A stretch of DNA of 64,000 nt from Prochlorococcus sp. MIT 1223 (GTDB taxonomy: Bacteria; Cyanobacteriota; Cyanobacteriia; PCC-6307; Cyanobiaceae): assembly GCF_034092465.1 (NCBI RefSeq), contig NZ_CP139303.1, positions 1,702,865 to 1,766,864 on the forward strand, written 5' to 3'. Below are positions 1-64,000 of this stretch, piece after piece. The stretch's first letter is position 1. Each line of letters opens with the position of its first letter. The notes below the pieces were generated by a model. The model made no database searches. It was not told the origin of the DNA and was given only the letters and a program-made list of their open reading frames with translations. The translations under genes were made by a program, and so were the position numbers.

Positions 1-807
1 TATTTCAGTATCTACTTGTCCAAATCCTCCAACATTTGGATTTTCAGTTAGAGGTTCGCCTTCCTCAATTTGATCTCCAACACTAACTATCAGAGTTGGT
101 CCTGCAGGTATGTTTTCCGTTTTAACTTCTCCTCCATTAGTGTTAATAGCAATAACTTGAGATCCATCGTCTGAAGGTTCTATTGATATTATTTCTCCAG
201 AATTTCCGCTGTTATAAACATTGTTATTGCTTTTGTCTCCAGTTGGATAAACCTGGCCTCTACCTCTATTCCCTCCTACATGAATTGCATATTTTCCAAA
301 GTGAATATTTTTATTTGTTTTTGGGTTGGGAGATAGTACAGGAAATACTATTTCTTTATTTTGATCTCCTGGCAATGGTCCGACAAGAATAATGTTGTCT
401 TTCTCTTCGCTGTACTCACTGAAATAGACGCCTTGAGTTTCTTCTTTTATTTCTTCAGTCCAACGGTCTTGTGGTGCAAGTTTAAATCCATCAGGAAGCA
501 TTACGACTGCACCTACTTGCAATGGAACTTTTGAGCCATCAGCTCCAATTTCTTCGGTTCCATTCTTATAAGGAATCTTAACTACTGCTTTGAAAACACT
601 ATCTGCCGCAACTGCTTGAGGTACTTCAGCCTGAGTCTTCATATTCGCGAGATGGCAATTTGCACAAACAATTTTGCCAGTAGCTTCTCGTGGATTTTCA
701 TAGTTTTGCTGAGCCCAAAAGGGGTAAGCAAAAGTTGCAGAAGGTGCTATGAATACTGCTATTCCTATCAGAAATGAACTTAGAAGGATTGTTATTGAGC
801 GTCGCAT
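1..807 (-). CDS. petA: Cytochrome f (partial, 3' end outside window)
   Basis: Haem-bearing subunit of the thylakoid cytochrome b6f complex; it passes electrons from the Rieske protein to plastocyanin or cytochrome c6. The start at 807 gives a signal peptide ending near Ala27, followed by YPFWAQQ, whose N-terminal Tyr is the axial haem ligand in mature cytochrome f. The covalent haem motif CANCH lies at residues 48-52. The reading frame is open to base 1 (269 codons), so the C-terminal membrane anchor expected near residues 275-300 is outside the window. petC lies just upstream on the same strand with a 44-bp gap, the usual cyanobacterial petCA operon. Identification is firm. Confidence 0.97.
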
Positions 808-851
808 TTTTTTTAATTTAGATTTAGAGAAGCTTTCTTTGATCATCAATA

Positions 852-1388
852 TCACCCCCACCAGGGTTGATTGCCTGTTCGGAAGTCTGTCTCAGTCCAC
901 TGACTTACCAGTACATTGTCATCTTCAATTGAAACGTGAGCAAGAGCTAGAGATAGCGGCGCTGGCCCTCTTACTACTTTGCCAGTTGAATCATATTGAC
1001 TTCCATGGCATGGACATTTGAATTTATTTTCTCCATTGTTCCAGGGCACCACGCACCCTAAGTGTGTGCAAATTGCATTAATGCCATAGTCGGTAATTGC
1101 CTCTGGACCTTCAACAATTAAATAAGTGGGATCGCCTTTTAAGCCTTGAACAAGGCTTCGATCTCCTACTGCATGATTGGATAACCAGCCACTTGCTGTT
1201 ACAGCATTGCCTAATTCATCCTTTGCAGAACTTCCTCCACCACCTCCTCCCGCTCTTAAAGGCGTGAAGTAATTAGCAACTGGGTACAAAGCGCCTAGCG
1301 CAACACCAGTCACTGTCCCAAAGGTAAGTAGGTTCATGAACTGCCTCCTGCCCATTGAGGGCACATCTGAGGCGGTCATTTGTGTCAT
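852..1388 (-). CDS. petC: Rieske iron-sulfur protein of cytochrome b6f
   Basis: Takes electrons from plastoquinol at the lumenal face of the b6f complex. The 178-residue protein has a twin-arginine-type start (GRRQF at residues 13-17), one membrane helix at about 20-42 that stays as an anchor, then the glycine hinge (a run of six Gly from 47). The 2Fe-2S ligands are Cys107 and His109 in CTHLGC and Cys125 and His128 in CPCHGS; Cys112 and Cys127 would form the disulfide. First gene of petCA, with a 96-bp divergent spacer to the DUF3067 gene that must hold its promoter. The Tat signal fits the nearby tatC gene. All catalytic residues are present. Confidence 0.98.
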
Positions 1389-1484
1389 TACTGATGTTCA
1401 CCTGAGTCAGAATATAAACCAGCGTGGATTCAAGATGGGCTTTTCTTGTTGCACCTACAGGGTTTTTGATGTTGAGGATTCAAA

Positions 1485-1814
1485 TTGTTAGATAATCAAA
1501 TCCCTTTGACAGCAGAGGAAGTAATTAATTGCTTCCGAAATAGGTGGGGTGTTACCTATGACATTCAGCTAATGGTCCGAAACAATTACCTTTATTTTCA
1601 GATAATGTGGGGATATTTAGAGCAGCAGTCTTTCCCCCTGAATGAGGAAGATTTTAATGTTCATATAAATGAAATTTTGGAAATTGTTAATCGAACCGGT
1701 CAGGCTGAAGTGGTTAGAGTTTGGATGAACAAGGTAGGAGCAAAACCGAGAATAGGAAGAGCTCTTACTCTGCAGTTGAAGGGGGACGAAAGATTGGAGG
1801 AGTTTGTCCTTTGA
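1485..1814 (+). CDS. DUF3067 family protein
   Basis: A small cyanobacterial and plant-plastid family (DUF3067) of unknown role, 109 residues here. The frame opens with TTG at 1485, preceded by GAGG with about 8 bases of spacing; the first in-frame ATG is 29 codons later and would remove part of the conserved region, so TTG is preferred. No signal peptide or membrane helix is visible. It is divergent from petC, and its 3' end runs 50 bp into the 3' end of tatC on the other strand. The family assignment is from recall of the sequence (RNRWGVTYDIQL, WGYLEQQSFPL); no function is claimed. Confidence 0.85.
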   Translation: MLDNQIPLTAEEVINCFRNRWGVTYDIQLMVRNNYLYFQIMWGYLEQQSFPLNEEDFNVHINEILEIVNRTGQAEVVRVWMNKVGAKPRIGRALTLQLKGDERLEEFVL

Positions 1815-2535
1815 ACTTTTCTGTAAATGCAACCATCCCTACACCGAACAAAAATAAGGCACTTATTGCTGCTGCCAGTAAAAGCATTGTGACTGGATCA
1901 GTTGAAGGTGTAAGGACAGCTCCAGCAAGGGCTGAGCCCATTACAACCCAGCGCCAACTTGAGAGCATTTTTTTTGATTGAACAATTCCTAAAGTTCCTA
2001 ATATGAGTTGGAGTACTGGAATCTGGAATGCTAATCCTGCGCTAAGCATGATTAAAAAGACAAAATCTAAATAACGCTCAATCGACCAAAGAGGTTCAAC
2101 AATTTCTGCTCCATAAGACACTAGAAACTTCAAGGCGGCGGGGATTAGCACCCATAGACCAAATGAAATTCCCGCCAAAAACAATATTGCTGAACCCATA
2201 ACAGCTGGACCGATTAAACGTTTTTCATTTTTAGTTAACCCAGGGAATATAAATCTAAGAATTTGGTAAATAATAAAAGGAAGTGCAATTAATAGGCCTG
2301 AATACCCAGCAACTTTTATCGAGGAAAATAAGAATTCGCCGGGAGATAATTGTAGAAAATGGATTGATTTCGCTGGTCTCTCTAACAATTTGATAATAGG
2401 TTTAATAAATAACAAGCTAATGAATGCGCCTACAATTATTGCGATAAAACTTTTTATAACTCTTTCTCGAAGTTCTTGTAAATGATCTGTAAAGGTCATT
2501 TTCAAGTCTTCTTCTTTTGAAATTTCTTCATTCAT
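1765..2535 (-). CDS. tatC: Sec-independent protein translocase TatC
   Basis: Multispanning receptor of the twin-arginine translocase, which moves folded proteins such as the Rieske protein across the thylakoid or plasma membrane. The protein has 256 residues, within the family range. The N-terminal cytosolic motif HLQELRERV (about 18-26) and six hydrophobic segments are visible, with the conserved Pro-rich first loop (LSPGEFLF). The last 50 bp overlap the end of the convergent DUF3067 gene. Upstream on the same strand is a small membrane protein gene, separated by a spacer with a strong hairpin. petC, a known Tat substrate, lies about 0.4 kb away. No tatA is in the window. Confidence 0.97.
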   Translation of the reverse strand: MNEEISKEEDLKMTFTDHLQELRERVIKSFIAIIVGAFISLLFIKPIIKLLERPAKSIHFLQLSPGEFLFSSIKVAGYSGLLIALPFIIYQILRFIFPGLTKNEKRLIGPAVMGSAILFLAGISFGLWVLIPAALKFLVSYGAEIVEPLWSIERYLDFVFLIMLSAGLAFQIPVLQLILGTLGIVQSKKMLSSWRWVVMGSALAGAVLTPSTDPVTMLLLAAAISALFLFGVGMVAFTEKFKGQTPPIFRPPSTAE

Positions 2536-2602
2536 GAATTTGAATTAATTCCAAAGTGATATTCAAATCTATTTATTTGATTTTATACAATTATAGTTGC
2601 AC

Positions 2603-2660
2603 TTTCATTAATTCATATTCCTAGCTTTTGAAAAAAGGCTAGGAATATGAATTAATGAAA
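2603..2660. terminator. Perfect 23-bp inverted repeat (hairpin)
   Basis: Arms at 2603-2625 and 2638-2660 are exact reverse complements. Four further pairs, one of them G-U, can extend the stem around a GAAA loop. It lies between the 83-residue membrane protein gene and tatC, both read leftward. Neither side has a clean U-run after the stem, so it may be a processing or stability element as much as a terminator. Confidence 0.7.
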
Positions 2661-2702
2661 AATCTTTAATGTAATTACATGGAATTATCAAATACTTTTG
2701 CT

Positions 2703-2954
2703 TTAGTTATTTTTGGTTGGATCAGGGAGAATGAATGGAGGGCAATCATTTAAAGAGGATTTCCCATAATTAGCATATTCTTTGTAGCCTCCCATCTTCC
2801 CGTTGGTTTTCATTAGTGCACTCATGAATGCAAGTAAGAGAAATACTGTTGGAGCTCCAATTATCAGTGCTGCGCCAAAGATATACCCCACTAAGAATTC
2901 AGGGAAAGAATGATTCCCTAGAAATTCATGAGTACCTAGAAGGAAATCAAGCAT
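2703..2954 (-). CDS. Small conserved membrane protein, function unknown
   Basis: 83 residues with one long hydrophobic segment at about 18-48 (EFLVGYIFGAALIIGAPTVF onward) and a polar tail rich in Lys, Asn and Tyr. I recall similar small membrane proteins in cyanobacteria but cannot name the family. The start at 2954 lies 12 bp after the stop of the rqcH-like gene, so the two are probably co-transcribed. Downstream comes the large hairpin and then tatC. Codon use looks like that of its neighbours. A thylakoid or photosystem-associated role is possible from its size and topology but is only a guess. Confidence 0.75.
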   Translation of the reverse strand: MLDFLLGTHEFLGNHSFPEFLVGYIFGAALIIGAPTVFLLLAFMSALMKTNGKMGGYKEYANYGKSSLNDCPPFILPDPTKNN

Positions 2955-2966
2955 TGAACAAACTCT

Positions 2967-4670
2967 TTAGTCAGATGATAAGCCATCGCGACTAGCTCCT
3001 GTTGCCATATGTTTCAAGGCTCTTTCTGTTTTACCCCATATAACCGAACTTTCTCTATAGCGAACCGTTCCAGGGACTGTCCCTTGAATTCTTTGAAGAC
3101 TTTCAATAGGCGCCATCACAACAGAAACGAATTTATTTTTTTTTGCTCGACTAAATAAAGCTGCATAATCAGCTGCGAGCTGAATATCCGATTCGCTTGA
3201 AGATTTTATGGAAGCTTTCAGAACAATATGACTGCCAGGGCATTCTTGGGCATGAAACCATAGATCTCCTTTGCGTGCTTTCTTGATACTGATAAATTCA
3301 TTCTGTCTATGGTTTCGACCAATTTGGATTGTTAGGCCATCTGGGCTAAATATTTCAAGATGATGTGATAATTTTTCTTTTTTAGTGTTATTTGTATAAC
3401 TATTATTCTTTGATTTAATAATATATTCTTCTAACTCATGTTTTAAATCAATAAGCCTATTTAGTTTCTCACTCTCTTCTCCTGATTCTATCAAAAATAC
3501 ATTTTCCAGCATAGTGATACTCTCTTCTATTTCAGTAATTCTTTGTTTAGTTAATTCGATTCTTCCTTTTATTATGGAAGTTGATCGCTTAAGTTTCTTT
3601 ACCTTCTTATATAGTTTCTGAGCTTCTTCAATTTCACTTCTCTTAGGAGACTCTAGACAAAGTATTCTATCAGCTTTTTCTTTTATAAATTGATGGTTAC
3701 AGCTTTCTTTAAGAAGACTTTCTTGATTGAACAATGCTGACTCCTGTTCTTTTTTAACCTTAGAAAGCTTCGCCTCCAGATTTGCTTTTAACTGATTACT
3801 TTTTCTTTGATTGATTTTATAATTATAGTATTCACCTAATCTTAGGCCGACGTTTATATGAGAAACTTTATTTTTTTTTGTTGTCCAGTTCTTATAGTCT
3901 GTAGGACCTGAGAAATAAATAATTGGTTTATTTTGCGAAATACTATTCAGCCAATCAATCCACCTGCCGTATATAAATAACCATGTCTCCATTTTTATTT
4001 CGTCGACTTTAAGTTCAATAAATTCTTTTGCTATTTCTTTATCTTCATTTATTAATTGGAGAGCTAAAGAAGGACTAATCCCTTGATAAGTTTCTTGTAA
4101 CGCTCTTTTGAAATTAATAGGTAATAAAGAAAGCCTTTCTTTCCAGCTTCTAAATGACTCTTCTTTGTTCGGAGGCAGACCTTTTAAAGGAGGAGGAGGT
4201 ACATAGGTATCACCCGTGCTAATAGGCCTTAATCGTGATTGATGATCTCTAACTTGCCGTCCAAGAGTTATAACTTTATTGCTTTGATCTAATAAAAATA
4301 AATTGCTATGCCTTCCCATTAATTCAATTACCAGCGTTTTTTTTATATCTCCCCCTGGACGAAGGCCTAATGAAAAATGAATTATTCGTTCAAAACCTTG
4401 TTGTTTAATTTCCAGTAATGCCAAACCTTTCAGCCCATGATGTATTTGATTTGCAAGAGTTGCCTTTGAGCCAATCTTTGATTGAGGAATAACTTCCACA
4501 AATCTTGGAGCTTCAACATCCCAACTTATTTCAATCCATATAAGTCCTTTTAAAGTTCTTAATCCAAGCTGAATAGTATTAGGGTCTGATTGTTGTGCTT
4601 TTTCGAAACGACTAGGAATTATTTTTTTACTTAGATCTGCAATTACAGCCTTTAGGCTTGTTACATCCAT
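2967..4670 (-). CDS. rqcH: NFACT/RqcH family protein (ribosome quality control)
   Basis: Related to Rqc2/RqcH, which binds obstructed 50S subunits and recruits tRNA-Ala to add C-terminal alanine tails; older annotations say fibronectin-binding protein A. Visible parts are the NFACT-N domain with ELMGRHSN at about residue 118 of the 567-residue product, a long charged coiled-coil middle, and the C-terminal NFACT-R/DUF814 motif GDLWFHAQECPGSH. The start MDVTSLKAV at 4670 fits the family better than the upstream in-frame ATG at 4694. It is divergent from gmk with about 80 bp between them. The position usually held by an Asp-Arg pair in RqcH seems to read Glu-Arg (GFERII); I could not align it. 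Confidence 0.88.
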   Translation of the reverse strand: MDVTSLKAVIADLSKKIIPSRFEKAQQSDPNTIQLGLRTLKGLIWIEISWDVEAPRFVEVIPQSKIGSKATLANQIHHGLKGLALLEIKQQGFERIIHFSLGLRPGGDIKKTLVIELMGRHSNLFLLDQSNKVITLGRQVRDHQSRLRPISTGDTYVPPPPLKGLPPNKEESFRSWKERLSLLPINFKRALQETYQGISPSLALQLINEDKEIAKEFIELKVDEIKMETWLFIYGRWIDWLNSISQNKPIIYFSGPTDYKNWTTKKNKVSHINVGLRLGEYYNYKINQRKSNQLKANLEAKLSKVKKEQESALFNQESLLKESCNHQFIKEKADRILCLESPKRSEIEEAQKLYKKVKKLKRSTSIIKGRIELTKQRITEIEESITMLENVFLIESGEESEKLNRLIDLKHELEEYIIKSKNNSYTNNTKKEKLSHHLEIFSPDGLTIQIGRNHRQNEFISIKKARKGDLWFHAQECPGSHIVLKASIKSSSESDIQLAADYAALFSRAKKNKFVSVVMAPIESLQRIQGTVPGTVRYRESSVIWGKTERALKHMATGASRDGLSSD

Positions 4671-4751
4671 TATTTGCAATGAAGTTCTTTTCATTTTTTG
4701 AATGAACTCGGCTTGCGAATACTTATTCTGCTCATTAATTCGACAAAATAC

Positions 4752-5309
4752 ATGAATTCTTTCAGCAAGCTCACTTTGATTACAGGACCAAGTGGCGTTG
4801 GAAAGGGCACCTTAGTAAAAAAACTTTTAGAGCGTAATAAAGATCTTTGCCTTTCTGTCTCAGCAACTACTCGTTTACCAAGAGAAGGAGAAAGAGATGG
4901 GAAAGACTATTATTTTTTGGAGCGAGAGGAATTTAAAGCTCTTATTCAGGAAAATGGGTTTCTTGAATGGGCTGAGTTTGCAGGTAATCTTTATGGGACA
5001 CCTATAGAACAACTTCGTCAGAAATTAGAAAAGGGATTAAAAGTACTTCTTGAGATAGAGCTTGAAGGAGCCAGACAAGTAAGAGCAAGATGCCCAGAGG
5101 CGTTACAGATTTTTATTTCTCCTCCTAGTTTTAATGATTTAGAAAAACGTATTCGAGGCAGAGGGACTGAAACTGAGGACTCAATTAAAAAGCGACTTCT
5201 AAGAGCTAATGAAGAGCTAAAAGCCAAAGTTGAATTTGATGCTGAAGTGTTAAATGATGATATAAATGTTGCTGTGATTAAATTGGAAAAATTGATAAAA
5301 TTTAGATGA
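4752..5309 (+). CDS. gmk: Guanylate kinase
   Basis: Phosphorylates GMP to GDP with ATP in purine nucleotide salvage and synthesis. The P-loop GPSGVGKGT starts at residue 12 when translation begins at ATG 4752; the frame extends upstream to 4698 but those residues are not family-like. GMP-binding elements follow ([17 protein letters not shown], then [15 protein letters not shown]). Length is 185 residues, normal for bacterial Gmk. It converges on psaJ, with only 11 bp between the two stops. Confidence 0.97.
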
Positions 5310-5320
5310 ATAATGAATTC

Positions 5321-5452
5321 TTATATTGGGTGAAAAAGAAGGTCTGGAACAAATCTATTGAATTCAACAATGATACTTGCTGTTATGAAAATCCAGATTG
5401 CAGCAACTACAGGAGCTGATCTGAACCATTTTGTATAGAAGATTTTGAGCAT
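5321..5452 (-). CDS. psaJ: Photosystem I subunit IX (PsaJ)
   Basis: A 43-residue photosystem I membrane subunit that helps hold PsaF and binds chlorophyll. Reading leftward from ATG at 5452 gives [15 protein letters not shown], a single membrane helix ([20 protein letters not shown]), and a tail ending FHPI before TAA at 5321-5323. This matches PsaJ in length, the N-terminal KxxxxWxRSAPV pattern and the EFNRFxPD motif. It is 48 bp downstream of psaF on the same strand, the standard psaFJ operon. Confidence 0.95.
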
Positions 5453-5500
5453 TGATTTAAAGAATAAAAGTTTTAAAGAAATAAATAAACTTGAAGATTT

Positions 5501-6076
5501 TTATCTAGGCCCATTGAGAGATACGTTTTTGTCACTTTCTCTAAGGTCCCCATTCTTGCCTTCTCTATTTGCATGTAATGGCCATGCGGCTCCTTTCTTG
5601 ATGCATTCCCAAGCTATTTTTGTATCAATAATAATTTCGTATTCCGCTGCATTCTTTTGAGTCTTTGCATATCTTAAATACTCTCTTCCAGACCATCCAA
5701 TAATGCCAGCTATATAGATAAACATTACCCCAGGAATTAATAAGTCTCCTTCATGACCTCTGTTAAGCAATGCCCCAAAAGGTTCAATCGGTGGTCCTAT
5801 TAGTAGGTGAGGAAGTCCATCCTCTCCACAGGAAGCTTTGCTATATCGAGCAAATCTTGCAATGTCTTTGGGGGTTGTTGCGGCACTTGCTCTCGCTTGG
5901 AAACGTTCATTTTCAGAGCAAGGAGTTAATGCTGAAGTAGTGAATTCAGTTGAAGGCCTATCTTTATTTAGAGTGGCTCCTTTGGCAGCATTTGCTGTTG
6001 GAACAAAACCTACAAAGATTAAGGCTGATAGGAGAATGCCCAGAAGGCGACCTATTAGATTAAATTCTTTTTTCAT
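5501..6076 (-). CDS. psaF: Photosystem I subunit III (PsaF)
   Basis: Lumen-exposed photosystem I subunit near the plastocyanin/cytochrome c6 docking site. The start at 6076 gives a classic signal peptide (MKKEFNLIGRLLGILLSAL, cleavage after ANA near 30); the frame is open upstream to 6163 but that part is not signal-like. The lumenal domain has two Cys (LTPC, KASC) likely to form a disulfide, the PHLL and PFGALLNRGHEGDLLIPG segments, and a membrane helix (MFIYIAGIIGWSGREYL). At 191 residues it is slightly longer at the C terminus than freshwater homologues. psaJ follows. Confidence 0.97.
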   Translation of the reverse strand: MKKEFNLIGRLLGILLSALIFVGFVPTANAAKGATLNKDRPSTEFTTSALTPCSENERFQARASAATTPKDIARFARYSKASCGEDGLPHLLIGPPIEPFGALLNRGHEGDLLIPGVMFIYIAGIIGWSGREYLRYAKTQKNAAEYEIIIDTKIAWECIKKGAAWPLHANREGKNGDLRESDKNVSLNGPR

Positions 6077-6135
6077 TTGATTAGCTTTTTGTGAAGCTCT
6101 TCTATATAACAACTTAGATGAAATTTGTCTCCAAA

Positions 6136-7203
6136 ATGCAAACAGTACTTGCGCTCGAAACAAGTTGTGACGAGTCAGCTGTTGCTGTGATGGGTTTAGA
6201 GCGAGGGAAAATTCATGTTTTAGCGAATTATATTTCTTCTCAAATTGATGAGCATACTAAATGGGGAGGTGTTGTCCCGGAAATGGCATCCCGTATTCAT
6301 CTTGAGGTAGTGCCATCATTAATAGAAAAGGCATTAGCAAAATCGGGAAAGTCAATTACAGAAATTGATGCTATAGCAGCAACTGTTGCGCCTGGATTAG
6401 CTGGATCATTATTAATTGGTTCAGTATCAGGGAGGACATTAGCGTCTCTTTATGATCGAAGATTTATTGGAATACATCATTTAGAAGGACATCTTGCTTC
6501 TGTTCTTCTTTCAGACTCCCCCCCAAAACCTCCATTTTTGGTTCTTTTGGTAAGTGGAGGACACACGGAATTAATAAAAGTTGACTCGTTTAATAAATTC
6601 AATCGTTTGGGGCGAAGTCATGATGATGCAGCTGGAGAGGCTTTTGATAAAGTTGCAAGATTGCTTGGCCTTGGTTATCCAGGTGGACCTGTAATTGAAG
6701 AGATTGGTAAGAATGGTAATTCTAAAAGATTTTTGCTTCCAAAAGGCAGAGTCTCAAATCCTGAAGGTGGATTCTATCCTTATGATTTTTCTTTTAGCGG
6801 TCTCAAAACTGCCATGCTTCGTAAAATAGAAGAATTAAAATTGTCTCAGGAAGTTTTACCAGTAGAAGATCTTGCGGCTAGTTTTGAAAGAGTTGTTGCC
6901 GAAGTGCTAGTTGATAGAAGTCTTCGCTGTGCAAATGATCAAGGCCTTAAATGCTTGGTTATGGTAGGTGGTGTGGCTGCAAATTCTTGTTTGAGAAAGA
7001 CTATGAGAGAAAGAGCTTTGAAGGATTCTATTGATGTTCATATCGCACCTAAGACTTTTTGTACTGACAATGCAGCAATGATAGGCACAGCCGGGTTATT
7101 GCGATTAGTATCTGGAGTGAAATCTTCTTTTGAATTAGGAGTCTCAGGACGCTTGCCATTAACTCAAGCGAATTCCTTGTATGACCAAACCCCTCCTTTT
7201 TAA
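6136..7203 (+). CDS. tsaD: tRNA N6-adenosine threonylcarbamoyltransferase TsaD
   Basis: Transfers threonylcarbamoyl to A37 of ANN-decoding tRNAs (t6A). The 355-residue product starts at ATG 6136 ([14 protein letters not shown]); an in-frame ATG at 6118 is an alternative. The iron-binding HxxxH motif is HHLEGH, followed by [10 protein letters not shown] and the C-terminal CTDNAAMIG metal-site motif, so the enzyme should be active. It is divergent from psaF and is followed 30 bp later by an hli gene on the same strand. Confidence 0.96.
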
Positions 7204-7233
7204 AAGACGTAAAATTATTTGAGTTTCTCAGCT

Positions 7234-7413
7234 ATGTACTCTGAATCAAAAAATAATTCACCCAATACTCAAAATGTTAGCAAGACAGAACTTAATTCAT
7301 GGAGAAGAGGTTTTACTTACCAGGCTGAAATATGGAATGGCCGAATGGCTATAGCCGGTTTATTTCTGCTTTCTATCATTTTGTTTGCTGCTAATTACTT
7401 TTTTTCGGGATAA
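7234..7413 (+). CDS. hli: High-light-inducible protein (HLIP)
   Basis: A single-helix relative of plant light-harvesting proteins, thought to bind chlorophyll and carotenoid and to protect photosystems or chlorophyll synthesis under stress. The start ATG at 7234 gives 59 residues. The chlorophyll-binding motif ExxNGRxAM appears as EIWNGRMAI, followed by one membrane helix (AGLFLLSIILFAANYFF). It is 30 bp after tsaD and may be co-transcribed with it. About 200 bp without a gene follow. Confidence 0.93.
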   Translation: MYSESKNNSPNTQNVSKTELNSWRRGFTYQAEIWNGRMAIAGLFLLSIILFAANYFFSG

Positions 7414-7616
7414 AAATTTTTAGTTTTCTCACTATCCTTTATCAAAAAGGTTATAAAGAGATATACCTATCTCATTTTCTTATAGTTATATAAGAGGAAT
7501 TTTAATGTTTTACTAAATTATCTTCTTCATAATGATTGATAGCAAAATTAGTTTTTCGGGTATATACCTTATGAATGTTAATGAAGTGAGATTCAACTTT
7601 TTATGCGCCAGTATCT

Positions 7617-8819
7617 ATGACGCCTGAGCGTCTTGGCCTTCTTTGGGGAATAACCGTTTTTGCAGGAGCGGGAGCAAGATTTTTGTCTTTAGTTACTGGA
7701 TTACCAGGAGTGGTCTTGCTATTGCTATCTGGCTTGCTGATTGGTCGTTCAGGTCTTGGGTTAGTCGAACCACTCGACCTGGGAGAAGGATTGGAAATAA
7801 TTGTTGGCCTATTAGTAAGCCTTGTTTTGTTTGACGGTGGATTAAATTTGCGGCTTCCAGGAGAAACAATTAAAGCAATTGTCATAAGAATTTCATTTAT
7901 AAGACTATCTATTTCTTTGGCGGCAGGCCTTCTTGCGGCTCATTGGTTGGCAGGACTCGGATGGAATGTTGCTGCTGTTTATAGCGCAATTGTTTTAGCA
8001 ACAGGCCCTACCGTGGTGACTCCTCTTGTGAAGCAAATACGGCTTGAATCTCCGTTAAGCGATGTTCTTGAGGCTGAAGGACTTGTACTTGAACCAGTGG
8101 GTGCTGTTTTAGCATTGCTTTTATTGGAACTATTAGTTGGAGACCTTCATGGTTGGAAAGAGGTTGCCTTAGGGCTTTTTGCAAGATTAGGAGGTGGAGT
8201 CTCTATTGGTTTGCTTACTGGTTGGATATTGTCCGAGTGTTTAAGAAGATTGCCCCCTGATCCATCTTTAGGTATTCGATTGCAATTAACCCTTGGTTTT
8301 CTTTTTCTTTTATATGGGATATCTGAATGGCTTTTACCAGAATCAGGATTACCTGCATCAGTAGCTGCTGGATTTGTAGTAGGCCGTAGGCCATCAACTA
8401 ATGCAAATGAATTAGATGAACTTATTAGGCAATTAGCTCAACTTGCAATAACCATGCTTTTCCCTTTGCTTGCAGCAGATGTCTCTTGGGGAGAATTAAG
8501 TCCTCTTGGATGGGGTGGTGTTATATGTGTCCTTACTCTGATGGTGATAGTTAGACCGTTGGCAGTTAGTCTTGCAACTATTGGATTACCCCTAGATTTA
8601 AAGCAAAAATTATTTCTGGGCTGGCTTGCTCCTAGAGGTATTGTTACAGCGGCAGTTGCTTCTTTGTTTTCAATACGATTAGAGCAAGCAGGAGTTTTAG
8701 GTGCTGGACCATTACAAGGTCTGGTTTTTCTGACAATTCTTATGACGGTAGGGATACAAGGACTTACTGCACAGCCAATTGCAAATGCATTGGGCTTACT
8801 TAAAAAAGAAAAAACTTAA
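7617..8819 (+). CDS. CPA1-family cation/proton antiporter
   Basis: A 400-residue integral membrane protein with about 12 hydrophobic segments, related to NhaP-type Na+/H+ exchangers. Instead of the usual TDP in the unwound helix it has ATGPTVVTPL (128-137), and in place of the LLND proton/sodium site it has EGLVLEPVGAV (154-164). Many bacterial homologues with TGP carry a D-P here, so Glu159 may replace the Asp. Ion specificity (Na+ or K+) cannot be decided from sequence. No Shine-Dalgarno is evident before ATG 7617. It converges on gltX with a 4-bp gap. Confidence 0.9.
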   Translation: MTPERLGLLWGITVFAGAGARFLSLVTGLPGVVLLLLSGLLIGRSGLGLVEPLDLGEGLEIIVGLLVSLVLFDGGLNLRLPGETIKAIVIRISFIRLSISLAAGLLAAHWLAGLGWNVAAVYSAIVLATGPTVVTPLVKQIRLESPLSDVLEAEGLVLEPVGAVLALLLLELLVGDLHGWKEVALGLFARLGGGVSIGLLTGWILSECLRRLPPDPSLGIRLQLTLGFLFLLYGISEWLLPESGLPASVAAGFVVGRRPSTNANELDELIRQLAQLAITMLFPLLAADVSWGELSPLGWGGVICVLTLMVIVRPLAVSLATIGLPLDLKQKLFLGWLAPRGIVTAAVASLFSIRLEQAGVLGAGPLQGLVFLTILMTVGIQGLTAQPIANALGLLKKEKT

Positions 8820-8823
8820 AAAA

Positions 8824-10257
8824 TTATTTGATACTTTTTCTTAATCGATTTTTATCTTTATCTATTTGAGCTAATAAAGACCAGGTGGTTATTAGGTCAG
8901 GTCCTTGTAAATCTCCTAGGAGAGAAGCTCTTAGACTTTTCATGATAAGCCCCTTTTTGATTTTGAGAGAAGCAGAAATTTCTTGAATAAGACTTTTTGC
9001 TATTTGTATGTCTTTACCGTCCCATGGATTCTTTTCTAATTCTTCTAAAAGCGCTTTCAGAGAGCCTTTTGCTCCTTCACTCTCAAGTTGTTTGATCCCA
9101 TCAGATTTTAATTCAGGTTCATTAAAGAATGGCTCTGATTGTTTTAATGAGTCTTGAAGAGTTATTAGTGATGGTCCTAAGAGTTTACTTAGCTCAATCC
9201 CCCAAGCTCGACTGGGAATTGTCCAACCAGCCTTTGCCCAAATAGTTTCTAACGATTCATATAAGATCTCAGGTTCCCATGAATGAATGACTTGAGAGTT
9301 CAGCCAATTAAGTTTGTCCCAGTCAAATTTTGCCCCTGCTTTATTTACACGTTTAAAACTAAATAATTCAGCAGCCTCTTCAATATTAAATCTTTCATTC
9401 ATTCCTTCGGGTATTGACCACCCCAGTAAAGCCATGTAATTAGTCAAGGCTTCTGCTGTGTATCCCATATCTCTAAATTGATTTATAGAAGTAACCCCAT
9501 CTCTTTTTGAAAGTTTTTTCCCTTCTGAATTAAGAATTAAAGGAGTATGAGCAAATTCAGGAATTCTAAGTCCTAAAGCTTTATAAAGGAGTATTTGTTT
9601 TGCTGTATTTGTTATATGGTCTTCACCTCTAATGACATGTGATATTTGCATTTCAGCATCGTCAATTACAACAACTAAGTTGTAAAGAGGCTCGCCAATC
9701 TCCATTGAGTTCGCTCTCCTGGAAATAACCATGTCTCCTCCCAAGTCTTCTCCTTTCCATTTCATTTGTCCTCTTACAAGGTCATTCCACTCAATTCTTT
9801 CTTCATCATTTATTCGAAAACGAATCACATAAGATCTTCCTTCAGTTATGAAATTTGCTTCATCTTCTTTACTGAGATCTCGATATCTATTGTCATATCG
9901 AGGAGCTTCTCCTCTCCTCTTCTGCGCTTCTCTCATCTCTTCAAGTTCTACTTCGGTTGCAAAACATCTGTAGGCATAACCTTCTTCAAGAAGTTTCTTA
10001 ATGGCTTGTCTATGACAGTTGATACGTTCACTTTGAATTATTAAATCTTCATCCCATTGAAGATTTAGCCATTTTAGTCCCTGAAGAATATTTTCTAGGT
10101 GCTCTTGCTTCGATCTCTCTTTATCAGTGTCTTCTATCCTGAGTAAGAACTTCCCACTATTTTTTTTAGCAAAGAGCCAATTGAATAATGCTGTTCTAGC
10201 TGTTCCTATATGAAGAGTTCCAGTGGGACTAGGGGCAAGTCTTACTCGAACCGTCAC
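8824..10257 (-). CDS. gltX: Glutamyl-tRNA synthetase
   Basis: Charges tRNA-Glu, which here also feeds 5-aminolevulinate, haem and chlorophyll synthesis by the C5 pathway. The start is GTG at 10257 ([13 protein letters not shown]); the open frame reaches 10302 but would then read through the tRNA-Asp gene. The class I signatures are [11 protein letters not shown] (HIGH box) and KLSKRDG (KMSKS box). It has 477 residues, the usual length. Only 18 bp separate it from tRNA-Asp, so the two may share a transcript. Confidence 0.97.
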
Positions 10258-10275
10258 GCTTGATTTTGTGAAGAA

Positions 10276-10349
10276 CGGGACCGACGGGATTCGAACCCGC
10301 AACTTCCGCCGTGACAGGGCGGTGCTCTAACCAGTTGAACTACGGTCCC
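10276..10349 (-). tRNA. tRNA-Asp (GTC)
   Basis: A 74-base cloverleaf read leftward: acceptor GGGACCG, D-arm TTCAACTGGTTAGAGC, anticodon GTC within CCTGTCACGG, T-arm GGGTTCGAATCCC, and discriminator G. The acceptor arms pair fully. CCA is not encoded. Confidence 0.97.
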
Positions 10350-10569
10350 AGATGAACAATGCCCTAAGAGGGCTTTAGTTAATGAGTCTGGGTGGCTTGG
10401 ATTGAAAAAAAAACATCCTAGAATGATTAATCTAATACCAGCGACTCTCTAACTAAGGAATTTGTGTTTTTTCAATAATTTTCAAGTAGCAAATGATTGA
10501 TAAACGATGATCAATGTTTTTTGATTTGGATAAATAGCTCCTTTGAGAACGTAATCATGGAAATGAAAT

Positions 10570-10758
10570 TTAAGGGCGAAATCCTGCAGGTTCTATTAAC
10601 CGAACTTGATTTCCTCTTGCAGTGAATTCCCTACCTTGATCACTTTGAACAACAACTCTACCTCCAGATTTAACTCGAATTACTCTTGCTCGAACCCAGC
10701 CTAGTGCGGCTGATTCAAGGACTTTTACAACATCACCAGGTTGAAGATCTAACTCCAT
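10570..10758 (-). CDS. Hyper-conserved protein PSHCP (62 aa, SH3-like)
   Basis: 62 residues: an acidic N-terminal MELDLQPGDVVKVLE, an SH3/KOW-like small beta barrel pattern (GDVVKV, WVRARVIRVKSGGRVVVQS, REFTARGNQVRLIE) and a Pro-rich end. From memory it matches the protein reported as nearly invariant across Prochlorococcus and marine Synechococcus, for which ribosomal and tRNA interactions have been described; I could not check the identity. Its place between tRNA-Asp and tRNA-Trp, near rplS and gltX, fits a role in translation. Base composition is richer in G+C than the surroundings, in line with strong protein conservation. Confidence 0.88.
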   Translation of the reverse strand: MELDLQPGDVVKVLESAALGWVRARVIRVKSGGRVVVQSDQGREFTARGNQVRLIEPAGFRP

Positions 10759-10794
10759 TCTTTAAACAAAGTAACTGCAGAGAGGGTGATCGAA

Positions 10795-10867
10795 CGCGCC
10801 GTGGAGGACTCGAACCCCCGACATCAGGTTTTGGAGACCTGCGTTCTACCAACTGAACTAACGGCGC
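10795..10867 (-). tRNA. tRNA-Trp (CCA)
   Basis: A 73-base cloverleaf read leftward: acceptor GCGCCGT pairing with ACGGCGC, D-arm AGTTCAGTTGGTAGAAC, anticodon CCA in GGTCTCCAAAACC, T-arm GGGGGTTCGAGTCCTCC, and discriminator G. It lies between rplS and the PSHCP gene on the same strand. Confidence 0.97.
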
Positions 10868-10928
10868 ATTGTGAATACCCTCGGGTCATTATTTCAATAA
10901 TGACATTTGGATGGACGAGGCCGAAACC

Positions 10929-11426
10929 TCAGCGGTCGAAGCGCTGCTTTACTCGAGTGGCTTTACCAACACGATCACGCAGGTAGAAAAGCTTCGCTCT
11001 TCTAACTTTACCTCGGCGTTCGACTTTTATAGAAGCTACTTGTGGGCTATGAACCATAAAAACTCTCTCTACGCCAATTCCTTGGAAAATTCTTCTAACA
11101 GTGATTGTTTGATTTAACCCTCCGTGCCTTTTTGCAATTATCACTCCTTCATAGGGCTGGACACGCTCTTTGTTTCCCTCGCTTATTTTTACCCCGACTT
11201 TAACTGTGTCGCCTACATATATCTCAGGAAGGTTTTGCTTTTCTTGAGATTTTTCGAATTCGCTAATGATCTCTTTTGGGCTGATTCTCTTCGGAGCATT
11301 GCTTTTGGTTCCCTGTGAAATACTCTTAGTAGCTTTAGAAGCTGACACTTTTTCAGTAGAGACCTTGGTTTCAGAGGCCTCAACGGCTTCTGTTTTTGCG
11401 GGAGTAGATTTTGAGTCTTCTGACAT
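10929..11426 (-). CDS. rplS: Ribosomal protein L19 with N-terminal extension
   Basis: Large-subunit protein at the 30S-50S interface. The conserved L19 domain occupies about residues 55-165 ([56 protein letters not shown]). Before it come some 50 residues rich in Ser, Thr, Lys, Ala and Glu that E. coli L19 (about 115 residues) lacks. Translation probably starts at ATG 11426; a GTG one codon earlier (11429) is in frame, with AGGA upstream. It heads the leftward run rplS, tRNA-Trp, PSHCP, tRNA-Asp, gltX. Confidence 0.96.
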
Positions 11427-11886
11427 CACTGATCCTATTTTTTTCCAGATAATTATTGTAACTGCTAATTAATCAGTCTTGCCTAACTTTCTTTGCTTTT
11501 TAGAGAAAAATTTTCTGAAACTTGGCTTACCCTTTAGAGAGGCATTAAAAGAATTTTGTTTTGTATTGAATTAAGCAAAGATGATTCGCATCCGTAGCTT
11601 TTATGATTTCATTCAAATTAATGGCCATCAGCTTATTTAGTTCACTTTTTAACAAGTGTTTTGAATCTATTACTAGTGAGTAATATCTTCCTAAAAAATG
11701 TGATTTCAAATAATGGGATAAATTCTCTAGTTAAAGATGGCTAAGTCAAGCTGCCTGCTTTCTTAATCAGCACCTCTTTCCTTGTTTAACTGATTTTCTT
11801 GATGGCTTTCTGCGAGTGAGTTATAAATTATTTTTTCTTTATTCAAATTGAGCTATGCAAATTAATATTATAAAAATTTGGGAAAT
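11427..11886. other. Gene-free divergent spacer, possible small RNA
   Basis: About 460 bp between rplS and map, long for this compact genome. It has no convincing protein gene; the best open frame is 19 codons at 11581-11640. A hairpin with 7-bp arms (11668-11674 and 11679-11685, loop AGTG) and a small stem followed by TTTT (11643-11662) are visible. It must hold the rplS promoter on the left and the map promoter on the right. A small RNA is possible but not shown. Confidence 0.4.
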
Positions 11887-12723
11887 ATGAATCTTTTTTC
11901 TGACCTACTAGCATCTTCCAATGGAAGCATTAGCAAAACTGGCCCTAGGATTCAGCAGAGAAGAGGGATAGAGCTTAAATCTCTACGCGAGATAAAGATA
12001 ATGAGAGATGCCAGCAAAATAGTAGCTACGGTCCTAAAAGAAATTGAATCAATGGTTTCTCCTGGTATGACAACAGGAGATTTAGATGAATATGCTGAGC
12101 GAACAATTAGAGAAATGGGAGCAACTCCAAGTTTTAAGGGCTACCAGGGATTCCCTTCTAGTATTTGCGCAAGTATTAATAATGAAGTTGTTCATGGAAT
12201 CCCTTCCTCGAAAAGAATTATAAAATCAGGAGATTTACTTAAAGTTGATACTGGCGCTTATTTTGATGGCTATCACGGAGATAGCTGTATAACTATTTGC
12301 GTAGGAGAGGTTTCGGAAATTGCTAAAGAGCTAAGTCGAGTTGCTCAAGAAGCTTTAAATGCTGGTATATCTAAAGTTAAGCCTAAAAACACTTTAATGG
12401 ATATTGCTGGCGCAGTAGAAGACGTTGTAAAGGAGAATGGCTTTAGTGTTGTAGAGGACTACACCGGGCACGGGGTTGGTCGCAATCTTCATGAAGAACC
12501 ATCTGTTTTTAACTTTAGAACTACAGATCTTCCAAATGTAACTTTGCGGCCTGGGATGACTCTTGCAATAGAACCTATTGTTAATAGTGGGAGTAAAGCC
12601 TGTAAAACCTTGAAAGATGGCTGGACAGTTGTAACTCAAGATGGGAGTCTTTCTGCTCAATGGGAACATACGGTCCTTGTTACAAGTAAGGGTTTTGAGA
12701 TACTTACTGAAAGAAACAATTAG
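11887..12723 (+). CDS. map: Methionine aminopeptidase, type I
   Basis: Removes the initiator Met from new proteins. It starts at ATG 11887 and has 278 residues; an in-frame TTG lies three codons upstream. The M24 metal ligands are present: Asp in KVDTGAYF, Asp in GYHGDSC, His in [13 protein letters not shown], Glu in AIEPIV and Glu in QWEHTVLV. The N-terminal ~30 residues before the catalytic domain are polar and not zinc-finger-like. The gene stands alone: the upstream spacer is gene-free and the next gene converges with a 10-bp gap. Confidence 0.96.
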
Positions 12724-12733
12724 ACCTAATTTC

Positions 12734-13489
12734 TTATTTATTGTTTATAAAACTAGTAAACCGGAAATAAATAAATCTTAAAACTTCAACAATAGGCATT
12801 ATTAGATATGTAAATGGGTTTGGACTTATAATAATTAACTTTAAATTAAGTCCTGACAGATTTAATATTTGACGTGCTACGAATTCAGCATTCATTATGC
12901 CAATAGGATTGAGATTGGACTTAAAAGGACCTAAAATGATTTTTCGGATTGTCAGATAAGATTTCTTTCCTTTAGCTATATTACTCATTTTAATAGAAAC
13001 TATTTGCCCTAAAAGCCTCTTGCTTATTTCATAAGTAGGACTAAAGGCTGGCTGTATTTCTGCTTCAGACGTATTAACCCAAACCTCACACCTTTTTGTT
13101 TGAGATGTATCTTTCTTGAGTAGTTCTTCAAAACGATCTAAAAAACGTAATGTGCTTAAAGCATTTATTTCCAAAGCCTTACTAATATCTTTATTTGTTT
13201 GTGATCCTTGAAGGTTAATTCCATGATTTAAAATTAAAATATCAAGAGAATTTAAAACATTATCTAATTCTTTTTCTTCTCCACACTTCCAATTAATTAA
13301 TTCGTTTGGGGAATCTGATGTGAAGGAGTTATTGGATTTTTGATTGCTTGTTAATCCTACAACGTATGCACCTTTCTCTCTAAGCGTTTTAGTTAAGGCT
13401 TTCCCTAGGGTCCCAGAGATTCCAGTAATACCTATTCTGAGATCAGACCAACGAGAGGTATTTGGACTTGAAGAATTCATGAAATTCAT
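12734..13489 (-). CDS. Short-chain dehydrogenase/reductase
   Basis: A 251-residue NAD(P)-binding Rossmann protein. The nucleotide-binding GITGISGTLGKAL lies near residue 20, followed by ILNHGIN (equivalent of NNAG), a Ser in NTSEAE and YEISK, which gives the catalytic YxxxK. It resembles the SDR part of cyanobacterial proteins annotated as sterol desaturase/SDR bifunctional enzymes, but no desaturase domain is present here. The C terminus is hydrophobic (PFTYLIMPIVEVLRFIYF), suggesting membrane attachment. ATG at 13489 or 13480 could be the start. The substrate is unknown. Confidence 0.82.
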   Translation of the reverse strand: MNFMNSSSPNTSRWSDLRIGITGISGTLGKALTKTLREKGAYVVGLTSNQKSNNSFTSDSPNELINWKCGEEKELDNVLNSLDILILNHGINLQGSQTNKDISKALEINALSTLRFLDRFEELLKKDTSQTKRCEVWVNTSEAEIQPAFSPTYEISKRLLGQIVSIKMSNIAKGKKSYLTIRKIILGPFKSNLNPIGIMNAEFVARQILNLSGLNLKLIIISPNPFTYLIMPIVEVLRFIYFRFTSFINNK

Positions 13490-13668
13490 TAAATCAATAT
13501 GGATTGAGGTAATAGCTTTTTTGCGAGAAAAGATTATTGCCTCATTGAAAGCTCATATTTGAAATGCTTTCATAAAGTTGTGGATCTCCAAGCATTTATT
13601 TTCAATGCTGTTGAGGAATTTTTTTTAAATTATAAAATTAATAACTAATACTGTTTAGGAGTCCGGTC

Positions 13669-14760
13669 GTGGCAAAGACCTTGATGATCGGATCATGCGA
13701 GCCATTTAGTGGTAAATCCGCTTTGGTGCTTGGTATGGCAAGAAAGTGTATTGCTTCTCAAAAAAAAGTTAGATTTGGTAAGCCCCTTGCTACTACTGTT
13801 GAGTTGTTTTCGGAATCTGAATCTAGAAATTCCAAAATCATTGATGAAGACGTTCGATTTATTGGTAAGACTTTAGGCTTATCTGCAAAAGATTTAATAC
13901 CTTCTGTAGATTATATATCTTCTGAAAGTTCTGAAAGTCGATTAATTGATTCAAACCTTCAACCTGGAATAAGATTTGAAGAATTTAAGGAAACATTATT
14001 AGACCCTATAGATGGAATAAATATTCTTGAAGGTGCTGGCAGCCTTCATGAAGGGTTGCTTTATGGATTAAGCCTTGTTGAATTAGTTAAAAGATTAGAT
14101 ATACCGGCTTTATTAGTTCATACTTGGCAAGACAGCAGAAGTGTTGATGATTTATTGGCTGCTAAGCAAGAGCTTGAAGAGCATTTTGTTGGTGTAGTAC
14201 TGAATGGTGTTGACCCTAGTGAAATTAATAACATCCAAACTAAAGTAGTACCTGCTTTAGGTGCATTAGGTATAGAGGTGTTTGGAATTATGCCTCGTTC
14301 GCCTCTTTTAAGAAGCGTCACAGTAGAAGAGCTGGCCAGCAGATTGGAAGCAAGAGTTATTTGTTGTTCAGATAAATTGGAATTAATGGTTGAAACACTA
14401 AGTATCGGGGCAATGAGTGTTAATTCTGCAATGGAATTTTTTCGAAGGAGACGTAATATGGCTGTCGTAACTGGAGCGGATCGTACTGATTTGCAATTAG
14501 CTGCTTTGGAGGCTTCAACTCAATGTTTAATACTTACAGGAGCTGGCGAGCCTCTTCCTCAATTGGTTAACCGAGCAGAAGAACTAGAAGTTCCTTTATT
14601 ACGAGTTGATAGAGATACTCTTTCTACTGTTGAGGTAATTGAAAATGCTTTTGGCCATGTGCGATTGCATGAATCGGTAAAAGCTACTTATGCCTTTCGT
14701 CTAGTGGAAGAGCATTGTGATTTAACTCGACTTTTCTCAAGACTAGAAACTCATTCATAA
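13669..14760 (+). CDS. BioD-like/DRTGG domain protein
   Basis: Belongs to the family of the N-terminal, BioD-like part of phosphotransacetylase (COG0857) without the catalytic Pta domain. The GTG start at 13669 follows AGGAG with good spacing. Residues 1-210 form a P-loop NTPase-like domain (GSCEPFSGKSALVLGMA; EGAGSLHEGL). Residues about 215-320 form a DRTGG domain (MAVVTGADRTDLQLAALEAS). The 363-residue length fits stand-alone cyanobacterial members. Such proteins are thought to be regulatory, but no ligand is established that I can name. The DprA-like gene follows after 33 bp on the same strand. Confidence 0.85.
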   Translation: MAKTLMIGSCEPFSGKSALVLGMARKCIASQKKVRFGKPLATTVELFSESESRNSKIIDEDVRFIGKTLGLSAKDLIPSVDYISSESSESRLIDSNLQPGIRFEEFKETLLDPIDGINILEGAGSLHEGLLYGLSLVELVKRLDIPALLVHTWQDSRSVDDLLAAKQELEEHFVGVVLNGVDPSEINNIQTKVVPALGALGIEVFGIMPRSPLLRSVTVEELASRLEARVICCSDKLELMVETLSIGAMSVNSAMEFFRRRRNMAVVTGADRTDLQLAALEASTQCLILTGAGEPLPQLVNRAEELEVPLLRVDRDTLSTVEVIENAFGHVRLHESVKATYAFRLVEEHCDLTRLFSRLETHS

Positions 14761-14793
14761 ATTCATGCGCACTACTAGTTTCAATAAGTCTTT

Positions 14794-15318
14794 ATGGGAA
14801 TGTCCTTGAGTCGATCTATGGACCTCCCCTCTCTTGGCCGCGTTGATACGTTGGCTCAGGAGTTGGCCTTGTTACAAGACAAGGGAAAACGAAGAATTGC
14901 TTTCTTAGGGAGCAGGCATGTACCTGTAGTAGCCATTCATCTTGTGGAGTTGATAGCTAGATCTTTGGCGCAAGAAGGACATTCTTTGATCACATCAGGC
15001 TCTCAAGGTGTCAACGCTGCTGTAATACGAGCCGTTTTAGAGGTGGATTCTTCACTTTTAACAGTACTTTTACCTCAAAGTCTAGAAAGGCAAACCCCAG
15101 AGATTCGAGATCAATTAAGTAATGTATTGCATTTGATTGAGAAACCTGATAATGATGAGTTATCTCTTCCGATGGCTAGCAGCCTTTGCAACCAAGAGAT
15201 TATCAGTCGCTGTGATCAGTTAATATGCTTTGCATTTCATGATAGTGAAACACTTTTAAGTAGTTGCAATAATGCTGAGGAAATGGGAAAGATAGTTAGC
15301 TTATTGTTTTTTGATTGA
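14794..15318 (+). CDS. DprA-like Rossmann-fold protein
   Basis: A 174-residue protein often annotated in cyanobacteria as DNA recombination-mediator protein A. The Rossmann core is visible as RRIAFLGSRHVPV, SLITSGSQGVNAAVIRA and TVLLPQSLERQTPE. It is much shorter than true DprA and lacks its winged-helix C terminus, so a role in natural transformation is unproven; a nucleotide-binding LOG/DprA-like fold is as much as the sequence supports. ATG at 14794 or 14800 may be the start. It probably forms an operon with the DRTGG gene. Confidence 0.75.
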   Translation: MGMSLSRSMDLPSLGRVDTLAQELALLQDKGKRRIAFLGSRHVPVVAIHLVELIARSLAQEGHSLITSGSQGVNAAVIRAVLEVDSSLLTVLLPQSLERQTPEIRDQLSNVLHLIEKPDNDELSLPMASSLCNQEIISRCDQLICFAFHDSETLLSSCNNAEEMGKIVSLLFFD

Positions 15319-15474
15319 AACTTTTTGATGGGTGAAAAGAATATTTAGATATTTTTTATTTACATTTAATCATAACTTTTTATGAAGCCTTGAGTTAAGT
15401 TATTGATTTAATAAGAAAAATGATATAGGTCTATTCATAATATAATTTGAAAATTAGAATCCCAGATTAATTAA

Positions 15475-15972
15475 ATGTCAGGAACTTATTCTTTTGATGT
15501 TGTCTCAGACTTTGATCGTCAGGAATTGATCAATGCAGTTGATCAATTAAATAGAGAGGTAGGTCAACGTTATGATCTTAAGGCTTCAAATACTGAAATT
15601 GATCTACAGGAAAATGAATTAATCATAATAACGGCAAGTGATATGACCTTGCAGGCTGTTGAAGCTATTTTAAGGCAAAAGGCAACTAAGAGAAATCTGT
15701 CTCTAAAGATATTTGACTTTCAATTACCTGAATCATCTTCGGGTAATCGTGTTAAACAAAAGATTTTATTAAAGAAAGGATTGTCACAGGAGATTTCCAA
15801 GAAAATAAGTAAAATTATTCGAGATAAGATTAAAAAGATAAATGTATCCATTCAAGGAGAATCTTTAAGAATTACTGGTAAAAATAAAGATGACTTACAG
15901 GAAGCAATTACTTTGTTAAGATCTCAAGAGGAAGAACTTGAAGTCCCTTTGCAATACGAAAATTTCAGGTAA
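15475..15972 (+). CDS. yajQ: YajQ family nucleotide-binding protein
   Basis: A 165-residue member of UPF0234/YajQ, some of which bind cyclic di-GMP or tRNA. The start MSGTYSFDVVSDFDRQEL is typical, as are RYDLKAS and the second domain with KKGLSQEISKKISKIIRD and ITGKNKDDLQ. Two ferredoxin-like halves are expected. No function is established in cyanobacteria. A small conserved gene follows after 34 bp. The upstream 155 bp hold no other gene. Confidence 0.95.
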   Translation: MSGTYSFDVVSDFDRQELINAVDQLNREVGQRYDLKASNTEIDLQENELIIITASDMTLQAVEAILRQKATKRNLSLKIFDFQLPESSSGNRVKQKILLKKGLSQEISKKISKIIRDKIKKINVSIQGESLRITGKNKDDLQEAITLLRSQEEELEVPLQYENFR

Positions 15973-16006
15973 TCAAGTTAATTTATTAAGATCAATTTGT
16001 AGTCAT

Positions 16007-16210
16007 ATGGATTCTTTCCAGGAATTGGTTGATGAATTAGCTCAGAAGGTTATTAGACTGACTGATAAGCGAAATGAAGATCTTGATAGAGATTGTTGGA
16101 TGGTTTTGCATGAATATCATCATGGAGTTAGACCTTCGGAATATGACATTAAGGAGGTCGACGAAGAACTTTATCTTGCAATCCTGAAAAGAGTCAGAGA
16201 ATTGAACTGA
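16007..16210 (+). CDS. Small conserved hypothetical protein
   Basis: A 67-residue, highly charged, probably helical protein (MDSFQELVDELAQKVI, then WMVLHEYHHGVRPSEYD). I do not recognise a named family. ATG 16007 gives a clean start; the frame extends upstream to 15938, where it would overlap the end of yajQ in another frame. Codon use and position, 34 bp after yajQ on the same strand, support a real gene and probable co-transcription. No membrane segment or metal motif is seen, apart from a His pair (YHH). Confidence 0.75.
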   Translation: MDSFQELVDELAQKVIRLTDKRNEDLDRDCWMVLHEYHHGVRPSEYDIKEVDEELYLAILKRVRELN

Positions 16211-16283
16211 ATTACTGAAAGAAACTAAAAATTATCACAAATTCCACTAGTTATTCATAAAATTTGAATAGTTGAGTCTTCCA

Positions 16284-17090
16284 ATGACAACCCCATTTCG
16301 TAACGTTACACCTAATGGACCTGGTGGTGCGACAACTCTTTTGTTGGTCCTTTCTTTTACGGGCTTCTTGCTGCTTACACAAGCTCTATTCGTTGTCCCA
16401 GCTGGAAAGGTGGCTGTGGTAACAACTCTTGGGAAAGTTAGTGGCAGGCCCAGAAATCCAGGCCTTAACTTTAAAGTTCCTTTCATTCAGGCCACTTATC
16501 CTTTTGACGTAAGAACTAAAGTTATACCAGAAAATTTTGAGGCGCTTACAAAGGATCTTCAAGTTATTGAGGCTACAGCAACTGTAAAATATGCAGTTAG
16601 GTCAAGTGAGGCTGGAAGAGTTTTTAGTACTATCTCTTATACTGATTCAGAAGTTTATCCTCGAATAATCAAGCCTTCTTTATTGAAAGCTTTGAAATCA
16701 GTTTTCTCAAAGTATGAGCTGGTTGCCATTGCAAGTAATTGGAGCGATATTTCTCGAATAGTAGAAGAGACAGTTGCTAAAGAATTAGATAAATTTGACT
16801 ATGTAGATGTACAGGCTCTTGATTTAACTGGTTTACAAATAGCAGAAGAATATAGAGCAGCTATTGAACAGAAACAAATTGCTGAACAGCAGTTACTTAG
16901 GGCACAAACTGAAGTTAAAATTGCTGAGCAAGAAGCCCTAAGGTATGAGACTTTGACTCAAAGTCTTGATGATCAAGTTCTCTTTAAATTGTTCTTAGAC
17001 AAGTGGGATGGAAAAACACAAGTAGTTCCGGCTTTGCCTGGTAATAAAGGTGGTGGAAATCCTGTTATTGTCGGCGGTAGAGGTAATTAA
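16284..17090 (+). CDS. Band 7/prohibitin (SPFH) membrane protein
   Basis: A 268-residue SPFH-family protein: one N-terminal membrane helix at about 17-37 (LLLVLSFTGFLLLTQALFVV), the band-7 domain (GKVAVVTTLGKVSGRPRNPG, FDVRTKVI), and a coiled-coil region rich in Ala, Glu and Gln (AEEYRAAIEQKQIAEQQLL). The tail is Gly-rich. Prohibitin homologues form large rings that guard FtsH proteases in thylakoid or plasma membranes; that role is inferred. ATG 16284 is preferred over an in-frame TTG at 16272. A hairpin follows the gene. Confidence 0.92.
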   Translation: MTTPFRNVTPNGPGGATTLLLVLSFTGFLLLTQALFVVPAGKVAVVTTLGKVSGRPRNPGLNFKVPFIQATYPFDVRTKVIPENFEALTKDLQVIEATATVKYAVRSSEAGRVFSTISYTDSEVYPRIIKPSLLKALKSVFSKYELVAIASNWSDISRIVEETVAKELDKFDYVDVQALDLTGLQIAEEYRAAIEQKQIAEQQLLRAQTEVKIAEQEALRYETLTQSLDDQVLFKLFLDKWDGKTQVVPALPGNKGGGNPVIVGGRGN

Positions 17091-17111
17091 TTATTACGCT
17101 AATTAAATCTT

Positions 17112-17163
17112 AAATACTAAAACTCGGCTTCTTTATTATGTAAGAAGCTGAGTTTTAGTATTT
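17112..17163. terminator. Bidirectional terminator hairpin
   Basis: Arms of 22 bases at 17112-17133 and 17142-17163 are reverse complements apart from one G-U. The arms end in A-rich and T-rich runs on both strands, which suits termination of both the band-7 gene (rightward) and hemL (leftward), which converge here. Confidence 0.88.
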
Positions 17164-17171
17164 AATCATCG

Positions 17172-18473
17172 TTACTTTTTGATTTCAGAGAAGCACTCTT
17201 GAAAGCATTGTAAAGTGGAATTTATATCATCTTCAGAATGAGCAAGTGACGTGAAACCTGCTTCAAATGCACTAGGTGCTAGATAAATACCCTTTTCAAG
17301 TATTGCTCTATGAAGTTTTCCATATAATTCTGAATCGGCTGATTTTGCTTCCTCAAAGTTTCTTACCGGCCCTTCGCATAAATAGAAACCAAACATTGCG
17401 CTTATGCTGCTACCCGTTATAGGTATGCCTTCATCTTTTCCAGCTTGAACAATACCTTTGATAAGTCTTTGAGTTATTGATTCAAGCCTTTCGTATGAGC
17501 CTTCTTGTTTAAGAAGTTCTAGTGTTTTTATTCCAGCCGTCATTGCAAGTGGGTTTCCACTAAGAGTACCCGCCTGATACATGGGGCCTGCAGGTGCGAC
17601 CATCGACATGATTTCTTTCTTCCCTCCATAAGCACCTACTGGCAGCCCACCGCCGATTACTTTGCCCATTGTTGTTAGATCTGGGATGACTCCAAAACGT
17701 TCTTGAGCCCCACCATAACTAATCCTAAATCCAGTCATTACTTCATCAAAAACAAGTAATGCCCCGTTCTCTTTAGTTAGCTCCCTAAGTCCTTCAAGGA
17801 ATCCAGGCTCTGGTGTAATGAAACCAGCATTCCCAACAACTGGCTCAAGAATTACACCTGAGACTGCATCTGGGTTTTCTGCAAATAATTCTTTAACAGC
17901 TTCAAGATCGTTGTATGGAGCCGTCAAGGTGTTTGCCGTGGTGCTGCGTGGTACTCCTGGAGAGTCCGGCAGCCCCAAAGTTGCAACACCAGAGCCAGCC
18001 TTCACAAGAAACATGTCAGCATGTCCGTGGTAGCAGCCTTCAAACTTAATCACCTTATCCCTTCCTGTATAAGCTCTCATGAGCCTTAGGACTGCCATGC
18101 AGGCTTCTGTACCGCTATTGACGAAGCGAACCATCTCAATACTTGGAACAGCCTCTATAACCATCTCTGCTAATTGGTTCTCCAGTTCACATGGAGCCCC
18201 AAAGCTGGTTCCCTTCTCTAGGGCTTCTTGAAGAGCTGCAATTACTTCAGGATGAGCATGACCGCATATAGCAGGCCCCCAGCTCCCTACATAGTCGATG
18301 AAGCGATTTCCATCCACATCCCATGCATAAGGGCCTTTAACTCGATCAAAGACAATTGGATTGCCATTAACAGATTTAAAAGCTCTAACAGGAGAACTTA
18401 CCCCCCCAGGCATTAGTTCTTTAGCAGCACTAAAGATTGCCTCTGAACGATTTGTGTTCAACGCGTTTGTCAC
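17172..18473 (-). CDS. hemL: Glutamate-1-semialdehyde 2,1-aminomutase
   Basis: Converts glutamate-1-semialdehyde to 5-aminolevulinate, the second committed step of chlorophyll, haem and corrin synthesis. The PLP lysine is in [18 protein letters not shown]; other family blocks are [30 protein letters not shown] and [10 protein letters not shown]. Translation from GTG 18473 gives 433 residues, the family norm; an in-frame ATG at 18512 would add 13 atypical residues. It converges on the band-7 gene across a shared terminator. Upstream about 260 bp lack any gene. Confidence 0.97.
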
Positions 18474-18734
18474 GGCAACTATGCGATTGGGCTCATAAAC
18501 ACAGTTGGCCATATTGGCCTACAACAGTCTGATTCGTCTTTAATTAATTTGTAAGTTGTATAAATTTTATAGGTAATTTTTTGCTTCGTGACTTTTTTGC
18601 ATAGATCCTTACAACTCATAATTCAAATCCATTACTGCTATTTCAAGGAATAATCTAATCTTTTCAATAAAATTTTTGAATTGTTTAAATCTTTTATTCT
18701 TCGTGTGATGATTTGAGAATAGAAAGTCACAATT

Positions 18735-19568
18735 TCAAGTGAAATACGGAAAAGAGTCCTCAAGATCTTCTGCGGGCCAGTTGATTTCAACAACTACAGG
18801 TGCATGATCGCTTGGTTTTAAATTAGATCTCACTTTTTTGTGAATTTTGCAGCTTTTTGCATTTTGAATGAGTTCTTCGCTGAGATAAATCTGATCAATT
18901 CTCCACCCTTTATCTCTTTCCCACGCAGAGCTGCGATAATCCCACCAGCTCCAATGCCCAGAATGAGGTTCAAATATTCTAAAAACATCTTCTAATCGTT
19001 TATTCAATAAATCACGAAGACATTTTCTTTCTAATTCACTGGCCATTATTGAACCAGTTAATTTTTCTGGATTATGAATATCTCTATCATCTGGTGCGAT
19101 ATTGATGTCTCCTAAAAGACAAAGAGGCTCTTCTCTTTTTGATTGAGCTTCTAGATATTTTTTCATGCATTTAAGCCATTTTATTTTGTAGTCATATTTG
19201 TCAGAATTCACAGATGATCCATTGGGAACATATATGTTTACTATTCGAATTCCTTCTATTAATGCACTAATAACTCTTTTTTGCTCACTTAGTTTTTCAG
19301 CTTCATCATTATTTTTTAATTCATCTTTAATTCCAAATCTCACGTCATTAAGTGGTTCCTTACTGAGAAGAGCTACTCCATTATAAGATTTTTGACCATG
19401 AAAATAAGTGTGATAACCATATTCTTCAAATTGTTCTTTAGGGAAAGACTTATCTTCAACCTTTGTCTCTTGCAGGCAAAGTAGATCAGGATTAACTTCC
19501 TTAATCCAGTCCATGACTTGAGGCAAGCGAGTTCGTATTGAATTAACATTCCAGGTTGCAATTAACAC
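18735..19568 (-). CDS. xth: Exodeoxyribonuclease III (AP endonuclease)
   Basis: Base-excision repair enzyme cutting at abasic sites. The 277 residues hold the full EEP motif set: TWNVNSIR, LCLQETKVED, NIYVPNG, GDINIAPDDRD, WSWWDYRS, RIDQIYLS and SDHAPVV. The start appears to be GTG at 19568 (MLIATWN). It is divergent from a secreted-type hypothetical gene 74 bp away, and about 260 bp of apparently empty sequence separate its end from hemL. Confidence 0.95.
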   Translation of the reverse strand: MLIATWNVNSIRTRLPQVMDWIKEVNPDLLCLQETKVEDKSFPKEQFEEYGYHTYFHGQKSYNGVALLSKEPLNDVRFGIKDELKNNDEAEKLSEQKRVISALIEGIRIVNIYVPNGSSVNSDKYDYKIKWLKCMKKYLEAQSKREEPLCLLGDINIAPDDRDIHNPEKLTGSIMASELERKCLRDLLNKRLEDVFRIFEPHSGHWSWWDYRSSAWERDKGWRIDQIYLSEELIQNAKSCKIHKKVRSNLKPSDHAPVVVEINWPAEDLEDSFPYFT

Positions 19569-19642
19569 AGCTCAAGATTGGGAAATCAGGTAATATGATA
19601 TTGAATTTTATCCAAGAAAAATCAAGGTTAAACTCATAACAC

Positions 19643-19945
19643 ATGAAATATTCTCTAAAAGCACTCTTAATTTCTCAAGGGTTAATGGTTATTTTTAGTT
19701 TTTTTCAAAGTAGTTCCATGGCGTCTCAATTAGGTTCTTATTCGGGAAACAAGGATATTCATGAAAATCATGCAGGAGAAAGGACCAATGAATCTGTTTT
19801 ACCTCAGAACCCATTTGAATTGATGCATATATTGAGGAAAGCTTCTGCACTTGATGATGCAACGAGTCCAGAAGATGCCATTGATCAGGCTTTAGAAGGT
19901 TTCTATGATAATTATTCACAGATTGAACAATCTGTGAATAATTAA
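19643..19945 (+). CDS. Hypothetical protein with signal peptide
   Basis: 100 residues: a probable Sec signal peptide (MKYSLKALLISQGLMVIFSF, cleavage around residue 27), then a polar region and a conserved-looking C-terminal part (NPFELMHILRKASALDD, SPEDAIDQALEGFYD). I do not recognise the family. The last 32 bases before the stop form a perfect 14-bp hairpin. It is divergent from xth, and the next gene on the strand starts 68 bp later. Confidence 0.7.
   Translation: MKYSLKALLISQGLMVIFSFFQSSSMASQLGSYSGNKDIHENHAGERTNESVLPQNPFELMHILRKASALDDATSPEDAIDQALEGFYDNYSQIEQSVNN
19911..19942. repeat. 14-bp perfect hairpin at the 3' end of a CDS
   Basis: Arms 19911-19924 and 19929-19942 are exact reverse complements with the loop GAAC. 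The stem lies wholly inside the coding sequence of the preceding gene and ends one base before its TAA. No U-run follows, so it may stabilise the mRNA or terminate transcription poorly. Confidence 0.7.
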
Positions 19946-20013
19946 TTGAAACTGAGAAATTATCAAAAGCTAGCTAAATTGTTAGTTGGGCAAACAATGT
20001 CCCCTTTATTTTG

Positions 20014-20679
20014 ATGCGCAATCATCCGATTCCACCAGTTACAGAACCTTTGCAATATCGAGCCATAGGCATCGTTAGAGGATTCTATAAGCCAGAAGAT
20101 AAAGATCAATTTAATCGAGGAAAATTAATTGACTTGCAAGGGGAAGAGATTGATTCGGTGGTTTTAGGACGAGTAATTACTTTGATGCGTAGGCATATCT
20201 CTATAGAAAAACCACATCTTTGGGTCGTGTATCCTCGGTGCCGTGAAGCAGGACATCTTCATTTGCAGATAAGTGGAATATGGGAACCGAGCACACTGGA
20301 TAAGACAGATATCAAATCTCAGAATAATGAAAATCAAAGTATTTTGAATCGTAGAGATGTTTTTGATGAATTACCAGAAGGCGATGATTATTTTTCCATT
20401 AGAGGCGATTTGATTTTTACTAGACCTGAAAACAATGAAGCAATAGTTAAGATCAGGCAAAAAAATAAGAATAATGGAAGGAAATCTGTACCATTTAAAA
20501 TTATTTTAGAAGGGAATATACCAATCGATGGATTAAGGAATTTTGTAAGTCTTAATATTAGAAGAAATGGACAAAGTTTAGTAGTTGAAGATTATCAATT
20601 ACTAGGTCCTAGTATAAGTAAAATAAGGAAGAGTGGAGTTAGAAAAAATCCAGTTCAAAAGAAAAAGGGGAAGTTATAA
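20014..20679 (+). CDS. Conserved cyanobacterial hypothetical protein
   Basis: 221 residues in two parts. Residues 1-90 look like a small beta domain (PLQYRAIGIVRGFYKPED, DSVVLGRVITLMRRH, HLWVVYPRCREAGHLHLQISG). A linker rich in Asn and Asp comes next, then a second part (DDYFSIRGDLIFTRPE, VPFKIILEGNIPIDGLRNF) and a very basic tail of about 20 residues. The tail and the OB-like pattern suggest nucleic-acid binding, which is only inference. I recall similar cyanobacterial proteins without assigned function. ATG 20014 is preferred over the TTG one codon before it. Confidence 0.75.
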   Translation: MRNHPIPPVTEPLQYRAIGIVRGFYKPEDKDQFNRGKLIDLQGEEIDSVVLGRVITLMRRHISIEKPHLWVVYPRCREAGHLHLQISGIWEPSTLDKTDIKSQNNENQSILNRRDVFDELPEGDDYFSIRGDLIFTRPENNEAIVKIRQKNKNNGRKSVPFKIILEGNIPIDGLRNFVSLNIRRNGQSLVVEDYQLLGPSISKIRKSGVRKNPVQKKKGKL

Positions 20680-20709
20680 AAGATGCTTAAAAATATAAGA
20701 TTAATAATC

Positions 20710-20730
20710 TCTAGAAATTTAATTTCTAGA
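20710..20730. repeat. Short inverted repeat between two genes
   Basis: Arms 20710-20719 and 20721-20730 are exact complements around one base, so a stem of about 7-8 bp is realistic. An A+T palindrome follows. It lies in the 86-bp gap before larC and may be a weak terminator or part of a promoter. Confidence 0.35.
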
Positions 20731-20765
20731 TGAATAATTTTAATTATTAATAAAAAGATCTTATC

Positions 20766-22001
20766 ATGAAAAATCTTTATCTCGAGTGTCCAATAGGTAT
20801 ATCTGGAGATATGTTTTTAGCAGCTTTAATTGACTTGGGATTTCCAGAAAACTTGCTCAAAGATGAAGTAAAAAAAATAGGATTAAATAAATCTTTTAAA
20901 CTAGAAGTAATAGAATCTAAAAGCTATGGATTAAGAGGAAAGAAGATTGATATCGAAAAAATTAAGACTTTACCCTCTATAAAAAGTTGGCTAACTATAG
21001 AAAAAGAAATTAATAGTCTTCGAATAAAGGATTCCGTAAAAGTAAATATTTTAAATGTTTTTAAGGAAATCGCTTTAGCAGAATCTGTCGTTCACGGATG
21101 TGAACTTAGTGATGTCCATTTTCATGAATTAGCCTCTATTGAAACTCTTGTAAATATTTTTGGAGTATGCCTAGCAATTGATTTTTTTAAGCCAAAAAAT
21201 ATTTATTGCACACCTCCGGTAGTTGGCTCAGGGAATATTAAAACGGCTCATGGTGTCATGCCCGTACCAGTCCCTTGCGTTATGGAAATAGCAAAGAGAA
21301 ATAACATTCAATTGTCTGGTGGAAGTGATTCGCCTGAATCCGAATTAACTACTCCAACTGGGATTGCCTTGCTCAGTGTTTTTGTAGATGAATTCAAGCA
21401 ACCTTCTTCTATTAAAATTTCATCGATAGGAATTGGCTTAGGCAAAAAAGATTTCTGCAGGCCAAACTTCTTAAGATTAAGTCAAATTGATAATGTGAAC
21501 CTTGGAAAACAAGACAAATTAATCCCTAAACTATCTTGGGAGATACTGATAGTTCAAGAGGCCTGGATAGATGATAGTTCTCCAGAAGACCTGGCGGATT
21601 TAATAACTAAGTTGCGAAAAGGAGGCGCTCTTGATGTGATTTCTTACCCAGTCCAAATGAAAAAAGGTAGGCAAGGTATGAATATTCAAGCAATTTTATA
21701 TTCTAATTTAGCTGAGGAACTTAGAATGATTTGGTTCTCTCAAGGCACAACAATAGGATTAAGAGAAACTGAGATTGGTCGATGGGTCTTACCCCGCAGA
21801 AAAGGAGTTTGCTTTACTAGATTTGGGGAAATCAAAGTTAAACAAGTGAAGAGACCTAATGGGGAATTAACGATAAAGCCTGAACATAATGATTTACTCA
21901 AGATAAGCAAAGAAACTGACAAGTCTCCAGATCAAATTAGAAAGGAAATGTTTCAATCATTAGAGAATTTTGTCCCATCCGAAGATTGGTCTTTCGAATA
22001 A
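20766..22001 (+). CDS. larC: LarC-type nickel insertion protein
   Basis: LarC inserts nickel into the pincer cofactor made by LarB and LarE and used by LarA-type racemases. The 411-residue frame contains the family start (LYLECPIGISGDMFLAALID), SDVHFHELASIETLVNI, the PVVGSGNIKTAHGVMPVPVP block and TTPTGIALLS. In some bacteria larC is split by a frameshift; here it is one frame. No larA, larB or larE is in the window, so its client is open, as for many DUF111 genes in cyanobacteria. The UPF0104 gene begins 13 bp after it. Confidence 0.9.
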   Translation: MKNLYLECPIGISGDMFLAALIDLGFPENLLKDEVKKIGLNKSFKLEVIESKSYGLRGKKIDIEKIKTLPSIKSWLTIEKEINSLRIKDSVKVNILNVFKEIALAESVVHGCELSDVHFHELASIETLVNIFGVCLAIDFFKPKNIYCTPPVVGSGNIKTAHGVMPVPVPCVMEIAKRNNIQLSGGSDSPESELTTPTGIALLSVFVDEFKQPSSIKISSIGIGLGKKDFCRPNFLRLSQIDNVNLGKQDKLIPKLSWEILIVQEAWIDDSSPEDLADLITKLRKGGALDVISYPVQMKKGRQGMNIQAILYSNLAEELRMIWFSQGTTIGLRETEIGRWVLPRRKGVCFTRFGEIKVKQVKRPNGELTIKPEHNDLLKISKETDKSPDQIRKEMFQSLENFVPSEDWSFE

Positions 22002-22014
22002 TAAAAATAAACAG

Positions 22015-22977
22015 ATGATCCTAAGAATATATTATATTTTCAAGATTCTTTTTTCAAAAATTAATCTTAAAATATTATTTTCAACTTTAAGCTTTTTGTT
22101 CTTAGGATATTCAATTTCAATTAATTTGTCAAAACTATTGGAACTATCTTTAGATAGTTCTGTTTTTATGCTTATGATATTTTCAACTTTATTGACATCG
22201 CTAAGTTTGATAGCCAATGCTTTAGCTTGGAAGCTTTTGCTAGAAGCTAATGCTGGTAAGAATATTAGAATTAATCTTGTAGCTTTATTTCTCAAAACAA
22301 ATATATTTAAATATATACCCGGCGGTATTTGGCATTTTGTAGAACGTATTAGAATCTTAAAAGCTGATTTACCTTTTTCAAGGTCAATATTAATAATAGC
22401 TATTGAGCCATTCTTAATGATACTTTCGGCTTCTATATGGATACCTATGGGTGATCTACCTTTATATATAAAATTTTTCTCCATACTACCCTTTTGTATA
22501 ATTTACCCTCCTATTCGAAAAGGTATATTCTTTTATTTGCAAAGAAATGTATATAATAAACTTCGTAAGATAGATGATATGGAAGATACATTTTTAAATA
22601 TAGATATTCATAATTCATATTTATTTAAAATACCATTTAGGCCATTTATAGTGGAGATGGTTTTTATCTTATTAAGATTTTTAGGTTTTTGGCTCTGTCT
22701 GAAAGCTTTTTCGATTGCACCAGACCTTGGGTTCTTAAACTGGCTGTCAATATTTTCTTTAGCTTGGATTATAGGATTAGTTGTACCTGGCGCGCCAGGA
22801 GGTATAGGGGTTTTCGAGTCTATTATTTTATTGATAACGACAAAGCAAGAATTAGGTGCTTCTTTGATATCATCATTACTTTGCTACAGAGTTGTATCAA
22901 CGATTTCTGATGTCTTAACTTATTCTTTAATTAGAGTTAACAATAGATTTAATGAGTTATTTAAATTAGTTAGATAG
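22015..22977 (+). CDS. UPF0104/LPG synthase TM-like membrane protein
   Basis: A 320-residue polytopic membrane protein with the flippase-like region found in the membrane part of lysylphosphatidylglycerol synthases. Key features are GGIWHFVERIRIL near residue 100 and the motif VVPGAPGGIGVFESIIL near the C terminus. The catalytic aminoacyl-transfer domain is absent. It probably acts on lipids or polysaccharide precursors, but no substrate is known. ATG 22015 is preferred to upstream starts inside larC. It follows larC by 13 bp and overlaps the end of the convergent futB by 12 bp. The sequence is markedly A+T-rich. Confidence 0.82.
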   Translation: MILRIYYIFKILFSKINLKILFSTLSFLFLGYSISINLSKLLELSLDSSVFMLMIFSTLLTSLSLIANALAWKLLLEANAGKNIRINLVALFLKTNIFKYIPGGIWHFVERIRILKADLPFSRSILIIAIEPFLMILSASIWIPMGDLPLYIKFFSILPFCIIYPPIRKGIFFYLQRNVYNKLRKIDDMEDTFLNIDIHNSYLFKIPFRPFIVEMVFILLRFLGFWLCLKAFSIAPDLGFLNWLSIFSLAWIIGLVVPGAPGGIGVFESIILLITTKQELGASLISSLLCYRVVSTISDVLTYSLIRVNNRFNELFKLVR

Positions 22978-24558
22978 ATTCTTGCTTTTGTTGGAGTGGA
23001 TTTCTCCAAGACTTGGAATTAAGGCTAAAGAAGCAATTAAGCCTATTATTAAAATTAACATTGCAGGTATTATTGCTTCAGCCATCCTTTCGTCCCCAGC
23101 ATATTGAAATATTCTTACTGAAAGAGTATCAAAATCGAATGGCCTGAGTACAAACGTTAAAGGCAGTTCTTTTAATGTGTCTACAAATACTAGAAGTGAT
23201 CCAACCAACATTGGACCTTTTAGAAGAGGCAGATGAATCTTTTTAAGTACTCTTGGCCATCTAGAACCTAGGTTTACAGCTGCCTCATCTAGATTTGGAT
23301 GCATGCGTTCAAAAGAGGAATCAATGCCTCCTTTCGCTACAGCCAGAAATCTCACACTATAACCCCAGATTAGTAGTAGAAATGGTGGAAATCGCAATGC
23401 TGAATTACTAAAGGAAAGAAGAGCCATTGCCATTACTACTCCTGGTATTGCATAGCCTATTCCTGATAGAAAAGTTATGAGATTAATAAATCTACTCTTT
23501 GCCCATCTTTTTGAAATTGCCAATAAGATAGCTGAAGATAATGTAATTAATGAAGTTACTAAACCAAGTAAAATACTTCTAATAGTTATTGAAAAAAGAT
23601 CAACATCTAAACTTTTTATTAGTTGATCACTATTTATAAGGCACCAGAAAATCGGAATTCCCAGAGTAAAAGTAGGAGCTATTATTCCAATAAATTGAGA
23701 GAGAATTGCTCTAATACCTTTAAGTTCCCACTCTGGAGCTTCACCTCCTGCAATTCCTTCATTCCATCTTCTGCTTCTTCTTCTAAGAATTCGTTCAAAA
23801 GTAATTAACCCAATAACAATAAGCAGAGCTATTAATGCAAGGCCAATTGCTCCTGATGGATTATTTTCCGACATCCAATTCTCTACTATGCCTGCAGAAA
23901 TTGTTGGAATATTCAGTAGCTGAACAGCTCCGAGTTCATTGATTATCTCCATTCCCATAAGAGCAATTCCTGCTCCTATTGCGGGTATAGCCATAGGTAA
24001 TGCTATGCGAAAAAAACTTTTCCAAGGACCTATACCCATGCTTCGGCATGCTTCTAATTGTCTTTTCCCAGAGATAGAAAAACTTTCTGTACTTAGAAGA
24101 TAAACATATGGATATGTTGTAAATGCCATTATTAATACTCCCCATGGAAGTCCATAAATTCTTATTGAATTAATACTCCCTAAGTCAATTAAAGTTGCGG
24201 ATAAAAGATATGCAGGAGTAGCTAAAGGTATTAATTGAGCAATCCTAAGTAATTTGCGTCCAGTAAATCTACAATTGGAGTGAAGCCAGCCATTTACTGT
24301 TCCAATAATTGCGCCCAAGGTTGAAGAAAAAACAAATAGTATAAATGTTCCTTTTATTTGATCGGCACCATCTATACCTAGATTTACAGATCCATTTTTA
24401 ATACCATTAACCCCTTCACTAATAAGATTAACTAATGGGAATAATGCTATTAGAGCAACAATAATAGTTAATATATACAGAATAGATCTGTCTTGTATGA
24501 AACTCCTACGTAAAAAGTATTTATTAGATCTTCTTGCTTTTAGGTTATTACTCTTCAC
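22966..24558 (-). CDS. futB: Ferric iron ABC transporter permease (FutB-like)
   Basis: A 530-residue permease with about 12 membrane helices in two BPD_transp_1 halves, the layout of FbpB/FutB iron and thiamine permeases. EAA loops are visible in each half: EACRSMGIGPWKSFFRIALP and EAAVNLGSRWPRVLKKIHLP. The C terminus reads LKELPLTFVLRPFDFDTLSVRIFQYAGDE, typical of Fe(III) permeases. The binding protein and ATPase are not in the window, which is common in Prochlorococcus. A COG0523 metallochaperone gene precedes it by 34 bp on the same strand. Confidence 0.9.
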   Translation of the reverse strand: MKSNNLKARRSNKYFLRRSFIQDRSILYILTIIVALIALFPLVNLISEGVNGIKNGSVNLGIDGADQIKGTFILFVFSSTLGAIIGTVNGWLHSNCRFTGRKLLRIAQLIPLATPAYLLSATLIDLGSINSIRIYGLPWGVLIMAFTTYPYVYLLSTESFSISGKRQLEACRSMGIGPWKSFFRIALPMAIPAIGAGIALMGMEIINELGAVQLLNIPTISAGIVENWMSENNPSGAIGLALIALLIVIGLITFERILRRRSRRWNEGIAGGEAPEWELKGIRAILSQFIGIIAPTFTLGIPIFWCLINSDQLIKSLDVDLFSITIRSILLGLVTSLITLSSAILLAISKRWAKSRFINLITFLSGIGYAIPGVVMAMALLSFSNSALRFPPFLLLIWGYSVRFLAVAKGGIDSSFERMHPNLDEAAVNLGSRWPRVLKKIHLPLLKGPMLVGSLLVFVDTLKELPLTFVLRPFDFDTLSVRIFQYAGDERMAEAIIPAMLILIIGLIASLALIPSLGEIHSNKSKNLSN

Positions 24559-24592
24559 TTTAAATACACTTATATAACTATTATAGAAAATC

Positions 24593-25636
24593 TTAACTAA
24601 TTTTTCTATCTATACAATTATTTAATTGCTCTTTGATCTTGTCTTGATCTAAATTTTTTCCAATTAAAACCAATTGATTTCTTCGCTCTCCTTGCCAGTC
24701 GCTATCATCTATAGAGAATCTCTTCCCTGCTAAATGAAAGACATGTCTTCTTTCACTTTCGTTAAACCATAATATACCCTTTGCTCTAAAAACTTCGATT
24801 GGAATTTGGTTGTCTAGAAAATCCTGAAACTTTCTTAAGGAAAATGGTTTTTCTGTTTTAAAAGATACCGAGGAGAATTCATGTTTTATATGATTGTGAC
24901 TGTGCTCAGCATGATTATGCTCATGAGTGCAATGACCGTGTAAGTGATCGCAATTGCCATGATCTTCTGATTCTTTCTCTTGATTGCTATAAACAAAATC
25001 AGTTTCAAAAAGGCCAACACTAAGTAGTAGTGAAAGGGAAACTTCACCTTTTATACTCCTTAGGATACGAGCTCCATGTTTTATTCCTTTTAGCTCGCTT
25101 TCAATATTGAAAAGTCTTTTTTCATCAACTAAATCACATTTATTTAATAACAAAATATCTCCATAAATAATTTGAGCACGTCCGACTTCGCTATTGACTA
25201 ATTCTTTATTGAAGTTCTCAGCATCGATTAAAGTAATGATTGAATCAAGACGTGTTGCTTCTCTAAGTTCACTCCCAAGGAAGGTCATTGCAACTGGTAA
25301 GGGATCTGCTATACCAGTTGTTTCTACAACTATATAGTCTATTGAGTCAGCTCTTGTTAAAATACCCTTAATTGCATCGAGTAATTCCCCATTAATTGAA
25401 CAACAAATACACCCATTACTTAATTCAATTGTGTTTTCTCCGGTCGAAACAATAAGGTCATTATCTATCCCTATCTCTCCAAATTCATTTACTAGAACAG
25501 CCGTCTTTAATCCTTCTTGATTGCTAAGTATATGATTAAGTAAAGTCGTTTTTCCTGCACCAAGGAAACCAGTTAATATTGTTACTGGTATTCCAAGTTT
25601 TTTATCTTCATAACAAGTATTATTTTGATTGCCCAT
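24593..25636 (-). CDS. CobW/COG0523 metal-chaperone GTPase
   Basis: A G3E GTPase that delivers metal, usually zinc, to client enzymes. Visible parts are the Walker A GFLGAGKTTLLN, the metal-binding GCICC (NGCICCSING), ETTGIADP, NKCD for guanine, and a His-rich insert (about residues 226-252, with HGHCTHEHNHAEHSHNH) before the CobW C-terminal domain (IEVFRAKGILWF). At 347 residues it is normal. It lies directly before futB, so the two may serve metal supply together. Cobalt (CobW) or zinc (ZNG1) clients cannot be told apart by sequence. Confidence 0.92.
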   Translation of the reverse strand: MGNQNNTCYEDKKLGIPVTILTGFLGAGKTTLLNHILSNQEGLKTAVLVNEFGEIGIDNDLIVSTGENTIELSNGCICCSINGELLDAIKGILTRADSIDYIVVETTGIADPLPVAMTFLGSELREATRLDSIITLIDAENFNKELVNSEVGRAQIIYGDILLLNKCDLVDEKRLFNIESELKGIKHGARILRSIKGEVSLSLLLSVGLFETDFVYSNQEKESEDHGNCDHLHGHCTHEHNHAEHSHNHIKHEFSSVSFKTEKPFSLRKFQDFLDNQIPIEVFRAKGILWFNESERRHVFHLAGKRFSIDDSDWQGERRNQLVLIGKNLDQDKIKEQLNNCIDRKIS

Positions 25637-25712
25637 GTTTTAAATAAATTAGAAGAGTAAATAAATTTATTAAGGAGAAAATATAAATTGGATTATAAAA
25701 TAGTTTTTGTAA

Positions 25713-26003
25713 TTAGTTATGCATTAGGTTATCAATACTTGAGGCGAGTTTAACATCAAGATTGCTTAACCCCTTTAAATCATGAGTTGTTAACTCAATT
25801 TTTACTTTAGAGTATACATTCTTCCACTCTGGATGATGATTCATCTTCTCAGCTATTATTGCCACTTTAGTCATAAATGCAAAAGCTTCAATAAAATTAG
25901 AGAAGTTGAATACACGTTTAATTACTTTGTCTGATACTTCCCAATTTGGGAGTTTGCTTGGAATTAAATCTATCTCTTCAGGAGTTAGTAACAAGGCTTG
26001 CAT
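25713..26003 (-). CDS. phhB: Pterin-4a-carbinolamine dehydratase
   Basis: 96 residues with the family signature [20 protein letters not shown] and [12 protein letters not shown]; the two His are the active-site pair. The enzyme dehydrates pterin-4a-carbinolamine, but cyanobacteria often lack phenylalanine hydroxylase, and in plastids the relative acts in RuBisCO assembly or molybdopterin-related paths. The role here is therefore unsure. It sits between the COG0523 gene (76 bp) and yjbQ, on the same strand. Confidence 0.93.
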
Positions 26004-26080
26004 CTTTAAATATTTTCTATGTATAACTATTTTGGCTGGAAATTTGCTGATTTAATAAAATTTACTAAATAATTTTATTC

Positions 26081-26536
26081 TTAAGATATTTCTCCAATTG
26101 AATGAAAGTTTAACTTCCTTGTACTACCTTGATGACGATGTTCCCATAAATAAATTGCTTGCCAAGTACCTAGAACTAATTTTCCCTCATTTATACTCAT
26201 GCTGATATTGCTAGATGTAAGCATTGTTCTTATATGAGCGGGCATATCATCAGGACCTTCTTCGTAATGAAGATATCTCTGGGGCTTTTTGTCTCCATTA
26301 ATAGACATGAACGTATCTTCAGGAACAATAGCCCTCATATAGTTAGAAAGATCTTTTAAAACATTAGGATCTGCATTTTCGTTTATTATCAGACTACAAC
26401 TAGTATGTTTTGTTGATATTACTAATATAGCTTTATTTAATTTATTTTTATCGATCCAATCTTCTACTGTAGGTGTTATGTTAGTAAAACCTTCTTTATA
26501 AGTTTTAAAATTAATTTCGGAGAAAAATTGTTTCAC
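26081..26536 (-). CDS. yjbQ: YjbQ/UPF0047 family protein
   Basis: A 151-residue UPF0047 protein. Conserved blocks seen: ISTKHTSCSLIINENADPNV, GPDDMPAHIRTMLT, GTWQAIYLWEHRHQGSTRK. E. coli YjbQ has weak thiamine phosphate synthase activity, but the physiological role is unsettled. The HTSCS and final EHR residues form the presumed active site and are present. It is probably co-transcribed with phhB downstream, 77 bp away. Confidence 0.92.
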   Translation of the reverse strand: MKQFFSEINFKTYKEGFTNITPTVEDWIDKNKLNKAILVISTKHTSCSLIINENADPNVLKDLSNYMRAIVPEDTFMSINGDKKPQRYLHYEEGPDDMPAHIRTMLTSSNISMSINEGKLVLGTWQAIYLWEHRHQGSTRKLNFHSIGEIS

Positions 26537-26580
26537 AATAAATAGTAAATTAATTTCAGATTTACTCTGGTATTAATTTA

Positions 26581-26766
26581 CTATTTATGATGATTTAAAT
26601 GCATTTTTGAATTAATTTGAGGCATGATTCCATGACTCTCTGCAAGATTCTTTAATGACTTTGTTCCACAAATTGCACTTAAGGCTATTGCTACTAAGGA
26701 GGCTGTACTTATAAATTGAAGAACGATTGGAAGGTGAGTATTCAGCTTGTCTCTGAAGTTTGTCAT
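26581..26766 (-). CDS. Small hypothetical membrane protein
   Basis: 61 residues with one hydrophobic stretch (LPIVLQFISTASLVAIALSA), one Cys after it (ICG), and a polar, His-ending tail (HLNHHK). No family is recognised. It lies on the same strand as yjbQ, 44 bp upstream of it. The support is an intact frame, a membrane-like pattern and a gap that would otherwise be empty; there is no clear Shine-Dalgarno, so it could be spurious. Confidence 0.5.
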   Translation of the reverse strand: MTNFRDKLNTHLPIVLQFISTASLVAIALSAICGTKSLKNLAESHGIMPQINSKMHLNHHK

Positions 26767-26861
26767 AAGATCAACTTTTTAGTAAGGATTTATACTATTA
26801 ATCTAACCATAATAAGAGAGGAAATGGGAAGGATTTATTTCTCATTAATCTCTAATACAAA

Positions 26862-28427
26862 TTGAGTGATAGAAAATTGTCTTCGAATGCATGGGATCAA
26901 CTTGGTGATTATTTGCGTGAGACCCAGTTGCTTGGATCTATTCAAAGCACCCTTTATTGGGATCAAAATACGGTGATGCCTTCTTTGGGGGCTTCTTGGA
27001 GAGGAGAACAATTATGCCTTTTGGCAAAAAACTTGCACTCTCGTCAGACTAGTAATGAGTTTGAATTACTCTTACAAGAAGCGAGTCTTGAATTTGATCG
27101 CCAGTGTTCTGAAGAAGAGCTTAGTGGAGTTGAAATTCAACAAAAGGCTAGGAATATTGAACTGCTAAAAAATGATTTCCACCGACAAAAATCTCTTGAT
27201 CCTGATTTGGTAGCAAGATTAGCCCTTGCTAAGGCTAATGGATACAACCTGTGGCAGGAAGCAAAAAATAAGTCAGCTTTTCATATATTTTCTCCTGCTC
27301 TTAAGGAATTGATCTCTTTGAGACAAGAAGAAGCAAGACAATTATCTGAATCAAGAAGTTGTTGGGAGTCTTTGGCGCAGCCCTTTGAACCGGATATAAC
27401 TATTTCGAGATTGAAAGAACTTTTTGATCCACTTCGAACAAAATTGCCTGAATTACTTGAAAAGTTAAAAAGCAAAAAAAATCTACCAAGAAATTCCTGG
27501 GATATTGATGAAAAATCTCAGGAAAAATTGTGTAATCAATTATTGAAATGTTGGTCAAGAGATTCTCGTAAAACTTCAATAGCAAGATCTCCTCATCCAT
27601 TCTCAATAACACTTGGCCCAAATGATTTTCGTATAACTACAAGAGTAGTTTCTGGGCAGCCTCTTTCTTGCTTTTTGGCTACAGCTCACGAGTGGGGTCA
27701 TTCTCTTTATGAACAGGGTTTACCCTCTCAGAGTCATCAGTGGTTTGCATGGCCTTTGGGGCAAGCTACTTCTATGGGGTTACATGAAAGTCAGTCACTT
27801 TTTTGGGAAAACCGAGTAGCTCGGAGTCTCGCCTTCTCTGAGAGATTTTGGCGTGAATTCTCAAATTGTGGTGCCCCAGTATCTTGTGCCCAAGATTTGT
27901 GGCATGCAATGAATCCTTTGGAGCCTGGTTTGAATAGAGTTGAAGCAGATGAGCTTAGTTATGGCTTACATATTCTTATTAGGACAGATTTAGAAATCGC
28001 ATTGCTCGAAGACTGTTTAAATGTTGATGAATTACCTCATGAATGGAATAAAAGGTACAAGTCACTACTTGGGGTTATACCCATAAATGATCGTGAAGGT
28101 TGTCTTCAAGATGTCCATTGGAGTGAAGGTGCATTTGGATATTTCCCATCATATTTAATTGGACATTTAATAAGTGCTCAATTATCTGAATCTATGTCTT
28201 CTGGACTCATAAAAAAAGGATTTTCTAAGGATAATCCAATTGAGGATTGTATTCGAGGAGAGAATGAATCATTTTTAATCTCTTGGTTAAGAGAGAATGT
28301 TCATTGTCATGGAAGACAAATGAATGCAGAAAAATTAGTTGAACATGTCACCGGTAAAAAATTGTCTAGTGAAATTTTTCTGCATTATTTGGAGAATAAG
28401 TTGGATCTTCTTACGAGCAACTCTTAG
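26862..28427 (+). CDS. Carboxypeptidase Taq (M32 metallopeptidase)
   Basis: A 521-residue zinc carboxypeptidase. The metal motif is HEWGHSLYEQG; the M32 motifs TTRVVSGQPLSC (a DxRxT relative), LHESQSLFWENR and the C-terminal HGRQMNAEKL block are present. N-terminal helices LGSIQSTLYWDQNTVMP match family members. The start appears to be TTG at 26862, since no earlier in-frame ATG exists and the homologous region begins straight after it. The gene is followed 26 bp later by a pyrophosphatase gene. Confidence 0.93.
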   Translation: MSDRKLSSNAWDQLGDYLRETQLLGSIQSTLYWDQNTVMPSLGASWRGEQLCLLAKNLHSRQTSNEFELLLQEASLEFDRQCSEEELSGVEIQQKARNIELLKNDFHRQKSLDPDLVARLALAKANGYNLWQEAKNKSAFHIFSPALKELISLRQEEARQLSESRSCWESLAQPFEPDITISRLKELFDPLRTKLPELLEKLKSKKNLPRNSWDIDEKSQEKLCNQLLKCWSRDSRKTSIARSPHPFSITLGPNDFRITTRVVSGQPLSCFLATAHEWGHSLYEQGLPSQSHQWFAWPLGQATSMGLHESQSLFWENRVARSLAFSERFWREFSNCGAPVSCAQDLWHAMNPLEPGLNRVEADELSYGLHILIRTDLEIALLEDCLNVDELPHEWNKRYKSLLGVIPINDREGCLQDVHWSEGAFGYFPSYLIGHLISAQLSESMSSGLIKKGFSKDNPIEDCIRGENESFLISWLRENVHCHGRQMNAEKLVEHVTGKKLSSEIFLHYLENKLDLLTSNS

Positions 28428-28453
28428 TATGAACTTCGAAAATTTCTAGCAAC

Positions 28454-29041
28454 ATGGCAAACCTTAAACAAGCTCCAAGTAGGATTACTCCAAATCTTCT
28501 CCATGTATTGCCTGCTTTTGCAGACGAGGAAGATTTAAGAGTAAACACAATCGTTGAATTGAATTCGAATACAATTAATAAATACGAATTAATTACAGAA
28601 ACAGGGCATTTAAAACTTGATAGGGTTGGGTATTCATCTCTTGCCTATCCATTTGCCTATGGATGCATTCCTAGGACTTGGGATGAAGATGGGGACCCTC
28701 TTGATATAGAAATCATTGGAGTAACAGAGCCTTTAGTCCCTGGTTCAATTGTTGAGGCGAGGATTATTGGGATAATGACTTTTGATGATGGAGGAGAAGT
28801 GGACGACAAGGTTATTGCTGTAATTGCAGATGACAAACGTATGGATCACATAAAAACCTTTGAACAGCTAGGTGATCATTGGATCAAAGAGACTACTTAT
28901 TATTGGGAGCACTACAAAGATCTTAAAAAGCCTGGCACTTGCAGTGTTAACGGATTTTTTGGAGTAGATAAAGCAATCGAAATTATTAAATCTTGTGAGG
29001 CTCGTTACCTTGACGAAATTGAGCCTAAATTGATTAATTAA
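28454..29041 (+). CDS. ppa: Inorganic pyrophosphatase, family I (first copy)
   Basis: Hydrolyses pyrophosphate to two phosphates. The 195-residue protein carries the family I active-site set: NKYEL, LDRVGYSSLAYPFAYG, DEDGDPLDIE (the DGDPLD triad intact), DDGGEVDDKVIAV and HYKDLKKPG. It differs strongly from the second copy at 43575-44093 and has extra sequence at the N terminus (about 28 residues before the core). Its stop is 1 bp from the end of the convergent hemC. Origin by ancient duplication or transfer cannot be decided here. Confidence 0.93.
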   Translation: MANLKQAPSRITPNLLHVLPAFADEEDLRVNTIVELNSNTINKYELITETGHLKLDRVGYSSLAYPFAYGCIPRTWDEDGDPLDIEIIGVTEPLVPGSIVEARIIGIMTFDDGGEVDDKVIAVIADDKRMDHIKTFEQLGDHWIKETTYYWEHYKDLKKPGTCSVNGFFGVDKAIEIIKSCEARYLDEIEPKLIN

Positions 29042-29042
29042 A

Positions 29043-29990
29043 TTAACTTCTTTCTGCTTTGAATATGTCTTGCAGGATTTCGCGTGCGCCTTTAGAGCTA
29101 AGGATGTTTGCAAGTTGAGTTCCAATTAACTCCGGTTCATTAATTGATCCCTTCTTTTGATCTCGAATTAATTGCTTGCCGTCAAGGCTTGCCACCATCC
29201 CTTCAAGTATTAATTCTTCCCCTTGAATTGAACTTTTTACTCCTATTGGAACTTGACAGCCACCTTCGAGCTCTCTCAAAAAAGATCTCTCGGCCAAGCA
29301 TCTTTGAGATGTTGGTAGATGTTCAAGGCTTTTTATTATTTCAAGTACTTCTTGTTGTTCACTAACACATTCAATCCCAAGTGCCCCTTGCCCAACGGCA
29401 TGAAGTGAAATTTCGCTTGGAATTATTTGATGAATCCGGTCCCTAAACCCCAATCGTGTTAACCCAGCTGCCGCAAGTATTAGGCAGTCATACTGACCTT
29501 CATCAAGCTTCTCAAGACGAGTGATTACATTCCCTCTTACGTCTTTGAAAATTAAATGAGGGTAATGGTGTCTGAGCTGTGCCAGCCTTCTCAATGAACT
29601 TGTCCCAACAATTGCTCCAGATGGAAGAGTCTCTAATTGGTAAATTTGATTTTTTTTGTTTACGACCAGAGCATCGGCAGGATCTTCTCTTTCAGTAACA
29701 CATCCAAGAATTAGACCTTCGGGGAGATTTGTTGGAAGATCTTTTAATGAATGCACTGCTATGTCGGCACGCCCTATCAGCATCTGAGCTTCAAGTTCTT
29801 TCGTGAAAAGACCTTTATCTCCAATTTTGGCTAGTGCGACATCAAGAATTTTGTCGCCTTGTGTCGCCATGGCTTCTATGGAAATAGCAAGATTTGGATG
29901 TGCTTTTTCCAGTTCTTGCTTTACCCATTCAGTCTGGACCATGGCCAGCTGGCTTCTGCGAGAAGCAATGCGCAGTTGCTCTAGTGCCAT
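29043..29990 (-). CDS. hemC: Porphobilinogen deaminase
   Basis: Joins four porphobilinogens into hydroxymethylbilane in tetrapyrrole synthesis. The cofactor-carrying Cys is in [14 protein letters not shown]; the N terminus ([19 protein letters not shown]) and [22 protein letters not shown] and [14 protein letters not shown] blocks are typical. Length 315 residues. It is 91 bp downstream of rpoD on the same strand and converges with ppa. Confidence 0.97.
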
Positions 29991-30081
29991 TTTTAATCTT
30001 TATTTACTATTTACCTTAAACTCACGCATTCACCATCTTTACTTTGTCTGACAATCCTTTATTTGAATTCGAAATAAAGAC

Positions 30082-31422
30082 CTAATTGAATTTTATGTAT
30101 TCCTTCAGTACACCATTACGATTTGGGTGGCGAAGTTTCCTCAGAGCCTTTGCTTCTATCTGACGAATTCTTTCGCGAGTTACGTCAAAAATCTGCCCAA
30201 TCTCTTCAAGAGTTTTCATTCGACCATCATCTAGTCCATAACGAAGTCGAAGCACATCTCTTTCTCTAGGACTAAGCGTTGCTAAAACACCTTCCAAGTC
30301 TTCTCTTAATAGAGTTTTTGCTACATCTTGTTCAGGATTCTCAATATCTGCTTCTATAAAATCTCCTAGACGGGAATCTTCCTCTTTCCCAATTGGTGTC
30401 TCAAGAGAGATAGGGAGTTGTGCACTTTTTGCTATAAATCTTAGTTTTTCAATTGTCATCTCCATGCTTTCTGCAATTTCTTCTTCCGTAGGCTTTCTTC
30501 CAAATTCTTGACTTAAAACTTTAGTGGTTTTCTTGATTCTTGAAATTGTTTCATATAGATGAACTGGTAAACGAATTGTTCTGCTTTGGTCTGCAATGGC
30601 TCTTGTAATTGCTTGGCGTATCCACCAGGTTGCATATGTGGAAAATTTATATCCTTTTTCATGATCAAATTTTTCAGCAGCTCTAATCAGCCCAAGACTT
30701 CCCTCTTGAATCAGATCTTGGAAGGAGAGGCCTCTATTCATATATTTTTTAGCAATAGAGACTACTAAACGTAAGTTTGACTGAACCATCTTTTCTTTAG
30801 CTCTTCGTCCAAGCATTACCCGACGACGAAATCTCATTAATGGCATTGATACCAATGCGGCCCACTCTTTTGTCGTGGGATATCGATTATTCTCACTTTC
30901 AAATTGGGCAGCAATTTCTTCTAGCTGAAGTAGGTCGGCAATCTTTCTGGCAAGTTCAATCTCTTCATCTGGTCGAAGCAATCTTATCCGCCCTATCTCT
31001 TGTAGATAAACCCTTATGGAATCTTCGGTATAAACACCTTTTGGTCCTATCTTTATACTTGCAAGTGCTTTAGCTCTGGCATCAAGTTCAAACTCTGATG
31101 TCTCAATATCTTCTGTATCTTTAACTTCGCTTAGTTCTATCTCAGAATTAATTGACGGTTCATTGGCTGCTGAAAGTAATTCATCAGCCGCTTTATTTAA
31201 ATCTTGACTGTTTGCAATTAAGGCATTTGAGCTGCTTTTCTTCCCCTTGGAAGTCACAAGGGACTTGCTTTTCTTTGCCTTTGAATCTTTTGCTTTGGTA
31301 GCCATTTTTTTCTTTTTGCTTGAGCTTTTACCTGATTTGACAAGTGATTTTGAAGTTGCTTTAACAGCTTCTTTTGACTTGTTTGTTGACTCAATAGTCT
31401 TTTGGGCGGTGACAGTACTCAT
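30082..31422 (-). CDS. rpoD: Principal RNA polymerase sigma factor (RpoD)
   Basis: 446 residues. Residues 1-100 are low complexity, rich in Lys, Ser and Ala, then comes region 1.2 ([16 protein letters not shown]), region 2 ([57 protein letters not shown]), region 3, and region 4 ([39 protein letters not shown]). The full -10 and -35 recognition regions make it a group 1 factor; the length of the Lys/Ser-rich N terminus is typical of picocyanobacteria. It is divergent from priA across a 396-bp spacer. Confidence 0.96.
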
Positions 31423-31818
31423 GTCAATAATCTAGAAGAAGGAAAGAATCTGCTATGTAAAAAGAATTATTATTAAAAGAGCTTTTAAGTCATTTAAATA
31501 AAACGATCGAAATGTTCTTCTTGTAAATCACATTATGATAAAAACATCAATGAATAAAAATAAATTGATGTTTTTAACTATGAGATTTGTGAGAACTATT
31601 CGTGCTTAAAGAACAAATGACAAGTTTAAGGAATGAAGTTTTCAAGATTGTTTGGGGCTTTCTCAGGCAGGTTTTGCAGACGAGGGTATTCCCCATGTCG
31701 TTCGAACTTCGTGCCTTCCCTCTGAACAGAATCTTGAGCTTTCTCGTAACCAGCTTTTTTACTGCTTACATTAGAAGCTTAAGAAAAACTTTTGAAGTCG
31801 GCAAGTGTTTTTAGCTTT
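31423..31818. other. rpoD-priA divergent spacer with hairpin and GC-richer block
   Basis: No firm gene in about 396 bp. A perfect 13-bp inverted repeat lies at 31539-31551 and 31564-31576 with a 12-base A-rich loop. From about 31650 to 31755 the sequence becomes visibly richer in G+C than its surroundings. That block contains a 40-codon frame from TTG 31652 to the TAG at 31772-31774, and a 70-codon frame in another phase. The spacer must hold both promoters. A small RNA or a very small protein is possible. Confidence 0.4.
31539..31576. repeat. 13-bp perfect inverted repeat
   Basis: Arms TAAAAACATCAAT (31539-31551) and ATTGATGTTTTTA (31564-31576) with a 12-base loop. It is between divergent genes, so it is not a normal terminator for either; an operator or the end of a short leftward or rightward RNA are possibilities. 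Confidence 0.5.
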
Positions 31819-34074
31819 ATGGAATATCAAGAATTTGAGGTATGGCTTGAAATTGGTAGAGAGGGGAAGTGTTTTACGTACAAAGATGGTTTGAAATTAG
31901 GTATATCTTTTGGTGATTTAGTCCTGGTTCGACTTAGAGGAAGACCTATGCATGGTTTAGTAGTTGAGAAAAAGAAGCAAGAAAAAAATAATTTAGGTGG
32001 GCCTACAAATCCTGTGGTTTCATTATCAAATATAGAAGCACTAGTCCAAAAAGCGGCTGTAGATAACAAATGGCGCGAGTGGTTAGAAGAGACAGCTCTA
32101 AATTGTTATACAAGTCCTTATCGCATGTTGAAAACGGCTTTGCCGCCAGGTTGGTTGGGGCAGGTAAAAAAAAAGTCAACTGGGCCAAGGATGTTGTGGT
32201 GGATCCAACTAAAGGAAAGTAGGGATAACAATCAAAATCTATCTGTGAGACAAAAAGAACTGGAAAATTTTCTATATTCAGTTGGTGGAGGAGTATGGAT
32301 GAGAGATCTCAAGAAGAAAGGTTTTGCTCATGGATTGGTAAATGGTTTTGTCTCACGAGGTCTAGCAACGAGAGAGAGGAAGCAAGAGTTCTCTGAGACA
32401 AATAATCTTTTTGAAAATGAGGAATGTCTTGCAGTAAGGGATTTGGAAGAACCTCAGTTGCTTACAGAAGAACAAAGATGTGCGGTAGATGTCTTTGATT
32501 CAATTCTTCCTGGAACAGCTCTTTTGCTTTGGGGAGTAACTGGTTCTGGAAAAACAGAGGTATATTTACAGGTTGCTGCAAACGAATTATCTGCAGGTAA
32601 AAATTGTTTAATGCTTACGCCTGAGATTGGCCTTGTACCTCAATTAGTTGATCGATTCCGTAGACGGTTTGGAGATAGAGTTATGGAATATCATAGTAAT
32701 TGCTCAGAAAAAGAACGAGTAAAAGCTTGGAGGAAAATATTAAATAGCACGCAACCTCTTGTGATTGTGGGGACACGTTCGGCAATATTTCTACCTCTTT
32801 CTCCATTAGGACTGATCATTCTCGATGAAGAGCACGACACCTCTTATAAACAGGAGTCGCCCATGCCTTGTTATCACGCAAGAGATATTGCCCTTAATCG
32901 AGCATTAAAAACAGGTGCCAAAGTTATCCTGGGGAGTGCGACACCTTCCTTGTCTACGTGGAGACGTTTGTCTCCACGTGGTCCTATTTCTTTAGCGAGA
33001 TTAAAAAATAGAATTTCAAAAAGACCATTACCAAAAGTTCATATTGTTGATATGCGTAAGGAATTGCAACGAGGTAATCGACGTTTAATTAGCCGCTCTC
33101 TTATGCAACGACTACTTGACTTGAGAACCTCCAGAGGACAAGCGGTCATCCTTGTTCCTAAAAGAGGTTATAGCAGCTTTTTGAGTTGCCGTAGCTGTGG
33201 AGAGGTGGTGCAATGCCCATTCTGTGATATCGCCTTAACAGTACATAAGAGTGACTCTGGCAATCAATGGTTGCGTTGCCATTGGTGTGATTATCGTGCC
33301 AAGGTGGAAATGAAATGTAAAGAATGTGGGTCAACAGCTTTTAAGCCGTTTGGTGCGGGGACGCAGCGAGTTATGGAGAATTTAACCAGAGAGCTAGAAG
33401 GTCTTAAGCTTTTGAGATTTGATAGAGATTCCACTTCTGGTCGAGACGGACATCGAACATTATTAGATAAATTTGCTGGAGGTGAGGCCGATATTTTGGT
33501 TGGAACTCAAATGCTTGCAAAAGGGATGGACTTACCGCGTGTAACTTTGGCAGTAGTTTTAGCGGCCGATAGCTTGCTTTATAGACCTGATCTTTCAGCG
33601 GAAGAACAGGCTCTTCAATTGTTTATGCAATTAGCAGGACGTGCTGGTAGAGGAGAACGTCCTGGAGAAGTTGTCGTCCAAACTTACTGCCCAGAACATC
33701 CAGTCGTTTTGCACTTGAGAGATGGTCTTTATGAGGAGTTTTTAAGAAAGGAATCACAGTTGAGAAAAGAATCAGGATTGGTTCCCTTCAGTCGGGCATG
33801 TCTACTACGTTTCTCAGGGGATTCAGCGGAGAGAACTTCCTCTGCTGCATTCTCTTTAGCTGAGAAGATAAAACCAATCTGTAAGTCTAATCAATGGAAA
33901 ATTGTTGGTCCAGCACCTGCTTTGGTTGCGAAAGCCTCTGGCAAAAGTCGTTGGCAACTTTTACTTCATGGCCCCGAATTAAGTCCTTTACCTTTGCCAG
34001 AAGGAGACGCTCTGTGGAGAAGATTGCCAAAAGGTGTAAGTCTTTCAGTTGACCCTGATCCCATACAACTTTAG
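31819..34074 (+). CDS. priA: Primosomal protein N' (PriA helicase)
   Basis: 3'-5' helicase that restarts stalled replication forks. The 751-residue product has the DNA-binding N domain (MEYQEFEVWLEIG), Walker A GVTGSGKTEVY, DEEHDTSYKQ in place of a DEAH box, GSATPSLSTW, the zinc region with eight Cys (CRSC, CPFC, CHWC, CKEC), and helicase motifs V-VI (LAGRAGRGERPG). ATG 31819 is taken as start, although a TTG at 31792 is in frame. The final residues (LPKGVSLSVDPDPIQL) match the family. Confidence 0.96.
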   Translation: MEYQEFEVWLEIGREGKCFTYKDGLKLGISFGDLVLVRLRGRPMHGLVVEKKKQEKNNLGGPTNPVVSLSNIEALVQKAAVDNKWREWLEETALNCYTSPYRMLKTALPPGWLGQVKKKSTGPRMLWWIQLKESRDNNQNLSVRQKELENFLYSVGGGVWMRDLKKKGFAHGLVNGFVSRGLATRERKQEFSETNNLFENEECLAVRDLEEPQLLTEEQRCAVDVFDSILPGTALLLWGVTGSGKTEVYLQVAANELSAGKNCLMLTPEIGLVPQLVDRFRRRFGDRVMEYHSNCSEKERVKAWRKILNSTQPLVIVGTRSAIFLPLSPLGLIILDEEHDTSYKQESPMPCYHARDIALNRALKTGAKVILGSATPSLSTWRRLSPRGPISLARLKNRISKRPLPKVHIVDMRKELQRGNRRLISRSLMQRLLDLRTSRGQAVILVPKRGYSSFLSCRSCGEVVQCPFCDIALTVHKSDSGNQWLRCHWCDYRAKVEMKCKECGSTAFKPFGAGTQRVMENLTRELEGLKLLRFDRDSTSGRDGHRTLLDKFAGGEADILVGTQMLAKGMDLPRVTLAVVLAADSLLYRPDLSAEEQALQLFMQLAGRAGRGERPGEVVVQTYCPEHPVVLHLRDGLYEEFLRKESQLRKESGLVPFSRACLLRFSGDSAERTSSAAFSLAEKIKPICKSNQWKIVGPAPALVAKASGKSRWQLLLHGPELSPLPLPEGDALWRRLPKGVSLSVDPDPIQL

Positions 34075-34135
34075 TGAAGATTTAATTTGCATGAGAAAAA
34101 TCCAATAGTAAAGTAAGTTTCTATAGCTATCTTTC

Positions 34136-34621
34136 TCATAGACTTAGAAATATAATTAAGACAAATATTAACAACATGAAGGCTGTAGCAAAACCCATAT
34201 CAAAAGCTTTTGTTGTTCCTGTCGGTGGATAGCTAGGAGTTACTTTAGGCTTGATTCGTTTTTCTCTCTTTGAGTGATCACTCCACTTATTTGATTCGAA
34301 ATCGATATTAGGTATTTTTATAGACCAACTCTCAGGTCTTGGTAATGAAGGTGCCTCTAAAATAGATATTAATTGCTTTGCCTCCTGGCGAATTTCAGGA
34401 TCACTTACTTTTGTTAGTTGTTTGCATGTCTTGATAGCCTTTGTTTCATGCCCTTGCCCCATCCAAGCAGTAACCATTAACATCCTAATTCTTGCTCCTT
34501 CTTGAGAACTCTCAGGATGTTGTTTTGACAATTCCTCTAATAATAGTAGGCATTGTCTATAGTCACCTCTTCCCATAGCTTTCTCGGCATCTATAAACTC
34601 TGGTGAGCCAAGCATTCTCAC
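34136..34621 (-). CDS. TPR-like protein with C-terminal membrane anchor
   Basis: 161 residues. The first 95 look helical and repeat-like ([41 protein letters not shown]), resembling tetratricopeptide pairs. A Pro/Lys-rich linker follows, and the C terminus is a single membrane helix ([20 protein letters not shown]). I do not know a named family; I recall cyanobacterial proteins of this layout. The GTG at 34621 overlaps the argB stop in a GTGA pattern, suggesting translational coupling; ATG 34615 is an alternative start. Confidence 0.75.
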
Positions 34622-35538
34622 CTGCTCCCAATTATCATTGTCCCGATGCCAACTTTTGTAAAGACTTCAAGAAGAAGAGCATGAGGGATCCTGCCATCAA
34701 TAATGTGTGCGGCTGATACTCCTTGAGATAAGGCTCTAATACAGCATTCTGTTTTAGGTAGCATTCCTCCTTCAATTATTCTTTCGTTGATGAGTTGAGT
34801 GATTTCGGATAGTCGGAGTTGGCTTATAAGAGTGGTTTGATCATCCTTATCTCTTAAAATCCCAGGAGTGTCAGTTAAAAGAATTAATTTTGTGGCCTCT
34901 AATGCTGCTGCAATTTCACCAGCGACTGTATCAGCATTAATATTTAATGATTGCCCGTCAATAGAAGCGGCAACACTTGAAATGACAGGTACGTATCCTT
35001 TGGAGAGCAGAGGTTCTAATACATCTGTGTTTACCTTCGTGATCTCTCCGACGAGGCCATAACTGTCATCCTCAAATGTTCTTGCTTCGATGAGGTTGCC
35101 ATCAATTCCACAAAGGCCTATTGAGCGGGCACCTAAGTGATTGATCCCTTTAACTATTTGTTTGTTAACCCTTCCAACGAGAACCATTTCAACTACGTCC
35201 ATAGTCTCTGGCCTTGTTACTCGTAAACCGTCTTTAAATTCACTTGATATTTTAAGTTTGTTGAGCCAATTATTTATTTCAGGCCCACCTCCATGAACGA
35301 CTACAGGCTGAACTCCAACAGTAGAAAGTAAGGCAATATCTCTTAAGACGGCTTTTTGAAGTTTTTTATGTGCCATTGCAGCACCTCCGTATTTGATCAC
35401 TATTCTCTTGCCAGCAAAACGTTGAATATATGGCAGTGCTTCACTTAAGACGGATACCCTTAAAGCATCAACATCTTTATCAAGCTCCATATTTACAGAG
35501 GAGTTTTTATGTAAAGACTTTTTAACTTGATCCTTCAT
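34618..35538 (-). CDS. argB: Acetylglutamate kinase
   Basis: Phosphorylates N-acetylglutamate in arginine synthesis; in cyanobacteria it is controlled by arginine and the PII protein. Blocks seen: [57 protein letters not shown] and [14 protein letters not shown]. The frame has 306 codons; ATG 35490 is an alternative start because the first 16 residues are not family-like. It overlaps the end of the DUF2854 gene by 17 bp and the next gene by 4 bp, so three genes form one leftward unit. Confidence 0.96.
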
Positions 35539-36097
35539 TATTAGCTTGTTCTGTTGAATTTGTTTTTGGAGTTAGGGCTAAATCAAGAACACCTGAAGAG
35601 GGAGAAGTGATTTCTGCTTTTAAACCCTGTGCAAAGAATCTACTTAATCGAGCCTCCTTCTCTTTCCACCTTTCTAAGGAGACCCCAGCCAGCTCAAATC
35701 TAAGACGAATACCATAGCCGTTAATAGAAGCTAATTCTTCAACTTCTATCAATCTAGGAGGATTATCTATATCCCACAGATTTAGAACTTTTAGTGAAGA
35801 CTCCAGGTGAGATGCTGGGCCATATTTCCAACCTGTTACATCTTTGACGACTTTTTTGAGTTCATTTGTCGATTCTTTCTCACTCTTTGGGCTTAAGGTA
35901 TAAGAAGTGCCAACTTTTTTTGCTGGAGGGAGTTCAACTGTTTTCAGGGATAGACCAATTAAGAGAATTGGTACTCCATAAAAGAAAGTTGGTACACTTA
36001 GATTTGTGGCATTTGTAAAGTACGCTAAAAGACCAATTACAGACAACATTGCCCCTGTGACTGTAATTATGCTTCCAGGAGAAAAAAGAGGATTCAT
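35522..36097 (-). CDS. DUF2854 family membrane protein
   Basis: A 191-residue protein of a family found in cyanobacteria and plants. It has two N-terminal membrane helices (about 8-28 and 36-55: [39 protein letters not shown]) and a soluble C-terminal domain ([31 protein letters not shown]). No function is known to me. The overlap with argB suggests co-expression. Divergent from a small conserved gene 53 bp away. Confidence 0.85.
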
Positions 36098-36150
36098 AAC
36101 ATTGATTTTGACTTTTATAGGTGCAAGATGGAGCTTTAGGAGACAGTCTT

Positions 36151-36336
36151 ATGATCTCACCTGAAGAGAATTCCACTTCTTATAGTGAGTTGATAAATCA
36201 GTTAAACAAAGATAGAGCTTGGCTTCTCGAGCAAATAGATAGTGGCTCTTGGCCTGAGCTGCGTCTTGATCTCGCTGCTTTAGAAAGAGAATTAGGATTG
36301 CTTTTGATCAGAGCATCAGAAAGGAATGAGGAATAA
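36151..36336 (+). CDS. Small conserved hypothetical protein
   Basis: 61 residues, acidic and helical (SELINQLNKDRAWLLEQIDS, LDLAALERELGLLLIRASER). ATG 36151 has AGGAGA about 7 bases upstream, so it is preferred to a GTG at 36121. I recall short cyanobacterial proteins like this of unknown function. It converges on ssb with a 19-bp gap and is divergent from the DUF2854 gene. Confidence 0.8.
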   Translation: MISPEENSTSYSELINQLNKDRAWLLEQIDSGSWPELRLDLAALERELGLLLIRASERNEE

Positions 36337-36355
36337 ATTAAATTTTCAACTTAAT

Positions 36356-36838
36356 CTAAAAAGGTATTTCATCTGTATCTGGAACTAGTGGCGATGTGTC
36401 CCAACTCAATTCTTTTTTTGAAGATGGATCACTATCTGTTTTATTAGGGGATGATTGGCTATTTGAAGTGGGATTTGTAAAGCTTTTATTCTGATCAAAA
36501 CTTAGATTTTTTGCGTTATTTGATATCTGAGAATCTTTTGAAAAAAGATGAATCTTAGAAAGAGTGAACTCAGCTTTTTTTTCTTTAGTTCCATCTTGCT
36601 TAGGGACGGTGTTCATTCTTAAACGACCTTCTATTACAAGCTTTTGTTCAGCTTTTATATTAGTTTGAAGCTCTTGTGCCATATTTCCCCATCCCACTAC
36701 TTTGATTATTGAAGGAGGCTGTTCTGCTCTGAGATTGTCGAAAAACACCTCCATTTCGGCTATTGGCGTTTTGTTGTCTTGGGTATAACGGAGAGTAGGA
36801 GCCTCTTTGACCTGGACTTCAAGCATGCAATGGTTCAT
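36356..36838 (-). CDS. ssb: Single-stranded DNA-binding protein
   Basis: 160 residues: an OB fold (MLEVQVKEAPTLRYTQDNKT, IIKVVGWGNMAQELQTN, LVIEGRLRMNTV) followed by a low-complexity linker of Ser, Asn and Lys and the acidic protein-interaction tip ending DTDEIPF, as in bacterial SSB. The OB domain diverges from E. coli SSB but fits the cyanobacterial type. It is divergent from the CobK-like gene, with about 30 bp between their starts. Confidence 0.92.
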   Translation of the reverse strand: MNHCMLEVQVKEAPTLRYTQDNKTPIAEMEVFFDNLRAEQPPSIIKVVGWGNMAQELQTNIKAEQKLVIEGRLRMNTVPKQDGTKEKKAEFTLSKIHLFSKDSQISNNAKNLSFDQNKSFTNPTSNSQSSPNKTDSDPSSKKELSWDTSPLVPDTDEIPF

Positions 36839-36867
36839 TTTACTTCTGAGTATTGAGGTTTATCTTG

Positions 36868-37662
36868 ATGCAGATTAGAAGAAATTGCCAGAGACATATC
36901 TGGTTATTGTCTGGGACTGGTGAAGGCCCTTATATTGCGAGGGCTTTAATAAAGTATGGATGGAAAGTAACTGTAAGTGTTGTTTCAAGTCAAGCTGCTG
37001 AGCCATATATTGATTTCTCATTGGAAGAATTAAAGGTCGGCCCACTTGATGGAGTAAAAGGAATAAAAGAATTTTTAGAAGAGGCTGAAAAGCATTCTGG
37101 CTTTGATTGGGTCTTAGACGCTACTCATCCATTTGCTTTAAATATAAGTAATAATCTCCATCATGCTTGTAAAGAGTTTAATCAAGCCTTACTTCGCTAT
37201 GTAAGACCGCTAGAAGATTGCTCGGGCGCAACTTTAATTCATTCTTCAAAAGAACTTTCTCATTTAGATATGAAAGGTCAAAATATTCTTATAGCTCTTG
37301 GTGCTAGATATTTAAAAGAAGCTGTTCAATCTGCTAAAGCTGCTGGTGCAATTGTTTATGCTCGTATTTTCCCGACACCTGAAAGCTTGCAATCTGCATT
37401 GAATTGCAATATTGAGCCTGATAATTTGGCTGTAGTTAGGCCTCAAAATGGTGAGTTAATTGGTGATTTTGAAATGGCTATTTGCAGAAGATGGTCAATT
37501 AATGGAATCGTTTGTAGGCAGTCTGGTGGTAAAACAGAAAAACTATGGATTGAAATTTCAAGAAGAAGAAAACTTAAACTTTGGCTTATTTCTCGCCCAT
37601 TTTATCCTGATAAGGTCGAAACTATTCATTCTCTTAATAAGCTTTTGCTTCGTATTGACTAG
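36868..37662 (+). CDS. Precorrin-6A reductase-like (CobK/CbiJ family)
   Basis: Reduces precorrin-6A (or the cobalt form) with NADPH in corrin synthesis. The 264-residue product has the N-terminal LLSGTGEGPYIARALIKYGW, DATHPFALNISNNLHHACKE and GARYLKEAVQ blocks of the family, and a C-terminal domain ending in a CobK-like tail. ATG 36868 is preferred, with GAGG upstream; an in-frame TTG lies at 36853. Prochlorococcus is known to make pseudocobalamin, which fits this gene and cobO at 55 kb. cutA follows on the same strand. Confidence 0.85.
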   Translation: MQIRRNCQRHIWLLSGTGEGPYIARALIKYGWKVTVSVVSSQAAEPYIDFSLEELKVGPLDGVKGIKEFLEEAEKHSGFDWVLDATHPFALNISNNLHHACKEFNQALLRYVRPLEDCSGATLIHSSKELSHLDMKGQNILIALGARYLKEAVQSAKAAGAIVYARIFPTPESLQSALNCNIEPDNLAVVRPQNGELIGDFEMAICRRWSINGIVCRQSGGKTEKLWIEISRRRKLKLWLISRPFYPDKVETIHSLNKLLLRID

Positions 37663-37702
37663 AGTAATCAGATATATATCGTTTTTAAAAGACTAACCTT
37701 AT

Positions 37703-38050
37703 ATGAAAGAGATTGAATTATCAAAGGGGTTAGTAATGTTACTTACTACAGAATCTAATCTTAACAATGCTCAGAAATTATCTGATTATCTTTTGAAGAA
37801 AAAATATGCAGCATGTATTAATTTTATAGAGATAAAATCATCATTTTGGTGGAATGGAGTGATTGAAAAATCTGTTGATGAAGTTCAAGTAATTATTAAA
37901 ACTACTGAAAAGAAATTAAAGCTAATTTTGCCTGTAATTAAAAAAATACATAGTTATGACAATCCGGAAATAATTTCGATACCTATTCAAGTTTCTAGAC
38001 AATATAAGGAATGGGCTAATTATTCGTTAGGGATTAAAGATTCTCCTTGA
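37703..38050 (+). CDS. cutA: Divalent-cation tolerance protein CutA
   Basis: 115 residues with the CutA1 pattern: LLTTESNLNNAQKLSDYLLK, KKYAACINFI, SSFWWNGVIEKSVDEVQVII and YDNPEIISIPI. The trimeric ferredoxin-like fold and copper binding are known for the family; a physiological role is not settled. Its end overlaps the end of the PfkB-kinase gene by 17 bp on the other strand. It is markedly A+T-rich. Confidence 0.93.
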   Translation: MKEIELSKGLVMLLTTESNLNNAQKLSDYLLKKKYAACINFIEIKSSFWWNGVIEKSVDEVQVIIKTTEKKLKLILPVIKKIHSYDNPEIISIPIQVSRQYKEWANYSLGIKDSP

Positions 38051-39041
38051 CTAGATCTTGCAAAGATACTTCTGCCCTGGAACCTAATTGAGTAACTATA
38101 TGACCAGCGCAAATCGATCCTATCTTTCCACATGTCTCTAAGTCTTTTTTCTGAATTAAACCATATAAAAAACCACTAGCATAAAGATCACCTGCTCCTG
38201 TGCTATCTATAACTTTACCGAAAACATATGGATTGATTTTATACTTTTTATCTTTGCTAATCACTATGGAACCATTGTCTCCAAGTGTAATAACAATTAT
38301 TTCGCAAATTTCTTTTATCTTTATTAGAGCATCCTCTAGGCTATTGCTCTCAGAAAGTGCAATAATTTCAGATTCGTTAGAGAAAAGAATATCAACACTT
38401 TCCTTTATTAAACTAAGAAAGCTTTCCTTGTGACGATTAACACAGAATGAATCTGATAATGATAGGGCTACTTTTTTATTATATTCTTTAGAAATTTTGG
38501 CTGCTTTATAGAAAGCATTTTTTGCTGCTTCGGCATCAAAAAGATAACCTTCTAGATATAGGATTTCCGAATTCTTTATTATGCCAGGATCAATATCTTT
38601 TGGTTCGAGTAAAGCAGAGGCTCCTAGGTAAGTACACATGGTTCTCTCTGCATCTGGAGTAACAAGAATTAGACATCTTGCAGTGGAAGGACCTTTATTA
38701 CTTGGAGAGGTCTTGAAATAAGTGCCAGTAGATTTAATTTCTTTAGTGAATGTCTCACCTAAGAGGTCATTGTTTACTCTCCCTATAAAACCTGCTCTCC
38801 CGCCTAGTTTAGAAAATCCTGCAAGAGTATTTGCTGCTGAACCGCCTGATTTGTTAATGCTATTCTCTATTTTATTGTATAGATTATGAGCTTCTACTTC
38901 ATTAATAAGAGTCATATTTCCTTTGCTTACTGAATAATTTTTAAGGTCAGATTCTTCTATCCTTACCAGAATATCTACAATTGCATTACCTATTCCAACA
39001 ATATCTAGTGAATCGTAATTTGCATTTTCTTGATTGCTCAT
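38034..39041 (-). CDS. PfkB-family sugar/adenosine kinase
   Basis: A 335-residue PfkB-family kinase. Signatures are the N-terminal GIGNAIVDILVRI, GGSAANTLAGFSKLGGRAGF and the catalytic DSTGAGDLYASGFLYGL (Asp base in GAGD). Such cyanobacterial proteins are annotated as adenosine kinase or sugar kinase; the NAIVD motif fits adenosine-kinase-like members, but the substrate is unproven. It lies downstream of purA (45 bp) on the same strand, consistent with purine metabolism. Confidence 0.88.
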   Translation of the reverse strand: MSNQENANYDSLDIVGIGNAIVDILVRIEESDLKNYSVSKGNMTLINEVEAHNLYNKIENSINKSGGSAANTLAGFSKLGGRAGFIGRVNNDLLGETFTKEIKSTGTYFKTSPSNKGPSTARCLILVTPDAERTMCTYLGASALLEPKDIDPGIIKNSEILYLEGYLFDAEAAKNAFYKAAKISKEYNKKVALSLSDSFCVNRHKESFLSLIKESVDILFSNESEIIALSESNSLEDALIKIKEICEIIVITLGDNGSIVISKDKKYKINPYVFGKVIDSTGAGDLYASGFLYGLIQKKDLETCGKIGSICAGHIVTQLGSRAEVSLQDLVKENL

Positions 39042-39086
39042 ATTTAATTGATATAATTTTTTAAAGTGGAAAAGTTTAAATTCAAG

Positions 39087-40403
<1,317 letters not shown>

Positions 40404-40496
40404 TTATGTAGCGGCTCTAAGCCGTTCTAAAGCAGAAGCTTATAAATTTACAGATGCCACCTACATGAGTCAAAGAAATGAAGTAAAAATTGTTAT

Positions 40497-40931
40497 TTAA
40501 CTCTGTTTCAAGACAAGAGCCTCAGCTTTTGATAACTCTTCTTCTAGGCGATTTTTTAGATTCTCAGGAACTGGTCTATTAGGAAAAGTTTTATAATGGC
40601 CGGCTAATGAATTCAGAGCGGTCTGCATTGTTGTAAATGAGACACTTTTGTTCACTTGTGATCTGTTTCTATATCTAGAAATGTAGTCCGTGATAAGGAA
40701 AACGGTTTCTTCATCTGAAATTGACTCTTCTTGGTCGGATTCAGGCAGAACAACTGATGCTTTAAGGACTTTTGCAACATTCATAGTGTCTTTTGAGTAA
40801 TCACCAGTCATAGAAGTTCTGCCGGCGTCAGCGCTGATTCCAAATGGGAATATGGCTAATAAAGCGCAAATGCAAAGTGAAAGAACTGATTTCAAGACTC
40901 CTAAGATCCTTGGATGAAGGGAATAAATCAT
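40497..40931 (-). CDS. psb27: Photosystem II assembly factor Psb27
   Basis: Binds CP43 at the lumenal side in photosystem II assembly and repair. 144 residues: a signal sequence (VLKSVLSLCICALLAIFPFG), then the four-helix domain with GDYSKDTMNVAKVLKASVVL, FLITDYISRYRNRSQVN, FTTMQTALNSLAGHY and PLPENLKNRLEEEL-like PVPENLKNRLEEEL. The Cys in the signal region could be lipidated, as reported for the cyanobacterial protein, but the lipobox match is poor. It is 25 bp downstream of proS. Confidence 0.94.
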   Translation of the reverse strand: MIYSLHPRILGVLKSVLSLCICALLAIFPFGISADAGRTSMTGDYSKDTMNVAKVLKASVVLPESDQEESISDEETVFLITDYISRYRNRSQVNKSVSFTTMQTALNSLAGHYKTFPNRPVPENLKNRLEEELSKAEALVLKQS

Positions 40932-40956
40932 TTAACTTGTCTGGTTTTATCAGACT

Positions 40957-42768
40957 CTAATTGGGAGTCGGATCAAATTCCCTTCTTTGTGCTTTGATTT
41001 CTTCTATTAGTTTTTGGATAGCAACCTCTACTTCTAATAATTTTGTTTTTCTTGTGGACCTTTCATACAATTCAACTTTATTAGAGATTGAGTCTCTACC
41101 CACTATTACTCTCCATGGGATACCTATTAAATCAGCATCTTTAAATTTTATCCCTGCTCGTTCATTTCTGTCGTCAAAAAGAACATCTATTCCGTACTCT
41201 TTAAAATTTTTATATAACTTTTCCCCACAAATCTTTTGATTTAAGTCTTTCATATTTGCAACTGTAACTATTACCTCAAAAGGTGCGATTGATATAGGCC
41301 AAATTATGCCTTGCTCGTCATTATTTTGTTCTACGGCAGCTTGAGCAAGTCTAGAAATGCCTATTCCATAGCACCCCATCCAAAATGGTTTTTCTATTCC
41401 ATCTTTATTTGTAAAACTCGCATCTAACGATTGAGAATATTTACAACCTAACTGAAAAATATGACCAACTTCTATCCCTCTACATTCTTTCAAGACTTTG
41501 GTATTATCATGTACACATTGATCACCAGCTTTAGCCTTTCTTATATCAATAACTTCTGGTAAATTACCGATTAAATCCCAATTCACTCCTGCTCTATGTT
41601 CATCTTTTTTATTAGAGCCACAAACAAAATTAGTTAATTCAGAAGCTGTTACATCAGCAAGTCTAATAAATTCCCTATTCCAAGTCTTAGCACCTTTTAA
41701 GAAAGAGTTTTCCAAGTCAGGGCCAATCGAACCAAAAGGTAAAGGGTTCAAGTTTTCTTTTTTTAAATCATCATTTGTAATGGAAATAAGATCGATCAAG
41801 TTATCTTTTAAATGTTTAGAAATCTCATTACTAAGCTTGACTTCATTTAACTCTTGATCACCTCTAATACTTATTAAGATTGGTTGCCTACCCTTCTTCT
41901 TTAAAATGGCAAGCATTATAATTACCTTTACAATTTGTGATGGATCTATATTTTGCTTTATGCATAGGTCTTTTATAGATTTTTGATTTGGTGTTGCTAT
42001 TATTTTAAACTCCTTATAATTACTCTCAATTGCTTTTGAATATTTTGAGATTGCTTTTTCTTGGTTTGCCGCATAAGTCTCATCTGAGCTGATTAAAATT
42101 AGATCTTCTCCTGATTCAGCAGTTACCATAAATTCTTGAGAAGCAGATCCTCCTATAGCACCACTGTCAGCATCAACAGCAACTGTCTTTAAGCCACATC
42201 GGTAAAATATTCTTTTATAGGCATCATTCATATCCTCATAAGTTGATTTAAGATCTAATTCATCTTGATGAAATGAATATGCATCTTTCATGATAAATTC
42301 TCTACTTCTCATGAGCCCAAACCTAGGTCGAATTTCATCTCTAAATTTTGTTTGTATTTGATAGAGATTTATTGGTAATTGTTTATATGAATTAATTATT
42401 TCACCGGTGATTGTTGTTATAACTTCTTCATGTGTGGGAGCTAATCCTAATTCTCTACCCTGCCGGTCTTTTAGATTGAACATTATTCCTTCTCCTGCAG
42501 TGTATCCCTCCCACCTATCGCTTCTTCTCCAGATGTCAGCAGGATGAAGTTGTGGCAAAAGAGTTTGAAGTGCACCTTTCGTATCCATTTCTTCTTGGAC
42601 GATAGTTGTGATTTTTTGCAGTGTTTTCCACATTAAAGGCATATATGCGTAGATACCTGACGTAACTCTTCGAACAAAGCCCCCTCTTAGAAGCAACTGG
42701 TGAGAGACGATTTCAGCCTCAGCTGGGACGTTTCTCTGCGTTGACAGCATCATGCGCGAGACTCTCAT
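40957..42768 (-). CDS. proS: Prolyl-tRNA synthetase
   Basis: Bacterial-type class II synthetase, 603 residues. Motif 1 lies near GFVRRVTSGIYAYMPL, motif 2 with FRDEIRPRFGLMRSREFIMKD, motif 3 with GCYGIGISRLAQAAVEQ. The editing (INS) domain lies between motifs 2 and 3 (about residues 225-385) and is intact in outline. The anticodon-binding domain ends with the C terminus. ATG 42768 gives the expected MRVSRMMLSTQRNVPAEA start. psb27 follows on the same strand. Confidence 0.96.
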   Translation of the reverse strand: MRVSRMMLSTQRNVPAEAEIVSHQLLLRGGFVRRVTSGIYAYMPLMWKTLQKITTIVQEEMDTKGALQTLLPQLHPADIWRRSDRWEGYTAGEGIMFNLKDRQGRELGLAPTHEEVITTITGEIINSYKQLPINLYQIQTKFRDEIRPRFGLMRSREFIMKDAYSFHQDELDLKSTYEDMNDAYKRIFYRCGLKTVAVDADSGAIGGSASQEFMVTAESGEDLILISSDETYAANQEKAISKYSKAIESNYKEFKIIATPNQKSIKDLCIKQNIDPSQIVKVIIMLAILKKKGRQPILISIRGDQELNEVKLSNEISKHLKDNLIDLISITNDDLKKENLNPLPFGSIGPDLENSFLKGAKTWNREFIRLADVTASELTNFVCGSNKKDEHRAGVNWDLIGNLPEVIDIRKAKAGDQCVHDNTKVLKECRGIEVGHIFQLGCKYSQSLDASFTNKDGIEKPFWMGCYGIGISRLAQAAVEQNNDEQGIIWPISIAPFEVIVTVANMKDLNQKICGEKLYKNFKEYGIDVLFDDRNERAGIKFKDADLIGIPWRVIVGRDSISNKVELYERSTRKTKLLEVEVAIQKLIEEIKAQRREFDPTPN

Positions 42769-42807
42769 GATTCTTTTCTTGGGGCCTAATTACCTATTTT
42801 CTAACAG

Positions 42808-42830
42808 GAAGAGTTTCGGAAAAACTCTTC
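42808..42830. repeat. Short hairpin in proS upstream spacer
   Basis: Arms GAAGAGTTT (42808-42816) and AAACTCTTC (42822-42830) with loop CGGAA. It sits 40 bp upstream of the proS start, where it could form in the proS leader RNA. Confidence 0.45.
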
Positions 42831-42984
42831 GTATCTTTAATGCTTGTTCTCTTGGAGCTCATCTGCTAGGTTCTGACAACGATTTTCGAGAATTCAAAAA
42901 ATTAGAATTATGTTCAATGGATCGTTACAAAATTCTAAAGATTATTCAGTTGATTTGGGGATAAATAACGAAATACAAGCTGTA

Positions 42985-43371
42985 ATGGCTAGTTCTGATT
43001 CATTGATTGGGATTGAAGAAGTCCAGAAATCTTTAAATCGCTCTCGGGCTTCTGTCTATAGATATACGAATACTGACACGAGGAATATAAACCCAGCTTT
43101 TAATCCTAGGAAATTAAATCCTGAGTATAGGACGGATCAAAAAGATCCTCTTTTATTTCATCCAAATGAGGTTGCGCGATTTGCTAAAGATATTCTAAGA
43201 ATAAAAGAAGTTAATGTTGAAGTATTAAACTCTCCATCAACGGTTACTCAAAATGTTCTGAATTCTATATTGGAGGAGCTAAGAGCAATAAGACTACATT
43301 TAGAGAGTAATTCAGATGGATCAAAGCCCATCTCAAGTACACAGGATATAAAAGATAGATCCGTCGCTTAA
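42985..43371 (+). CDS. HTH (MerR/excisionase-like) DNA-binding protein
   Basis: About 128 residues. The N-terminal part (SLIGIEEVQKSLNRSRASVY, with a helix-turn-helix spacing) resembles MerR- or excisionase-type domains. Then come NINPAFNPRKLNPEYR and FHPNEVARFAKDIL, also winged-helix-like. The C terminus is helical. I recall cyanobacterial proteins of this type without a known target. ATG 42985 is chosen; an in-frame ATG at 42910 would add 25 polar residues. It is divergent from proS across a spacer with a 9-bp hairpin (42808-42830). Confidence 0.72.
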   Translation: MASSDSLIGIEEVQKSLNRSRASVYRYTNTDTRNINPAFNPRKLNPEYRTDQKDPLLFHPNEVARFAKDILRIKEVNVEVLNSPSTVTQNVLNSILEELRAIRLHLESNSDGSKPISSTQDIKDRSVA

Positions 43372-43574
43372 GATATTTAAATTAGTTAATTTGCGTAGGA
43401 GGCTTTTCTTCAGTGTTTAATAAATATTGATTTAATTTATCAATAAATACAGCTATAGTTATTATATTCTCAGTAATTAAATGATCTTTTGATGATTCTA
43501 AAATACTATTAGGAAGCCTTTGCGCTAAGAGGCCTTTTCTTGAAAAATTATTAACTCTTTTGCATTCGAAATCG

Positions 43575-44093
43575 ATGGATTTAAGTTCTATTGCTCCTTC
43601 TCCATCAAAAGGGCTGGTTAATTTAATAGTTGAAATCCCCGCTGGAAGCAGGAATAAGTATGAATACTTTGAAGATGCTGGAGTAATGGCTCTTGATAGG
43701 GTTTTACATTCTTCCGTTCGTTATCCTTTTGACTATGGCTTTGTCCCAAACACTCTTGCGGAAGATGGAGCTCCACTTGATGCAATGGTAATAATGGAAG
43801 AACCTACTTTTGCGGGCTGTTTAATTAGATCTCGTCCTATTGGGGTTCTTGATTTACATGATACGGGTGCTTATGATGGCAAATTATTGTGTGTTCCGGT
43901 AGATGATCCTCGTCAAAAAGAGATAACGAGTATTCGCCAAATAGCATCGAGTCAACTTGAGGATGTTGCTGAATTCTTCAGAACTCATAAAAGTCTTGAA
44001 GGTAGAGTTATCGAAATAGATGGTTGGAGAGACTTTGATGAAGTTGATGAACTTTTAGAAAGATGTGTATTAGCTAACAATCAAAAGATTTAA
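43575..44093 (+). CDS. ppa: Inorganic pyrophosphatase, family I (cyanobacterial type)
   Basis: Start ATG 43575, 172 residues: MDLSSIAPSPSKG, then EIPAGSRNKYEYF, LDRVLHSSVRYPFDYGFVPNT, EDGAPLDAMVIM, HDTGAYDGKLLCVPV and FFRTHKSLEG. This matches the standard cyanobacterial enzyme. In the metal-binding DGDPLD motif the middle Asp (Asp67 in E. coli numbering) is Ala; the other two Asp and the D-x4-D-x-K set are present. I believe this change is shared by marine picocyanobacteria but could not check. A separate pyrophosphatase lies at 28454-29041. Confidence 0.93.
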   Translation: MDLSSIAPSPSKGLVNLIVEIPAGSRNKYEYFEDAGVMALDRVLHSSVRYPFDYGFVPNTLAEDGAPLDAMVIMEEPTFAGCLIRSRPIGVLDLHDTGAYDGKLLCVPVDDPRQKEITSIRQIASSQLEDVAEFFRTHKSLEGRVIEIDGWRDFDEVDELLERCVLANNQKI

Positions 44094-44183
44094 TTTCAAT
44101 CTGACGATTCGATACAAACTATCTAAATGGTCTTTACAAAGAATGAGTATAATCTTTTGATTTTTTCTTTAAGCTTATAAAAA

Positions 44184-44900
44184 ATGTGGGGGTTTGATTT
44201 GAATCCAAGTAAAACTGACGTCAATCAAGGAAAAGATTCTATTAGAGGCAAAAAGATGGAGAATACAAATATTTGGTTTGATTTTTGGATCCCTCTTTTT
44301 ATTACATTAGGTTTGTACGTAGGCATTCGAAGTTATATAGCGGAGGCGAGATATATTCCGTCTGGATCAATGCTTCCAGGTTTACAGATAAATGATCGTC
44401 TATTAATTGAAAAAATAACATTTAGGAACAGAGTCCCTAAACGAGGTGAGATTGTGGTGTTTAACTCTCCTTATGCATTTGATGAAGAATTGTTGGCTAA
44501 ACGCTCTAAGAGATTGCCTTCTTCTTTTAAATGTGTGGTTTCCAGCCTCCCTTTAATTAACTATTTTCCGAGCTTGGGGGATCCGGCATGTGATGCCTAC
44601 ATCAAACGTATAGTGGCGGTCGGTGGTGATCAAGTTTGGGTGAATTCAAAAGGTGAAGTTTCAGTAAATGGTCAGAAGTTAATAGAGCCATATGCTGCGA
44701 ATTACTGTAGCTTCAACTTCTGTAATTCCCTTGATCTGGTGGTTCCAATGTCTCATGTATTAGTTTTAGGAGACAACCGAAGCAACAGTTGGGATAGTCG
44801 TTTTTGGCCTGGTGGCCCTCTTTTACCTGAGGCTGAGATTATAGGAAGAGCTGTATGGAGATTTTGGCCTTTAGATAGGATTGGAACTCTTAAGCATTAA
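44184..44900 (+). CDS. lepB: Signal peptidase I
   Basis: Cleaves signal peptides of exported and lumenal proteins. The 238-residue protein has one N-terminal membrane helix (WIPLFITLGLYVGIRSYI), the nucleophile Ser in PSGSMLPGL, the general-base Lys in YIKRIVAVGGDQV, and the GDNRSNSWDSR box. An insertion with several Cys (about residues 113-133 and 173-179) separates boxes C and D. Its end overlaps the end of the dihydroorotase-like gene by 11 bp. Confidence 0.95.
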   Translation: MWGFDLNPSKTDVNQGKDSIRGKKMENTNIWFDFWIPLFITLGLYVGIRSYIAEARYIPSGSMLPGLQINDRLLIEKITFRNRVPKRGEIVVFNSPYAFDEELLAKRSKRLPSSFKCVVSSLPLINYFPSLGDPACDAYIKRIVAVGGDQVWVNSKGEVSVNGQKLIEPYAANYCSFNFCNSLDLVVPMSHVLVLGDNRSNSWDSRFWPGGPLLPEAEIIGRAVWRFWPLDRIGTLKH

Positions 44901-46146
44901 GTCCACAATGGATTATTTTGCCTGTGATATGTTTGCCTTCAAATGGCTCATTGTTGATCCCTCTTGAGTCTTTTGGGTCAATAGTCTGAATCCATCTTTG
45001 ATGTGGATCAAAGATTAACCATCTCCGACTTCCCTCCTCAAGAGATTCTTCAGGTAAATTAAGCATTCTTGAAGGGCCAAAGCTAAGAGCATTCCATAGT
45101 TGTTTTATTGTCCAATTTGAGTTGACGATTAATTCATTCCATAACGATGGAAGCACTAAGTGATGTCCACTAACTCCTAACATTCTTTCATTATGATTAC
45201 CTTTGGTTTTAGAAAAATCTAGCGCTATAGAATTAACGGCTATGGCAGAAAGTGTACCTTCAAGGAACCCTTGCTTTATTCTAGCCCTATCTTTAGGATT
45301 CCCAAGTGAGGGTGACACCCTCCAACCTATTTCTGCTGGATTGAGATTGGAATTATCAGAAACAATATGCCACCAGTTCACACTTGTCAGAGGTTGATAC
45401 TTACTTTCACTAATCATCTCAACTGCAGTAGCCGTTGAGATATTCATTAGTCTCAATAATATATCGGGAAACCTTTTTTGTAATTCAATTAGCTGACATA
45501 GAGGCATGGCTTCACTCTCAATTGGATCAGGAGGCCAGCCTGCTCTTAAGGTATCCACACCTTCCCTAACTATTCCGGTACCTTGAATTTCGATATCTCT
45601 AGGCGCAAGTAGTAAAGGGTATTTGCCTATCTCATTCGCTAACAAGCTTTTTCTTAATAAATGAATTGGTGGAATGTAGTCGTCTTCTGCAATGCCAATG
45701 GCTCCGTGTTCAATTAGGTCTTTATGCGATGAGAGCTCGATACCTTGCCCTCCCATGCTAAAAGCTCCCCATAAATGAATATCTACATCGCTAGAAGAGT
45801 CTTTGAAGTTTTGGAGTAACTCTGGCTTATCTCTCCAAATACTAGCTCTAGGAAGGAGTGCTAATTGCCCATAACCTGATTTGGCGGCTTTTTTTCTAAG
45901 ACTTTTAAGAGATTCGTTTTTACCTGTAAGGGGATTAAGAAGAAATGAGTGAGGGTCTACTAAGCAAGGTGCTATTAAACTTTCAGGCAGTGCTTTCGCT
46001 TTAACGTTTTCTTTTTTTGCGAGTAAACGAGCTTGTTCCCCAAATGCTTTTATTTTGCCATTACTTATTAAAACAGCATCTTTAACTATAGGTTCATTTG
46101 ATCCATAAAGAATTTGAATAGGATCAAATAAGTTCATGTTTTTCAT
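44890..46146 (-). CDS. Degenerate dihydroorotase-like protein
   Basis: A 418-residue amidohydrolase-fold protein related to PyrC. The N-terminal beta domain and the start of the barrel (APCLVDPHSFLLNP) are clear, but the HxH metal motif of true dihydroorotases (DPHVHL) reads HSF, so one metal ligand is lost, and I see no convincing carboxylated-Lys motif. It is probably inactive as a dihydroorotase, like the structural PyrC-like partners of aspartate transcarbamoylase. The function remains open. It lies 4 bp after a two-domain phosphatase gene on the same strand. Confidence 0.8.
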   Translation of the reverse strand: MKNMNLFDPIQILYGSNEPIVKDAVLISNGKIKAFGEQARLLAKKENVKAKALPESLIAPCLVDPHSFLLNPLTGKNESLKSLRKKAAKSGYGQLALLPRASIWRDKPELLQNFKDSSSDVDIHLWGAFSMGGQGIELSSHKDLIEHGAIGIAEDDYIPPIHLLRKSLLANEIGKYPLLLAPRDIEIQGTGIVREGVDTLRAGWPPDPIESEAMPLCQLIELQKRFPDILLRLMNISTATAVEMISESKYQPLTSVNWWHIVSDNSNLNPAEIGWRVSPSLGNPKDRARIKQGFLEGTLSAIAVNSIALDFSKTKGNHNERMLGVSGHHLVLPSLWNELIVNSNWTIKQLWNALSFGPSRMLNLPEESLEEGSRRWLIFDPHQRWIQTIDPKDSRGINNEPFEGKHITGKIIHCGLNA

Positions 46147-46150
46147 TCTC

Positions 46151-47482
46151 TCATAATGCTCCTATCGCGGTTGTATCAATCACACCTCCTAGGTGTGAGG
46201 TAAGGTTGAGACATGTAACTATATGTGGCTGGTCGTCTTCGTTTGAGAGGTCAATAATTGTTATTCCTCCATTCCCTTGTTTTATCATCCATATATTGGA
46301 TTCATTAAGTCCTAGAAGACGGCAGAGGATTGTTTTATTTACGGCATCATGAGCTACAACTAAAGCAGTCTCTGAGGGAGCAAGACTCTTGCAAATATCT
46401 TCTATGCATTTAATTGATCTATTCCAGACTTCTTGAATGGTTTCACCTTGAGGCATTTGTACTGTCTGAGGAGCTTGTTTCCATTGGCTTAACAACTTTG
46501 ACCATTCTTGCATAATTTCTGATTCTAATTTCCCTTCCCAAAGACCATGCCCAATCTCAACTAAGTTATTTTTCAATTCAAGAAGTACTTTTGGATGAAA
46601 TCTTAAAATAATTTCTGCGGTTTCTTTCGGCCTACTCATAGAGCTGCTAAAAGCCTTATCTATTTTTAGACCTTTTAAAAAAGAACTTGCAGCTAAAGCT
46701 TGCTTTTTCCCATTGCTATTTAAAGGAATATCAATTTGCCCCTGAAAGCGCCCCTCTAAATTCCAATTTGTTTCTCCATGTCTAACAAGGATTAAACGAC
46801 TATTGCTTTTTTTAGGGGGGATTTTTGGAGTGAGGTGAGTTGTACTATTCAAACAGTTTATTTGGACTTCATAAGGGTTGGTTTTCTCTGAAAGTATGTC
46901 AATTATTGAAATTGATGCATTATCCATCTGAACTCTTCTAAATGCTAGTGGTGGATTGCCTAATAAATTAAGGAGAATGCATCTAAGAATTGCATTATGA
47001 CCAACAATTAAAACAGTCTGAGTTTCTTCGGAAAAGTGATTTTTTAGTAGCTTTTGTAAGAAATTATTCGCTTGAAGCAATAAGTCTTCTATGGGTTTGT
47101 AGGTTGTTCCATCATTGCGTCTGAACACTAGCTCATTTGGATTCCTTTGCCACGTGAGATAGTCTTCGGGAAACCTTGTCTTGACTTCTTCTTTGGTGAG
47201 CCCAGTCCATGGGGCTAGATCAATTTCTAATAAGTCGTCTGTATAAATTGCATTATGATTGTCTTCCCGTTGGTTAAGAATCTCTTTAGTGGTTTCAACC
47301 GCTCTTTGTAGAGGAGAGCTATATACTCCTGCAAAAGGTGTATTGGATAGGTGTTTCCCCGTTTCAGAGGCTTGAAAACTTCCTTCTTCAGATAGTTTTG
47401 ATAGATCGTTGCGTCCTTGGATGCGAAAATCCTTATTGAAGCTACTTAAACCATGACGGACTAGGAGAAGACGTAATGTCAT
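46151..47482 (-). CDS. Two-domain histidine phosphatase (phosphoglycerate-mutase-like)
   Basis: 443 residues in two histidine-phosphatase domains. The first starts LLLVRHGLSSFN (near residue 5) and has SSPLQRAVETT and IVGHNAILR; the second starts LILVRHGETNWN (near residue 229) with SSSMSRPKETAE and VAHDAVNKT. Both catalytic His and Arg pairs are present. This matches cyanobacterial two-domain proteins annotated as phosphoglycerate mutase, some shown to be phosphoserine phosphatases. Which activity applies here is unknown. It is followed by the degenerate dihydroorotase gene. Confidence 0.9.
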   Translation of the reverse strand: MTLRLLLVRHGLSSFNKDFRIQGRNDLSKLSEEGSFQASETGKHLSNTPFAGVYSSPLQRAVETTKEILNQREDNHNAIYTDDLLEIDLAPWTGLTKEEVKTRFPEDYLTWQRNPNELVFRRNDGTTYKPIEDLLLQANNFLQKLLKNHFSEETQTVLIVGHNAILRCILLNLLGNPPLAFRRVQMDNASISIIDILSEKTNPYEVQINCLNSTTHLTPKIPPKKSNSRLILVRHGETNWNLEGRFQGQIDIPLNSNGKKQALAASSFLKGLKIDKAFSSSMSRPKETAEIILRFHPKVLLELKNNLVEIGHGLWEGKLESEIMQEWSKLLSQWKQAPQTVQMPQGETIQEVWNRSIKCIEDICKSLAPSETALVVAHDAVNKTILCRLLGLNESNIWMIKQGNGGITIIDLSNEDDQPHIVTCLNLTSHLGGVIDTTAIGAL

Positions 47483-47590
47483 TTGCAGTAGAGCTTAGAT
47501 GAATGCAAAGGATTGATCATGATTAAAATTAATATTGATTCAGGCAAGAAAACAGTTCTTTGTTCATTCCCTTTCTTTAAATAAATCTTT

Positions 47591-48931
47591 ATGAGACAAG
47601 TTCCTTCGGTATGGAAGCTTTTAGCAGCTCTTCTATCCCTTGTTTTGACAGTGTTTGTTTGGCAGCAAGGGTTAAAAGAAAGCTTAGATCGTCCTTCTGT
47701 GGCACCTAAGCTTTCTCTTCGTCAGCAGGAAATGGCTTTAGTGGCTTCTTGGTCACCCTCGATACCGGAATCTATAAAACCAGTTTTAGTTGGACTTAAC
47801 CCAGAAGAAAGTTTAAAGCAACTTCTTCAGCAAATTCCTTTAAAAGAGTTAAAGGATCGAGATAGATTAGTTTTAGCTGCTCTTGAAAAACAGGAGGGAA
47901 AACGTCTTGCCCTCTTGGATTTTCCTTTGAATGTCCAGGCTTTTGCTCAATTTCAAAAGGACTTACAAAATACTTCTACTTTTTCTAGCTCACTGTTTCT
48001 AAAAGAAAAGGATCCATTTCTTTTTCAAATCGCTTGTCATTCCCTTGAGAGTGATTCAGCAGTTTGCTTTGATAGAAAACTATCAAATTCAATCGCTTTA
48101 AGATTGCTAGGTATTCAGGTCTTTCCCATTTTTGCAACAGGCTTAGGGGTGGTTTTATTGTTGCGGCAAGCTTGGATTGCTTTTAGGAACAACACCCCTG
48201 CATTGCCATACCTTTCAGAGATACCTTTGTCATTTGTTGATATGACTCTTTTAATTGCCGGAGGTTTTGTTGTCTTAGGAGAAATTATTTTACCTGCATT
48301 GATTGTCCCTTTGGTGTCCTCTCTCTCGAAGGGTTTATCTAGTCCAGTGAATGAATCTTTAAAGGTATTTATTGGTTATAGCGCAATGACAATCCCTCCT
48401 TTATTTATTTTGCGTCAGCAAATTAAAGGATTAAAGAATCTAGAGCGGCCTGTGGATGGATGGTTGCAATGGAGAGTATTCCCTCTTCTTAAAACTTTTA
48501 TCCCAGCAATTAATGGATGGTTAATGGTGATGCCATTTGTTTTGTTAACAGGTTGGTTAATGAATGTTTTTGTAGGAGATCAAGGGGGTAGTAATCCATT
48601 GTTGGATCTAGTCCTGAGTAGTAAAAACTCTTTAGCATTATTCTTACTATTAATTACTACAGTTATTTTGGCACCTGTTTTTGAAGAGCTTATCTTCAGA
48701 GGAGCGCTGTTGCCTGCATTGGCTATGAAATTTGGACGTTATTGGGGGGTTATCATAAGTGCTTTAGTCTTTGCTCTCGCGCATTTAAGTGTAGGTGAAT
48801 TAGCTCCTTTATTTGTCTTGGGAATTGGATTAGGAGTATTGAGAGTGAAATCAGGCAGGCTTTTTTCGTGTGCAATCATGCATTCTCTTTGGAATGGAAT
48901 TACTTTTATAAATCTTTTACTATTAAGATGA
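47591..48931 (+). CDS. CPBP (CAAX-like) intramembrane metalloprotease
   Basis: A 446-residue membrane protein with a signal-anchor at the N terminus, a soluble region (about 25-175), and then some seven membrane helices. The CPBP motifs are EELIFRGALLPAL, LAHLSVGELAP and HSLWNG, all near the C terminus, so the Glu and His metal ligands are present. The protein is divergent from the phosphatase gene. The FtsL-like/ftsI pair follows. Role is unknown; the family handles bacteriocin immunity or membrane protein turnover. Confidence 0.92.
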   Translation: MRQVPSVWKLLAALLSLVLTVFVWQQGLKESLDRPSVAPKLSLRQQEMALVASWSPSIPESIKPVLVGLNPEESLKQLLQQIPLKELKDRDRLVLAALEKQEGKRLALLDFPLNVQAFAQFQKDLQNTSTFSSSLFLKEKDPFLFQIACHSLESDSAVCFDRKLSNSIALRLLGIQVFPIFATGLGVVLLLRQAWIAFRNNTPALPYLSEIPLSFVDMTLLIAGGFVVLGEIILPALIVPLVSSLSKGLSSPVNESLKVFIGYSAMTIPPLFILRQQIKGLKNLERPVDGWLQWRVFPLLKTFIPAINGWLMVMPFVLLTGWLMNVFVGDQGGSNPLLDLVLSSKNSLALFLLLITTVILAPVFEELIFRGALLPALAMKFGRYWGVIISALVFALAHLSVGELAPLFVLGIGLGVLRVKSGRLFSCAIMHSLWNGITFINLLLLR

Positions 48932-49022
48932 AGATTATATTGCAAGATTGTAGAGAATTCTTGTCTATAGTCTTGCAATGATTTACAGGTGATGTTTCAC
49001 TAAATATGTTTGCAAGTATTGG

Positions 49023-49499
49023 GTGCCAATTGCTAATCAACCTTATAAGATAAATATAGAAACAAAAGGGACAAAACTGATTTCAGGCCTTGTGGCTTCT
49101 AAATTATTCAAAAGGTCTTTATCTTCGAAGAAGCTTTCTCGTGACTTCCCTGTGCTTGCAGGACTTCACCGAATAACAGATGGAGCTCTAATAGGCTTTG
49201 CGTTTATTGTTGTTGTGATGTCTATTGTTTCTTTACATACACAACATCTTTGGACTCTCTCTTTTTCTAGATTAGAAGCTTCTAGAAGTTTAATACACAA
49301 ACTTAAGGAATCTATTTCAGTACTTGAAAGTCATTTCCTCTCTTCTTCTAACTTATCAACTACTTTGATTGAAACTAAAACTTCAAATTTGGAGTATTTG
49401 GATAAGCCTGATATGAGTAGGCGTCTGCAAACTAATAACTCAAAAAAAAGGAGTTATATAAGAAGAATTACTTCTTTCCCTTTAAGTAATGGCTATTAA
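49023..49499 (+). CDS. FtsL-like membrane protein upstream of ftsI
   Basis: 158 residues, starting with GTG 49023. A basic cytoplasmic part (about 1-51), one membrane helix (ALIGFAFIVVVMSIVSL, about 55-71), then a short heptad-like segment (SRLEASRSLIHKLKESISVL) and a polar tail. It lies 29 bp before ftsI. The size, topology and position match FtsL in other bacteria, but the sequence is not recognisably similar, as is usual for FtsL. The assignment is inference from context. Confidence 0.6.
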   Translation: MPIANQPYKINIETKGTKLISGLVASKLFKRSLSSKKLSRDFPVLAGLHRITDGALIGFAFIVVVMSIVSLHTQHLWTLSFSRLEASRSLIHKLKESISVLESHFLSSSNLSTTLIETKTSNLEYLDKPDMSRRLQTNNSKKRSYIRRITSFPLSNGY

Positions 49500-49528
49500 C
49501 ATTCCAAGTATATCTCAAGGGGGAACGA

Positions 49529-51280
49529 ATGCATAAGAGAAAAATTCTACGTGCAATTCCTTTAAATCCAGTTCCTGCAATTAGGCTTAAGTTTGTTTTT
49601 GCGATCCTTTGCTTAGGTCTTTCTGGTCTAATGGGACGTATTGCATGGTTGCAAATTCTTCAGGCTCCTGATTTAGAAGCGCGTGCGCGTTCTTTTCAAA
49701 CAGAAAAAAAATCTCCCTTAGGGACAAGGAGAGTTTTGATTGATAGAAGGGGGCGATTATTAGCACTTGATGAAGAGAAATTTACACTTTGGGCTCATCC
49801 TAAATATTTTCACTTTCTTGGAGATCCCTCTGATAAAAGAAGGACACCTAAGGAAGTAGCTCAAAGACTTTCAGGATTAATAAATGTTTCTCACGAAGAC
49901 CTTATTTCTTTAATGGAAGGGAAGTCCTCTGGAGTCAGGGTTAAAGAAGGATTGTCTCCAGAAATTGCAAGACTTGTTGAACGTCTACAAATAAGTGGAG
50001 TAGATTTGGAAAGGTATCTTCAAAGGGTTTATCCTCAGGGAGACGCATTTGCAAATGTGATTGGGTTTTTGGATAGAGACCGAATCCCTCAAGCAGGATT
50101 AGAGCAGAGTCTTAATAAGCAATTTTTGCGTAAAGAGAAAGTTCAAACCTTGAGACGTGGTGGAGATGGCACTCCTTTACCTGATAAATTGGAACCTGGG
50201 ATTTTTGATGATGACGACCGTGACTTGCAATTGACTATAGATACACGTCTTCAAATGGTTGCTTTAAGAGAATTAAATAATCAGGTTGAGAAATGGGATG
50301 CCGAAAAAGGTGTGGCAATCGTTATGGATGCCAATAATGGAGAAATATTGACTTTAGCATCGACTCCATCCTATGACCCTAATAAATATTGGAAATATTC
50401 ACCTAAACTATTTCGAGAATGGTCTGTGCAAGATTTATTTGAACCAGGATCTGTTTTTAAACCTATTAATCTTGCGGTTGCTCTAGAAGAAGGTGTGATA
50501 AAACCTGATGGCACTGTTTACGATTCAGGAGTTGTACATGTTGGAGGATGGCCTTTGAAAAATTGGAATCATAAAGCAAATGGATTAATCGATTACGCAA
50601 AAGTGCTTCAAGTTTCAAGTAATGTTGGTATGGTAAATATTATGAAGGAATTAGATTCAACTTCATATTGGGAATGGCTACATAGACTAGGTATTAATAA
50701 GACTCCAGTCACTGATCTGCCAGGCGCAATTGGAGGACAACTGCGGGGGAAAGATATATTTATTGAGCAACCAATTCACAAAGCAGTTGCTTCGTTTGGA
50801 CAGGGCTTTTCTATTACGCCATTAAAATTAGTACAGTTACATGCTTTAATCGCGAATGGAGGCAAGCTTGTAACTCCTCATATCACAAAGGGCTTTGTAG
50901 AAGTAGAAGGTTCAGAGAACATAGAGAAAGAATTTGTTGAAAGCAACCAATTCTTTAGCCCTGAAGTGACACAAACTGTTCTCTCTTGGATGGAGTCTGT
51001 TGTTGAACGTGGAAGCGGTAAAGGCGTTCAAACAGAGAGCTATCGAATAGGAGGAAAGACTGGTACAGCCGATAAGTCTGAGAATGGGAAAGGATATACA
51101 TCAAAAATATGCAGTTTTGTCGCTATCTTGCCAGTCGAAAAACCAAAATACGTAGTCTTAGTTGCTGTTGATGAGCCGAAAAAGCCTTATGCTTATGGAT
51201 CAACTGTAGCGGTACCGGTTGCAAAAAAAATTATAGAGAGCTTGCTGGTTTTAGAAAAAATACCTCCATCTCAGAATTAG
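49529..51280 (+). CDS. ftsI: Cell-division penicillin-binding protein FtsI (PBP3)
   Basis: Transpeptidase of the division septum. 583 residues: short basic N-terminus, one membrane helix (LKFVFAILCLGLSGLMGRIA), the dimerisation domain (RRVLIDRRGRLLALDEEKFT, RVYPQGDAFANVIGFLDRD), then the transpeptidase domain with Ser-x-x-Lys in PGSVFKPIN, the SxN motif SSN (VSSNVGM), and KTG in GGKTGTAD. The catalytic Ser and Lys are intact. The gene follows the FtsL-like gene. Transaldolase begins 99 bp later. Confidence 0.95.
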   Translation: MHKRKILRAIPLNPVPAIRLKFVFAILCLGLSGLMGRIAWLQILQAPDLEARARSFQTEKKSPLGTRRVLIDRRGRLLALDEEKFTLWAHPKYFHFLGDPSDKRRTPKEVAQRLSGLINVSHEDLISLMEGKSSGVRVKEGLSPEIARLVERLQISGVDLERYLQRVYPQGDAFANVIGFLDRDRIPQAGLEQSLNKQFLRKEKVQTLRRGGDGTPLPDKLEPGIFDDDDRDLQLTIDTRLQMVALRELNNQVEKWDAEKGVAIVMDANNGEILTLASTPSYDPNKYWKYSPKLFREWSVQDLFEPGSVFKPINLAVALEEGVIKPDGTVYDSGVVHVGGWPLKNWNHKANGLIDYAKVLQVSSNVGMVNIMKELDSTSYWEWLHRLGINKTPVTDLPGAIGGQLRGKDIFIEQPIHKAVASFGQGFSITPLKLVQLHALIANGGKLVTPHITKGFVEVEGSENIEKEFVESNQFFSPEVTQTVLSWMESVVERGSGKGVQTESYRIGGKTGTADKSENGKGYTSKICSFVAILPVEKPKYVVLVAVDEPKKPYAYGSTVAVPVAKKIIESLLVLEKIPPSQN

Positions 51281-51379
51281 ACTTTTTTTCTGAAAAATTA
51301 ATTTAGTTTTAACCTATAGATATAAGGATGAAAACCTAAAAGAATGGAGCTAGGTTACGCATAATTGGATATATATGTA

Positions 51380-52384
51380 ATGGCTTCTCTTCTTGAGCAA
51401 CTATCAGCAATGACAGTTGTCGTTGCTGATACTGGTGATTTAGATGCGATTAAAAATTTCAAACCAAGGGATGCGACTACCAATCCATCGTTGATTTTAG
51501 CTGCAGCTCAAATACCTTCATACCAATATTTAATTGATAAGGCTCTTTGTTCCTCAAGAAATAAATTGGGACAAAATGGCTCTCCTAATGAAGTAATTCT
51601 TGAAGCAATAGATGAAGTATGTGTTTACTTTGGAAAAGAGATTTTAAATATTATCCCAGGACGAGTCTCTACAGAGGTTGATGCTCGATTGAGCTTTGAC
51701 ACTACTGCAACTATAGAAAAAGCTAGAAAGATTATCAATTTATATAAAGAACTTGGCATCTCTAAAGATAGGATTTTGATAAAGATTGCATCTACATGGG
51801 AAGGGATTAAGGCAGCAGAAGTCCTAGAAAGAGAAGGGATTCATTGTAATTTAACACTGTTATTTAATTTTTATCAGGCTGTTGCTTGTGCTGAAGCAGG
51901 AGTCACTCTTATTTCTCCTTTCGTGGGACGTATTCTTGATTGGTATAAGAATGCAACTGGTAAAGATTTCTATTCAGGAGAAGATGACCCTGGAGTTATT
52001 TCTGTAACTAAAATATTTAACTATTTCAAGTCAAAGGGTTATAAAACAGAGGTAATGGGAGCTAGTTTTAGAAATATAGATGAAATTAAGGAATTAGCTG
52101 GCTGCGATTTATTAACCATTTCTCCAAAGCTTTTAGATGAATTGAAAATGAATGAATCATTATTGGTAAAGAAACTTGATGGTTTAAATCCATCTTGTTC
52201 AGATGATGAAATTAACCTTGATAAAGCTAGCTTTGAATTACTTATGGCAGGCGATCGAATGGCAACTGAAAAGCTAGATGAGGGAATAAAGGGATTTAGC
52301 AAGGCGATAGAATCCTTGGAGTTACAATTACATGAACGTCTTAATGTAATTGAGTCTGAAAAGAATGCTAATCTTGTTAGATGA
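51380..52384 (+). CDS. tal: Transaldolase
   Basis: Start ATG 51380 ([11 protein letters not shown]), 334 residues. Transfers a dihydroxyacetone unit in the pentose phosphate pathway; the catalytic Lys lies in [18 protein letters not shown]. Other blocks are [24 protein letters not shown] and [27 protein letters not shown] (given in parts: [15 protein letters not shown] and [10 protein letters not shown]). The C-terminal part after about 290 is polar and helical. In Prochlorococcus it is known to be expressed for night-time carbon metabolism; that is family knowledge. Confidence 0.95.
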
Positions 52385-52440
52385 AATTATATTTATGAAG
52401 CAAGACCTTCTTCTTAATTTAATATTTACTAGATTAGAAA

Positions 52441-53574
52441 TTAATTTTTTTGGAGGATTAGTCTTCTTATAACTCTTTGAGCAATATCTTCATAGCTCAT
52501 TTCACCTGAAAGAATCTCAGCAATTCTTTTTGGGGCTGTAGCTCTTTTAACTCCTAATTGATAACCAACTCTTGGAAATCTATAAAAAACCTGGGCTATT
52601 CTTTTCCCCCAAGCCATAGACTTCCCCCATTTTTTTTTAATAGCGTCACTATATGAACTTAAATCTTTAACTTCACCCTTTAACCAATAATTAAGGTGTT
52701 TTGCAGCTTCACATCCACTCATTAAAGCGGGTCTTAACCCTTCAGCCAGAAATGGGTCAGCTAGTGAGCCTGCATCTCCTATTAGAACGACATTATCGCC
52801 GTGAAGATTGCTATGTCCATTCCATATATTTAATAATTCTTCTTTTCTGATTCCGTCTGAAGATTCAAACCCAAGAGAGGGAAGCATTTTATTTAAAATA
52901 TTTTCACTTTTAAGTATTTGATTTCCACCTAAGAAAGTTCCAATCCCTAAACTTACTCCATCATTTAAAGGAAAAGCCCAAGCGAATCCATGATGAACTA
53001 GTCCAAATTCAAATTTAGCTGCAGTTTTCTTTAAGTTTCCCTGTCCTTTTAATTGAATAGATATAGTTGAAGCACGGCGTTGTTTTTTGGGGCCAAGATT
53101 CAATAATTCAGGCCATGGAGAATATGACCCATCTGCGATTATTAATGTTTTCCCTTCTAGATGCAGGCCTTCTCCTGAAGTTACTCTCCAAATTTTCTTT
53201 TCAGTTTCAAGTTTAATTACATTGAAAGGTCTAATAATTTCTGCTCCTGCATTTGCGGCCTTGTCTCTAAGTAGCTCATCAAACTGTCCCCTTTGGACAA
53301 TCCAAAAGGGTTCTGACTCAGATATGTCTGCAATTACTTGGTCAGAAAGATTCCAGGTAAATTGGACTTCTTTGATTACATTATCAACTGCTGGTTTAAG
53401 GTCAAAAGGAAACCATCTTTGTACAGATGACGCCATTCCAGCTCCACATGGGTTCGAAATGATTTCCGGGTTTTTTTCTAATAGGGCTACTTTATAATTT
53501 TCCGAAGCTAGTTTAAAAGCTGCTGTTGAGCCAGCAGGCCCTGCTCCAATAATCAGAACATCTTTAATTGTCAA
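52441..53574 (-). CDS. FAD-dependent geranylgeranyl-reductase-like oxidoreductase
   Basis: 377 residues with the FAD Rossmann motif [17 protein letters not shown] near residue 7, [19 protein letters not shown], and the second FAD motif [21 protein letters not shown]. This places it in the geranylgeranyl reductase/squalene-epoxidase-like family. It is not ChlP itself in any way I can show; many cyanobacteria carry such paralogues. Start is TTG 53574, overlapping the frr stop (TTGA), so the two are translationally coupled. Confidence 0.82.
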
Positions 53575-54119
53575 ACTTTTAGAATCTCTGATTCTTTATC
53601 GGAAAGATTTTTATCGACTTCATTTATAAACTTGTCAGTAATCTTTTGAATGTTTTCTTGCTCATCGTGGCTTTGGTCTTTCGATATCTCTCCGTCTTTT
53701 TCCGATTTCTTTATTCTTTCAATTGAATCTCTTCTTATATTTCTAAGTGCGACTTTTCCCTCCTCAGCATATTTTGAGGCAAGCTTACAAAATTCTTTAC
53801 GACGTTCTTCTGTTAATGGTGGAATATTTATGCGAATTGTTTTCCCGTCATTATTCGGAGTAAAACCAAGATCACTAGTTGCGATGGCTTTCTCTATTAA
53901 AGGAAGGGATCCCATATCAAAAGGTTGAATAGCAATGGTTTGTGAATCTGGAGTCGTAATTGTTGCTAATGATTTTAATGGGGTTTCAGCTCCGTAGTAT
54001 TCGACGCTAATGCGATCTAGAAGAGAGCTATTTGCTCTTCCTGTGCGAATGGTATTGAAATTACGCTGTGCTGCTTCTACCGATTTACTCATACTTATCT
54101 GAATTTCTTGATTAGTCAT
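53571..54119 (-). CDS. frr: Ribosome recycling factor
   Basis: 182 residues with the RRF coiled-coil pattern: [80 protein letters not shown]. It splits post-termination ribosomes with EF-G. It lies 58 bp after pyrH on the same strand, the usual pyrH-frr order, and overlaps the oxidoreductase gene by 4 bp. Confidence 0.97.
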
Positions 54120-54177
54120 AGCAATTCCTTTTAAATAGTTGACTTGATTATGGTTAATAATTTAATTGTTTTTCAAT

Positions 54178-54885
54178 CTAGTTGGAAATTCTAGAACCAA
54201 TTGATGCTCCAGCTACTGCCTTTGAGATGTTGCCAGGCTGAAAAATATCAAACACTACGATTGGTATTTTATTATCTTTACAAAGTGCTATGGCGGTACT
54301 GTCCATTACTCTTATCTCTTTGCTGAGAACTTCTTGAAAAGTAAGGTTTTCATACTTAATTGCATCAGGAAAAAGTTTGGGATCTCGATCATAAACACCA
54401 TCAACCTTTGTGGCTTTGAAAACAACTTCTGCATTAATTTCTGCTGCTCTTAATGCAGAAGTTGTGTCAGTCGTGAAGAAAGGGTTTCCGCATCCACCTC
54501 CAAACACGACTACCCTTCCTTTTTCAAGGTGCCTAATAGCTCTTCTACGAATATAAGGTTCTGCAATTTGCTGCATCTCTATTGCTGATTGGACTCTTGT
54601 TGGTACGCCAGCTCTTTCTAGTCCATCTTGAAGAGTGATTGCATTCATAACAGTTGCCAACATTCCGACATAGTCAGCAGTAGCTCGGTCCATCCCAGCG
54701 GCTGAGCCTTTAAGCCCACGGAATATGTTTCCGCCTCCGACAACAATTGCTATTTGCGTTCCAGTTGAAACAACTTTAGAAATATCTTCAGCAATTGATT
54801 GAACAATTGCTGGATCAATCCCATATGGCTGTTGACCCATCAGGGCTTCACCGCTGAGTTTTATGAGTGCTCTCGCGTAGGTCAT
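54178..54885 (-). CDS. pyrH: UMP kinase
   Basis: Phosphorylates UMP; bacterial amino-acid-kinase fold type. 235 residues with [64 protein letters not shown] and [14 protein letters not shown]. It starts at ATG 54885 and heads the leftward unit pyrH-frr-oxidoreductase. About 300 bp of gene-free sequence lie upstream. Confidence 0.97.
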
Positions 54886-55184
54886 TATTTATTTATATCT
54901 TAATGACAGTAGCAAGAGAGTTATAGACAGCTTTATTTCTGTATTGGTTTCTAGCTATTTGACAGGGAGTTCCTTTTGAAAACTTGATTGACTTTTCGAA
55001 AAACGTCGCCTTAAAGTGGTCGTTTTTTTGATAGGAAGTAAGTGCACAGAAGCTTTAGATGCAATTTTGAGATTTATTATCAATAATAGATTCCCTGTAA
55101 TGTATTAGCTAAGACTTATCTAGGTGATCTGGGCTTTTGTTTAGGATCGAAGTTCTTTTTAGAGAGTTTTTTAGAAATTCTTGT
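54886..55184. other. pyrH upstream spacer, gene-free
   Basis: 299 bp between pyrH and the end of cobO. I see no gene. AAAAACG and CGTTTTTTT runs around 55008-55035 could pair across a 15-base loop with a T-run on the + strand, like a weak terminator for a rightward transcript, but nothing upstream reads rightward. The spacer must hold the pyrH promoter. Confidence 0.4.
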
Positions 55185-55877
55185 TTAATACTCTATTCCT
55201 TCTTGTGCTTTAACACCTTGTTCTTTAAAAGGGTGATGAAGCAAAGTCATTTCAGTTACTAGATCTGCAGCATCAATTAAATCTTTTGTAGCCCCTCTCC
55301 CAGTTAAAACAACATGATTTAAATAGGGTCTATTCTTTATACCACTTAGTACTTCTTCAGATGAAATATAACCAAGTTTTATAGCAATATTTATCTCATC
55401 AAGAATTACTAACTTGTGTGATTTTGATTTTAAATAACTAATTGATTTTTTCCAAGATTCTTTTACTAATTCTTTATCCCTATTTCTATCTTGTGTCTCC
55501 CAGGTAAACCCTTCTCCAAGTGAATGCCAATTTAAAGAGTCCCCAAAAACTTTTAAGGCATTAAATTCTCCAGGTATCCAGCCCCCTTTTATAAATTGGA
55601 TAATAGCCACCTTGTGCCCATGGCCAAGCGTTCTTAAAGCTAGACCAAGCGCAGCAGTGGTTTTTCCTTTGCCATTTCCAGTAAAAATAATAATGAGGCC
55701 TTTTTCTTTATTTCTTATCGCAACCCTCTGCTCTTGAATCTCTTTGCGTTTTTCCATTCTTTGGCGATATTTATTCTCATCGATTCCTTCGTTTAAATAA
55801 CCTCCTATTCCAATCTTAGATGAACTTTCATCAAGACTCTTAAGATTGGAGTTTTCTTGATCAACTATGGGGTTCAT
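55185..55877 (-). CDS. cobO: Corrinoid adenosyltransferase CobO/BtuR
   Basis: Adds the adenosyl group to cob(I)yrinic acid diamide in B12 synthesis. 230 residues: a ~50-residue polar N-terminal extension, P-loop FTGNGKGKTTAALGLALR, IIQFIKGGW, VILDEINIAIKLGYIS and VVLTGRGATKDLIDAADLVTEM. It follows the recombinase gene's strand and lies downstream of it by 33 bp. Together with the CobK-like gene at 36.9 kb it supports a corrin pathway. Confidence 0.95.
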   Translation of the reverse strand: MNPIVDQENSNLKSLDESSSKIGIGGYLNEGIDENKYRQRMEKRKEIQEQRVAIRNKEKGLIIIFTGNGKGKTTAALGLALRTLGHGHKVAIIQFIKGGWIPGEFNALKVFGDSLNWHSLGEGFTWETQDRNRDKELVKESWKKSISYLKSKSHKLVILDEINIAIKLGYISSEEVLSGIKNRPYLNHVVLTGRGATKDLIDAADLVTEMTLLHHPFKEQGVKAQEGIEY

Positions 55878-55909
55878 TTTGCGAAACTTTTTAGATAAAG
55901 GAAAAATGA

Positions 55910-57100
55910 TTAACCTATATTTAAAAGTTTATTTGTTTTTGGAGAATTTAACGTTATTAGGTTCTTTCTAGATAAAGCGGTATCTACAGCTTGTTGTTGG
56001 TCTCGTCTAGTTATCCAATGATGGTAGGTTCGATTATGAATTGATACTGAGTGACCCATCATTCTTGCTGAAACAGTGTCGGGTAATCCTATATGTACAG
56101 TTCTAATGGCCCAGGCATGCCTGAGATCATAAGGTTTTATTGGTAAATTATATCTCTTAAATTGTTCAGAAACTCTTCTTCCAACTTGCTGAAGGGTTGT
56201 TTCGTTTAGATCAATATTAATGTTTGGTAATGAATTTTTATCCTCGGCTAATTCTGATAATCCAAAAAAATCTACCCATTCAGGATGAAATGGCCAGACT
56301 TGATGTTCGCCAGTCTTTGTGGTTGGTAATACTCTCAAAATATGATCTCCATTAATTAAAAGTGAAGAGTAATCTGAGAAAAAGACCTCATGATTTCTTA
56401 GCCCATATGTCGCCATTAGTCCATAGACTAATTTCCATTTGTGATTGGGAATTAATTCTGATATCTCTTTTATCAACTCATCATTGGGCAACTCTCTGAA
56501 ATTATATTTTTTTAGACCATAACCTGAACCAAGAGCTTTCCAATTACTAGGTAAATCTAGATTCAAGTACTTTGCAAATACATTTAGCGTGGACGCACAT
56601 TGCTGTCTACTTCTACTACTTTCTCTATAACTTTTTAGAGTTTGGCAAAACATATCTGAATTCAATTCTTTGCTGCCGCTGATCTCCTGAAGTCTTCTTA
56701 AATAAGGTTTATAGGCATAATCCCATGTACTTTTTTTACTTGATTGTAAAATGCTTTGACTCTGATTGAAGAAAACTAATTTGAAATCATCAATTTTTTT
56801 GATAAGGGATTGATTCTTTATTTCTTTTCTTGATTTATTGGATTTCCAGTTTTTCCAATTAAATTGCCCATGATGCAATTGAAGAAGCAAAAGCTCCAAT
56901 AGCTTTTTAGCTTTTGAAATACCTTCTTTGTTTGCATTTAACCCAAGACTGATTCTTTGATCTTTAATTTCCTTTGGTTCATCACTTATTGGTAAAGGTC
57001 CTCTGAAATTTAGAGAACTTCCTCTCTTCTCTAAGCGAATTTTAATGCCTTTTTCAATTAGGCCTTTGTTGATATCTTCAATCTCCTTAACAGCTTCCAT
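55910..57100 (-). CDS. Tyrosine recombinase/phage integrase family
   Basis: About 396 residues from ATG 57100 (MEAVKEIEDINKG); the frame extends to 57208. A SAM-like N-terminal region (DYAYKPYLRRLQEISGSKEL) precedes the catalytic domain. Catalytic residues seen: Arg in ATYGLRNHEVF, a beta-strand Lys in LPTTKTGEHQVW, YDLRHAWAIR (box II, with Tyr in place of the usual first His), GHSVSIHNRTYHHW (box III His and the nucleophile Tyr). No island, att repeat or phage genes surround it; it lies between cobO and hemH. Its substrate is unknown. Composition is like its neighbours. Confidence 0.85.
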   Translation of the reverse strand: MEAVKEIEDINKGLIEKGIKIRLEKRGSSLNFRGPLPISDEPKEIKDQRISLGLNANKEGISKAKKLLELLLLQLHHGQFNWKNWKSNKSRKEIKNQSLIKKIDDFKLVFFNQSQSILQSSKKSTWDYAYKPYLRRLQEISGSKELNSDMFCQTLKSYRESSRSRQQCASTLNVFAKYLNLDLPSNWKALGSGYGLKKYNFRELPNDELIKEISELIPNHKWKLVYGLMATYGLRNHEVFFSDYSSLLINGDHILRVLPTTKTGEHQVWPFHPEWVDFFGLSELAEDKNSLPNINIDLNETTLQQVGRRVSEQFKRYNLPIKPYDLRHAWAIRTVHIGLPDTVSARMMGHSVSIHNRTYHHWITRRDQQQAVDTALSRKNLITLNSPKTNKLLNIG

Positions 57101-57354
57101 ATATATAAGAATTAAATGTTGTCTTGATGGATTTCTCTCTCTCTTATAACAAAAACTCATGCAAGTGCATATTTGTAAAAGAGATTTTTTTACTTGCAGG
57201 GAATTCACGATTATTTGAATTCATCGTCTCAATAAAGGTTTATTTCGCTTTGAATATAATTTGATAGGCGCCTAAAGTACTATTTTAACAATTTTTCTCG
57301 TTGGCTAGAAGTTTTAAGGGGTTAATCTGAAGTGATTAATACCAGCCTTTTTTA

Positions 57355-58530
57355 ATGAAACGTGTTGGCGTCCTTTTGATAAATCTTGGAGGACCTGAAC
57401 GAATAAAAGATGTTGGACCTTTCTTATACAATCTTTTTTCTGATCCAGAAATAATCCGATTACCTACTCCTGCTTTCCAAAAGCCTTTGGCATGGGTGAT
57501 TAGTACTCTCCGAAGCAAGAAATCTCAAAAGGCTTATGAAGCTATAGGTGGAGGATCTCCTTTGAGAAGGATCACAGAGCAACAAGCAAGAGAGTTGCAA
57601 AGTGAGCTTCGTCAAAGAGGACTAGATGCAACAACTTATGTGGCCATGCGCTATTGGCATCCTTTTACTGAGTCAGCTGTGGCTGATATGAAAGCCGATG
57701 GGATTTCTCAAGTCGTTGTTCTTCCTCTTTATCCTCATTTTTCAATAAGTACTAGTGGTTCAAGTTTTAGAGAGTTAAGTCGCCTTAGAGAATCTGATGC
57801 GGAATTTAAAAAGTTGTCTATTCGATGTATTCGTAGTTGGTTTGATCAAGCTGGGTATATAAAAGCGATGGCGGAGTTGATAGAAAAGCAAATATTAATG
57901 TGTGATTCACCGAACAATGCCCACGTTTGTTTTACTGCTCATGGGGTACCTAAAAGTTATGTTGATGATGCAGGTGATCCTTATAAAGATGAAATTGAAA
58001 ATTGTTCATTATTAATAATTGATCAACTGGAGCAATCTCTTGGTTATACCAATCCATATACTCTTTCTTATCAAAGTAGAGTTGGTCCCGAAGAGTGGCT
58101 TAAACCTTACACGGATGATGTCTTGGAAAACTTAGGAAGATCAGGTACTAGGGAATTAGTAGTTGTTCCGATTAGTTTTGTTAGTGAGCACATTGAAACA
58201 TTACAAGAAATAGATATAGAATACCGGGAGATAGCTAATAAATTTGGGATTACAAAGTTCTTAAGAGTTCCAGCTTTAAATACATATCCAATGTTTGTAA
58301 AAGGTCTGGCAGATTTAGTTATTTCATCTTTAGAAGGCCCTGAAATCACTCTAGATGAGGCTTCAAAATTGCCGGACAGAATTAAGTTGTACCCTCAAGA
58401 AAAATGGCAATGGGGATGGAACAATAGTTCTGAAGTATGGAATGGCAGAGTTGCAATGATAGTGTTTTTATTTTTCTTCATGGAATTTATAATTGGGAAA
58501 GGCCCACTTCACAATTTGGGTTTGCTTTAA
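57355..58530 (+). CDS. hemH: Ferrochelatase with C-terminal chlorophyll-binding domain
   Basis: Inserts Fe(II) into protoporphyrin IX. The 391 residues show [58 protein letters not shown] (catalytic His) and [20 protein letters not shown]. The last 45 residues contain [20 protein letters not shown], the ExxNGRxAM helix of high-light-inducible proteins, as in cyanobacterial and plant type-2 ferrochelatases. This tail is linked to pigment binding and enzyme regulation. ATG 57355 is the start. Confidence 0.97.
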
Positions 58531-58670
58531 ATATTTTCTATTGTTAATTTATTATTTAGGCCACAATTAATCATTTATTGGTATTTCCCTGATTATTTAT
58601 TTCATATCTTTGAGACAGTTTCTGCGATTTGGATTAAGATTTAGTCTTAATAAATTGAATTTACATTGCC

Positions 58671-60530
58671 GTGACCCTGACTTCTGCGCCTATGTCTCTA
58701 GGTGATTCAGGCGGCAAAGATTATTCTCGAATGTTGGGGGCTGATGCTCTCATGGATGCCTTGCGGAGAAACGGCGTTAATACGATCTTCGGATATCCAG
58801 GCGGTGCAATTCTCCCTATTTATGATGCGGTTTATAAGGCTGAAGAAGAAGGATGGTTGAAGCATATTCTTGTTAGACATGAACAAGGAGGAGCTCATGC
58901 TGCAGATGGTTTTGCAAGAGCAACAGGAAGAGTAGGAGTTTGTTTTGGCACTTCAGGCCCTGGAGCGACAAATCTTGTTACGGGAATAGCTACAGCACAA
59001 ATGGATTCAGTCCCTTTGGTAGTTATTACTGGTCAAGTACCCAGGCCTGCTATTGGAACTGACGCTTTTCAAGAGACAGATATTTTTGGAATCACTCTTC
59101 CCATTGTTAAGCATTCTTGGGTGGTAAGAGATCCCTCGGAAATTGCTTCAGTTGTATCCCAGGCTTTTTTAATAGCTTCTTCTGGTAGGCCTGGTCCTGT
59201 CCTTATAGATATTCCAAAGGATGTAGGACAGGAGCTTTTTGAATATGTTCCTGTTGAGCCGGGAACAATTATTCCCGCTGGATTTCAGGTGCCCTCTCTT
59301 CCTGACGAAAGCTCTATTAAAGAAGCTCTAGAACTAATTGAGAAAGCTGAAAAGCCACTTCTATATGTTGGAGGAGGAGCTGTATCTGCTGGTGCTCATA
59401 ATGTTCTAGCGGCTATTGCTAATAGGCACCAGCTTCCAGTTACTACTACTTTAATGGGTAAAGGATCTTTTGATGAGAGAGACCCTTTGTCTGTTGGTAT
59501 GTTGGGGATGCATGGAACGGCATATGCAAATTTCGCTGTTACTGAATGTGATTTGCTAATTGCGGTTGGGGCTCGCTTTGATGACAGAGTTACTGGAAAG
59601 CTTGATACTTTTGCTGCAAAAGCAAAAGTAATTCACTTTGAAATAGATCCAGCTGAAATAAATAAAAATAGATATGCAGATGTAGCAGTTCTTGGTGATG
59701 TTAGAAGGAATCTAGAACAGTTGCTTGCAATTAGTAAAAAGAAAAAAATTAAACCAATTACTTCTAAATGGTTGCATCAAATTGATATCTGGAAAACTAA
59801 TTATCCATTAACAAAGCCTCCTAAAGAAGGTGCAATTTTCCCTCAAGAAGTATTACTAGAAGTAAGAGACTTGGCACCTAACGCATTTATTACGACTGAC
59901 GTAGGTCAGCACCAAATGTGGGCTGCTCAATATCTTCGTAATGGGCCTAGGCAGTGGATTAGCAGTGCAGGTTTGGGAACTATGGGGTTTGGAGTCCCAG
60001 CTGCGTTAGGAGTTCAAATTGCGTTACCTAAGGAGCAAGTTATCTGTATAGCTGGTGATGCAAGTATTCTTATGAATATTCAAGAGTTGGGTACAATTTC
60101 TCAATATAGATTAAATACAAAAATAATTATCATCAATAATCATTGGCAGGGAATGGTTAGACAATGGCAGGAAAGTTTTTATGAAGAAAGATACTCTGCT
60201 ACAGATATGACAAAAGGAGAGCCTGATTTTATGTCTTTAGCCAAATCTTTTGGAATTGGTGGCGTATTAATTAGAGATAGGAAAGAATTAAGGGAAAAAC
60301 TTTTAAATGCATTTAATGAAGAAGGACCAATGCTTATTGATGTCCACGTTAGGAGAAATGAGAATTGTTATCCAATGGTTCCTCCTGGTAAAAGTAATGC
60401 ACAAATGGTTGGGTTGCCTTCTAACAAAGATATTCTTATGAAAAACAATAAGAAATGTCAGAAATGTGATATTGAGCAGTTAAATAGTGATTATCAATTC
60501 TGCCCTGTTTGTGGAGAATCTATTAAATGA
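58671..60530 (+). CDS. ilvB: Acetolactate synthase large subunit with C-terminal zinc ribbon
   Basis: Condenses pyruvate (or pyruvate and 2-oxobutyrate) in branched-chain amino acid synthesis. The GTG start at 58671 gives 619 residues. ThDP, FAD and substrate motifs include [54 protein letters not shown] and [20 protein letters not shown]. After the normal end (NAQMVGLPS) a tail of about 40 residues carries two CxxC pairs (CQKC, CPVC), a small zinc-ribbon signature not typical of bacterial IlvB. The next gene overlaps in ATGA. Confidence 0.96.
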
Positions 60531-60871
60531 AGTTGTTAATTCCTTTCTTAATATTAATATCTTCTTTGATTTTAGTTCCTTTAAATCTTATTGCGGCAGA
60601 GGTCCTTAATATAAGTAATTCAACCACTTTGTTGATCGGAGATCATAACAGGAATTATACAGTTCAGATTGCTTGCTTAGCAGTAGATCCTTCTCAGGAA
60701 AAAACCGTAATAGGATTCCTTGAAGCTAGTTTGCCAAGACATTCTAAAATTAATTTAAAACCTAAAGGTTCAGATGATGGAGTTTTAATTTCGAACATTA
60801 TAAAAATAGGTCCAGACTTAGATATTGCCGAAGAAATTGTTTCGCGTGGATTAGCGTCGTCTACTTGTTGA
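60527..60871 (+). CDS. Small secreted SNase-like protein
   Basis: 114 residues with a signal peptide ([20 protein letters not shown]). The mature part ([30 protein letters not shown]) follows the order of the staphylococcal-nuclease fold, but the DGDT and RxxGxDxP catalytic motifs are absent, so activity is unlikely. Conserved Cys residues are present (ACLAV and STC). It overlaps the ilvB stop by 4 bp and is convergent with the pgeF gene by 11 bp. Assignment to the fold is tentative. Confidence 0.6.
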
Positions 60872-61610
60872 GATTCCCCGAGATAATACAACTCCATTGA
60901 AATAATTTCATTTTATCTCTTCTCCAGGAGTAAAATAGTTCTTCATCTAAGAATGTACAATAATTACTAACCGTAATATTCTCTCCTGTTATTCCTTCTT
61001 TAATTAATTGCTTGTAGGCAAATTTCTTTAGATCAACCAATATATCTCCTTCTTTTAATTTAAATAGATCAGACTTGATTGATAAATTAATATTTTTTTC
61101 GTTTATACTCCTAAGTAATAGGTGTAAGACATCGTCTTTAACTGTATATTTTGAAAGACTAATTGAAGGACCAAGTGCAACGATTAAATTTTTTCTTTCT
61201 GATCCACTTAGTTCTAATTCTTCTATTGTTTGTTTTATTATTTTATTGCAAACACCTTTCCATCCTGCATGAGACGCTGCCACATCTCCTGTCTTTGTGT
61301 CAGCAATGAGAATAGGAATACAATCTGCAGTATATATCCATAAGCTTTGATCTTTTATATTGCTGCTGATAATTCCATCTGCTTGCGTTAAATTAAATTC
61401 ATTTAACTCTGTTGTTTTTATTACCTTTTTACTATGAACTTGATTTAATTGATGAATTGAACAACAATTAGATATCTTTTTAATTAATTTATTTGGTTTA
61501 GAGCTTTTATTCAATCTTGTATAGAAAGCATGATTAAACTTATATTTTAAAAATAGTCGCGATTGTATATATTCGTTTGTTTTTGTTATTAACCATTCAT
61601 TCTTTTTCAT
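60861..61610 (-). CDS. pgeF: Purine nucleoside phosphorylase, laccase-domain (PgeF/YfiH)
   Basis: 249 residues of the multicopper-oxidase-like DUF152 family, now known as zinc enzymes acting on purine nucleosides or removing a misincorporated amino acid in peptidoglycan. The three metal-ligand sites are QVHSKKV, TADCIPILI and ASHAGWKGVCNKI; LGPSISL follows. The motifs are intact. Starting at 61610, it lies 4 bp after the Tab2 gene on the same strand. Confidence 0.92.
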   Translation of the reverse strand: MKKNEWLITKTNEYIQSRLFLKYKFNHAFYTRLNKSSKPNKLIKKISNCCSIHQLNQVHSKKVIKTTELNEFNLTQADGIISSNIKDQSLWIYTADCIPILIADTKTGDVAASHAGWKGVCNKIIKQTIEELELSGSERKNLIVALGPSISLSKYTVKDDVLHLLLRSINEKNINLSIKSDLFKLKEGDILVDLKKFAYKQLIKEGITGENITVSNYCTFLDEELFYSWRRDKMKLFQWSCIISGNLNK

Positions 61611-61614
61611 CCTT

Positions 61615-62511
61615 TTAGTTGAAAGTTAGATCTCGCATCATCAAAAAAGCAGTGAAATTTTTTTCATTAGGAGTAGCTTGTACCGATATAAATTGAAGTC
61701 CATTAGCTTGCTCTTTGGTTTTTGAAAAATTTTTATTAGCAAATTCTCTTGTTATTAAGTCCATATCAGTAACTAGCCAACGCTCATCTTGGCCTGCTTC
61801 AAGAATTAATTGAGACTGCTCTTGTATTAAAAAAACTGGTTCTAGTCCTCCCAGCCAAGCTGCTAAAGCCAGAGCTCTTGATTTACTAAAGAGTCTTATT
61901 CCAGGTATCTCAATTTCATTATCAATGCTTTCTTTTATAGGAAGAAGACTACTGAATTCAATAGGCCATTGATCGGCTTCTCTTAGAACTCCTACTGGAA
62001 GTGTTGACAAACTCCATGCATCTCCTCTTACAGCTTCAGGTAAGGGGATTGGTTGATTACTTATAGGAGAAAAAGGAGGAGCTAAAGGTCCTGCTATATA
62101 TCCAGGTTGTTTTGGATAAATTTCTATGGATCGTTTAGCCAACCAGTCAGAAAGAGAATATGTACGACGGCTAGACACTGGATCTATGTTTAGCTTCTCT
62201 GAAGCTTTTTGAATCATTGTTCTCATAGAAGGTCTCCAAAATCTCAACTTTGAGGGCCTTGCCCAGCCTTCTTCCTGTGCTTGATTTATTGCATCTTGCA
62301 TAGCATTAGCAAGCCAAATGGAATTAACTTCAGCTGCAGGGCAAATCTTTTCCCATTGAAAAGGCTTTTCTCCAGAAAAATTTTCCGTGCTTGATATAAG
62401 TAATTCCCAACGTTTTTTCCCATCTGATTCCATTACTGGACGTGAGTAAAAATCCAGTTCCCAATCTGCTTCTTTAAGGGTGTTCTCTGTTAGGAATTTG
62501 CTTGCAGTCAT
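61615..62511 (-). CDS. Tab2/Atab2-family RNA-binding protein
   Basis: 298 residues of the DUF1092/Tab2 family, named for Chlamydomonas Tab2, which binds psaB mRNA and helps photosystem I translation. Blocks seen: WELDFYSRPVMESDGKKRWE, LRFWRPSMRTMIQKASEKLN, ALAAWLGGLEPVFLI. In cyanobacteria its role is less clear. The start overlaps the end of the S1-protein gene in ATGA, so they are coupled. Confidence 0.9.
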   Translation of the reverse strand: MTASKFLTENTLKEADWELDFYSRPVMESDGKKRWELLISSTENFSGEKPFQWEKICPAAEVNSIWLANAMQDAINQAQEEGWARPSKLRFWRPSMRTMIQKASEKLNIDPVSSRRTYSLSDWLAKRSIEIYPKQPGYIAGPLAPPFSPISNQPIPLPEAVRGDAWSLSTLPVGVLREADQWPIEFSSLLPIKESIDNEIEIPGIRLFSKSRALALAAWLGGLEPVFLIQEQSQLILEAGQDERWLVTDMDLITREFANKNFSKTKEQANGLQFISVQATPNEKNFTAFLMMRDLTFN

Positions 62512-63767
62512 TCTGAGCTGCTTATATCTTTATTTTTAATTATGGTCTGAGCTTTTACTGCTCTTTCTTTCGCTTCTGACATTACTTTTTCTTTGTCTGA
62601 AACAATCTCCCCAGGTGGGCCTTCAAGCAAAGCTGTGTTTAACCCAATCCTTGCTCTCCGGGGATCAAGATCAGTAATGAGAGCTTTAATAGGATCACCT
62701 TTCTTAAATACTTCAGATAGAGATCTTATGCTTCCATTCGTAACTGCAGTGTGATGGAGCAAGCCACTTACTCCTCCAAGTTCAACAAAGTAACCGTAAG
62801 GTTTTGTTGATGCAATTTTACCTTCTACAAGTTGGCCAACTTCTAAGTCAGCAAAAAGTTTTACTATTCCCGCTTTTTTTTCAGACAAAACAAGTTTTCT
62901 TGAATCAGGATTAACTTCGAGGAAAGTTACCCCAAGAGTTTTCCCCACAAGTGATTCATGCTTATCTCCCTCTTGTAATTGAGAGCGAGGGATAAATCCT
63001 CGTAAACCTTCTAAGTCGCATGTGACTCCACCACGATTAAAACCATTTATCTTCACTTGTAAGACTTTCCCCTCTTTCTCAAGAGATTTAACATTTTCCC
63101 AGCTTTTTCGTAAGGCAAGGGCTCGGCAGCTAATAGTTACCATTCCATCAGCATTTTGTTCCCTTGTTACAAGAACTTCGACTTCTAAACCCTTTGGAAA
63201 TTTCTCTTTAAGACTAGTTATTACACCTAGTCCACACTCTTTCTTTGGCATGAAACCTGGTGCTTTACCACCTATGTCTACATAAATCCCATCACTCTCA
63301 ACTCCAATAACTTTTCCTTTTGCTATTTCTCCGGTGTTCCCAATTGGCTCATTTTGATCAAGTGCTGCTAAGAATTCGTCTTCATCGAAATCAAAATCAT
63401 CCACACTTCTTGAAGCGAATCCCAATTGGTTTTGATCGTTTTGTCTTTCCCTAGAGAGATTTGCTTCGTTAATTTTCTCTTCTTGCCCTAATAGATCTTC
63501 CATCGTTATTCCCATCTCAGGATCTAGACCATTTTTTTCGCTTGGAACAAAACCTTTTAATGGCGGTGTAATCCCTTTTGGTGATGTAGGAGGGGAGATT
63601 GAACTAGCATTTTGCTGATTAATATTTAAATCATTAGTTTTTTTCTCGTCTTGAAGTTCTTCATTTTTTTTACTTATGTGCATTACTTGCAAAGGCTTTC
63701 GGGGAGAATTTGCCGAAAGTCTTGGAGGTGTAGCTTTTTGGGGCTTCGGACTATCTGATCCGGCCAT
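62508..63767 (-). CDS. S1-domain RNA-binding protein (ribosomal protein S1 homologue)
   Basis: 419 residues: about 140 residues of low complexity (Ser, Pro, Lys, Gln and Glu), then three S1 domains at about 145-215, 228-300 and 310-385 (KGKVIGVESDGIYVDIGGKA, VLQVKINGFNRGGVTCDLEG, VEGKIASTKPYGYFVELGGV). Cyanobacteria have two S1-type genes; this one looks like the second (rps1b/nbp1), but symbol choice is uncertain. Heads the leftward unit S1-Tab2-pgeF. Confidence 0.88.
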   Translation of the reverse strand: MAGSDSPKPQKATPPRLSANSPRKPLQVMHISKKNEELQDEKKTNDLNINQQNASSISPPTSPKGITPPLKGFVPSEKNGLDPEMGITMEDLLGQEEKINEANLSRERQNDQNQLGFASRSVDDFDFDEDEFLAALDQNEPIGNTGEIAKGKVIGVESDGIYVDIGGKAPGFMPKKECGLGVITSLKEKFPKGLEVEVLVTREQNADGMVTISCRALALRKSWENVKSLEKEGKVLQVKINGFNRGGVTCDLEGLRGFIPRSQLQEGDKHESLVGKTLGVTFLEVNPDSRKLVLSEKKAGIVKLFADLEVGQLVEGKIASTKPYGYFVELGGVSGLLHHTAVTNGSIRSLSEVFKKGDPIKALITDLDPRRARIGLNTALLEGPPGEIVSDKEKVMSEAKERAVKAQTIIKNKDISSSE

Positions 63768-63835
63768 AATGCCCTTAGGTTCGTCAATGAGTCATTCTTA
63801 CAGGGAATCTGAAGTTGTTAACAGTCTTGGAACAA

Positions 63836-64000
63836 ATGTCATCTAGTTCTTCTTCTCGCAGATTTGATGTTCTTAGTTGGACTAAAGCCTCAGAAGCCTC
63901 TTCCAGAGAGGGTTCTACACTTGTATGGCCTTTCGGCGCTTGTGAACAGCATGGTCCACATTTACCTTTAATTACTGATACTTATTTTGCGAAAAGCATT
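63836..64000 (+). CDS. Creatininase-family amidohydrolase (partial)
   Basis: The first 55 codons of a rightward gene cut by the window end. The segment VWPFGACEQHGPHLPLITD is the family signature with the metal-binding Glu and His (EQHGPHLPL). Members include creatininase and enzymes of coenzyme and mycofactocin synthesis; the substrate here cannot be decided. It is divergent from the S1-protein gene with 68 bp between starts. Confidence 0.88.
   Translation, partial: MSSSSSSRRFDVLSWTKASEASSREGSTLVWPFGACEQHGPHLPLITDTYFAKSI

Follow-up and report, generated by a model that had tools for sequence, protein, structure and literature searches.

The closest described system is PSHCP itself; in the ocean's most abundant phototrophs, few known proteins are conserved as strictly. 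Whidden 2014 (PMC4215834) already reported its 100% conservation and synteny, the synonymous divergence of its gene, its expression and a partial co-transcription, together with the gene order rpl19-trnW-pshcp-trnD-gltX, a basic pI of 11.3 and a weak similarity to SH3 domains. An RNA-binding Tudor fold has likewise been published (Bauer 2019). As a finding, PSHCP is therefore already known, described and structurally solved, which makes the copy analyzed below ordinary as a discovery; its testable handles are a site that lies empty in other cyanobacteria and a tail on the ribosomal protein bL19.

The pshcp locus and its transcription

We analyzed a window of 64,000 nucleotides from Prochlorococcus sp. 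MIT 1223 (NZ_CP139303.1, positions 1,702,865 to 1,766,864), in which an earlier reading of the sequence alone (hereafter the original prediction) had recognized PSHCP at positions 10570-10758. The coordinates were right: the ORF at 10758..10570 on the minus strand has an ATG start and 62 codons in the ORF listing of the window. A phmmer search of PDB sequences matched its product to 6nnb_A, "Prochlorococcus/Synechococcus Hyper Conserved Protein" (E 2.4e-31). Comparison with this published protein, which the original prediction had proposed, gave 100% identity over residues 1-56, residues 57-62 lying outside that construct. We conclude from this match that the ORF is PSHCP. The features of the locus are:

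10570..10758, minus strand: pshcp, 62-aa hyper-conserved SH3/Tudor-like protein (ORF listing, phmmer, AlphaFold, Foldseek)
10759..10793, minus strand: leader separating tRNA-Trp from pshcp, 35 nt long here and 32-49 nt across 175 loci
10794..10868, minus strand: tRNA-Trp (cca), directly upstream of pshcp (ARAGORN; Rfam tRNA model)
10929..11429, minus strand: rplS (bL19), with an N-terminal extension of ~40 residues (TIGR01024, 4.1e-45)
10351..10569, minus strand: spacer of 219 nt from pshcp to tRNA-Asp, of variable length in relatives (sequence and locus comparison)
10275..10350, minus strand: tRNA-Asp (gtc), downstream of pshcp (ARAGORN; Rfam tRNA model)
8824..10257, minus strand: gltX, glutamate-tRNA ligase (TIGR00464, 6.3e-161)
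11878..12723, plus strand: map (Peptidase_M24), divergent from rplS (profile match)

The minus strand of the window thus reads rplS-trnW-pshcp-trnD-gltX, with map divergent upstream; map is divergent from rplS also in some genomes without pshcp. For both tRNAs, the ends given by the Rfam tRNA model and by ARAGORN agree within one base. The GTG start of gltX at 10257 was our choice, the mechanical ORF extending to 10302, into tRNA-Asp. Elsewhere in the window, a 64-aa ORF at 7219-7413 resembles, by eye, a high-light-inducible protein.

The predicted gene order was recovered well beyond the window. It is complete in 165 of 178 pshcp loci; in 12 of the 13 incomplete ones the available DNA stops at most 700 bp away on the side of the missing gene, and in the thirteenth (L167) the order is restored on a longer stretch, with trnD ~1.4 kb further and then gltX. 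Wherever trnW was found adjacent (175 loci), the trnW-pshcp gap measures 32-49 nt, whereas the pshcp-trnD gap ranges from 114 to 1181 nt (172 loci) and exceeds 400 nt in 22 of them. Two long gaps were opened and each contained a whole ORF, regulator-like by eye in one locus (L022, 3256-4251, minus strand) and reductase-like by eye in the other (L320, 3038-3556, plus strand). A short gap of narrow range on one side, and on the other a variable gap that can hold a gene, indicate that pshcp is tied to the rplS-trnW side.

This spacing, within 32-49 nt in 175 loci, would suit a protein that regulates or helps mature the neighboring tRNA-Trp and tRNA-Asp, or that acts on its own transcript via the upstream tRNA. 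So would the main pshcp promoter, which lies inside trnW in two of three strains (Whidden 2014, PMC4215834). We consider such a role unlikely, given that trnD, at 114-1181 nt and in one more locus at about 1.4 kb, with a whole gene in the two gaps opened, is not tied to pshcp, and that trnW follows rplS in 41 of 46 loci of cyanobacteria without pshcp. Conservation of the leader also argues against it, being only slightly above that of four-fold sites in the high-GC set (0.64 vs 0.54) and below it in the low-GC set (0.61 vs 0.68).

The original prediction had further suggested shared transcription with the tRNAs, and the published data covered here sustain this only in part (Whidden 2014, PMC4215834). 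Co-transcription of pshcp with trnD is cited there, but it does not include gltX, and pshcp RNA carrying full rpl19 amounts to 0-1.6%. The two shortest transcript classes, which start inside or after trnW, dominate, with 52% of pshcp RNA in MED4, 80% in MIT 9313 and 81% in WH 8102. Our promoter scan gave one promoter-like site, which is below the mean of shuffled sequence; the terminator scan gave five terminator-like sites vs 1.4 expected.

Conservation and distribution of PSHCP

PSHCP was matched at E <= 0.001 in 363 of 400 Cyanobiaceae genomes, so the ORF is not a chance one. Thirty-four rows of the family match table were singled out by eye because their E-values were higher than the genome size would give. 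All 34 were below 100% identity or partial; in one of them (L157) the difference is no more than an N in a third codon position, which leaves 33 of the 363 matches as not fully identical by this pick. For the remaining 329 rows, identity is 100% among the matches listed. Two of the 33 are cut and 100% identical over the part present, eleven have their differences confined to the C-terminal residues 61-62, with four of these copies one residue longer, and one begins at residue 3. In a single genus (g8), ten copies combine a start at residue 3 with the substitutions V10L and L19M; eight of them were read (L171-L178), and the remaining two match these in identity and range. The last nine have a single substitution each (E2D, L3S, K12R, V13A twice, R25S, R43S, L54M and I55N).

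Across the 178 loci (163 distinct DNA sequences), a non-random sample made up mostly of best matches and deliberately enriched with 30 of the 34 odd rows, pairwise identity averages 98.7% for the protein (minimum 88.7%) and 78.7% for pshcp DNA (minimum 64.5%). The third base is variable at 61 of 62 codons, at M1 only via copies beginning at residue 3, and K30 has zero substitutions across the 163 distinct genes. The neighbors diverge far more than PSHCP: over distinct loci, and with only alignments beyond a minimum length counted, gltX has a median identity to the window of 61.4% (n=154), map of 69.5% (n=90) and rplS of 85.0% (n=157). The near-identity across strains named in the original prediction is thus borne out. 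We conclude that extreme purifying selection acts on the PSHCP protein, not on the DNA.

Among the 251 better Cyanobiaceae genomes, 247 have PSHCP. Two of the four without a match (G167 and G382) have no rplS match either. In another (G181) the contig stops 19 bases past the rplS match, and a second rplS fragment opens another contig with trnD and gltX. We took these three absences as assembly gaps. Records with PSHCP include freshwater Cyanobium/Synechococcus and Aphanothece cf. minutissima (among the best 80 of 364 relatives, all genome contigs), and the protein has been reported in freshwater Synechococcus, Cyanobium and the Paulinella chromatophore (Whidden 2014, PMC4215834). One record titled as a Bifidobacterium breve MAG (L077, CALPNT020000095.1) carries the full picocyanobacterial rplS-pshcp-gltX region and is mislabeled or contaminated.

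A search of 388 genomes of the class gave nine matches outside the family at E 0.007-0.1, none convincing. Four of these weak matches (G439, G443, G504 and G644) have internal stops and three (G578, G637 and G687) are fragments lying within long reading frames. G458 and G414, from the same genus, were rejected as relatives, their matches being antisense within a conserved hydrolase-like gene. PSHCP was found in none of 50,697 phage records, and no occurrence was confirmed in viral contigs. By these searches, PSHCP appears restricted to Cyanobiaceae among the cyanobacteria covered. The original prediction, in which PSHCP was absent outside Prochlorococcus and marine Synechococcus, drew the clade too narrowly: it extends to freshwater Cyanobium/Synechococcus, Aphanothece cf. 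minutissima and the Paulinella chromatophore.

An empty site between two tRNA genes

We tallied by eye 46 rplS loci outside Cyanobiaceae, one per genome. Following rplS, trnW is present in 41, nusG in 26 and trnD in 4, and neither nusG nor trnD in 11; five of these eleven, read to about 9-10 kb, still have neither. Two further loci were then added to these 46. In family f10, map is divergent from an rplS-trnW-trnD-gltX block without pshcp in all four rplS loci (six genomes searched, two of them without an rplS match), and in family f11 rplS-trnW-trnD occurs without pshcp in both loci. Six genomes from two other cyanobacterial families thus have the arrangement without the gene, four of them with gltX. 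Searching the six trnW-trnD spacers (116-390 bp) with PSHCP by tblastn returned nothing at E <= 10. By eye, all six (L186, L202, L211, L216, L231 and L232) have a TTGACA-type promoter-like sequence before trnD.

Because trnW and trnD adjoin without pshcp in these six genomes, pshcp probably arose within, or was inserted into, a tRNA-tRNA spacer that already existed; on the simplest reading of the gene orders, it probably appeared between tRNA genes that were already neighbors. In an rpoB tree of 29 genomes (30 searched, the fragment from G401 dropped), f11 stands beside Cyanobiaceae, weakly (81/46), and f10 is joined with f8 (98/98, starred). The f8 genome has trnD, gltX and nusG all missing within about 9 kb after trnW. 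The joining of f10 with f8, where rplS-trnW has no nearby trnD, counts against the simplest reading and against one shared origin of the trnW-trnD-gltX block, which may have formed on two occasions; alternatively, a loss of pshcp may have occurred. A single clade of f1, f10 and f11 was not rejected with three long rows dropped (p-AU 0.194).

The original prediction had taken the gene order as support for a role in translation. The neighbors are indeed of translation type, but map and the rplS-trnW-trnD-gltX block are intact without pshcp in all four f10 loci, so these genes can adjoin without PSHCP and the argument is weaker than it seemed. The spacers without pshcp suggest the place at which the gene appeared, and they make its neighbors a weaker argument. 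We found no mention of the empty site in the part of Whidden 2014 (PMC4215834) covered here or in a literature search of limited coverage, which makes the site new as far as seen, a coverage that does not amount to proof of novelty.

The origin of PSHCP may have been the capture of an SH3/KOW-like domain or birth in place, either of which would fit. A more specific proposal is descent from the KOW-type domain of another protein, NusG or the ribosome-collision factor MutS2. The order rplS-trnW followed by nusG in 26 of the 46 non-family loci points that way, as does the location of nusG elsewhere (962946) in the genome of the window. There is also structural likeness to an Spt5 KOW domain (3p8b_B, Z 8.4, 32% identity) and to the B. 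subtilis MutS2 chain (8r55_z, Z 8.2), and weak matches in two genomes (G204 and G030) fall within the KOW-like region of MutS2-like proteins, with a pairwise score reached by 0 of 3000 shuffles. However, each of these MutS2 matches was selected as the top one of an entire genome in a search of 12, and with E-values of 0.07 and 0.12 chance suffices to explain them. The window's own genome is without a MutS2 match, and in our reading the pairing puts the first MutS2 strand on the second PSHCP strand. A KOW profile built from 27 NusG sequences scores PSHCP at 4.4 bits, equaled by 18 of 3000 shuffles, and no KOW family in Pfam matches at E <= 1, SH3_1 being nearer (1.2e-4). We regard descent from a KOW domain as quite improbable.

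In the two genomes with these MutS2 matches (L284 and L286), the KOW-like region of the MutS2-like protein pairs with PSHCP residues 23-57 over 32-35 residues at about 40% identity, out of strand register. Both belong to the weak second matches within Cyanobiaceae (12 genomes searched, seven matches read), of which others fall in an oxidoreductase-like protein in G185 and G272 and in other long proteins in G101 and G131. An origin from L19 was also rejected (profile score 2.0 bits, with 207 of 3000 shuffles as high).

Ribosomal tails, a proposed role in translation and known barrels

Counted from the first ATG, the first conserved GD of bL19 is preceded by a median of 65 residues in 168 Cyanobiaceae loci and of 24 in 45 loci outside the family; two of the latter, with long bL19 reads (L202 and L215), look like start over-calls. 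In the extra part, which has a median length of 40 residues (154 distinct sequences), A, E, T, K and S are abundant, and the net charge is below zero in 131 of the 154. This low-complexity, mildly acidic tail is seen in the window (10929-11429) and nearly throughout the Cyanobiaceae loci read (L001-L178); the other cyanobacteria examined lack it. The control consisted of 24 genes of the S10-spc region, measured against G409 in 9 Cyanobiaceae and 10 other genomes. The single comparable N-terminal gain was in what we take to be uS5 (+26 vs -8), and the single C-terminal gain in what is presumably uL16, 15 residues longer in Cyanobiaceae; both names were assigned from sequence and gene order. The N-terminal tail of uS5 is about 34 residues longer in the nine Cyanobiaceae (L300-L308) than in the ten others (L309-L319).

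The bL19 tail was rejected as a perfect partner of PSHCP: one genome (G049) has pshcp and apparently no tail, so the tail may postdate PSHCP. Tail and protein form one evolutionary correlation, not evidence of contact; their near-coincidence provides a concrete docking hypothesis for PSHCP. In a broader scenario, which we consider speculative and rather unlikely, PSHCP would be the youngest clade-wide addition to the bacterial ribosome, born or captured in a pre-existing tRNA-Trp/tRNA-Asp spacer on the Cyanobiaceae stem and frozen early. Ribosomal remodeling would have followed, with a tail on bL19, whose gene belongs to the same run as pshcp, and one on uS5; PSHCP may share a docking site with these parts.

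PSHCP reportedly binds tRNA through a basic patch around Lys30. On balance, we favor the reading that PSHCP, a small basic SH3-like (Tudor-type) barrel, is a stand-alone RNA-binding translation accessory of Cyanobiaceae that holds structured RNA. Its basic face would hold tRNA and/or 23S rRNA near uL2, the ribosome or tRNA would be its working site, and contact with almost invariant RNA over most of its surface would explain the freeze of its sequence. In the published data covered here, PSHCP is present at 8-26 fmol per ug protein, uL2 occurs in PSHCP pull-downs of three strains, and pshcp transcripts shift in parallel with translation genes under nutrient limitation (Whidden 2014, PMC4215834).

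The translation-type neighbors that stand together without pshcp elsewhere count against a translation accessory, and so do PsaD and a Ycf48-like protein, which the pull-downs also yield and which leave room for a photosystem link. PSHCP would then connect translation to photosystem assembly, docking on the ribosome and passing nascent thylakoid proteins to factors like Ycf48. Such a link was proposed by the authors of the pull-downs, who recovered both proteins in all three strains, but from few peptides (1-4 unique for PsaD, 1 for Ycf48; Whidden 2014, PMC4215834). Moreover, other cyanobacteria assemble photosystems, and the class search gave no convincing relative of PSHCP outside Cyanobiaceae. 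We give a photosystem link a small but real chance and retain the translation accessory as the preferred reading.

AlphaFold, run without alignment or templates, predicted a five-strand barrel (pLDDT 85.7, in a set of five models spanning 50 to 86). The first-ranked Foldseek match was 6nnb, "Tudor domain of PSHCP" (E 1.5e-6), followed by Tudor domains, myosin barrels and Spt5 KOW; in VIA-align, several Tudor domains reached Z about 9, above 6nnb itself (Z 8.1). The model thus agrees with the SH3-like fold named in the original prediction and presents PSHCP as a five-strand SH3-like barrel of Tudor type.

The Tudor domains of TDRD3, PHF1, PHF20 and SMN share this five-strand SH3-like barrel with PSHCP (Z 8.2-9.5). 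The aromatic cage of methyl-reading Tudor domains usually has about four aromatics, whereas W21 and F45 are the only aromatics in the folded part of PSHCP, too few for the usual cage, F60 being in the tail; no TUDOR family in Pfam matches PSHCP at E <= 1. The SH3_1 profile (PF00018) matches residues 2-28 (E 1.2e-4), but covers half of the domain only and scores 22.0 bits, with a cut-off of 22.9. The KOW domains of NusG/Spt5 and MutS2 share the barrel fold (Spt5 chains Z 8.1-8.4, MutS2 chain Z 8.2), yet give no convincing in-register sequence signal. Within PSHCP, the window carries the 62-aa form ending in FRP, the 64-aa form ending in FRPQK being present in 52 of 178 loci. Compared with the published protein (6nnb; PMC4215834), the window copy differs in nothing: sequence, length, gene order, clade and fold are the same.
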